Made by a program: the position numbers and the translations under genes. Of a DNA stretch of 33,916 bases, positions 1 to 33,916 are shown piece after piece. The DNA comes from an uncultured Desulfobacteraceae bacterium (GTDB lineage: Bacteria; Desulfobacterota; Desulfobacteria; Desulfobacterales; Desulfobacteraceae), in NCBI GenBank assembly GCA_913041495.1, contig CAJWHT010000039.1:1-33916 (forward strand), given 5' to 3'. The notes beneath the pieces are model-generated. The model saw nothing but the letters and a program-made list of their open reading frames with translations. It was not told where the DNA came from and made no database searches. Within the stretch, counting starts at the first letter, position 1; every line of letters starts with the position of its first letter.

Positions 1-110
1 TCTCATAAAACTAAACTAATCCGGTAATCATGACCCTTTTCCCCGGACGGGTCAACCCGCCCACCTGTGTTTTTCACACGGTATCCATCAATTTGAAAGC
101 TAAAGGATAA

Positions 111-138
111 AAGCTGGTGCGCATGCACACACCAGCTT
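111..138 (-). terminator. Hairpin terminator of the flavodoxin gene
   Basis: A perfect 9-bp inverted repeat (AAGCTGGTG at 111-119, CACCAGCTT at 130-138) with a 10-nt loop lies 37 nt beyond the stop codon of the minus-strand flavodoxin. On the minus strand it is followed by a moderately T-rich stretch (TTATCCTTT) rather than a clean T-run, so termination is plausible but not strong. Confidence 0.55.
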
Positions 139-175
139 CATCATTCCTGCAGTCACTTGTGATGCCTTACCTGGT

Positions 176-691
176 TTATCCAAGCACAGCATTGGCAAAG
201 GCCCTGGCATTATCCAGATCTTCCCGGTTAGGGCGGCCGGTCATCTGATTCACCATGTCTGCCCATTGGGCATCATCCATATTCAACTTCTTTTGCACCG
301 GGCCGTGCATGGCTTCGGCCAGAACCCCCTGGCAGTCAAAGCAACCGGCGTATTGTATTTGCTTTTCACCGCAGGCCTCTTTCATGGGTGCAGCAAAGGC
401 ATCCATGTCCTGCTCCGGGTAGGCCGGTGCCATATGGGTGATAAAACCGGCCAGTTTCTGCCCGGACCTTTCCTTGAGCACCTTCAGGCATTCTTTCACA
501 GGGGCCGCAAGGCTGCCGGAATGAAGCGGAGATCCCAGGAAAATACAGTCGTATCCGGCTGCCGCCTCCGGGGTGAGTTCCTCTAATTTTACCAAATCCG
601 CTTCGTGTGCCTTGCCGGCCTCTTCGCAAATGGCCCTGGCGATCTTTTCCGTGTTTCCGCTCTGGCTAAAGTAAGTTACCAATACGTTCAT
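176..691 (-). CDS. Flavodoxin-family protein
   Basis: Predicted 171-aa single-domain flavodoxin, a cytoplasmic FMN protein for low-potential electron transfer or quinone/flavin reduction. The N-terminus has the FMN-phosphate loop TYFSQSGNTEKIA (about residues 6-18) after a short beta strand, and GSPLHSGSLAAPV (about residues 53-65) resembles the second FMN-contacting loop. The start is ATG at 691: AAAGGAG lies a standard distance upstream, whereas the longer frame to 724 has no Shine-Dalgarno site. The C-terminal part (CFDCQG, then an acidic helical stretch) is less conserved, so the partner cannot be named. The gene is transcribed away from the OYE-family gene at 1036, which makes a shared redox control region plausible but unproven. 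The family call is firm; the specific role is unknown. Confidence 0.85.
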   Translation of the reverse strand: MNVLVTYFSQSGNTEKIARAICEEAGKAHEADLVKLEELTPEAAAGYDCIFLGSPLHSGSLAAPVKECLKVLKERSGQKLAGFITHMAPAYPEQDMDAFAAPMKEACGEKQIQYAGCFDCQGVLAEAMHGPVQKKLNMDDAQWADMVNQMTGRPNREDLDNARAFANAVLG

Positions 692-870
692 GATCAATTC
701 TCCTTTTTTAAATTTTAGGAACAACGCCTACCGCTGCTTGCAGCTGCATACATCTTCTTTGATGCTCCTATCATACGGGAGGAATAATCACCGGTCTGTA
801 GCGACGGCTACAAGATCCTTGCTTTTTTCACTCAATCCTGTGCCGTAAAAATTTGTTTTTTTATAGCAGC

Positions 871-899
871 TTGACGTATAAGACGACCGGTCATATTCT
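871..899 (+). promoter_or_regulatory. Sigma70-like promoter for the OYE-family gene
   Basis: TTGACG (871-876) and TATTCT (894-899) are separated by exactly 17 nt. The 8-bp palindrome GACCGGTC (885-892) sits inside the spacer, a typical place for a repressor site, and a related ACCGGTC occurs at 790-796. A start near 906 would place the whole repeat element at 911-1024 in the transcribed leader. The call rests on consensus matching only. Confidence 0.45.
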
Positions 900-910
900 T
901 TTTCCCATAA

Positions 911-1024
911 CAAATAACGGCCATGGGCCGCCCAGTTTCTGCCCTATGGGTATGAACGTCAATCGGCGTGCCCACAACACACAATGAAAGAAACCAGAAG
1001 CTTATGTGGTTCTTTCATATAAAA
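911..1024 (+). repeat. Two-copy intergenic element, copy A (leader of the OYE-family gene)
   Basis: This copy shares three identical blocks with the minus strand at 28408-28503: AACGGCCATGGGCCGCCCA (916-934), CGTGCCCACAACA (967-979) and GGTTCTTTCATATAAAA (1008-1024). The last 58 nt align without gaps, and ATGAAAG (984-990) is also conserved, forming an inverted repeat with CTTTCAT. In this copy the arms extend to ATGAAAGAAaCC and GGTTCTTTCAT around a 12-nt loop. The first block folds on itself (ATGGG-ccg-CCCA), and its TGGGC could alternatively pair with the GCCCA of the second block. The element ends directly before the AAGGAG site of the gene at 1036. It could be a structured leader RNA or a binding site for a dispersed regulator. 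Confidence 0.7.
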
Positions 1025-1035
1025 GGAGAATATCA

Positions 1036-2253
1036 ATGACGCTTGCAAAAAAAATCATCCTTCCCAACGGGGTTACCGTAAAAAACCGCCTGTTAAAATC
1101 TGCCATGAGCGAACAATTGGGAGACAAGTCCCACAATCCGACCGGCAAGCTGGTCCGGCTGTACCGGGCCTGGGCACAGGGGGGAATCGGCATCTGTGTC
1201 ACCGGCAACGTGATGGTGGACCGGGGCGCCTTGGGGGAACCCAAAAACGTGGTTCTGGACGAGCAAAGCGATCTTGACGCCTTTTGCCGCTGGGCTGAGG
1301 CCGGCCGTGAAAACAACACCCATATCTGGATGCAGCTCAACCATCCGGGCAAACAGATTCCCAAGTTTCTTGAAAGCAACCCCGTGGCCCCCTCGCAAGT
1401 CCCTTTGGAAGGGGGAATCTCCAAAGGATTCAATCCCCCCAGGGAACTGACGGAACAGGAAATTGAAACCATTATCCTCCGGTTTGCCACCAGCGCCAAA
1501 CTTGCCAAAGAGGCCGGATTCACAGGCGTTCAGATTCACGGCGCCCACGGCTATCTTGTCAACCAGTTTCTCTCCCCCCACCATAACCGGAGAGATGACG
1601 GCTGGGGCGGGTCCCTTGAAAACCGGATGCGCTTCGTTTTGGAGATCTACAAGGCCATCCGGACTGCCGTGGGCAAAAAATTCTCCGTGGGAATCAAGCT
1701 GAACGCCTCGGACTTCAGGCACGGCGGGTTTACCGTGGAGGAGGCCATCCGTGTGGCCGTCGCCCTGGAGGAACAGGGCATTGACCTGGTGGAAATTTCC
1801 GGCGGCTCCTATGAAAACCCAAAGATGATGGGAAGCCCGTCAGCCAATGACAAGGAAGGCTACTTTCTTGAGTATGCCGCCGCCATGAGTGAGGCATTAC
1901 AGGTCCCCCTTGCCCTCACCGGGGGATTTCGCAGCGGCGGTGCCATGGCTTGCGCCCTTGAATCCGGTGCGGCGGATATTATCGGGGTGGCCCGCCCCCT
2001 GGCCCTGGAGCCGGATTTTCCCAACCGGATTCTGGCGGATATCCAATATGGCATCCAACTGCCCGGAGTGTCCACGGGGATGCGGGCGGTGGACGCCATG
2101 ACCGCCATCGGTCTGACCTGGTACGAGTACCAGATGTATCTTCTTGGGAAAGGAAAGCCCGCCAACCCCGCTGCAAATGCATGGCTGTCCGTAGCCCTGA
2201 CCTTCTGGCGGATGGGCGCCCACGGGTTTGCCCAGCGCCGGGCAAAAAAATAA
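1036..2253 (+). CDS. NADH:flavin oxidoreductase, Old Yellow Enzyme family
   Basis: Predicted 405-aa FMN-dependent ene-reductase-type TIM barrel. Family hallmarks are KSAMSE near residue 21, LNHPGKQ near 101, the active-site stretch GVQIHGAHGYLVNQFLSP (164-181; H168, H171, Y173), GWGGSLENR (189-197), and a C-terminal phosphate-binding loop (GGFRSGGAM, then IIGVARPLA). It stops at the barrel, without the C-terminal Fe-S and FAD domains of dienoyl-CoA reductase or trimethylamine dehydrogenase types, so electrons are probably supplied directly by NAD(P)H. The ATG at 1036 has AAGGAG 7 nt upstream and is preferred over the in-frame GTG at 1006, which lies inside the repeat hairpin. SelD follows 100 nt downstream in the same orientation. 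Substrate unknown. Confidence 0.9.
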   Translation: MTLAKKIILPNGVTVKNRLLKSAMSEQLGDKSHNPTGKLVRLYRAWAQGGIGICVTGNVMVDRGALGEPKNVVLDEQSDLDAFCRWAEAGRENNTHIWMQLNHPGKQIPKFLESNPVAPSQVPLEGGISKGFNPPRELTEQEIETIILRFATSAKLAKEAGFTGVQIHGAHGYLVNQFLSPHHNRRDDGWGGSLENRMRFVLEIYKAIRTAVGKKFSVGIKLNASDFRHGGFTVEEAIRVAVALEEQGIDLVEISGGSYENPKMMGSPSANDKEGYFLEYAAAMSEALQVPLALTGGFRSGGAMACALESGAADIIGVARPLALEPDFPNRILADIQYGIQLPGVSTGMRAVDAMTAIGLTWYEYQMYLLGKGKPANPAANAWLSVALTFWRMGAHGFAQRRAKK

Positions 2254-2353
2254 CGGACGCCGGATCAGGATAAACCGCGATTAATCCCTATTGATTTGGA
2301 TCCCGGAATGGTTATAGTTACGGGCAACCATTAAACTGAAAGCGGAGACCCCA

Positions 2354-3406
2354 TTGAAATTATTTAAAAAGAAAACCCTGACCGGTCTTTCCCGGACCTG
2401 CGGTTGAGCGGCGAAGATAGGTCCCCAGGTCCTGGCGGACACATTAAAGGGCTTTCCCGCTCCCGACGACGACAATCTGCTGGTGGGATACGATACCTCG
2501 GATGATGCAGCGGTATACAAGGTATCGAACGATCTTGCCATGATCAATACCGTGGATTTCATTACCCCGCCGGTGGATGATCCCTACTGGTTCGGCCAGG
2601 TGGCGGCGGCCAATTCCATTTCTGATATCTACTCCATGGGCGGCCGCCCCCTCACCGCATTGAACCTGGTGATGTTTCCCTCAAAAATACTGGATACAGG
2701 TATTCTCAGGGAAGTGCTCAAAGGGGGAAACGACAAGGTGAATGAGGCAGGCGCCGTCCTGGCCGGCGGGCATTCCGTGGATGATGAGGAGCCCAAGTAC
2801 GGACTCTGCGTGAACGGGGTGGTGCATCCGGACAAGATCCTTACCAACAGCGGCGCCCGGCCCGGAGATGCCCTGGTTTTGACCAAACCGTTGGGTTCCG
2901 GTGTGCTTTTCAATGCGGTGCGCTCAGGAAAGCTGCCGTTCTCCGATCTGGAACGAGATGTGCTGCCCACCATTGCCGCCCTGAATAAAACCGCCGTGCA
3001 AGAAGCGCTGGAATTTGATATTCACGCCTGTACCGATGTTACCGGTTTTGGTATTCTCGGGCATTTGATGGAGATGGCCAACGGCAGCGGTACAAGGATG
3101 GTGGTGCGCTTTGAGGATCTCCCAATCTACCCCCATGCGGCCCGGATGTATGACAAGGGGGAAACAACGGGATCAAACAAGGCCAATGAGGATATGGTCA
3201 ACACCCATGCCCTGGAGATCCAGCGGTCCCTGAGCCAGGCGGACCGGGGACTGGTTTACGATCCCCAGACCTCCGGCGGGCTGATTTTTTCCTTGAAGGC
3301 TTCCGATGCCGCCATCCTGGTAAAACGGCTGCGGGACAACGGGGTTCCCGACGCATCCATCATCGGAGAGGTTACCGACAACCGGCCGGGCATTGTACTG
3401 ACATAA
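2354..3406 (+). CDS. selD: Selenide,water dikinase SelD containing selenocysteine
   Basis: SelD makes selenophosphate from selenide and ATP, supplying selenium for selenocysteine tRNA. The reading frame runs from TTG at 2354 (GGAG 6 nt upstream) through an in-frame TGA at 2405-2407 to the stop at 3406, about 350 aa. The TGA is codon 18 in the context Cys-Gly-[UGA]-Ala-Ala-Lys-Ile-Gly-Pro, the SelD catalytic motif in which the second position is Cys or Sec. Further motifs are DTSDDAAVY (ATP/Mg), TVDFITPPVDDPYWFGQVAAANSISDIYSMGG, GGHSVDDEEPKYGL, CTDVTGFGILGH and DPQTSGGL. A caller that does not read UGA would start at GTG 2483 and lose the active site. A SECIS-like hairpin follows the UGA. The product would therefore need its own activity for synthesis. 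Confidence 0.93.
2421..2440 (+). promoter_or_regulatory. SECIS-like hairpin in selD
   Basis: GUCC (2421-2424) pairs with GGAC (2437-2440), and CCA (2425-2427) with UGG (2433-2435). One C (2436) is bulged and the apical loop is GGUCC (2428-2432). The loop begins 20 nt after the UGA at 2405-2407, within the distance usual for bacterial SECIS elements, and it starts with GGU as in the Escherichia coli fdhF element. This supports Sec insertion by SelB. Confidence 0.7.
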
Positions 3407-3465
3407 CAACCAACGCTTGACAGCAAAAGCCAAAAGGCAACGGCCAAAACGCAAAGGAAAAATTG

Positions 3466-3954
3466 ATGGTAGAGGAACAAAACGAGTACGGCTGGGACGC
3501 GGGCATGGACATGTCCCTTTACGACAAAATACGGCAGGACATGAAAACGGCCATGCGCACCAAAAACGATCTGGTGAGAAATACCATGCGGCTCATCATC
3601 GGCGCCTTTCCGGATCTTACCGTGGCCATTACCCTGGAAAGCGGCAAGAAGACCACAAGGGTCAAGCAGCCGGACGAGATTACGGATGAAGATATCCAGG
3701 GGATCATCCGCAAATTTGCAAAAGCGGAAAAAAATGTCCTGGAACTCAAGGGGGAAAAAACCTCTGATTATCTGGAACTGCTGGATACCTATCTGCCGAA
3801 AATGGCGACCCCGGATGAGATCCGCACCTGGATCGCGGAAAACCTGGATATGTCACAATTCAAAAGTCCCATGCAGGCCATGGGACCTGTGATGAAGCAT
3901 TACGGAAAGCAGGCCGACGGGAAAGTGGTTCAGGACATCTTAAAACAGATATGA
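3466..3954 (+). CDS. GatB/YqeY domain protein
   Basis: Predicted 162-aa protein of the GatB/YqeY family, small helical proteins related to the tRNA-binding tail of the amidotransferase subunit GatB. Family features are MSLYDKIRQDMKTAMRTKN (near residue 16), RNTMRLIIGA, the DEDIQGIIRKFAKAEK helix, YLELLDTYLPKMA and the closing KHYGKQADGKVVQDILKQ. The family usually starts at the MSLYDKI position, but ATG 3466 has AAAGGA 7 nt upstream, so an N-terminal extension of about 15 residues is preferred. It follows selD by 59 nt and may be cotranscribed. Its function is not well defined; a link to aminoacyl-tRNA quality control is family-level inference. Confidence 0.85.
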   Translation: MVEEQNEYGWDAGMDMSLYDKIRQDMKTAMRTKNDLVRNTMRLIIGAFPDLTVAITLESGKKTTRVKQPDEITDEDIQGIIRKFAKAEKNVLELKGEKTSDYLELLDTYLPKMATPDEIRTWIAENLDMSQFKSPMQAMGPVMKHYGKQADGKVVQDILKQI

Positions 3955-3960
3955 AAATAA

Positions 3961-3997
3961 CATACCGGTGTCCGAAATCTGATTCGACACCGGTATG
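3961..3997 (-). terminator. Strong hairpin between convergent genes
   Basis: CATACCGGTGT (3961-3971) pairs with ACACCGGTATG (3987-3997), and CGAA (3973-3976) with TTCG (3983-3986). That is a 15-bp stem with one bulged C and a 6-nt loop. On the minus strand it is followed by TTATTTTCAT, suiting termination of the phasin-like pair; on the plus strand it is followed by an A-run instead. Confidence 0.7.
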
Positions 3998-4028
3998 TAA
4001 AAAACTTCGCCTTACCAACACCTCAGAG

Positions 4029-4529
4029 CTATTGCGGGGTGTTCTTTTGACTTGCCGCCTTTGGCTTAGCCGGTGCGGCTTTTTTGGACGCAGCTTTTTT
4101 TGCCGCAGGCGCCGCCTTTGCCGGGGAAGCCTTTTTAGCGGGGGCAGCCGTTTTTACAGGTTCCGGGGACGTATCAGGCGCAGCCGTTTTCGGGGGCGCT
4201 TTTGAAGTCGTTGCAGCAGCTTCGGGTGTGGTTTCCTCTGCCGGTGACGCCTTAGCAGGTTCAGCGTCAAGATCCGCAGTCTGAAAGAAGTCATTTATCC
4301 GGTCAAACCCGTTGTCCATATATTCCTTGCAGTTCGCACGGTTCTGCTTGATAAAATCCATCCAATAGGAACACATCTTGGTGCTGCCCTCGGGCACAAA
4401 GCGGCTTTTTTCAAACCCAGTCTTCATCATTTCGCAGCCGTGATCCTGGAATGCTGCCATTATTGAAAAAGAGGTGTCAAAGGCAGCCTTCTGATATGCC
4501 ACGGCCCGGTGCATCATTTTGGTATACAT
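4029..4529 (-). CDS. Phasin-like protein with PhaF-type basic Ala/Pro/Lys tail
   Basis: Predicted 166-aa protein in two parts. Residues 1 to about 83 form an amphipathic helical domain that is a paralogue of the small protein encoded just upstream (compare YQKAAFDTSFSIMAAFQD with FQKTVFDNSFNAMVVVQD, and YMDNGFDRINDFF with AIDEGYGRFEELF). From about residue 88 to the end lies a low-complexity tail of Ala, Pro and Lys with repeated KAAPA/AAKK units, resembling the histone H1-like tail of pseudomonad PhaF, which bridges PHA granules to the nucleoid. The start has an AGGGGAGG site. It is second in a two-gene minus-strand unit, 23 nt after its paralogue, divergent from the PhaR-type gene. Granule binding is inferred from context and architecture. 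Confidence 0.7.
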   Translation of the reverse strand: MYTKMMHRAVAYQKAAFDTSFSIMAAFQDHGCEMMKTGFEKSRFVPEGSTKMCSYWMDFIKQNRANCKEYMDNGFDRINDFFQTADLDAEPAKASPAEETTPEAAATTSKAPPKTAAPDTSPEPVKTAAPAKKASPAKAAPAAKKAASKKAAPAKPKAASQKNTPQ

Positions 4530-4552
4530 AATCCTCCCCTTTGTATCGGTGT

Positions 4553-4813
4553 TTATTTGTTATCGAACAATTCTTCGAAACGGCCATAGCCTTCATCAAT
4601 GGCATTTTTAAATTCGCCTCTGGCCTTTTTTGTATACTGGATGGTTTCTTCCAGCTGGGAACGGTTTTCTTCAGTAACCCAGGGAAGCTGAGTCATGAAG
4701 TTGTTGATCATGCGTTCGGTCTGGTCCTGAACCACAACCATGGCGTTAAAGCTGTTGTCAAACACGGTTTTTTGAAATCCGATCATCTGTTTTGCAATTG
4801 CAGTGGTTTCCAT
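4553..4813 (-). CDS. Small phasin-like granule protein
   Basis: Predicted 86-aa helical protein, METTAIAKQMIG to FEELFDNK, with phasin-like heptad spacing: hydrophobic residues in FQKTVFDNSFNAMVVVQ and a second acidic amphipathic helix after a Pro-Trp turn. ATG 4813 is chosen because AAGGAG lies 7 nt upstream; the longer frame to 4879 would add a Lys/Arg-rich leader lacking a ribosome site. It is the first gene of the minus-strand pair, and the next gene encodes a longer paralogue with a basic tail. The divergent PhaR-type regulator supports a role on the surface of PHA or similar inclusions. Length is below classical phasins (about 110-190 aa), so the family call is moderate. Confidence 0.65.
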   Translation of the reverse strand: METTAIAKQMIGFQKTVFDNSFNAMVVVQDQTERMINNFMTQLPWVTEENRSQLEETIQYTKKARGEFKNAIDEGYGRFEELFDNK

Positions 4814-4915
4814 TTGTTTTCTCCTTCGGGTCTTTGGCCCATAAATATTGGCGTCACTCTTTTTATTCGTTTTTTTCACCTGATTGCCGGCCGGTTGCCG
4901 GGATGTGCTACCTGT

Positions 4916-4944
4916 ACATTAGTCACTAGGGCTTTTTGTGTCAA
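4916..4944 (-). promoter_or_regulatory. Sigma70-like promoter for the phasin-like pair
   Basis: On the minus strand TTGACA (4944-4939) and TAATGT (4921-4916) are separated by exactly 17 nt. Transcription would start near 4908, about 95 nt before the ATG at 4813. The GTG-TCAA-GCAC sequence overlaps the -35 box, and the palindrome at 4949-4971 lies just upstream of it. Confidence 0.5.
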
Positions 4945-4948
4945 GCAC

Positions 4949-4971
4949 TTTTTTGTGCAATGCACAAAAAA
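4949..4971. promoter_or_regulatory. 23-bp perfect palindrome, probable PhaR operator
   Basis: TTTTTTGTGCA (4949-4959) and TGCACAAAAAA (4961-4971) are perfect complements around a single central A. The site lies between the divergent phasin and phaR promoters and adjoins the phasin -35 box. PhaR proteins of PHA producers bind TGC/GCA-containing inverted repeats at phasin promoters, so PhaR is the obvious candidate ligand; that assignment is inferred. Confidence 0.6.
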
Positions 4972-5053
4972 GGTCGGTTTGCCCCCCAAAACAATAGAAA
5001 CCTAATAATAAATCAATATGATACAAACAATTCAGTGAAAAAAACTTTCTATA

Positions 5054-5082
5054 TTGACATTATTTTTGTTGCAAGGTAACAT
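5054..5082 (+). promoter_or_regulatory. Sigma70-like promoter for the PhaR-type gene
   Basis: TTGACA (5054-5059) and TAACAT (5077-5082) are separated by exactly 17 nt in an A+T-rich stretch, with TTGCAA-like sequence in the spacer. The predicted start near 5089 gives a leader of about 50 nt to the GTG at 5140. Confidence 0.5.
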
Positions 5083-5139
5083 CGGTTATACCATACCACC
5101 CGTCCAATACAAAAAATTATGACAGGAAAGGATAACCGC

Positions 5140-5589
5140 GTGCCCAGTACCATCCTCGTAAAAAAATACCCGAACCGTCGGCTGTACAACACCGAAACCA
5201 GCGCCTATATAACTGTTGAAGACGTATCTGATCTGATAAAGAAGGGATTCCGCATCCAGGTGGTAGACCTGACCTCCGGGGATGACATCACAGCCATTGT
5301 ACTGACCCAGATCATCATGAACAAAGCCAAGGAAGACAACGCCATCCTGCCGGTTTCCCTGCTCCACCTGGTGATCCAGCATGGAGAGAGCGATCTCCAT
5401 GAATTTTTTGACAAGTATCTAGAAACCGCCATTAAAAACTACTTAGGGCTTCGCAAACAGATGGATGACCAGTTCAGGGCATACATGGAAATGGGAACGG
5501 ACTTTTCCACCATGGCGGAAAAGACCTTCAAACAGATGGACCCTATGAGTATTTTTTCCCAGCCGTTTAACAAAAAGGACAAAGAATAA
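5140..5589 (+). CDS. phaR: PhaR-type polyhydroxyalkanoate synthesis regulator
   Basis: Predicted 149-aa cytoplasmic DNA-binding regulator. The N-terminal PHB/PHA accumulation regulator domain is clear: VKKYPNRRLYNTETSAYITVEDVSDLIKKG (about residues 6-35), then VVDLTSGDDITAIVLTQII. The C-terminal half is helical (EFFDKYLETAIKNYLGLRKQMDDQFRAYMEMG), as in the family, where it helps sense PHA or phasin. GTG 5140 is preferred because AGGAAAGGA ends 7 nt upstream; the in-frame ATG at 5119 has no ribosome site. Known PhaR proteins repress phasin genes until granules form and titrate the repressor away. The palindrome at 4949-4971 would serve such control here. The DUF3141 gene follows after 96 nt. 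Confidence 0.88.
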   Translation: MPSTILVKKYPNRRLYNTETSAYITVEDVSDLIKKGFRIQVVDLTSGDDITAIVLTQIIMNKAKEDNAILPVSLLHLVIQHGESDLHEFFDKYLETAIKNYLGLRKQMDDQFRAYMEMGTDFSTMAEKTFKQMDPMSIFSQPFNKKDKE

Positions 5590-5685
5590 AGACGGCGCTC
5601 CCCCATTGAATTTAGAAAACGATTCGTTGCGGCCCAGGGCCGGTGGTAGCCTTTGACAACCCGAGACACACTTTAGGATACAGCT

Positions 5686-7908
5686 ATGCAGACATTTTCC
5701 CAGGCAGCCCTGGCCGCCACACAACTGGCCAGTCAAGCCCATGACTATTTATACGATGCCGCCCAGCGAACCGTGTTGTTTGCGGATATCCTTCGCAAGC
5801 GGGGAAATGCCTACCTCGATCACATCAAGGAAGGACAGCCCCCGGTACTGGCCTTTGACTATGACATCATCATGGACGGTGCCCAATTGGAACGTCCCGT
5901 CAATTACCAGCTGGTACGGATCTTCGACCGGCGCCATGATACCGCATCTGTTGTGGACAGGGAACGCCGGAAACTGGACTATGCCGAACGATACAACAGC
6001 CACCATCCCAAAAAGCGCCCCATCGTGGTCATGGACCCCAGGGCCGGCCACGGTCCCGGAATCGGCGGTTCCAAGATGGATTCCCAGATCGGCATCGCCC
6101 TCAATGCCGGCCACCCGGTCTACTTTATCATGTTTCTCACCCAGCCCATGCCCGGACAGACCATCTACGATGTCCAGCAGTGCCAGATCCGGTTTCTTGA
6201 AGAGGTAGGCAACCGCCATCCCGAAGCCCAGAAGCCTGCCATTATCGGCAACTGCCAGGCAGGATGGGCCGCCGCCCTGATCGGAGCGGACCGCCCGGAT
6301 GTCACCGGCCCCCTGGTGCTCAACGGCTCTCCTCTCTCCTACTGGGGCGGGGTAAAAGGCGCCAATCCCATGCGGTACCGGGGCGGATTGTTCGGCGGTT
6401 CCTGGCTGGCCTCATTCAGCGCGGACATGGGCAACGGCAAATTTGACGGCGCCCACCTGGTGGCCGGATTTGAAGAACTCAACGCTGCCAACACCTTCTG
6501 GACAAAGCAGTACAACCTCTATTCCCGGGTGGATACTGAAGAAAAACGTTTCCTGGACTTTGAACGCTGGTGGGGGGGATTTTTTCTCCTGGACCGTGAG
6601 GAAATCCGCTTCATCGTCAACAACCTTTTTATCAGTGACGAACTGGAACAAGGATACTTAAAGCTCAGCCACGGCAGTTATATCAATCTTAAAAACTTCA
6701 AAGACCCCATCCTGGTATTTGCCTCCAAGGGGGACAATATCACTCCGCCCCAGCAGGCTCTGAACTGGATCACCAAGGTGTACAAGGATGTGGATGAAAT
6801 CAAGCGGCACGGCCAGACCATCATCTACCTGCTCCACGATACCGTGGGACACTTAGGAATTTTCGTATCCTCCAAAATCAACCGGAAAGAGCATAAGGGC
6901 ATTATCGGCTGTGTGGATGCCCTGGATTTCCTGGCACCGGGGCTCTATGAAATGGTCATCAGGCAAGAGGCAACCCATCCCCAGCTGGACGACTATCAGG
7001 TGGAATTCGTGGAACGGGACATGGCGGATATCCTGGCCATGGACGACGGCTTCGAAGATGAAGAGGCCTTCCACCCGGTCTCTTCCATATCCAAATTCAA
7101 CGACCGCCTCTACCAGGATTATTTCAGCCCCTTTGTGAGATTCTGGATAAACGACTTCAGTGCCGAGTTCATCCGCCAGTCACATCCATTGCGGGTGCAG
7201 CGCTACGGGTTCTCGGACCTCAACCCCATGCTTGCACCGGTGGGGCCTGCGGCGAAACTTGTAAGACAGGCCCGCAACCCCGCAAAAGAGACCAACCTGT
7301 TCACCCAGATGGAAAAAGCCGTATCCGGCCTCATCGTGGACAGCCTGGAACTCTACCAGAAAACCCGGGACAATCTCATTGAGACCATGTTCTACACGAC
7401 CTACGGAAACCCCTGGATTAAAACCCTTTTTTATGACGATGAACGGGAGGCCACACCGGAAGACACCGTGAGGGAACCGGAAAAAACCGATATGTTCAGG
7501 GACCTGGAACACCAGCTCTGGCTAAAAGCCATGAAACAAGGCGGGTTTGAAGCGGCTGTCATCCGCATGAACCTGGCCGTCACCTCTGCCAACCTGGTCA
7601 TTGGCATGGCAGAATACGATGCTGCCAAATTGGGCATGAAATCCGACGATCGCCTCAAGGCCATGACACCGGATCAACTCAAACAGATTGTCAGGGACCA
7701 GGCCGCCCTGCTGGAAAAAGACAGGGAATTGGCCCTGCAGACCCTGGCCGATCTTTTACCCGATGAAAGGGACAGGGCCCTGGCCGTGGACATAGCCAGG
7801 AGCATTGCGGACATCGAATCCACCCGCCGGTATAAAAAAACCGCCATCCTGAAACGGATCGAAGATATTCTTCTGCCGGATGTGGAGACCTTCAAGTACA
7901 GTTCCTGA
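5686..7908 (+). CDS. DUF3141 protein, PHA-synthase-like alpha/beta hydrolase
   Basis: Predicted 740-aa cytoplasmic protein. The N-terminal 420 residues form an alpha/beta-hydrolase domain related to PHA synthase. A nucleophile-elbow-like GNCQAGW places Cys190 where PhaC has its catalytic Cys (PhaC box G-x-C-x-G). D350 (KGDNITPP) and H389 (TVGHLGIFVS) sit where PhaC has Asp and His. GHGPGIGGSK lies near residue 119. The C-terminal 300 residues are helical and charged, without a domain I recognise. AGGA lies 7 nt before the ATG. It follows the PhaR-type gene by 96 nt, a gap containing the inverted repeat CGGCCC-A-GGGCCG (5630-5642), and is the only polymerase candidate in the module. DUF3141 has no firmly assigned activity that I know of; polymerisation, depolymerisation or another acyl transfer are all possible. 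Confidence 0.82.
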   Translation: MQTFSQAALAATQLASQAHDYLYDAAQRTVLFADILRKRGNAYLDHIKEGQPPVLAFDYDIIMDGAQLERPVNYQLVRIFDRRHDTASVVDRERRKLDYAERYNSHHPKKRPIVVMDPRAGHGPGIGGSKMDSQIGIALNAGHPVYFIMFLTQPMPGQTIYDVQQCQIRFLEEVGNRHPEAQKPAIIGNCQAGWAAALIGADRPDVTGPLVLNGSPLSYWGGVKGANPMRYRGGLFGGSWLASFSADMGNGKFDGAHLVAGFEELNAANTFWTKQYNLYSRVDTEEKRFLDFERWWGGFFLLDREEIRFIVNNLFISDELEQGYLKLSHGSYINLKNFKDPILVFASKGDNITPPQQALNWITKVYKDVDEIKRHGQTIIYLLHDTVGHLGIFVSSKINRKEHKGIIGCVDALDFLAPGLYEMVIRQEATHPQLDDYQVEFVERDMADILAMDDGFEDEEAFHPVSSISKFNDRLYQDYFSPFVRFWINDFSAEFIRQSHPLRVQRYGFSDLNPMLAPVGPAAKLVRQARNPAKETNLFTQMEKAVSGLIVDSLELYQKTRDNLIETMFYTTYGNPWIKTLFYDDEREATPEDTVREPEKTDMFRDLEHQLWLKAMKQGGFEAAVIRMNLAVTSANLVIGMAEYDAAKLGMKSDDRLKAMTPDQLKQIVRDQAALLEKDRELALQTLADLLPDERDRALAVDIARSIADIESTRRYKKTAILKRIEDILLPDVETFKYSS

Positions 7909-7930
7909 CCCGAACCCTATACAGATAAAT

Positions 7931-7960
7931 ACAGCCTCCGGCCCTTTTGCCGGGGGCTGT
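7931..7960 (+). terminator. Rho-independent terminator after the DUF3141 gene
   Basis: ACAGCCTCCGGC (7931-7942) pairs with GCCGGGGGCTGT (7949-7960), 12 bp with one T-G wobble around the loop CCTTTT, then TTCATATTG. It lies 22 nt past the stop codon. The T-tract is short. Confidence 0.75.
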
Positions 7961-8088
7961 TTCATATTGATCTGTTTCCCCCGTTCACTTTTTCCACAAT
8001 AGAAAAAAACAACTTGACCGCAAAAATAACATGCGTTATATAAAAATCGCAATTTTAATTTCCCGGACACCTGAATTGGGACACATTT

Positions 8089-8706
8089 ATGCCGCCGAAA
8101 CAAACCATTACCCCGGAGGATATTATCCGGGCCGGACTGACACTTGCCAGGGAAAAAGGGTTCGATGCCCTGTCCGCCCGGGCGGTTGCCAAACAGCTCA
8201 ACTGCTCCACCCAACCCATTTACTCCTGCTTTTCCACCATGAAAACCCTTCAGGACGCGGTACTCAAAGAGGCCTTTGCCACTGCCACGGCCGAATATCT
8301 TTTCAGTCATGAAGACGAGGAGATCAGCTTCAAGGACATCGGCATGGGCTATCTTCGCATGGCAAGAGAAGATCCCCATCTTTACGACATGCTTTACGCC
8401 TGCGGCCATGCCGGGGCCACCCACTGGATCGTCCCCGTAAAAACGGAATACATGGTTGAGATCATGGGCAAAGAGGACCCCTTAAGCCGCCTCACCCCGG
8501 ACGAGCGGCGAAAGCTTTTAACCCATATGGCGGTTTTTACCCACGGCCTGGTCATGCTGGGCCGGGTAAACCCGGATCTTGCACCGGACTATCTTGAGGC
8601 GCAGCTCCATGAAATGGGCCGGATCGTCATCGGCGCAACCCTTTTGGAAAAAGGAATACCCGACCATGAAAATCCTTATCTTGAACGGCAGTCCCAAAGC
8701 GGATAA
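8089..8706 (+). CDS. TetR-family transcriptional regulator
   Basis: Predicted 205-aa repressor. The N-terminal helix-turn-helix spans about residues 8-52 (ITPEDIIRAGLTLAREKG, then LSARAVAKQLNCSTQPIYSCF), typical of TetR. The remainder is the helical ligand and dimerisation domain. Only a weak GGGA-type ribosome site precedes the ATG. The gene overlaps the next one, a two-domain flavoprotein, by 41 nt, implying one transcript, so the regulator probably controls this operon in response to a ligand handled by the flavoprotein. No convincing TetR operator was identified by eye in 7961-8088. Confidence 0.88.
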   Translation: MPPKQTITPEDIIRAGLTLAREKGFDALSARAVAKQLNCSTQPIYSCFSTMKTLQDAVLKEAFATATAEYLFSHEDEEISFKDIGMGYLRMAREDPHLYDMLYACGHAGATHWIVPVKTEYMVEIMGKEDPLSRLTPDERRKLLTHMAVFTHGLVMLGRVNPDLAPDYLEAQLHEMGRIVIGATLLEKGIPDHENPYLERQSQSG

Positions 8707-10063
8707 CAGCATCACCCTCCAGCACATGCGGTTTCTTGAAACCCGGGAACCGGATATCGAAACCGAGGTGATTCCCATCGGCAAAGCCATCAACTCCCTG
8801 GAACGCAATCAACAGCGGTTCGATGAAGTCACGGAAAAAATGCGGACGGCAGACGCCGTTGTCTGGTCTTTTCCGGTGTATTACGCCCTGGTGCCTTCCC
8901 AGATGAAACGGTTTGTGGAACTGCTTTACGAACGCAAGGGCAAGGGATGGTTTGCAGGAATGTATGCCACAGCGCTGACCACTTCCATCAATTTCTTTGA
9001 CCACACGGCCCACAACTATGTCCAGGCCGTTTGTGAAGACTTGGGATTCGCCTATGTCAAAGGCTACTCCGCCCATATGGATGATTTTTTCAAGACCCAA
9101 GAAAGGGAAAAGCTGGCCCGGTTCTTTTCCTGGTTTCTGAAAACCGTACAGCAAAAAACACTGCTGCCCAAAAAATACGCCGGGAACGTGCCGGAGGTAC
9201 AGGTGTTTGAGCCGATTAGTGCCCCAAATCGTGATACATCCCTTTCTTCAGGCAAGGATAGCAGCGGCAAGATCCTCCTGCTCACGGACACCACCGATCC
9301 GGATACCAACCTCTGGAAAATGATACGCACCTTCGAGGAGGAAACCCGCCTTCAGGTGGACATAAAAGATATCCGTGACAGCGGCATGTCCCACGGCTGC
9401 CTTGGATGCTGCACCTGCGGCTATGAAAACACCTGTATCCAAAAGGACGGATTCACACGTTTTTTCAACGATCACCTCAAAACCGCTGAGATCATCCTGA
9501 TCTGCGGCAGCATCCGCGATCATTACCTCTCGGCCCTGTGGAAACAGTTTTTCGACAGATGCTTTTTCAACGGCCATGCCCCGGTGCTCCAGGGCAAGCA
9601 GTTGGGATTCATGATTTCAGGCCCCTTGCGCCACCGGCAAAACTTAAGGGAACTTCTGGATGTATTTGCCGACAGCTGGCACATGAAATTCAGGGGCGTG
9701 GTGACGGATGAGGCAGCGGATTCTAAAGCCGTTGTCCGGGAAATCAAAGGGTTTGCCCGCACCCTTGAACTTGCCCGTGAAACCGATCTGGAGTTTGGCG
9801 CAAGCTTTTACAGGACCGGCGGCCAGAAATTGTTCCGGGACTTTATCTTCAACACCACCGCCGTGTTCACCGCAGACCACAGGTTTTACAAAAAAAGCGG
9901 ACTCTACGCCACCTTTCCCCAGCGGCAGTGGCAGCGGCGGCTTCGGAATGCGGTCTTTGCCTTGATGGTTTCCATTCCCTTTTTGCGCAGGCAGATCCAC
10001 AGGGAATTCATTCCCGGGATGGTGGCCCCTTATAAAAAGAAGCTCAGGCGCCTTGCCCGGTAA
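8666..10063 (+). CDS. Two-domain NADPH-dependent FMN reductase / iron-sulfur flavoprotein fusion
   Basis: Predicted 465-aa protein made of two flavodoxin-fold domains. Domain 1 (about 1-195) opens with MKILILNGSPK and has SFPVYYALVPSQMKRFVE near residue 72, the FMN-reductase pattern. Domain 2 begins near residue 200 (GKILLLTD) and carries the cluster C245-x2-C248-x2-C251-x5-C257 followed by QKDGF, the Cys motif of iron-sulfur flavoproteins and related reductases. Cys249 is an extra. The last 70 residues are strongly basic with one hydrophobic run (NAVFALMVSIPFL), possibly for membrane contact. ATG 8666 (AAGGA 10 nt upstream) lies inside the TetR gene. The end overlaps the convergent LysR gene by 20 nt. 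Domain 1 lacks the Cys cluster, so electron relay between domains is conceivable. Confidence 0.82.
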   Translation: MKILILNGSPKADNSITLQHMRFLETREPDIETEVIPIGKAINSLERNQQRFDEVTEKMRTADAVVWSFPVYYALVPSQMKRFVELLYERKGKGWFAGMYATALTTSINFFDHTAHNYVQAVCEDLGFAYVKGYSAHMDDFFKTQEREKLARFFSWFLKTVQQKTLLPKKYAGNVPEVQVFEPISAPNRDTSLSSGKDSSGKILLLTDTTDPDTNLWKMIRTFEEETRLQVDIKDIRDSGMSHGCLGCCTCGYENTCIQKDGFTRFFNDHLKTAEIILICGSIRDHYLSALWKQFFDRCFFNGHAPVLQGKQLGFMISGPLRHRQNLRELLDVFADSWHMKFRGVVTDEAADSKAVVREIKGFARTLELARETDLEFGASFYRTGGQKLFRDFIFNTTAVFTADHRFYKKSGLYATFPQRQWQRRLRNAVFALMVSIPFLRRQIHREFIPGMVAPYKKKLRRLAR

Positions 10064-10943
10064 TACCGGCCTGCCCCACCAGCCGGATAAAGGTTTTGAG
10101 AAATACCGGGACCGGGTCGGACTTAAGATGGACGGCCTGCCAGGTAAGAAACACCCCTTTGCGGGTCACCCGGACGGCCCGGACCCGGCCGCTGTCAACA
10201 ATGGAGCGGACCGCCCATAACGGCGCCATGGCAAGGCCGAACCCGGCCGCCACCATTTCAACCATGGCGCCGGGATCTTCCACCGCCATAAAACCCAGGG
10301 GCTCAATGCCCCTGCGTTTCAAACCGTTCTGGTAAAAATAATTATTTTCTTTTGGCCGTGCGGAGATCAGATTCACCCCTTTAAACTCATTGAGTTCCAG
10401 GTGATCCGTTCCGGCCAGGGGGTGGTCCGGCGGTACAATGGCGACAAACTCATCCCTAAACAGTGGAATCATATCCACGCCGTCCAGGGATTCGGGCACC
10501 ACCGAAATCACCAGGTCATGGATATTTCCGGTTAATTCACGGGAGGCATCTAAAGATCTGCCGATCTCTATCTCCACATTGGAAAACCGCTCATGGAATT
10601 CGCGCATCACCGCCGGCAGCCACCGGTAACAGAAGATACACTGGGTCCCCACCCGCAATTCTCCGGTTTCCCCTGTGACCATCCGAGCGATATCCGTCTC
10701 TGTTTCCGCAAGGGAAAATAGTACAGACTCAGCTGTATGACGGATACGTTTTCCGGCCGGTGTCAACAGCATCTGCTTGCGGGTCCTGAAAAAAAGACGG
10801 GAACCCAGCCGGGTCTCCACATCCTTGAGCTGCTGACTTAAGGCGGATTGAGAAAGGCACAACACTTTGGCCGCCCGGGTCATGTTCCCAGCCTCTGCAA
10901 TGGCCCGAACCATTTTCAAATGTTTGACTTCCAGAATATCCAT
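10044..10943 (-). CDS. LysR-family transcriptional regulator (MetR-like)
   Basis: Predicted 299-aa regulator with an N-terminal winged helix (residues 3-60: MVRAIAEAGNMTRAAKVLCLSQSALSQQLKDVE) and a periplasmic-binding-protein-like effector domain from about residue 90. The opening MDILEVKHLKMVRAIAEAG resembles MetR, but methionine control cannot be asserted. It is divergent from the AhpD-fold gene at 11053 across 109 bp of very A+T-rich DNA, the usual LysR regulator-target arrangement. ATTG and CAAT repeats spaced by 12 nt (about 10965-10984) form a possible site. Its 3' end overlaps the upstream flavoprotein gene by 20 nt in convergent orientation. Confidence 0.9.
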   Translation of the reverse strand: MDILEVKHLKMVRAIAEAGNMTRAAKVLCLSQSALSQQLKDVETRLGSRLFFRTRKQMLLTPAGKRIRHTAESVLFSLAETETDIARMVTGETGELRVGTQCIFCYRWLPAVMREFHERFSNVEIEIGRSLDASRELTGNIHDLVISVVPESLDGVDMIPLFRDEFVAIVPPDHPLAGTDHLELNEFKGVNLISARPKENNYFYQNGLKRRGIEPLGFMAVEDPGAMVEMVAAGFGLAMAPLWAVRSIVDSGRVRAVRVTRKGVFLTWQAVHLKSDPVPVFLKTFIRLVGQAGITGQGA

Positions 10944-11052
10944 ATCTTATTTCATTTTTTCTTATTGATATTATAATAACAATTAATTTTACTAATATAA
11001 AACTTACAAGTAAAGTGCAAGCAACTTTCCCCCATATAAAAAAGGAGGCACC

Positions 11053-11589
11053 ATGCCGAGAATCACCCCCAAATCACCGGAAACTGCACAAGGAAGCGTC
11101 AAGCAAGGATACGAGATGTTTGAAACGCGTTTCGGCATCATCCCGGAACCCCTCCGGATGCTCAGCGTCAGCCCGGCGCTGTTTGATATCCAGCTGGCCC
11201 GCAGCAATTATTTTGCCAGCCAATCCAACCTGAGTTTCAGCCTTCTGGCCCACATCCGCTATATGGCCGCCCGCCAGCTGGAATACCGCTTCTGCACGGA
11301 TCTAAATAAAGCTATTCTGGAAAAACAAGGGGCTACCGAAGCGGATTTTAAGGCCATGGAAGCCGATCCCACCCAATGCCTTCTGGAAGAAAACGAAGGG
11401 GCCATGCTCGCCTTTGTGGTCAAGGCAATGAAGGACCCGGCATCCATAACGGACCAGGACGTGGATGCGCTAAGGGAGTTTGGCTGGACCGACAGAGATA
11501 TGGTGGATGCCATGGCCCAGGGCGTCAGCATGATCGACCATGCCATCATGATGCAGGTCTTTGATATGAATCCCCATTGCTTGATATAG
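11053..11589 (+). CDS. AhpD-fold / carboxymuconolactone decarboxylase-like protein
   Basis: Predicted 178-aa all-helical protein of the AhpD-like superfamily, best matching the peroxidase-related subgroup: GIIPEPLRMLSVSPALFDIQLARSNYFASQSNLSFSL, then AHIRYMAARQLEYRFCTDLNKAIL where family members have a YC-x-x-CH type site, and AMLAFVVKAMKDPASITDQDVDALREFGWTDRDMVDAM. Only one Cys is present at the site (RFCTDLN) and the second Cys and His are missing, so a thiol peroxidase mechanism is doubtful. A strong AAAGGAGG site precedes the ATG. Divergent from the LysR gene, its likely regulator. Confidence 0.75.
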   Translation: MPRITPKSPETAQGSVKQGYEMFETRFGIIPEPLRMLSVSPALFDIQLARSNYFASQSNLSFSLLAHIRYMAARQLEYRFCTDLNKAILEKQGATEADFKAMEADPTQCLLEENEGAMLAFVVKAMKDPASITDQDVDALREFGWTDRDMVDAMAQGVSMIDHAIMMQVFDMNPHCLI

Positions 11590-11764
11590 AACCGATCCCC
11601 ATCAAATGGCTGGGCAGTGCCGGATAAAATCTTTTTTTTGAGAATTCAAGTTCTCCTGTTGATAACGTCCCTATAATACCCGGCACCCCAATTGCCTGCT
11701 TTACTATATTTGCATCCCCTGCTATTGTTGATTTATATTTGATTTTTCCAATAGGAGGATGGAA

Positions 11765-12994
11765 TTGAGTTTGCACTTGGAATATATCAATGATGGAACA
11801 GCGTTCAGGGAAATTGATCCCATGACCATCAACCCGGAATCCCTGACAAGCTTTTCGATTTACGAACGCCTGCCATTAAAAGAAAACCAATACAAATTCC
11901 GCATTCTTTTAACGGATCCGACAACGATTCCAAAACAAAAGCTTTTGAAACTTTTAATGTTTTGGGACAAGGTCTACATTCATAAAAGCCAGCTGAGGAT
12001 ATTCAACAGATGCCTGAAAAACAACATCGCCTATATTCTCAACCATGACGACATCGACACCGCAAAAAAAACAGATGCCCTGGTCACCATATGCACCAAC
12101 GAGCTGGAACAGGCTTTAAAGGCCAATTTTTCATCCCTGGAGGTTGTCCAAAAGGCCCTGGACAGTATTCAGAGCGTCATTTCCCAAGCCATTGAATTCA
12201 TATCGGACATCAATTCCCTCAAAGGCCTTGCCAACCTGATCGGACATGATTACAAGACCCACACCCACTCCATAAAAGTGGGATGGCTCATGACCACTTT
12301 TGTTAATTCAAATCGGGATTTATTTGACATCAAAAACCGGTCTGAACTAAAAGATTTGCTAATCGAATCCATGGTTACAGGCATACTCCATGACATCGGC
12401 AAAGCAAAAATCCCTAAAAACATCATTAACAAAAAAGAGGCGCTGGATAACCAGGAATATATCATTCTTCAGTCCCACCCGACCAATTCCTTATCCATTT
12501 TGATTGATACCGACATTTCAAAATCTATCCTGCAAGCCATTCACTATCATCACGAGAATGAAGACGGCAGTGGATATCCTAACGGCATAAAAGAAGATCG
12601 AATTCCGATTATGGCAAAAATCTGCCACATCGCCGATATTTTTGATGCCATGACCTCCAAACGGTCTTACAAAGATAGAAAAAGCCCATATGAGGCGTTA
12701 AAAATAATGACGAAGGCCAACCCCTATCTTGAGACCCTCCACAAACTTGAAAAAGAGGTAAAGGAAAACAAAAGAACGCCCATAACCGCCTTTGTCCGGG
12801 ATAAATATGAGAACAAACTCAAACGATTGCGGGAAAAGGAAATCATTGAAGAAGAGGCTAGAAAACGGGTGGAGAAACGATTGAAGTTACAGGATCAAGG
12901 CATGTCTCACTGCTTTAATGCGGACCTTTTAAGACGCTTTATCATCACCATCAATAAATCGGAAAGCTTCCACCTGTCCGACCTTATCGATTAG
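11765..12994 (+). CDS. HD-GYP domain cyclic-di-GMP phosphodiesterase-like protein
   Basis: Predicted 409-aa cytoplasmic protein. The first 140 residues are an uncharacterised regulatory part. The HD-GYP domain follows: HDYKTHTHSIKVG (about 161-173), the HD pair in GILHDIGKAKIP (209-210), and HHENEDGSGYPNG with IADIFDAMTSKRSYKDR (262-305). A charged, coiled-coil-like segment of about 60 residues (near 317-378, rich in KEKE and EEEARKR) is inserted before the final helix (CFNADLLRRFI), where family members usually continue directly. TTG 11765 is chosen because AGGAGG (11753-11758) ends 6 nt upstream; the in-frame ATG at 11759 abuts that site with no spacing. The gene looks richer in A+T than its neighbours. 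Confidence 0.85.
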   Translation: MSLHLEYINDGTAFREIDPMTINPESLTSFSIYERLPLKENQYKFRILLTDPTTIPKQKLLKLLMFWDKVYIHKSQLRIFNRCLKNNIAYILNHDDIDTAKKTDALVTICTNELEQALKANFSSLEVVQKALDSIQSVISQAIEFISDINSLKGLANLIGHDYKTHTHSIKVGWLMTTFVNSNRDLFDIKNRSELKDLLIESMVTGILHDIGKAKIPKNIINKKEALDNQEYIILQSHPTNSLSILIDTDISKSILQAIHYHHENEDGSGYPNGIKEDRIPIMAKICHIADIFDAMTSKRSYKDRKSPYEALKIMTKANPYLETLHKLEKEVKENKRTPITAFVRDKYENKLKRLREKEIIEEEARKRVEKRLKLQDQGMSHCFNADLLRRFIITINKSESFHLSDLID

Positions 12995-13043
12995 ATTTAC
13001 GTCCCCCCCTTATCACACGTTGACAAAAAAGTCTTTGAAGGTG

Positions 13044-13101
13044 ACTGCCGGCCCTTAACCCAAAAAGCTTAGGGCCGGCAGTAAACTGCCGTTTGCGGCA
13101 G
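13044..13101. terminator. Tandem hairpins between convergent genes
   Basis: A perfect 12-bp stem (ACTGCCGGCCCT 13044-13055 with AGGGCCGGCAGT 13071-13082, 15-nt loop) is followed by a 6-bp stem (CTGCCG 13086-13091 with CGGCAG 13096-13101, TTTG loop). It lies between the HD-GYP gene (+) and the permease gene (-). On the minus strand the next bases include a T-run (CTTTTTTGTC), so termination is most plausible for the permease unit; it may act in both directions. Confidence 0.65.
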
Positions 13102-13128
13102 GTGGTTTCATTCGTGGCTTCAGGCCGT

Positions 13129-14487
13129 TTAATTTTCAGCCGATACTTCCACGGGCTTTGAAATCCTAAACCGGCTTTCAAGGAAGATATGGAGTACCAC
13201 GCCGACCCCCAGTCCCCAGGCCGCTCCGTGCATGGCAAGGACAACCGCCATGGTGCCGGCTACCCCTAACTGCAAAGGCTCCTTGATCTGCTTAAATGCG
13301 GTGATAATGCACAGATAGCCGGTGACCACCATGGTCAGGGACAGGCCGATGGGCAAAAAGGGTTTGAAAAAACTCACCAGCGGCAGGGCGAACAGCGCCA
13401 TGAAACCTGCGATCCAGAAGGTGCCGGCTCCGCTGAAAATGGAATCCATGGCGGTCCTCCCCTGGCGGTAGCGGTCGGCCACGGTGGCGGTGACCGCCGT
13501 CCAGATGGGTCCGGCAAGTCCGGGGTACGGGGCAAAGAAGGCATGCAGAACGTTGCGCAGTCCGGTGATGATATGAATCCTGTCCGTATCGATATCCACA
13601 TTCTCATCCGGCCGGCTCTCCTTGCAGGCGGCTTTCACCAGCACCGTTCCCACGATCACGTCGCCGAAGGCAATAATGTAGGCGATGACGGCCGTGGGAA
13701 TTGCTTTCATGAACATGTCCGCATCAGGGAACCCGACGCTGAAAGGCAGATAGGCCCACATATCTTTGAATGCCGGCACGGTGATGCCCCACTGGATGTC
13801 AGGCACCGGGTACTCGTTGACAAGCATCCCGATCACAATGGCCACGACCATGGCCGGCACCATCCCGTATTTGCCCAGAAGTTTTGCCAGGCGGTTGTCG
13901 GTTTTCATCCGGGAAAAGGAGATGGAAAAGAGCATGTAAAAGCAGACCAGGCTGCCCAGGCCGATGGCAATGGGGGTTTTGGGAATTCTGCCGCCCATCT
14001 TCAACTCTCCCATGTAGGCGGCCACACCGGCTCCTAAAAGGATACCGGCTTTGATGGAGTCCGGCACCTTGGCCACCACCTTGGAGCTGAGCCGGGTGAT
14101 GCCAAGGAAAAGAAAGATGGCCGCCACAAGGATCTGGAGAGCCACCAGCGCCTTTATGGCCTCCGGTCCCGGGGTGAACTGCCCCAGGTACAACAGAACC
14201 ACGGGAATGGCCGGGGTAATCCAGCCGGGCACCATGGGGGTGCCCAAAAAGGCGGGCATCATAAACCCGACACCGCAGACAAATACAAAGGCCAGGGCAA
14301 TTTCATAGGGCAGCCCCAGGTATTTTTGCAGCAGGGGGATCATGGCCAGACTCACCACAAAAAGAATCAGGGCCTGGACAAACTCCACCCACTCCCAGCG
14401 GTAATGTATCAGGGGGATACGGATCTTAAAGGGACCTACGGGCCAATAGGGTTGTTCTTCTCCGTCTATTCGTTTCTGAAATGACAT
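13129..14487 (-). CDS. Polytopic membrane permease (NCS2-like), substrate unknown
   Basis: Predicted 452-aa inner-membrane protein with about 12 hydrophobic segments, starting with VEFVQALILFVVSLAMIPLL after a polar 35-residue N-terminus. GTPMVPGWITPAIPVVLLYL and VPDSIKAGILLGAGVAAYMGELKMGG resemble nucleobase:cation (NCS2) and sulfate-permease-like folds. I cannot see a diagnostic NCS2 signature, so the family assignment is tentative. AAAGGAG precedes the ATG. It lies 82 nt after the acyl-CoA ligase in the same orientation; a hairpin (14504-14527) sits just before its ribosome site. An organic-acid substrate activated by the ligase would fit, by inference. Confidence 0.6.
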   Translation of the reverse strand: MSFQKRIDGEEQPYWPVGPFKIRIPLIHYRWEWVEFVQALILFVVSLAMIPLLQKYLGLPYEIALAFVFVCGVGFMMPAFLGTPMVPGWITPAIPVVLLYLGQFTPGPEAIKALVALQILVAAIFLFLGITRLSSKVVAKVPDSIKAGILLGAGVAAYMGELKMGGRIPKTPIAIGLGSLVCFYMLFSISFSRMKTDNRLAKLLGKYGMVPAMVVAIVIGMLVNEYPVPDIQWGITVPAFKDMWAYLPFSVGFPDADMFMKAIPTAVIAYIIAFGDVIVGTVLVKAACKESRPDENVDIDTDRIHIITGLRNVLHAFFAPYPGLAGPIWTAVTATVADRYRQGRTAMDSIFSGAGTFWIAGFMALFALPLVSFFKPFLPIGLSLTMVVTGYLCIITAFKQIKEPLQLGVAGTMAVVLAMHGAAWGLGVGVVLHIFLESRFRISKPVEVSAEN

Positions 14488-14503
14488 ATTTATATCTCCT
14501 TTA

Positions 14504-14527
14504 GGCTGCCCGGTAATGGGGGCAGCC
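14504..14527 (-). promoter_or_regulatory. Intercistronic hairpin between ligase and permease genes
   Basis: GGCTGCCC (14504-14511) pairs perfectly with GGGCAGCC (14520-14527) around an 8-nt loop. On the minus strand it is followed at once by the AAAGGAG site of the permease rather than a T-run, so it is more likely to affect mRNA processing or translation than to terminate. Confidence 0.45.
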
Positions 14528-14569
14528 CTATCAAAACGTGGTATTAAAACCTTCGGGTAACCGTTTGTA

Positions 14570-16180
14570 TCAGTTCACCATTCGATCCCGGCCTTCCCAC
14601 TCTTTTTCCCTGAGTTTAAACTTCTGGATTTTTCCGGTGGCGGTTTTTGGCAAGGCACCGAATTCCACATGTTTGGGGGCTTTGAACCGGGCCAGGTTTT
14701 CCTTGCAAAAGGCAATGATATCAGAAGGGTCCGGTGTGGTGCCGTTATGGGGAACGATAAAGGCCTTGGGCACCTCCCCCCATTTTTCGTCCGGTACCGG
14801 GATGACGGCCACCTCCAGCACATCGGGATGGGTATAGAGCACGTTTTCGATTTCCACGGTGGAGATATTTTCACCGCCGCTGATGATGATATCCTTTTTC
14901 CGGTCCATGATCTGCACGTAGTTGTCCGGATGCATCACGGCAAGGTCCCCGGAGTGGAACCAGCCGCCTTTGAATGCCTCAGCCGTGGCCGCCTCGTCTT
15001 TGTAATAGCCCAGCATCACGTTGTTGCCCCTCATGACGATTTCCCCCATGGTGGCACCGTCCCTGGGCACCGGTTCCATGGTCATGGGGTCCACCACATC
15101 CATATGCTCCGCCACGATATAGGGCACGCCCTGGCGGGCCTTGATGGCGGCCTTGGCCATGGGGGCCAGATCATTCCACTTGTCCTGCCACTGGCAGACG
15201 CTGTGGGGTCCGAATACTTCGGTAAGCCCGTAGGTCTGGGTGATGTTGGCACCGATGCTTTCCATGTTCTGGATCACCGTGGGCGCAGGCGGGGCACCTG
15301 CCGTCATGATTTCCAGCTTATGGGAAAGTTCAATTTGGTTTTCCTTGGCATAGACGGACATGCCTATAAGGATGGTGGGGGCTGCACACAGATGGGTGAT
15401 GCCGCTCTCTTCGATGATCCTGTAAATTTCCTGGGGTTCCACCTTGCGCAGGCAGACATGGGTGCCGCCCACGGCTGTGATTCCCCAGGTAAAGCACCAG
15501 CCGTTGCAGTGAAACATGGGCAGGGTCCACAGATACTTGCTGCCGGCATCGGTTTTAAACTCCAGTTGCTCACCGATGGCGTTCATGTATGCCCCCCGGT
15601 GATGGTACATGACCCCCTTGGGACGGCCGGTGGTACCGGAGGTGTAATTGATGCTGATGATATCCCGTTCGTTGGTAATGGCCAGCGTCACCGGGTCCGT
15701 CGGGCTGTCCTCAATAAAGCTTTCGTAGTCCGGTCCTTTCAGCGGGCGTGTGTCATCGATATCGCAGATGTTCACCCAGGTTTTCACCTTATCCAGTTCG
15801 GGGACCACTTGGGCCACCACCTTGCCGAACTCATTGTCCGCAAATACGGCCTTGGCATCGGAGTGGTTGATGATATAGGCCATTTCTCCTGCCGACAGCC
15901 GGATATTGATGCTCACCAGGGCCGCCCCGAGAAGCGGCACGGCATAGTGGGCCTCCAGCATGGGCGGGGTGTTGGGGCAGATAAAGGCGACCTTGTCTCC
16001 CGGCCCGATCCCCCGGGCTTTCAACGCATTGGCCAGCCGGAACACCCGGTCCTGGAACTGGGTCCAGGTATAGGACGTATCCCCGTAGATCACCGCTGTT
16101 TTGTCGGGAAAAACACCGGCACTTCTGGCAAGAAAATTCGTGGGACTTAAAAAATCGTAATTGACGGATGCCTCAGACAT
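14570..16180 (-). CDS. Acyl-CoA synthetase (AMP-forming)
   Basis: Predicted 536-aa ANL-superfamily ligase converting a carboxylic acid, ATP and CoA to the acyl-CoA through an acyl-adenylate. Motifs in order: YTSGTTGRPKG (179-189), LPMFHCNGW, TQTYGLTEVFGPH (A5), GGWFHSGDLA (A7), DRKKDIIISGGENIS (A8) and the catalytic lysine in PKTATGKIQK (about K517). Length and overall pattern match medium-chain fatty acid and methylmercaptopropionate-type ligases; substrate cannot be fixed from sequence. Start ATG with GAGGAGG. The downstream permease is probably in the same operon, and a kinase/regulator pair lies upstream in the same orientation, separated by 194 nt containing several hairpins. Confidence 0.92.
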   Translation of the reverse strand: MSEASVNYDFLSPTNFLARSAGVFPDKTAVIYGDTSYTWTQFQDRVFRLANALKARGIGPGDKVAFICPNTPPMLEAHYAVPLLGAALVSINIRLSAGEMAYIINHSDAKAVFADNEFGKVVAQVVPELDKVKTWVNICDIDDTRPLKGPDYESFIEDSPTDPVTLAITNERDIISINYTSGTTGRPKGVMYHHRGAYMNAIGEQLEFKTDAGSKYLWTLPMFHCNGWCFTWGITAVGGTHVCLRKVEPQEIYRIIEESGITHLCAAPTILIGMSVYAKENQIELSHKLEIMTAGAPPAPTVIQNMESIGANITQTYGLTEVFGPHSVCQWQDKWNDLAPMAKAAIKARQGVPYIVAEHMDVVDPMTMEPVPRDGATMGEIVMRGNNVMLGYYKDEAATAEAFKGGWFHSGDLAVMHPDNYVQIMDRKKDIIISGGENISTVEIENVLYTHPDVLEVAVIPVPDEKWGEVPKAFIVPHNGTTPDPSDIIAFCKENLARFKAPKHVEFGALPKTATGKIQKFKLREKEWEGRDRMVN

Positions 16181-16205
16181 GGCTGCTTCCTCCTCGGATA
16201 AAGAT

Positions 16206-16272
16206 GAGTCACTCTTTGGGTAGGTACGAACGAAATGCGTACCCCGCCCAAATGCCTTGTACTCATTTACAA
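16206..16272 (-). promoter_or_regulatory. Three nested palindromes in the leader of the acyl-CoA ligase
   Basis: Three inverted repeats lie 26-92 nt upstream of the ATG at 16180: GAGT-C-ACTC (16206-16214); TTTGGG/CCCAAA (16215-16220 and 16247-16252) enclosing GGTACG/CGTACC (16223-16228 and 16238-16243); and TTGTA/TACAA (16257-16261 and 16268-16272). They could be operator sites for the neighbouring NarL-type regulator or a folded mRNA leader. No clear promoter was found by eye. Confidence 0.5.
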
Positions 16273-16284
16273 AGGAGGGGGAAC

Positions 16285-16351
16285 AGGTGCAATCGGTAAC
16301 CGGCCGATTCTGACATGGCCGGCGGCCTGAGACCGGCTAGGTTATGCACCT
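16285..16351. other. 67-nt structured element after the response-regulator gene
   Basis: The outer stem AGGTGCA (16285-16291) / TGCACCT (16345-16351) and the next stem TAACC (16297-16301) / GGTTA (16340-16344) enclose a GC-rich core. The core can form either CGGCC/GGCCG (16301-16305 with 16317-16321) or GCCGG/CCGGC (16318-16322 with 16333-16337). It lies 23 nt past the response-regulator stop and lacks a T-run on either side, so a simple terminator is unlikely. Confidence 0.5.
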
Positions 16352-16374
16352 ACAAAGGCCGGGCGAATCCCTTA

Positions 16375-17040
16375 CTACTTCTTCATCTCGTGGGTCCAGT
16401 GGACCGCCGCCTTCACAAGTTCGGTGTAATGCTTGAGGTGGAGTTTTTCCTTGATGTTTTCCCGGTAGGTACCGATGGTCTTCATGCTCAGGTGCAGCCG
16501 GGCGGCAATTTCCTTTGAATCCAGGCCTTCACCCATCAGCCGGAACACCTCCAGTTCCCGGTTGCTCAGATCATCCAGGCTCACCCCTGTTTTGGGAGAT
16601 TTCCGGCTGATCATCCGCTGAAGCATCTTCTCCTTGATGGTGTCGCTGGCGTAAATATTGCCCCCCAGCACCTGGCGGATGGCCGTCACCACATGGCCGA
16701 TGGCCCGCTGCTTCATGACGTATCCCCTGGCCCCGGCCAGCAGGGCCCGCTCCGCATACATGGAATCATCGTACATGGACACCACCAGCACCGGCAGATC
16801 CGGATACTCCCTGGCGATATCCGCCACCAGGTCGATCCCGTTGCTCTGGGCAAGGGAGATATCCACGATCATAAGATCCGGCCGATCCTTTTTCAGGGCA
16901 TCCCAGGCCTTGTCTGCCGTATCCACACTGCCGGCCACCAGCAGGTCGGGCTCTTTGTTGATCAGTTCCGTCATGCCGAGACAGAATATCGGGTGATCAT
17001 CCACAATGATAATTTTATGGTGTGACGATTCTTCTTTCAT
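16375..17040 (-). CDS. NarL/LuxR-type response regulator
   Basis: Predicted 221-aa two-component regulator. The receiver domain (about 8-125) has DD at 14-15, the phosphoacceptor D60 in LMIVDISL, and the switch region VVSMYDD. The C-terminal LuxR-type helix-turn-helix (about 155-215) reads LSNRELEVFRLMGEGLDSKEIAARLHLSMKTIGTYRENIKEKL. Its ATG overlaps the TGA of the sensor kinase in an ATGA junction, so the two are translationally coupled partners. The acyl-CoA ligase and permease immediately downstream are the most obvious targets, by position only. Confidence 0.93.
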   Translation of the reverse strand: MKEESSHHKIIIVDDHPIFCLGMTELINKEPDLLVAGSVDTADKAWDALKKDRPDLMIVDISLAQSNGIDLVADIAREYPDLPVLVVSMYDDSMYAERALLAGARGYVMKQRAIGHVVTAIRQVLGGNIYASDTIKEKMLQRMISRKSPKTGVSLDDLSNRELEVFRLMGEGLDSKEIAARLHLSMKTIGTYRENIKEKLHLKHYTELVKAAVHWTHEMKK

Positions 17041-19352
17041 GATGCCTTCCCACGGATGTTGATCCCGGATGCCGGGCTCAGCCGGACATGGATGCCGGTT
17101 CCCCTGTGATCCGTATCAATGGAGAATCTGGCATCAATAATTTTGGCGCGGTATTCCATAATCTGTAACCCGATACCGGTGCCGGTTTTACCGCCCTCTT
17201 TGGTCATACGGCGGATGCCCTGCCCGTTATCCCGTATGCTTAAATGGATATATGCATTGTCCAGCCCCTTGTTCACCAGATTCAATGATACCCGGATCTG
17301 GCTGGCCTTTGAATGCTTGACCGCGTTGTTCACCGCCTCCCGGGCAATATGGTAAAGATGGGTGGCACAGGTGTTATCCCCCACATTCGCATCGGGGTCT
17401 GCCTCGCAGGAAAACCGGATGCCGGGATGGTAGGCAAATCCGTTCACAATATCTTCCAGGGCGGCCTGGAGGCCGTGGGCCACCAGGTGAACCGGGCAGA
17501 GCCCCCGGGCCAGTGCCCGTGTCTTTTCCACGGCATCCCCGGTGAGTTCCCCGATTTGTCCGGCCAGCCCGGCGGAGGGATCGTCCCTGTCCGCAAGGGT
17601 TTCCCTGAGCACTTCAGCTAAACCTGCCACACCGATGAGATGGGGACACAGATCGTCGTGCAGGTCCTGGCCGATGTTGAGCCGTTCCCGTTCCCCGGCC
17701 TGCATTACTTGTTTTTCAAGGCCTTTGGAGCGGGTAATATCCCTGAGGATAATGATGGAGCCGGCGGGTTCTCCGCTGCTGCCCAGCGCCGTCGCACCGG
17801 AAATACTCACATCCACGAGATTCCCCTGTTTTGAGTACCGCCGGGTTTCCACATCAAATATGCCGGTGCCGGAACTTACCTGGCGGATCATGATCCGGGT
17901 CTCGGGCCAGTGGTCTTCGGGCACGAAATGGTCCATCTTCTTACCGGCCACCTCTTCCATGGTCCACCCGAAAACCCGGGTGAAGGCAGGATTGATATAG
18001 ATCACCCGCCCTTCCATGTCGTAGTTGACGATGGGGTCCGGGGCGGCCTCCATCAGCAGGAAATAACGTTCCTGGCTTTCTTTTCTTGCCTGTTCGGCAA
18101 TGTGGCGGACGCGAATCTGGTCCTGGAGGCTTTTATGGGTTTTCTCCAGCCGGTCCATAAACCGGTTGAAATACGTGGCCAACTGCCCCACCTCATCCCG
18201 GGAGCGGCTTTCCATCCGGGCCGAGTAATCCCCGGCGGTAACAGTATTAAACCGACTCATCAGTTCCCGCAACGGTGTTGTGATGGTCCGGCTGATGCCG
18301 AAGGTCACGGCCAGCATGATGGAAAAAAACAGGGCGGAAATTCCCAGAATCACGTTTCGGATGGTGGTCAGGGGGTGATAGAGTTCATCCAGGTAGGATG
18401 AGGACGCCACGATCCACTGGTATTCCGGGATATAATCAAACATCACCAGTTTGCGGCGGGCCCTGGGTTCTCCCGGGTTCTTCCAGTAGTAAACGGATTT
18501 CCCCCTTTTCCGGGCCATCATATCTTCGAGATAGCGGTTGGGCAGTTCTTTTGCATCAAAGATATTCACATCCTGGAGGATGGGATGGATAATGGCGTTG
18601 GCATCCCTGTCGATGACGAAGGCGTATCCGGTTTCCCCGAACCTCAAAGAGAGGATGCTGGATCTGAAATCTTCCACATTCACAAGCTTGATAAATTCAG
18701 ACCGATAGGCGCTGGCAGAGATAATCCAGTCCCAGGGGGCAAAATAGGACATGTACAACGCCTTTGGCCGAACTTCCGTCTCCCCGGGATTTTTCCACTC
18801 ATATTCCAGGTAGCCCTGGCGGGAGCGCGTCATCCGGGTCACGAAATCAAAATCCGCCACATTGGTGCCGATAAGCGCCGGACGGGGATGCACCGTCACC
18901 TTGCCTTCGCTGTCCAGGCAGTACAGATATCCGGAACTGCCGATGGTCTGGCTCAGCAGGGTTTCTGCCGCCCGGGTTTTCGCCTCAGCTTCCGGGTACA
19001 GGCCCTGCCGCGATTTCTCGTAAAGACTTCTGACGATTTCCAGATTTTTTTCCGCCACCGCCCTGAGATGATTTTTAATGGATACGTTCACCGAGGTGTT
19101 CACCATATTGTATATCATCCGGGTGGTATTACTCAGTTCGCTTTCAATCCTGGCTTCAATGTTGTTGCGCACGTAACCGTAGATAAACAGATTGCACAGC
19201 AGCATGGACAAAAAGAAGATCAGGGCAAAACTGACAAGAAACTTGTACCGGATCTCAAGAGAGCTGAAACGGCGGCGCATCCGCGCCCGGAATCCGGGCG
19301 CAGCGTCAGGCTCGTCCGCCTTCACCCGTTGTCCGGCCGTAAGTTTTGCCAT
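17037..19352 (-). CDS. Membrane sensor histidine kinase with double Cache domain, HAMP and PAS
   Basis: Predicted 771-aa inner-membrane kinase: TM1 about 38-60; periplasmic region with two Cache_2-like repeats at about 139-222 and 240-325, each containing a similar WKNPGE element (186-191, 290-295); TM2 about 333-353; HAMP to about 405; PAS about 425-545; HisKA_3 dimerisation domain with phosphoacceptor H565 in ERERLNIGQDLHDDLCPH; and HATPase (HIAREAVNNAVKHS, DNGQGI, GIGLQIM). GGAGGG precedes the ATG. Double Cache sensors typically bind small carboxylates or amino acids. Together with the downstream acyl-CoA ligase and permease this suggests sensing of an organic acid, which is inference. Confidence 0.93.
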   Translation of the reverse strand: MAKLTAGQRVKADEPDAAPGFRARMRRRFSSLEIRYKFLVSFALIFFLSMLLCNLFIYGYVRNNIEARIESELSNTTRMIYNMVNTSVNVSIKNHLRAVAEKNLEIVRSLYEKSRQGLYPEAEAKTRAAETLLSQTIGSSGYLYCLDSEGKVTVHPRPALIGTNVADFDFVTRMTRSRQGYLEYEWKNPGETEVRPKALYMSYFAPWDWIISASAYRSEFIKLVNVEDFRSSILSLRFGETGYAFVIDRDANAIIHPILQDVNIFDAKELPNRYLEDMMARKRGKSVYYWKNPGEPRARRKLVMFDYIPEYQWIVASSSYLDELYHPLTTIRNVILGISALFFSIMLAVTFGISRTITTPLRELMSRFNTVTAGDYSARMESRSRDEVGQLATYFNRFMDRLEKTHKSLQDQIRVRHIAEQARKESQERYFLLMEAAPDPIVNYDMEGRVIYINPAFTRVFGWTMEEVAGKKMDHFVPEDHWPETRIMIRQVSSGTGIFDVETRRYSKQGNLVDVSISGATALGSSGEPAGSIIILRDITRSKGLEKQVMQAGERERLNIGQDLHDDLCPHLIGVAGLAEVLRETLADRDDPSAGLAGQIGELTGDAVEKTRALARGLCPVHLVAHGLQAALEDIVNGFAYHPGIRFSCEADPDANVGDNTCATHLYHIAREAVNNAVKHSKASQIRVSLNLVNKGLDNAYIHLSIRDNGQGIRRMTKEGGKTGTGIGLQIMEYRAKIIDARFSIDTDHRGTGIHVRLSPASGINIRGKAS

Positions 19353-19529
19353 CCAGCCCTCCCCAAGAAAAAAACCTTCTCCATTCGATTTTGCAATCCG
19401 CCTGATTCAGAACATAGTATTTGCCGATCAAGCACATTATCGATATGCCAGTCGGATGAGGATTGTCAACCCCGGGACACTTTTTCAAGGCAGGAGGCTG
19501 TCATTTTTTTTAGGCAGGGCTTGGCAGCA

Positions 19530-22097
19530 TCAAACCGCACCGTCAAGAACTAACCTGATGGTCTTGGCGATTTCCCCTTTTTCTATGGGTTTCATTATAA
19601 AAGAAGAGACCCCAAGTTTCCTTGACTCTTTTTCACCAACCAATGAACTAAAACCGGTACATATGATAATGGGAATGTCCGGCCGAATTGCTTTCAATTG
19701 TTTTGACAGGTCACTTCCATTCATTTCAGGCATCGTCATATCCGTGATTACCAGATCAAAGCTGCCGGGGTCAGATTTAAACAATTCCAACGCCTTAACC
19801 GGATTTTGTTCCGATTCAACCCGATATCCCAACCGGCCCAGCATCTGGGTTGTCATTCTTACAATGGGGGCTTCATCATCCACGAATAGGATACGTTCAT
19901 TCCCGCCGGGCAGCGCGTTGGCCATATTTTCACGGGATTTTATTTCGCTGTCGAATATAGGAAAAAACACGTTAAATGCAGTGCCTTTTCCAGGCAGACT
20001 CTCCGCAAATATGTACCCGTCATGATTGGTCACGATCCCGTGGACGATGGCAAGCCCCATCCCAGATCCTTTACCCACTTCTTTGGTGGTAAAATAGGGA
20101 TCAAAAATCTTGTCCTTTATTTTCGCATCAATACCCGGGCCGGTGTCACTGACACGCAATTGCAGATATCGGCCTAAAGGCATGTCGTATTCGTCCGTTT
20201 CAATCTTCACTTGCTTCAGGCGTACGTTCAAGCGTCCCCCGGTTTGCTCCATTGCGTGGGCCGCATTGGTGCAAAGGTTGATGATAACCTGCTGGATCTG
20301 TGTAGGGTTGGCATTTATGATGCCAGGATCTTCGTCAATGTCCGTTTGGATTTTAATTGTGGCGGGTATGGAGGCGCGCAACAGCCGCATTGACTCTGTG
20401 ACCAGAGGGGCCGTTTCCATGGGTTTTCTTTCCTGCTCTGTCTTTCTGCTGAAACTCAATAACTGCTGTACCACATCTTTAGCCCTCAGACCGGCCAGCT
20501 TGATTTCATCCAGGTTGGCCCGGGCCGGGTTCCATTCCGGCACGTCATCCAGGGCAAGTTCCGTATTCCCAATAATAATCCCGAGAATATTGTTGAAATC
20601 ATGGGCAATACCACCCGCAAGGGTACCCACAGCCTCCATTTTGTGGGATTGGCGAAGTTTTTCCTCCATGTTTTTCTGCTCTGTGATATCCATGGCGATC
20701 TGCATTCTGACGATACGGCCGTCCACCCATTCAATGGCACGATCATAATTCATGTACCATTTTTCCGTAATTGGATTTTCCCCTTGCCAGACACAGACAT
20801 CTGCGGGTTTTCCCTGGGCATCCAAAAGCTTTTCATTGGTACAATAGTCACAGGGCCCGCTTTCCCCCCGAAACCCCAGCCAGCAGCTATCACCGGTCAG
20901 ATCTTTTCCAAAATCCTTTTTCATCTTCTCATTCATGAACAAGATGTTGTAGGTTTCCATATCAGCCACGTATACGTGGGCATCAATGGCATCCAATACG
21001 GTGAGAAATCTTTGATGTGCCACTTCCAGTTCATCGATGGATTCTTTTATGTCCGTGATGTCATGGGCCAGGGCATAGGTCACCCCGTTATCTATAACAG
21101 GATTAGACACCCACCTGAGCCATTTATATGTCCCGTCCTTACATAAATACCGATTTTGAAAGTTGATGACATCTTCACCTGCCTTGAGTTTTTCTTCTAT
21201 GACCTTTTGAGTGGGCTCAATGTCATCCGGATGAACAAATTCAATAAATGGCCTTGTGGTTAATTCTTCTTCCGAAAACCCCAGGGTTTTGGTAAATGCC
21301 GGATTCACTTTTGTAAATGTCTGGGTATTGATATCTGCGATACAGATCATATCAATGGACAATGAAAAGATACACTGCAGCTCTTTTTCACTTTTCACGA
21401 GTGCATCGTAGGACGCATGAAGCTTCTCCTGGGATTCTTTGATGGCTGTTACAACCAGGTCAATTTCATCCGGCACCTTTCCCTTTTTCCTGCCCAGGCT
21501 TATGCGTCTTGGAAATTGCTCCAAATCCAAGTCCGATAAAAGGTTTGCCAACCGGAATAAATGACGGGTCACTAGATAATGAAAAATGAATAGAATAAAA
21601 CCGGACACACAAAACGCCCGGATCGCATTGGTTATGATGATTGATACGGCTTTACGGGTCAATCGGTGATATACATTATCCAGACTGGTTGTGACCTTCA
21701 GCACACCGATGGAAAAATCCTGATCTTTGTGGGTGAAATTTAAGGGGAACTCCCGCGTAATTGTGCGAGATGATGTTTGAACCCCCGAAGACCAGCGATG
21801 GTTATCGTCAGCCACAATTTCTATGTATTCCAGATCCGGAAGCTTTATCAAGCCGTCCAGTTGGGATTTGATTTGCTGGGTGTCATACAACCAGACGTTT
21901 GTGGATAAATTGTCTATATAACTGGTTTGAATCAGGGAAAAGTATCCGTGGATCTTGTTTATATCCTGTTTGTAATCAAAATAGAGTTGATATAAGGATA
22001 CGATCAGCGTAACAAATGAACTAAACAGGATGACGGAAACGACAAGACGCCTGCCGATACGGCCTTTTCCAAGTGAATTAATAAATAGTTTGCGCAT
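19530..22097 (-). CDS. Hybrid sensor kinase with two PAS domains and C-terminal receiver
   Basis: Predicted 855-aa inner-membrane protein: TM1 about 17-40, periplasmic segment 41-149, TM2 about 150-175, PAS1 about 240-350 (HPDDIEPTQ, YKWLRWVSNPV), PAS2 about 360-472, HisKA with H499 in AGGIAHDFNNILG, HATPase (NLCTNAAHAM, DTGPGI, GSGMGLAIVHG), and receiver about 734-855 (VDDEAP, phosphoacceptor Asp in VITDMTMPEMNG, KPI). PAS2 carries C405, C416 and C419 (CWLGFRGESGPCDYC), a cysteine pattern recurrent in PAS domains of anaerobes and possibly metal- or redox-linked. ATG 22097 is preferred; an in-frame TTG lies at 22106. It follows a periplasmic binding protein gene by 33 nt, so the two probably form one sensing unit. 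Visibly A+T-richer than flanking genes. Confidence 0.92.
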   Translation of the reverse strand: MRKLFINSLGKGRIGRRLVVSVILFSSFVTLIVSLYQLYFDYKQDINKIHGYFSLIQTSYIDNLSTNVWLYDTQQIKSQLDGLIKLPDLEYIEIVADDNHRWSSGVQTSSRTITREFPLNFTHKDQDFSIGVLKVTTSLDNVYHRLTRKAVSIIITNAIRAFCVSGFILFIFHYLVTRHLFRLANLLSDLDLEQFPRRISLGRKKGKVPDEIDLVVTAIKESQEKLHASYDALVKSEKELQCIFSLSIDMICIADINTQTFTKVNPAFTKTLGFSEEELTTRPFIEFVHPDDIEPTQKVIEEKLKAGEDVINFQNRYLCKDGTYKWLRWVSNPVIDNGVTYALAHDITDIKESIDELEVAHQRFLTVLDAIDAHVYVADMETYNILFMNEKMKKDFGKDLTGDSCWLGFRGESGPCDYCTNEKLLDAQGKPADVCVWQGENPITEKWYMNYDRAIEWVDGRIVRMQIAMDITEQKNMEEKLRQSHKMEAVGTLAGGIAHDFNNILGIIIGNTELALDDVPEWNPARANLDEIKLAGLRAKDVVQQLLSFSRKTEQERKPMETAPLVTESMRLLRASIPATIKIQTDIDEDPGIINANPTQIQQVIINLCTNAAHAMEQTGGRLNVRLKQVKIETDEYDMPLGRYLQLRVSDTGPGIDAKIKDKIFDPYFTTKEVGKGSGMGLAIVHGIVTNHDGYIFAESLPGKGTAFNVFFPIFDSEIKSRENMANALPGGNERILFVDDEAPIVRMTTQMLGRLGYRVESEQNPVKALELFKSDPGSFDLVITDMTMPEMNGSDLSKQLKAIRPDIPIIICTGFSSLVGEKESRKLGVSSFIMKPIEKGEIAKTIRLVLDGAV

Positions 22098-22130
22098 GAT
22101 AGACAACCGCCCAATATCAATGTTGATGCT

Positions 22131-22913
22131 TTAACGCTCTGTTAATTTCCTGATAGCCTTTTTTCGGATCTCATTGATCTCTCCTGAGCGTGTCATTTCA
22201 TTCAATACATGTTCCAGCTTTTCAACCAGGTGCTGGTTGCGAACATTTATGAAATGATACAGTGGAGATGAAAATAGCGGGGTTCCCGTGACATGAATAC
22301 CGCTGTTTTTAAAATTTCGTTCTATCTCTATTTTCCCTGCATCAAGAACGGCCACGGCAATTTCAATTCGGCCCCTGTCAAGTATGGTAAACAACTGGGT
22401 CATATCGTTTGCAAAAAATGGGACCATTCCCCGTGTACCTATTGTTGAATATCGAACCCCCCGGACAACGCCTATTCTAAATTCCCTTATGTCTTCCCAC
22501 CGGGCAATGGGCTTGGTGATGTTTTTTGTAAAAGCGACACCTTTGAAATGGATGACAGGGGTTTTGATTTGAATCAGGTTGGTATATTTTTTTTGGGTTC
22601 CGGAAATCCGCGCGACATCACCATCCGTCATACCGTTATTCGCCCACGCCAACGCCCTTTCACCCGGCAGATCATTGAACTCAACCTCATAATCGATTCT
22701 CCGGTATACTTCTTTTAAAACGTGTTTGGCTATGGCATGGGTCTGCTCATTAACAATGGCTGAAATGGTTACCTTTTTTACATCTGAAACACGATCTTGG
22801 GAATGCCCCTCCGATACCGTTAAAAAAAAGAGAACCCACCCGATGAAAAATGGGGATAGAAACCGTAAAAAGGTGCGCAAACTTATACCCCCCGGATTTA
22901 AATAAAACCACAT
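22131..22913 (-). CDS. Periplasmic solute-binding protein (SBP_bac_3-like)
   Basis: Predicted 260-aa exported protein. Residues 1 to about 38 form a signal peptide (Arg near 13-17, hydrophobic FFIGWVLFFLTVSEGHS). The mature part resembles the amino-acid type of ABC binding proteins: YEVEFNDLPGERALAWANNGMTDGDVARISG, IGVVRGVRYSTIGT and a closing helical ELE-type tail. No ABC permease or ATPase gene is nearby; instead the hybrid kinase gene follows after 33 nt. The protein therefore probably presents a ligand to that kinase or acts in signalling. GAGGT precedes the ATG. Confidence 0.82.
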   Translation of the reverse strand: MWFYLNPGGISLRTFLRFLSPFFIGWVLFFLTVSEGHSQDRVSDVKKVTISAIVNEQTHAIAKHVLKEVYRRIDYEVEFNDLPGERALAWANNGMTDGDVARISGTQKKYTNLIQIKTPVIHFKGVAFTKNITKPIARWEDIREFRIGVVRGVRYSTIGTRGMVPFFANDMTQLFTILDRGRIEIAVAVLDAGKIEIERNFKNSGIHVTGTPLFSSPLYHFINVRNQHLVEKLEHVLNEMTRSGEINEIRKKAIRKLTER

Positions 22914-23110
22914 ATTACCTCGCTTTGCCCTAAATTTTCTTTTGATTACACAACGGCAACTGCAGGCACTTCAAAAAACGGTAATAAGCAAAATCTTTTC
23001 AGATTACAAAAATATATTCTATACGAAATTAACGCATTAGGCAAAACGATCAGGCAAGGTGCGTTATGCAGACCGAGGGTGCGGATCAAGATAAGTGACA
23101 AAGAAGGGCC
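22914..23110. other. Intergenic stretch without visible gene
   Basis: This 197-bp A+T-rich region precedes the binding-protein/kinase operon (both flanking genes are minus-strand). It presumably contains that operon's promoter; I see no confident promoter boxes and no RNA gene in it. Confidence 0.5.
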
Positions 23111-23608
23111 TTATGAGGCGTCCCTGAGCATCTCAAGTTCCTCACACACCCGGGTTACACCGGCATACGCAATCCCCGGCACCAGGATGCCGAAATCAAA
23201 ACACCTGCCAGCTAAAGATTCTAAAACGACCCCGCGTTTTCTGCTGTGGGCTTCCAGTGTCCCCCCTTCGCCGTGGGAGATCACGATGTGGCCGCGTTTT
23301 CCCGGCCGGGGTTTTCTGAGGATAAATGCGCCGAGAATCTGTGCGGCGTCTTCCACATCAACAGTGGCATTGTCCCATTGGGCCTGGGCCGCCCAATAAC
23401 CGGTGAAGGCATCGGCAAAGCGGTTGTCCTCCCGGGTTCTGGTGCCGTACAAAAGGCCGCTGGTCTGATATACCAGCCAGGAAGCAAGTTCGGCACAGTC
23501 CCAGGGACCCTGCCAGTTTGTATCGTTCATTGGTACCTGAATCCCGGCGACATATGACTCGCCGACGTGCGCCAATCCTAAGTCAAAAACAGCCTTTCCT
23601 GTGGACAT
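23111..23608 (-). CDS. NlpC/P60-like cysteine hydrolase
   Basis: Predicted 165-aa protein with no signal peptide. WDCAELASWLVYQTSG places a likely nucleophile at Cys38. RGHIVISHGEGGTLEAHSRK supplies H107 and H121, matching the Cys-His-polar triad and the DC...H...H spacing of NlpC/P60 amidases. The family cleaves peptide or amide bonds, usually in peptidoglycan stem peptides. Lack of export signal and the small size fit a cytoplasmic cell-wall enzyme, a phage or secretion-system cargo, or a non-wall amidase; none can be excluded. It is divergent from a MATE-like exporter. A perfect hairpin (23633-23655) sits in its leader. I am fairly sure of the fold, not the substrate. Confidence 0.65.
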   Translation of the reverse strand: MSTGKAVFDLGLAHVGESYVAGIQVPMNDTNWQGPWDCAELASWLVYQTSGLLYGTRTREDNRFADAFTGYWAAQAQWDNATVDVEDAAQILGAFILRKPRPGKRGHIVISHGEGGTLEAHSRKRGVVLESLAGRCFDFGILVPGIAYAGVTRVCEELEMLRDAS

Positions 23609-23632
23609 GCTGCACTTCCCCTCGTACGACGT

Positions 23633-23655
23633 TTGAAGTCGTACGCATATTGAAA
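23633..23655 (-). promoter_or_regulatory. 8-bp inverted repeat upstream of the NlpC/P60-like gene
   Basis: CGTACGAC (23633-23640) and GTCGTACG (23648-23655) are perfect complements around a 7-nt loop, 25 nt before the start codon at 23608. Its length and position fit a dimeric repressor operator or a translation-blocking hairpin. Confidence 0.5.
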
Positions 23656-23840
23656 ATCGATTCGTGATGGGGATACCAATTACTATAATATCAAGGGTGT
23701 TGCAAGGAGATCAGGCCATTGGACGGCGATATCCGTCAAATCCTAAGTTTTGACGTAACCGGAACGACCACCGCTGCGATCCCCCCACAAAGGGATACGA
23801 AATCGTTGTAAATCCCCTTCATCCCGGTTATACTCCCGCC

Positions 23841-25157
23841 GTGGAAAATCAAGAGGTCACATACAGCTACCGGGATATATTAGGATTTTACCTGCCACTC
23901 TTTCTCAATGTGGGGATTATCACCTTAACCGCCCCGCTTTTAAATTTCGGGGTCAGCAAGGCCGTGGAACCGGGAAAGGCCCTGGCGGCGTTCGGGGCGG
24001 CATTTTCGCTGACCATCATTTATAACTCATTTATCTATACAAGCCTCAAGGTGTATAACTCCCATCTCAGGGACCGGGAGAGCTTTTGCCGGATATTACG
24101 GGTCTACCTGCTGCTTGGCAGCGTCGGCAGCCTCCTGTTTGCGGCGATCGGACTCACTGAGACGGGGAACCATCTTTTTTCATTTCTATTCGGACTTCGG
24201 GCAGACACAGCCGCCCATGCAAAGGAGTGGATGCTTTGGAGTTCCCCGGTGCCGGTGCTTGTGGCCGTAAGATGCGCCCTCCAGGGAGTTACAACCGTAT
24301 ATCGCAATACCCTGAACAATGCCCTGGGAACCATACTCAGAATGGTTGCCGTACTGACAGGGGTCCTGGTCTTAATTGTCCTTTACCCCCACCGCCCGGG
24401 GATGGCGTCCGGTGCCGCCTTTAGCCTTGCCGGCCTGGTTGAAACCCTGTTTTTACTGTCGCGGACCGGAGAAATGAGGACATTTTCAACCCCCACGGCC
24501 GTGGCGGCCTACGATCAGCCCCTGACCGTTTTTTACATCCTCAGGTTCAGTGCCCCCCTATGGATCTCCAGTATTGCCTGGACCGGCTCTTTTCCGATTA
24601 TCAATTACTTTATCGGCAACACCGCATCACCTGAAGCCGGGCTTGCGGGATTCAATGTGCTGCGCTCATTGAATGTACTGTTGAATTCCCCCCTGAACTC
24701 CCTTATGACCGTGGTGCTGATACTGGGAAATGCGGCCTCCCTCCTCCGGGTGCGGACATTAGGTATCGTCCTTGGCTGTGCCCTGACCATTCTCAGCTAT
24801 GTTTTCAGCCTGCCCAGCGTTCACCTGCCCCTGCTCGGAACGGGGTTCAACCTGTCAGGGCAGGCACTTTCATGGGCAGGGACGTCAACGGTATTTTTTA
24901 TGTTTTTCCCCGTATTGCTTCTGGTCCGTTTTTACTACGAAGGCCTTTTCATGCGTCTCAAAGCACCGAAGGTACTCGGCATGGCAGGGGGGGTAAGACT
25001 GGGACTTCTGGTGTTATCCGGAGCTGTGTTGACCGATCTTTTCCCCGGCGTTAACGGGGTGATGCTGGGAATGGTGCTGATCATCATTGCCTCGGCATCA
25101 GATGCCCTGTTTACGGCTGTGGCATACGAAATTTCGCACCGAAAAGCAGGATCGTAA
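23841..25157 (+). CDS. MATE/polysaccharide-flippase-like multidrug exporter
   Basis: Predicted 438-aa inner-membrane protein with about 12 hydrophobic segments arranged as two halves, starting with YRDILGFYLPLFLNVGIITLTAPLLNFGVSKA, the opening typical of MATE/MOP-superfamily transporters. WSSPVPVLVAVRCALQGV and the second-half PLWISSIAWTGSFPIINYFIG fit that fold. The only start found is GTG 23841, with no good Shine-Dalgarno; a 5' leader or another start is possible. The gene ends 6 nt before the convergent hypA stop. It may export a small molecule or a lipid-linked substrate. Confidence 0.72.
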   Translation: MENQEVTYSYRDILGFYLPLFLNVGIITLTAPLLNFGVSKAVEPGKALAAFGAAFSLTIIYNSFIYTSLKVYNSHLRDRESFCRILRVYLLLGSVGSLLFAAIGLTETGNHLFSFLFGLRADTAAHAKEWMLWSSPVPVLVAVRCALQGVTTVYRNTLNNALGTILRMVAVLTGVLVLIVLYPHRPGMASGAAFSLAGLVETLFLLSRTGEMRTFSTPTAVAAYDQPLTVFYILRFSAPLWISSIAWTGSFPIINYFIGNTASPEAGLAGFNVLRSLNVLLNSPLNSLMTVVLILGNAASLLRVRTLGIVLGCALTILSYVFSLPSVHLPLLGTGFNLSGQALSWAGTSTVFFMFFPVLLLVRFYYEGLFMRLKAPKVLGMAGGVRLGLLVLSGAVLTDLFPGVNGVMLGMVLIIIASASDALFTAVAYEISHRKAGS

Positions 25158-25163
25158 CTTTCG

Positions 25164-25541
25164 TCACTCTGTGCCCTCAACCTCCACCGTCAGAAGGTCC
25201 AGGCCCAAACCGCCGGTTACCGTAAGATCGTTTGATCCGCAGTCACATCCGGCAGCCAGATGGCGGGCCAGTGCCGGGCGCACCGGTATCTTGTCGGGAA
25301 TATCCAGGGTGCGGTTCTCACCGCAGGCCCTGCAGGTGATGACCACCGGAATGGTTTCAAACACAAGCTCCGCATTTTCAGCCGGGGTGCCCCGGCTCAG
25401 GTGGGTGAAAAATACGGACAGGGAATCGGGAACGATGGCACTGAAACGGCCGACCCCCAGAAAAATCCGGGTGATGGTGCGGCCGGAGGATTCTGAGAGC
25501 GCCAAATCCAGCATGGCCTGGGCATAGGGTTCTTCATGCAC
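25164..25541 (-). CDS. hypA: Hydrogenase nickel-insertion protein HypA-like
   Basis: Predicted 125-aa HypA-type metallochaperone delivering nickel to the HypB/hydrogenase maturation complex. GTG 25541 is chosen because it reproduces the family N-terminus Met-His-Glu (nickel site: amino group, H2, E3), followed by YAQAMLDLAL. Starts further upstream would bury that motif. The zinc site has C70-x2-C73, but the second pair is C99-x-C101 (GCDCGS) rather than the usual C-x2-C, so one ligand spacing is altered. The C-terminus GLDLLTVEVE is family-like. It overlaps hypB by 8 nt and is last in the ferredoxin-hypB-hypA unit. Confidence 0.85.
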   Translation of the reverse strand: MHEEPYAQAMLDLALSESSGRTITRIFLGVGRFSAIVPDSLSVFFTHLSRGTPAENAELVFETIPVVITCRACGENRTLDIPDKIPVRPALARHLAAGCDCGSNDLTVTGGLGLDLLTVEVEGTE

Positions 25542-26220
25542 GGCCAGCCGCCTTTCGGGCGTCGGCCATCCGGGCGCGGACCCAATCCATCCACAGGTCC
25601 AGTCCCCCGCCGGTGATGCAACTGGTTTCAAAGATCCTCAATGCGGCGTTCACGGCCCTTGCATTTTTGGCCAGTCCGGCTGAAGAAGGCGGCAGATGGG
25701 GCAGCAGATCCGTTTTATTGATCACCAGGACATCGGACCGGATAAAGGCCTCCGGGTATTTCAAGGGTTTGTCCCCGCCTTCGGTGGGGCTTGCCAGAAC
25801 AACGGTGTGGGATTGCCCCAGGTCCCAGGCAGCCGGACAGAGCAGATTCCCCACGTTTTCTATGACGATCAGGGCGGTATCGCAAAGATCAACATCCGCC
25901 AGTGCGCGCCGGATCATCACCGCATCCAGATGGCACCCGGCCCGGGTATTGATCTGGATCCCTGTGGCGCCCAGGGCGGTGATCCGGTCGGCATCCAGGC
26001 TGGTGTAGGGATCCCCTTCCACCACCACGGCCCGCACTTCAGGCCCCAGGCGTTCAAGGGTTTTTTCGATGAGGCTGGTCTTTCCGGCCCCGGGTGAGGA
26101 AACCAGGTTCACCACCCAGATCCCCTTTGCGGCAAATGCCTGCCTCAGGGCTGCAGCTTCGGCGTCATTGCTCCGGGTCACAGACTGCCGGACATCTATT
26201 CGTTGCCTTTTCTCAGTCAT
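25534..26220 (-). CDS. hypB: Hydrogenase/urease nickel GTPase HypB
   Basis: Predicted 228-aa SIMIBI-class GTPase that powers nickel insertion. P-loop SSPGAGKTS (41-49); metal site C96-H97 in GCHLDA and C128 in ENVGNLLCP, equivalent to the conserved G-domain metal ligands; VEGDPYTSLDA; and NKTDLLP (168-174) for guanine recognition. No N-terminal His-rich storage segment or CxxCGC high-affinity site is present, so this is the minimal HypB form. It starts 14 nt after the ferredoxin-like gene and overlaps hypA. No hydrogenase structural genes are in the window, so the client is elsewhere or is not a hydrogenase. Confidence 0.93.
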   Translation of the reverse strand: MTEKRQRIDVRQSVTRSNDAEAAALRQAFAAKGIWVVNLVSSPGAGKTSLIEKTLERLGPEVRAVVVEGDPYTSLDADRITALGATGIQINTRAGCHLDAVMIRRALADVDLCDTALIVIENVGNLLCPAAWDLGQSHTVVLASPTEGGDKPLKYPEAFIRSDVLVINKTDLLPHLPPSSAGLAKNARAVNAALRIFETSCITGGGLDLWMDWVRARMADARKAAGRA

Positions 26221-26234
26221 TTATAAAGGGCATC

Positions 26235-27272
26235 TCACGTCAGGGGCTTCATTTCTATGCAGCCTTCCGGGCAGGCCGTACGGCAAAGACCGCAGCCGTA
26301 ACACCGGGAAGTATCCAGGACCACGGCCTTTCGCTCCCGTTTTTTGACGGTCACCGTCCGGGACTCATCCCGAAAGAACGCCTTGTACTGGCAGCGCTTG
26401 ATGCAAATACCGCAGTGGGAGCATTTTTCCTCAATCTTCTCGGCTGCAAAATGAACCCTTGGATAGACCCTGTCCGAGTTCAAAAGTTCAGCGGACCGCA
26501 CCGGGAAACAACAACAGGTGCAGCAGTTGCAAAAGCCGAACAATTCGGTTCCCTCCGCCTGGAGGGTACCGATGTGCATGAGTCCCTCCCGGTCCGTTCT
26601 CAGAACGATCTGCTTGCATTCCTCTTTGGTCACCTGGCGGCCAAGACCGCGGTCCACCGTATAGCGGCCCCCGTCATCCAGGCGGATACAGGCCTCTAAC
26701 ATCCGGCTGCAGCCTTCGGTACTTGCCCTGCAGTCGCAGTTGACCACGGCGTGGAATGTTGCTTTTTCCACCTGTTCCAGGGCCTGTTCCAGCAACAGGA
26801 AGTCCTTTTGCTTGATCTGCTGGTAGGCGTCGGGATCATTTTTAATGTTTTCCACCACCGGAGCGATTTTCTCGGCGTAATCTTTAAGCCACCAGTCGGC
26901 GATCTCTTCCCTGACTGTTTCAGGAATCTGATCCCAGTCCCCGTACATGGCCAGTTCGTCCAGGCGATCGTAAAACCGTGCGGGAATGTACCGGAGGGTT
27001 TTGCCGTCAACGTCCTGGTAGTCAAAAATATAGCCCACTTTTTTCCCGTCCACCTCCCGGTGAACCACGTGGCGGCGATAGGAGCGTTCCAGCAGCTCAA
27101 CCGCATCGTCAACGGACATGCCGAGGACGTTGGCAACCTCATCCGCCCCCATGGGGGCACCGTTCATGGCAATGATCAGGTCAATCTCAATTTCTTCTGC
27201 GAAAACCGACACATAAGGCTGGATCGCTGGCGGGATCTCAAATAGTCTGATAAAGGTATTTAACTTGTCCAT
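26235..27272 (-). CDS. Winged-helix / dicluster 4Fe-4S ferredoxin-like protein
   Basis: Predicted 345-aa cytoplasmic protein. The N-terminal 75 residues look like a winged helix (MNGAPMGADEVANVLGMSVDDAVELLERSYRR). The middle holds CDCRASTEGCSRMLEAC and a Cys-rich FCNCCTCCCFPVR. The C-terminus has two ferredoxin motifs, C-x2-C-x2-C-x3-C in CSHCGICIKRC and again in CYGCGLCRTACP. It is the first gene of the hypB-hypA unit. Related proteins that I recognise only generically are annotated as 4Fe-4S ferredoxins of unknown role. An electron donor or redox sensor linked to the nickel maturation genes is plausible. Confidence 0.8.
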   Translation of the reverse strand: MDKLNTFIRLFEIPPAIQPYVSVFAEEIEIDLIIAMNGAPMGADEVANVLGMSVDDAVELLERSYRRHVVHREVDGKKVGYIFDYQDVDGKTLRYIPARFYDRLDELAMYGDWDQIPETVREEIADWWLKDYAEKIAPVVENIKNDPDAYQQIKQKDFLLLEQALEQVEKATFHAVVNCDCRASTEGCSRMLEACIRLDDGGRYTVDRGLGRQVTKEECKQIVLRTDREGLMHIGTLQAEGTELFGFCNCCTCCCFPVRSAELLNSDRVYPRVHFAAEKIEEKCSHCGICIKRCQYKAFFRDESRTVTVKKRERKAVVLDTSRCYGCGLCRTACPEGCIEMKPLT

Positions 27273-27343
27273 CCCCCATATCTACAGCCCAAACGGCTTT
27301 TTGACAACCTTTTAAGGGCTTAAGATAGGCCTTTTAACAGAAA

Positions 27344-28186
27344 TTACTGATTTTTAAGATCGGTCATGGCCGTTTTAAACTGGCCGATGACCTCTATGGT
27401 TTCATCAATCATGCGGTATTGCTCATCGGACACGTCTGAAAATGCGGCGATGGTGTCATTCAGGCCGCTGACTGCCTCGCGGATCTGCCTGATATTTTTT
27501 TCCACATCGGTGGCGGCCGCTTTGGTGCTGTTGGCCATTTGCCGCATTTCATCGGCAACCACGGAAAAGGCACGGCCGTGCTCTCCGGCCCTGGCCGCCT
27601 CTATGGTACCGTTCAGGCTTAAAATACTGCTTTTAGAGGCAATATCTTGAATGGTCTTCAAAATCTCATCGGTGACGACCACGCTGTCGCCGGCAGAACC
27701 CGCAGCCGCCTGGATATCTGAAAACACCTGCTTTGACTTCGCCTTTATTTCCCGGTTCTCCTCTGTCAGTCCGGCAACACCGGTGAAAATCTTTTCGGAG
27801 ATTTCTTCTATCCGTATTTTCTGTTCCAGATCGTGGAGCCAGGTTGTCATGACGATGGCCGAAATTCTTGCCAGGGGTTTTACTTTATCTATGGATCCTG
27901 CGATGCCGAACGTACCGATCCTTTCGTTTTCATGGAGAATCACACAATTGTATCCCTCTTTGACCAGGGGGTTCTCAGCAGCTTCCTCCGCCGTGACGAA
28001 CATCTCATCCACCTCACCGCTCAAAATTTTAACGGCCCCAGCATGGGTATCACCGATGCGGGACGGATCGGTGGAACAGGTAATTTTTCCCGAATCATCA
28101 CAAACGATGACCGAGCACTCCGACTCCCTGTGAACCACCTGAACAAAATTCTCTGCCATTTGCCAGAATTGACCGGTTTTATCCAT
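27344..28186 (-). CDS. Soluble methyl-accepting chemotaxis-type protein with CdaR sensor domain
   Basis: Predicted 280-aa cytoplasmic receptor without membrane segments. Residues 1 to about 130 resemble the sugar-diacid recognition (CdaR/Diacid_rec) domain: FVQVVHRESECSVIVCDDSGKI, GDTHAGAVKIL, ENERIGTFGIAGSIDKVKPLA. Residues 140-280 carry an MCP signalling tip (SKSSILSLNGTIEAARAGEHGRAFSVVADEMRQMA). ATG 28186 has AAGGAG 5 nt upstream. The signalling hairpin is short, with no obvious CheR tail. Repeat element copy B lies 222 nt upstream, so the gene could be read through it. Its output partner is not in this window. Confidence 0.85.
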   Translation of the reverse strand: MDKTGQFWQMAENFVQVVHRESECSVIVCDDSGKITCSTDPSRIGDTHAGAVKILSGEVDEMFVTAEEAAENPLVKEGYNCVILHENERIGTFGIAGSIDKVKPLARISAIVMTTWLHDLEQKIRIEEISEKIFTGVAGLTEENREIKAKSKQVFSDIQAAAGSAGDSVVVTDEILKTIQDIASKSSILSLNGTIEAARAGEHGRAFSVVADEMRQMANSTKAAATDVEKNIRQIREAVSGLNDTIAAFSDVSDEQYRMIDETIEVIGQFKTAMTDLKNQ

Positions 28187-28497
28187 TTCCTCTCCTTTGC
28201 CGGACGACGCCACGATAATTGACTTTGGATGTTTATTTTTCGGACATCCTATCCTAAAATCATCTCCAAATCAAAACGTTTATTTGTATGCGATCGCACA
28301 AAAAGGAACGGCTTTTAAGCAGCACTTATCCCAATAAAGCCAAGGGCCGGGTTCCCCCGGAGCATCATATTCACAGCCCAATTCTGAGCCGCTTTATGCT
28401 TCCTAAATTTTATATGAAAGAACCAAGCAAACTATTATATCCTTTCATATTTTGTTGTGGGCACGGCCAATGACACTCATGGGCGGCCCATGGCCGT
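28187..28497. other. 311-bp intergenic region containing repeat element copy B
   Basis: No gene is seen. The TIGR04076-like stop codon touches the element at its far edge. Also present are GGATGT/ACATCC (28227-28232 and 28244-28249, a perfect 6-bp hairpin) and a short GC-rich hairpin-like stretch near 28343-28362. Promoter assignment for the chemoreceptor gene is not secure. Confidence 0.55.
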
Positions 28498-28503
28498 TTA
28501 TTG
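28408..28503 (-). repeat. Two-copy intergenic element, copy B
   Basis: On the minus strand the order is AACGGCCATGGGCCGCCCA (28498-28480), CGTGCCCACAACA (28465-28453), ATGAAAG (28448-28442) and GGTTCTTTCATATAAAA (28424-28408). Spacing from the second block onward is identical to copy A at 967-1024. Here the first half folds more completely than in A: CGGCC and GGCCG enclose ATGGG-ccg-CCCAT. The inverted repeat ATATGAAAG/CTTTCATAT is also longer at its base. The element begins across the stop codon of the TIGR04076-like gene and points toward the chemoreceptor gene. Confidence 0.7.
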
Positions 28504-28947
28504 GCCTGATTCAATTATGCGGGCTTCTACCACCACCCGCCCCCATCCGCCGCAGTCCAGTCCGACATCATCACAATGTCCCACGGCATAAAGGGGAAGC
28601 GGCTCTATCCCTTCCCAGACGCGTTCTTGTATCAGCCACATGATCCGGGTCATCGGAGGCATCAGAAATGGACAGAGGTGACCGGAGCTGTCCTTGAGAT
28701 TCATGGCACCCGCCCCCGGAAAAACATAAGTATCCCCGGGTTTGTGTCCCACCACACACCCCTTTGCCATCTTCACTTCAAAGCTGACGGAAAGTCCACT
28801 GAGCGCTTCTAGCTTGCCGAGAATTTTACCTGTTCGGGGCTGGGCAATATATTCAGCCATTTCTTCGTCGGTAAATCCGGTCAGTGCCTGAATACCTGTC
28901 AAAAGTTCACTTTTCTTCCGATCCCCGTGTCCACGTTGCCCGGTCAT
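28498..28947 (-). CDS. TIGR04076-like small conserved protein
   Basis: Predicted 149-aa protein. After an N-terminal helical extension of about 50 residues with an acidic TDEEMAEYI stretch, it has KMAKGCVVGHKPGDTYVFPG and, near the end, YAVGHCDDVGLDCGGWGRVVVEARII. The spaced Cys, GH and CDD elements resemble the TIGR04076 family of uncharacterised proteins. No enzyme motif is clear. AAGGAG precedes the ATG. It is divergent from the GlxA-type regulator at 29128, which may control it. Function unknown. Confidence 0.6.
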   Translation of the reverse strand: MTGQRGHGDRKKSELLTGIQALTGFTDEEMAEYIAQPRTGKILGKLEALSGLSVSFEVKMAKGCVVGHKPGDTYVFPGAGAMNLKDSSGHLCPFLMPPMTRIMWLIQERVWEGIEPLPLYAVGHCDDVGLDCGGWGRVVVEARIIESGQ

Positions 28948-29127
28948 AATCGTCTCCTTGATTTAGGGTGAATTGAACTGCCCCATGATATCCCGACTTT
29001 TTTAACCCAAACAGATACAAATGCGACAATAATGGCCCGATCTGCGACAATCCAACAGGCGGTCTTGATATTTACCTGTGTATCCGCTACCAAAAAGGAA
29101 AGCTAACCAGAAAAAGGCAAACAGTCT

Positions 29128-30108
29128 ATGAACCAAGTCACCATACTGGGTGTAGATATATCATCTGGAACCATGATCACGGGTCCTTTTGACCTTTTCC
29201 ATCTGGCCGGCAGATTATGGAACGGTATTTTCGGGCTAAAGGAGTCCCCTTGTTTCAGCGTCGAAATTGTCAACTCAGACCTAAAGCCCATTCAATGCAC
29301 GGGAGCCCTTTCCATTCTCCCCCACAGAACTCTGGACCAAGTTGACTGCACAGATCTTATTCTGATTCCTTCTATTGTCGATATAAATAAAACTTTGGAC
29401 CGTCACCCGGACGTTATTCCGTGGCTGTTGCACCACCACCAACAGGGCGCTCAAATCGCAGCCATGTGCACAGGCACGTTCATTCTGGCGGAAACCGGTC
29501 TGCTGGACCGGAAAACTGCCACCACCCACTGGGGATTTACCGAAATATTCCGTGAACGGTATCCACAAGTCCGGCTGGTTCCGGAGCGTCTCATCACCGA
29601 TGAAACTGACCTTTACTGTTGTGGGGCTTCCAATGCCTGCTTTGACCTGTCCCTTTACCTCATCCGCAAGCTGGCAGGCCGGGAGGTCGCCCTTCAGACC
29701 GCAAAAGCCTTCGTCTGTGACCTGGACCGGTTTTACCAGTCGGAGTGGGCGGTTTTCAGATGTCAGAAATCACACCGGGATAATCTGGTGCGCAGGACAC
29801 AAAAACTCATGGAAAAGGAATACAGCAGCCTGGCGTCGATCCAGGATCTGGCCGGTCGTGCGGGCATCGGGAAACGCTCTCTGGAACGCCGTTTCAAAGC
29901 AGCCACCGGAGAAACCCCGTTGTACTATCTGCAGCGGCTCCGGGTAGAGGCAGCCAAACGGATGATGGAAACCGAAAATCTGCCCTTTGACCAGATCACT
30001 TACCGGGTGGGATACGAAAGCCCCGGATACTTCAGGCGGATATTTAAACGGATCTGCCATATTTCCCCGAAAGAATACCGCAGGAAATGGGGGCCGCTCC
30101 AGCTATAG
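29128..30108 (+). CDS. GlxA-type transcriptional regulator (DJ-1/PfpI plus AraC domains)
   Basis: Predicted 326-aa regulator. The N-terminal DJ-1/PfpI-like domain (about 3-190) has a Cys114 nucleophile-elbow-like AAMCTGTFILAETGLL and ATTHWGF. The C-terminal AraC/XylS helix-turn-helix pair (about 215-320) has SIQDLAGRAGIGKRSLERRFKAATGETPLYYLQRLRVEAAKRMM and the second helix set ending SPGYFRRIFKRICHISPKEYRR. AAAAAGG lies about 10 nt upstream. It is divergent from the TIGR04076-like gene over 180 bp and followed by rapA after 117 nt. Such regulators usually respond to amines or amides; ligand unknown here. Confidence 0.92.
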   Translation: MNQVTILGVDISSGTMITGPFDLFHLAGRLWNGIFGLKESPCFSVEIVNSDLKPIQCTGALSILPHRTLDQVDCTDLILIPSIVDINKTLDRHPDVIPWLLHHHQQGAQIAAMCTGTFILAETGLLDRKTATTHWGFTEIFRERYPQVRLVPERLITDETDLYCCGASNACFDLSLYLIRKLAGREVALQTAKAFVCDLDRFYQSEWAVFRCQKSHRDNLVRRTQKLMEKEYSSLASIQDLAGRAGIGKRSLERRFKAATGETPLYYLQRLRVEAAKRMMETENLPFDQITYRVGYESPGYFRRIFKRICHISPKEYRRKWGPLQL

Positions 30109-30225
30109 GGTTCTTGATGTTTTCCCGGGCTTGACTTTTTGTACCGGTCTGTGGCATACATACCATTTTTTTCACTGATACCGGACCCTTATCAACAGAC
30201 CCGCCAGACATATACAGGTCACCCA

Positions 30226-32982
30226 ATGAACACCACAGATTCTTTCCCCGTATTCGCACCCGGCCAGCGCTGGATTTCAGAGGCTGAGCCTGAGCTTGGT
30301 TTAGGTATCCTTGTCTTCCACGATAAACGCACCCTCACGCTTGATTTTCCCGGCGGGGAATGTACCCGCCAATACAGCCTCAGGGCCGCACCGGTGCGCC
30401 GGATGACATTCAAGGCCGGGGACCGGATATCAACCGCTAACGGAAAGGATCTGACCGTGGACCGGGTGATTGAAGACGGCGGGATCATGACCTATATCGC
30501 AGGAAGGCACAGGGTGGAAGAAAGCCGGCTTGCCCCGTTCCTATCGGTATCACTGCCCCAGGAGCGCTTGATAGCAGGCCTGGCCGGACAGTCCAAGCTG
30601 TTCGATCTCAGAGCTCAAATCCGCACAGGCCTGGCAGCTTATGAAAGCTCTCCGGCCAGAGGATTTTTAGGCGGTCAGATCGACCTGATCCCCCACCAGG
30701 TATACATCGCCGACCAGGTCAGCCGCAGATTTTTCCCCAGGGTGCTGCTGTCCGATGAAACCGGCCTGGGCAAAACCATTGAAGCCGGTCTGATTCTCCA
30801 CCGCCTCCTGGTTCAAGGACAGATCAGCAGGATACTGATTATCGTCCCGGATGCCCTTGTCCACCAGTGGTTCATTGAATTTTACCGGAAATTCAGTCTG
30901 ACCTTCCGGTTGTTTGACGAAGACTTCTGCCGGGCCGCCGAAGCGGCAGAACCTGACATGAACCCCTTCAACGGGGATCAGCAGGGCATCTGCAGCCAGT
31001 CCTTTATCCGGCACAGCCACAGACGCCGCGAACAGATCCTTTCCGCAGGGTGGGATATGGTGGTCATGGATGAGGCCCATCATATAACCGAAGATCCTGA
31101 ATTTTACGCCTTCATGCGAAGACTCGGTACTCAAACCACAGGGTTGATGCTGCTCACCGCCACTCCCGAACAGATGGGGATCGACACCCATTTTGCCCAG
31201 CTTCAGCTCCTGGACCCGGACCGGTATTACGACCGGGATGTTTACCTTGAAGAGGCAAAAACATACGAAGCCACGGCCGATAAGGTCACCCGGCGGCTGG
31301 CCCAAGGACAGCCCGTGGACGCCCTTCTGGATACCTTCGGCCCGGGGCGGGTGGTTTTCAGGAACCGCAGAAAATCCATTAAAGGGTTCCCGGGACGCAA
31401 GGTATACCCGGCGGCCCTGACCGGCACACAGGAACAGGTCCGGGCAATCAACCGGGACACCAGCCATGCCTTTAAAAAAGATACGATGACATCTCCTGCC
31501 CCCCGGCCCGATCTGGAAAAAGATCCCAGGGTCGTTTACCTGGCTGAGCTGACACGAAAAATAAAGCCTGAAAAAATCCTGGTTATCTGCGCAAGCCTTG
31601 AAACGGCTAAGGCCCTGGAATCGGGGCTGAAGGCACATGTGGCCGTTGATGCGGCGCGGTTCGACGAAACCATGACCCTGCTGCAGCGGGACCGGAACGC
31701 CGCCTGGTTTGCAAAGGAAGACGGGGCCAGGCTGCTGATCTGCTCTGAGATAGGAAGCGAGGGCAGGAACTTTCAGTTTGTCCACCACCTCTTTCTCTTT
31801 GACCTGCCGCTGAATCCAGAACTTCTGGAACAACGCATCGGGCGGGTGGACCGCATCGGCCAGAAACACGATATTTCCATCCACGTGCCCTATGTTAAGG
31901 GCAGCAGCCAGGAGATTCTGGCCCGGTGGTATGCAGACGGGATAGGCCTGTTCAAGGAGAACATCAACGGCCTCCATGCCATATTCACCCGGTTTGAAGA
32001 CCGGCTCACGGCGCTGATCAAGGACACGGCCCAAACCCTTAAAATAGACGAAACCGGCCTTGCCCGCCTGATCAGCGAAGCCGCGGCCTATACGAGAAAA
32101 ACCCAGGAGGCATTGGACAGGGGCAGGCACATCCTGGTGGAGCTGAACTCGTTTAAACCCGGACCAGCCGAAGACATCATCCGTATCATACGGGACACAG
32201 ACGAGGCCCCGGACCTTAAAAATCTCATGGAAATCCTGCTGGATCACTACGGTGTGGACATGGACCCCGTGGTGGAAAAAACCGGCGAGCAGATTATTTC
32301 ACTCACCGTGGACAGAATCACGGACGAACAGTTTCCGGCCCTTCCCGGCGGCAGCCGGACAGTCACCTTTGACCGGGCCACGGCCATTGCCAGAGAGGAG
32401 TTAGGGTTTATCACCTGGGATCATGGTTACGTGAACCAGGTCATGGATTTTTTTCTCACCCGGGGGGAAGGCTGTGCCGCCGTTGCCAAGCTTTGTGATG
32501 CCGGCGCTCCCGGCCTTATTCTGGAATGTCTCTTTGTTCTCGAAATCCCCGAATTAGACCAGGTGCAAGGCGCCCGGCGCTTTGTCCGTACCCACCCCAT
32601 CCATATCCGGGTGGACCATACCGGCACCCCTGTACCGGAAGCCAAATTGCCCCAGGGATTTCACACCCGTCTTGAACCGGATCACCCCGCATGGTTTATG
32701 GATATGGAGGCGGTAAAAACCGGTCTTTTGCCCGAACTTCTGGACACCTGCCGGAACCTTGCGGAAAACGCTGCAGGAAAGATGCGAAGGACCTCCCTGG
32801 ACGCACTTGGGGACAGCTTAGGTAATGAAATCCACCGGCTCACCGCGTTAAAGAAAGTGAATCCGGACATTACGGACAGGGAAATTGAAGCGGCGGAAAA
32901 AACCCGTGACGGTATTGCGGAAAAACTTGCCAGTGCCCGGCTTCGCCTGGATGCGGTAAGGCTGGTTCGTTTGGAAGCCTGA
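30226..32982 (+). CDS. rapA: RNA polymerase-associated SWI2/SNF2 ATPase RapA
   Basis: Predicted 918-aa cytoplasmic ATPase that recycles RNA polymerase. The opening (FAPGQRWISEAEPELGLGILVFHDKRTLTLDF) matches the RapA N-terminal Tudor-like region. Helicase motifs: DETGLGKT (177-184; usual RapA form is DEVGLGKT), DEAH (282-285), LLTATP, and motif VI QRIGRVDRIGQ (536-546). The C-terminal region has the RapA_C-like helices. ATG 30226 matches the family N-terminus; an in-frame start at 30139 would add 29 unrelated residues. The ribosome site (AGG) is weak. The gene ends 10 nt before the convergent EAL gene, leaving no room for a terminator. Confidence 0.92.
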   Translation: MNTTDSFPVFAPGQRWISEAEPELGLGILVFHDKRTLTLDFPGGECTRQYSLRAAPVRRMTFKAGDRISTANGKDLTVDRVIEDGGIMTYIAGRHRVEESRLAPFLSVSLPQERLIAGLAGQSKLFDLRAQIRTGLAAYESSPARGFLGGQIDLIPHQVYIADQVSRRFFPRVLLSDETGLGKTIEAGLILHRLLVQGQISRILIIVPDALVHQWFIEFYRKFSLTFRLFDEDFCRAAEAAEPDMNPFNGDQQGICSQSFIRHSHRRREQILSAGWDMVVMDEAHHITEDPEFYAFMRRLGTQTTGLMLLTATPEQMGIDTHFAQLQLLDPDRYYDRDVYLEEAKTYEATADKVTRRLAQGQPVDALLDTFGPGRVVFRNRRKSIKGFPGRKVYPAALTGTQEQVRAINRDTSHAFKKDTMTSPAPRPDLEKDPRVVYLAELTRKIKPEKILVICASLETAKALESGLKAHVAVDAARFDETMTLLQRDRNAAWFAKEDGARLLICSEIGSEGRNFQFVHHLFLFDLPLNPELLEQRIGRVDRIGQKHDISIHVPYVKGSSQEILARWYADGIGLFKENINGLHAIFTRFEDRLTALIKDTAQTLKIDETGLARLISEAAAYTRKTQEALDRGRHILVELNSFKPGPAEDIIRIIRDTDEAPDLKNLMEILLDHYGVDMDPVVEKTGEQIISLTVDRITDEQFPALPGGSRTVTFDRATAIAREELGFITWDHGYVNQVMDFFLTRGEGCAAVAKLCDAGAPGLILECLFVLEIPELDQVQGARRFVRTHPIHIRVDHTGTPVPEAKLPQGFHTRLEPDHPAWFMDMEAVKTGLLPELLDTCRNLAENAAGKMRRTSLDALGDSLGNEIHRLTALKKVNPDITDREIEAAEKTRDGIAEKLASARLRLDAVRLVRLEA

Positions 32983-32992
32983 CATGTGTAAG

Positions 32993-33916
32993 TCAGGTGG
33001 CCTCGTGTTTTTTTAAAAAATCCACGAACCGGTCCGCCGGCATGGGCGCAGCAAAGAGATATCCTTGCACCTGATTGCATTTATGCTCCCTTAAAAAGGC
33101 CAGCTGTTCTTCAGTTTCCACCCCTTCGGCCACGGTGGTAAGGTTCAGGTGCTGGGCCATGGAGATGATGGTTTCCACCATGGTCATGGAATCCGTATCT
33201 TCAGGGATATCGTCGATGAAGGACTTGTCCACCTTGAGTACGGAGATGGGGAATTTTCTCAGGTATGAAAGGGAGGAAAATCCCGTGCCGAAATCATCCA
33301 GGCTGATCTTGATTCCCATGTCATGGAGGGCGCGGAACATGATCTGGGCCTTTTCCACATTGCCCATGACGGCGCTTTCGGTGATTTCAATCTCCAGGCA
33401 TTCCGGCGGAATCTGGTGATTTTTCAGGCTTTGGGAAATCAGATCCACAAGATCCACATCCCTGACCTGGCGAGAGGAGATGTTTACGGCAATACTGAAA
33501 TACCGGTTGATCACCTTTGACCATTCCCTGGCCATGGCGCAGGCCTGGTCCACGATCCATTCCCCCATGGGGTTGATCAGGCCGGTTTCCTCGGCAAGGG
33601 GGATAAATTCCAGGGGCGTTACCAGCCCCTTATCCGGATGATGCCACCGGATAAGGGCTTCGGCACCGCAGATACGGTTCCTGGCAATATCCAGTTTGGG
33701 CTGGTAATAAAGGGAGAATTGATTTTTAGACAGGGCCAGGCGCAGATCCACTTCCAATTCCACCCTTTTGGACACCTGCTGGTTCAACTCCGTCGTAAAG
33801 AAGGCGTACCGCCCCTTGCCCAATTCCTTTGACCGGTACATGGCCATATCGGCATTGGCGATCAGTCCGTCGGGATCAGTACCGTCATCCGGGCAGGTGG
33901 TCACCCCGATGCTCAC
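32993..33916 (-). CDS. GGDEF/EAL cyclic-di-GMP signalling protein (5' end outside window)
   Basis: The visible 307-residue C-terminal portion starts near the end of a GGDEF domain (SIGVTTCPDDGTDPDGLIANADMAMYRSKELGKGRYAFF; the GGDEF signature is outside the window) and continues into a complete EAL domain. Catalytic features are intact: GAEALIRW (EAL), NISSRQ, EITES, SLDDFGTGFSSLSYL, LKVDKSFIDDI, AEGVETEEQ and VQGYLFAAPMP. It is therefore predicted to hydrolyse cyclic di-GMP. The upstream part, with any sensor domain, is cut off at 33916, so the start is not in the window. Confidence 0.93.
   Translation of the reverse strand: MSIGVTTCPDDGTDPDGLIANADMAMYRSKELGKGRYAFFTTELNQQVSKRVELEVDLRLALSKNQFSLYYQPKLDIARNRICGAEALIRWHHPDKGLVTPLEFIPLAEETGLINPMGEWIVDQACAMAREWSKVINRYFSIAVNISSRQVRDVDLVDLISQSLKNHQIPPECLEIEITESAVMGNVEKAQIMFRALHDMGIKISLDDFGTGFSSLSYLRKFPISVLKVDKSFIDDIPEDTDSMTMVETIISMAQHLNLTTVAEGVETEEQLAFLREHKCNQVQGYLFAAPMPADRFVDFLKKHEAT

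Follow-up and report, generated by a model that had tools for sequence, protein, structure and literature searches.

The cited part of a study of REPs describes them as small dispersed intergenic hairpins 20-40 bp long, each with a single palindrome and tagged by GTAG or CGTC, which also occur in tandem groups, and reports that GTAG REPs often give neighbouring ORFs a stop codon (PMC3733652). IS200/IS605 elements are characterized, in the relevant section of PMC6006769, by a subterminal hairpin at each end, a short left target and no target duplication. The bcr1-type repeats of the Bacillus cereus group are presented in the section cited as dispersed sequences of 100-400 bp with an AT-rich TTTAT motif, with an average of 39 bcr1 copies per strain (PMC6542083), and the enterobacterial RU repeats, in the corresponding passage, as ~100 bp, intergenic, gene-less and mobile in trans (PMC2759123). 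For the Desulfobacteraceae themselves, the pertinent portion of a genome paper mentions many mobile elements and counts only transposase and integrase genes (PMC11887813). No published description of the element reported here was found among open-licence papers, a scope outside which most subscription journals lie.

In behaviour, the element comes closest to REPs, IS200/IS605 derivatives and bcr1 repeats, and it fails tested defining features of both REPs and IS200/IS605 derivatives. As far as the cited passages go, it resembles REPs (GTAG/CGTC) and their RAYT (TnpA-REP) systems in being small, dispersed, intergenic, hairpin-forming and gene-less. Unlike REPs as described there, it is ~90 nt long with two hairpins and a fixed (A)ATAA target, its shared parts contain no GTAG or CGTC tag, and it flanks no RAYT gene at the loci examined. 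With IS200/IS605 derivatives, on the description cited, it shares a covarying hairpin near each end, a fixed short left target and the lack of a duplication beyond 2 nt. However, no TnpA/Y1 gene lies between element ends among the 30 + 19 Y1 loci, the replication-strand bias is unconvincing, and guide tetranucleotides are not obvious. Non-autonomous derivatives of IS200/IS605 go by the name PATE-type. The likeness to bcr1 is by description only, within the section cited: the other strand of the element opens with TTTAT, before TTATT, whereas bcr1 comes from a different phylum and no whole-motif duplication is demonstrable here. Like MITEs and RU (ERIC-like) repeats, as the latter appear in the passage cited, the element is ~100 bp, intergenic, gene-less and putatively mobile in trans; unlike them, it has no target duplication longer than 2 nt, and its ends are not inverted repeats of each other.

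The window, i.e. the whole 33,916-nt stretch of DNA that was analysed, comes from an uncultured Desulfobacteraceae bacterium. The original prediction had placed two copies of an intergenic element in it, and copies A and B are both present where it located them (Table 1). They have in common the 19-mer AACGGCCATGGGCCGCCCA (916-934, plus strand; 28480-28498, minus strand), and their 58-nt core (967-1024, plus strand, versus 28408-28465, minus strand) is identical at 45 of 58 positions, the same as the earlier hand count. Copy A spans 108 nt over the full unit and copy B 90 nt; once 18 nt are removed from A, the two are identical at 72 of 90 positions. The linker between the 19-mer and the core had been given as 32 versus 14 nt; this length difference holds, and it reflects a discrete 18-nt block in copy A rather than free drift. 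As described earlier, copy A fills the leader of an FMN oxidoreductase gene up to the Shine-Dalgarno site: it ends at 1023 with AGGAG immediately next, 12 bases 5' of the ATG. Copy B begins one base past the TAA of a 149-aa ORF, which had no Pfam or NCBIfam match. Gene duplication had been ruled out before, and we agree; chance similarity of A and B is also excluded because the element has at least 90 places in the own genome and matches in all 18 other genus genomes searched.

Table 1 Positions in the window of the two element copies, their target motifs and their parts
Feature	Position	Strand	Basis or remark
AATAA target motif, left of copy A	913..917	+	sequence; motif from flank consensus and empty sites
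Copy A, form with 18-nt block in right arm of hairpin 1	918..1023	+	ends set by identical G018 copies
Hairpin 1 of copy A (TGGGC...GCCCA)	924..974	+	fold, covariation
Optional 18-nt block inside hairpin 1, copy A	934..951	+	25-copy alignment
Hairpin 2 of copy A (ATGAAAG...CTTTCAT)	984..1018	+	fold, covariation
Right end ATAAA of copy A; AGGAG of next gene adjoins	1019..1023	+	sequence, flank analysis, identical G018 copies
AATAA target motif of copy B	28498..28502	-	TAA 28500-28498 is the stop of the 149-aa ORF 28498-28947
Copy B, form without 18-nt block	28409..28496	-	sequence, alignment, covariance model
Hairpin 1 of copy B	28458..28490	-	alignment and family structure; single-sequence fold of B differs here
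Hairpin 2 of copy B	28414..28448	-	fold, family structure

The unit of ~90 nt has a constant order: C-NNN-CA, hairpin 1 (TG...CA), CAACRAANN, hairpin 2 (ATGAAAG...CTTTCAT) and ATAAA. Including the AAC start, its length was 88-97 nt in the genus relatives inspected, with a single exception of 69 nt. Among 25 own-genome copies, the 18-nt block of hairpin 1 occurred in the right arm in seven and, in near reverse-complement form, in the left arm in four; one copy had it in both arms and 13 had it in neither, a distribution that looks as if hairpin-1 arms had been copied or inverted inside the palindrome. Outside the genus the tip of hairpin 2 is variable, with tandem repeats in some lineages. By eye, these are ~7-nt head-to-tail units (e.g., ACACTTA/ACACCTG or GTTAGCT) in L096, L170 (Desulfonema magnum), L156, L162 and others (Desulfotignum), and the hairpin 2 loop seems to grow in small tandem steps.

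The two stems are kept through compensatory change across relatives, which bears out the earlier suggestion of a selected folded element. The covariation alignment comprised 107 matches drawn from 90 loci out of the 132 in L061-L192; it was fitted to the model structure and leans towards it. In it, standard pairs made up 92.0% of pair cells, compared with 78.8% after shuffling and at most 60.7% with slid partners. Two-sided changes numbered 241 pair cells against 83.8 in the shuffles and no more than 50 in the slid controls. A motif-anchored count made without the fitted alignment gave 0.91 paired versus 0.45 shuffled for pair 8 of hairpin 2, and 0.85 versus 0.49 for pair 4 of hairpin 1; it should be noted that the copy finder demands paired arms, so that the outermost pairs of this count are selected and the inner ones mildly favoured. 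Only slight covariation was seen within the own genome alone, at 2 of 20 pairs. Between hairpin 1 and the leader NNN, a mini-hairpin that covaried by eye in a few relatives did not rise above the shuffles.

The claim that the element exists in two copies was wrong, as it belongs to a high-copy family. Used as a nucleotide query against the own genome, copy A returned at least 47 matches (best 40 of 106 candidates scored). The covariance model R1, built from 25 full own-genome copies, gave at least 90 matches there at E ≤ 0.01 (best 150 of 3612 candidates scored), a number that is not a count of whole copies because some matches are cut at contig ends (C38:1-86, C164:7-75, C72:4-51). Contigs C38, C72, C164, C177, C239, C245 and C268 of the window's assembly (G000) start within element copies, and the repeat therefore seems to break the assembly. 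The covariance-model search of the own genome and related Desulfobacteraceae, which the original prediction had proposed, thus returned many further copies. At an E value of 0.001, matches were present in 23 of 40 genomes including the own one: in all 19 genomes of the genus (own included), of which the other 18 carry from 1 to at least 109 each, in four of the six other members of the family, and in none of the 15 genomes from other families of the order.

An exact pattern scan of a GTDB-based contig collection found at least 104 stretches. Titles among the pattern matches listed named Desulfonema magnum, Desulfotignum, Desulfamplus and Desulfobacter, as well as Desulfobacteraceae, Desulfobulbaceae, Desulfococcaceae, Desulfobacterales and unspecified Deltaproteobacteria. 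Of 247 genomes sampled from the phylum, own included, at least 10 matched at E 0.0001 under strict filters, with the best 18 candidates per genome scored. The exact pattern had no match in viral contigs, and copy B had none in plasmids or phages.

The element is almost certainly mobile. In one relative (G018), which has 88 element matches, an identical 85-nt core was present at 19 places in the 30 loci searched (20 rows represent 19 places because one place sits in two loci). Flank similarity between these identical copies stops at ATAAC on the left side, replaced by AGAAC in one case, and at AAA on the right side. The own genome had no identical pair among 32 copies of 83 nt, with nearest neighbours separated by 1-16 differences, and activity there therefore looks older. 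We searched the joined flanks of nine G018 copies in the sister genomes G017 and G010, and four of the nine places were empty in a sister species. At L368 the site was empty in G017, where 300 bp aligned without interruption at 99% identity, and also in G010; L369 was empty in G010, with other inserted DNA at the G017 counterpart; L370 was empty in G017, as was L371 with a rougher alignment. The other five places (L372, L373, L376, L377, L378) had no readable empty site. Comparisons of 400 kb of G018, G017 and G010 added three empty/filled sites, namely a G018 copy whose site is empty in G010, a G010 copy whose site is empty in G018, and a site that is empty in G018 and holds different copies in G010 and G017. 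With its 19 identical places and the empty sites of its sisters, G018 offers a clean system for studying the movement of very small gene-less elements.

The flanks define where the element inserts. The consensus has AATAA in the left flank and ATAA(A) at the right end. A left tetramer other than ATAA was repeated on the right in 0 of 17 cases in the own genome and in 1 of 72 at other loci, the latter set coming partly from a pattern that fixes the right end and the former not. Since the right tetramer is independent of the left, the left motif is the target and the right motif is the element's own. The element thus lies in fixed orientation, 3' of a pre-existing (A)ATAA. Any target duplication is at most 2 nt, and an AA duplication of 2 nt looks the same as none; a longer duplication was rejected from the tetramer comparison and the empty sites. 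Classical MITE features were absent, with ends (C-NNN-CA and ATAAA) that are not mutual inverted repeats and no target duplication seen beyond 2 nt. Tandem copies are head-to-tail and have one ATAA in common; in G004, all 23 neighbouring pairs lying 85-95 bases apart were on the same strand. The original prediction had named a decayed mobile element, with target-site duplications and random placement, as the outcome that would overturn it. Mobile behaviour is what we observed, whereas duplications longer than 2 nt and random placement were not, the element sitting 3' of (A)ATAA.

Taken as a whole, these repeats are probably high-copy miniature non-autonomous mobile elements that move by single-strand, HUH-like transposition in trans at (A)ATAA. 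Such a mode fits because of the fixed orientation, the one-sided target, the selected hairpins at the ends, the missing duplication and the tiny size. Lack of a duplication also speaks against a DDE transposase. One strand would be excised or copied and would fold into the two hairpins, and an enzyme provided in trans would then join the folded strand 3' of (A)ATAA. The excised form is predicted to carry the joint CATATAAA-CNNNCA on one strand only. This logic would be that of HUH (Y1-type) single-strand transposition of IS200/IS605 relatives, with a different anatomy and a putative enzyme. Since a TAA stop codon frequently serves as the target, many copies come to lie right behind a gene without disrupting it. 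If correct, this reading would explain an abundant repeat of sulfate-reducing bacteria.

We place the full statement no higher than probable because no mobilising enzyme was found, the Y1 and Y2 genes examined being unbracketed by element ends and few in the own genome, and because the strand test is weak or flat. Element copies were present at 1 of 30 Y1 loci (L209). Of 19 further Y1 loci, none gave an R2 match to the element at E 0.01, and none showed a RAYT gene flanked by the repeat. For Y2/IS91 the figure was 1 of 30 loci (L429, whose own Y2 match is marginal), and intact IS91 loci lacked the element ends, which sets the repeat apart from an IS91 derivative. None of the loci examined (30 + 19 Y1, 30 Y2) had element ends bracketing a Y1 or Y2 gene, and both Y1/RAYT and IS91 genes were rejected as carriers of the ends since these fail to bracket them. 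Single-motif matches at enzyme loci (e.g., the lead motif in L406) were taken as chance. Against at least 90 element matches, the own genome contains a single partial Y1 gene and a single Y2 gene. Across 17 genus genomes (incomplete G001 and G012 left out), R1 counts correlated with Y1 counts (rho 0.50, p 0.04), whereas the correlation with Y2 counts did not reach significance (rho 0.40, p 0.12); both correlations are weak evidence because R1 was built on the window's copies and the counts are lower bounds. Two copies in G018 (L346:12085-13628) have between them a Fic-like gene together with a 117-aa frame similar to an IS91 transposase N-terminus, and this short IS91-like fragment may be a point for an HUH enzyme.

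With 11 copies close to the terminus omitted, the split between replication strands was 30 versus 47 in G018 (Fisher p 0.04, binomial p 0.07); it was 48 versus 50 of 118 sites in G004 (summed from bins; 20 near the origin or terminus omitted). By inspection, the bases before hairpin 1 (NNNCA) and hairpin 2 (CRAANN) are unlike, though both cleavage sites are ATAA-like. The search for an autonomous version with separated ends covered 30 Y1 loci, pattern loci totalling 0.73 Mb, and 1.2 Mb from three genomes. In two places (L255, L166) an orphan left half had an orphan right half behind it on the same strand within 4 kb; the right half in L255 is probably coding sequence and that in L166 probably the end of a neighbouring copy, and both candidates were set aside.

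The original prediction favoured a leader RNA, a small RNA family or a dispersed regulator site. In its present form, this would be a dispersed structured RNA, in the leader or at the 3' end, co-transcribed with the preceding or following gene and acting as a hairpin on mRNA stability or translation, with mobility only its means of spread. We consider it quite improbable. The strong covariation with its G-U pairs and the way copy A occupies a leader as far as the Shine-Dalgarno site are in its favour, as is the ORF on the same strand that precedes 29 of 39 own-genome copies; however, such an ORF precedes only 55 of 111 copies in other loci, and the sites turn over quickly between sister species. 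Comparison with Rfam 15, suggested earlier as a check, gave no match at the gathering score in the window, and elsewhere only sub-threshold ones with chance-level E values. The original prediction also expected recurrence upstream of redox genes. A raw tally does include a 4Fe-4S protein, aldehyde dehydrogenase, glycerol-3-phosphate dehydrogenase, rubrerythrin and the window's FMN oxidoreductase, but the functions are mixed overall. Among the downstream proteins in the own genome, 17 of the 19 scanned (23 listed) had Pfam matches and two had none, and the range covered a betaine transporter, MoeA, sigma-70, TrkH, GGDEF, an ABC transporter, a response regulator, an aminotransferase and TGT. We therefore rejected a leader RNA or regulon as the principal reading: sites turn over, one relative has 19 identical places, and the downstream genes are mixed. 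On the mobile-element reading, copy A lies in a leader as a side effect of its insertion, though it may still act in cis on the gene behind it. The case cautions against taking a leader for a riboregulator on the grounds that it is RNA-like and covaries strongly, since it can be an insertion.

Placement behind stop codons was assessed with a simple greedy ORF caller, which supplied both the context and the background counts. The copy finder gave 43 copies (one twice) in 70 own-genome loci, and the 28 loci yielding none are absent from the flank, context and background counts. Copies started directly after an in-frame stop in 13 of 39 cases in the own genome and 17 of 111 elsewhere, the stop being TAA in all, and lay inside an ORF in 3 of 43 and 16 of 141, respectively. 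In the background of the own loci, ORF stops accounted for 5.8% of intergenic-or-stop TAA, 7.7% of ATAA and 8.3% of AATAA, giving an exploratory p < 1e-5 for the stop placement, with occupied stops absent from the background. This TAA-stop excess may reflect targeting or retention.

Two other routes of movement would account for parts of the same evidence. The element could be the product of a site-specific recombinase, either bcr1-like or of the serine/tyrosine type, with an AA crossover dinucleotide and exchange at AATAA. The fixed target and orientation, the joint with at most 2 bases in common and the head-to-tail tandem copies agree with this, but hairpins kept at both ends are unexpected for a double-strand recombinase and ~88 bp is too short for an ordinary double-stranded circle, so that we judge it improbable. 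It is very improbable that the element is a retroposed small RNA, in which an RNA copy would be reverse transcribed from a nick after AATAA. The RNA-like fold, the 0-2 extra A at the right junction of the three 400-kb empty/filled pairs (read by eye) and the runs of 3 to 9 A behind the identical G018 cores point that way; against it, the clean sites L368 and L369 require no extra A, and the flanks are A-rich in any case. A more general reading is doubtful, yet less so: a gene-less class of ~88-nt, two-hairpin elements of sulfate reducers, moved by an enzyme that is neither Y1/RAYT nor IS91, perhaps via RNA or ssDNA, with one amplified subfamily per lineage behind genes. Under this reading, frequent landing in stop codons would follow from the element's seeking of AATAA.

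Two further repeats were noticed during the analysis. A second dispersed repeat of ~150 nt (L084:294-440; flanks of L376, L377 and L385) has many copies in G002, G010, G017 and G018, and copies of the hairpin element lie beside or inside it at several places in G018. A third repeat of ~84 nt carries the right end TTTCATATAAA behind a TGAAAG...TTTCA hairpin and has a different interior (L200:2284-2367; L248, 5773-5859, minus strand; L362:8500-8576); judged from its sequence, it is possibly a cousin with one shared end.
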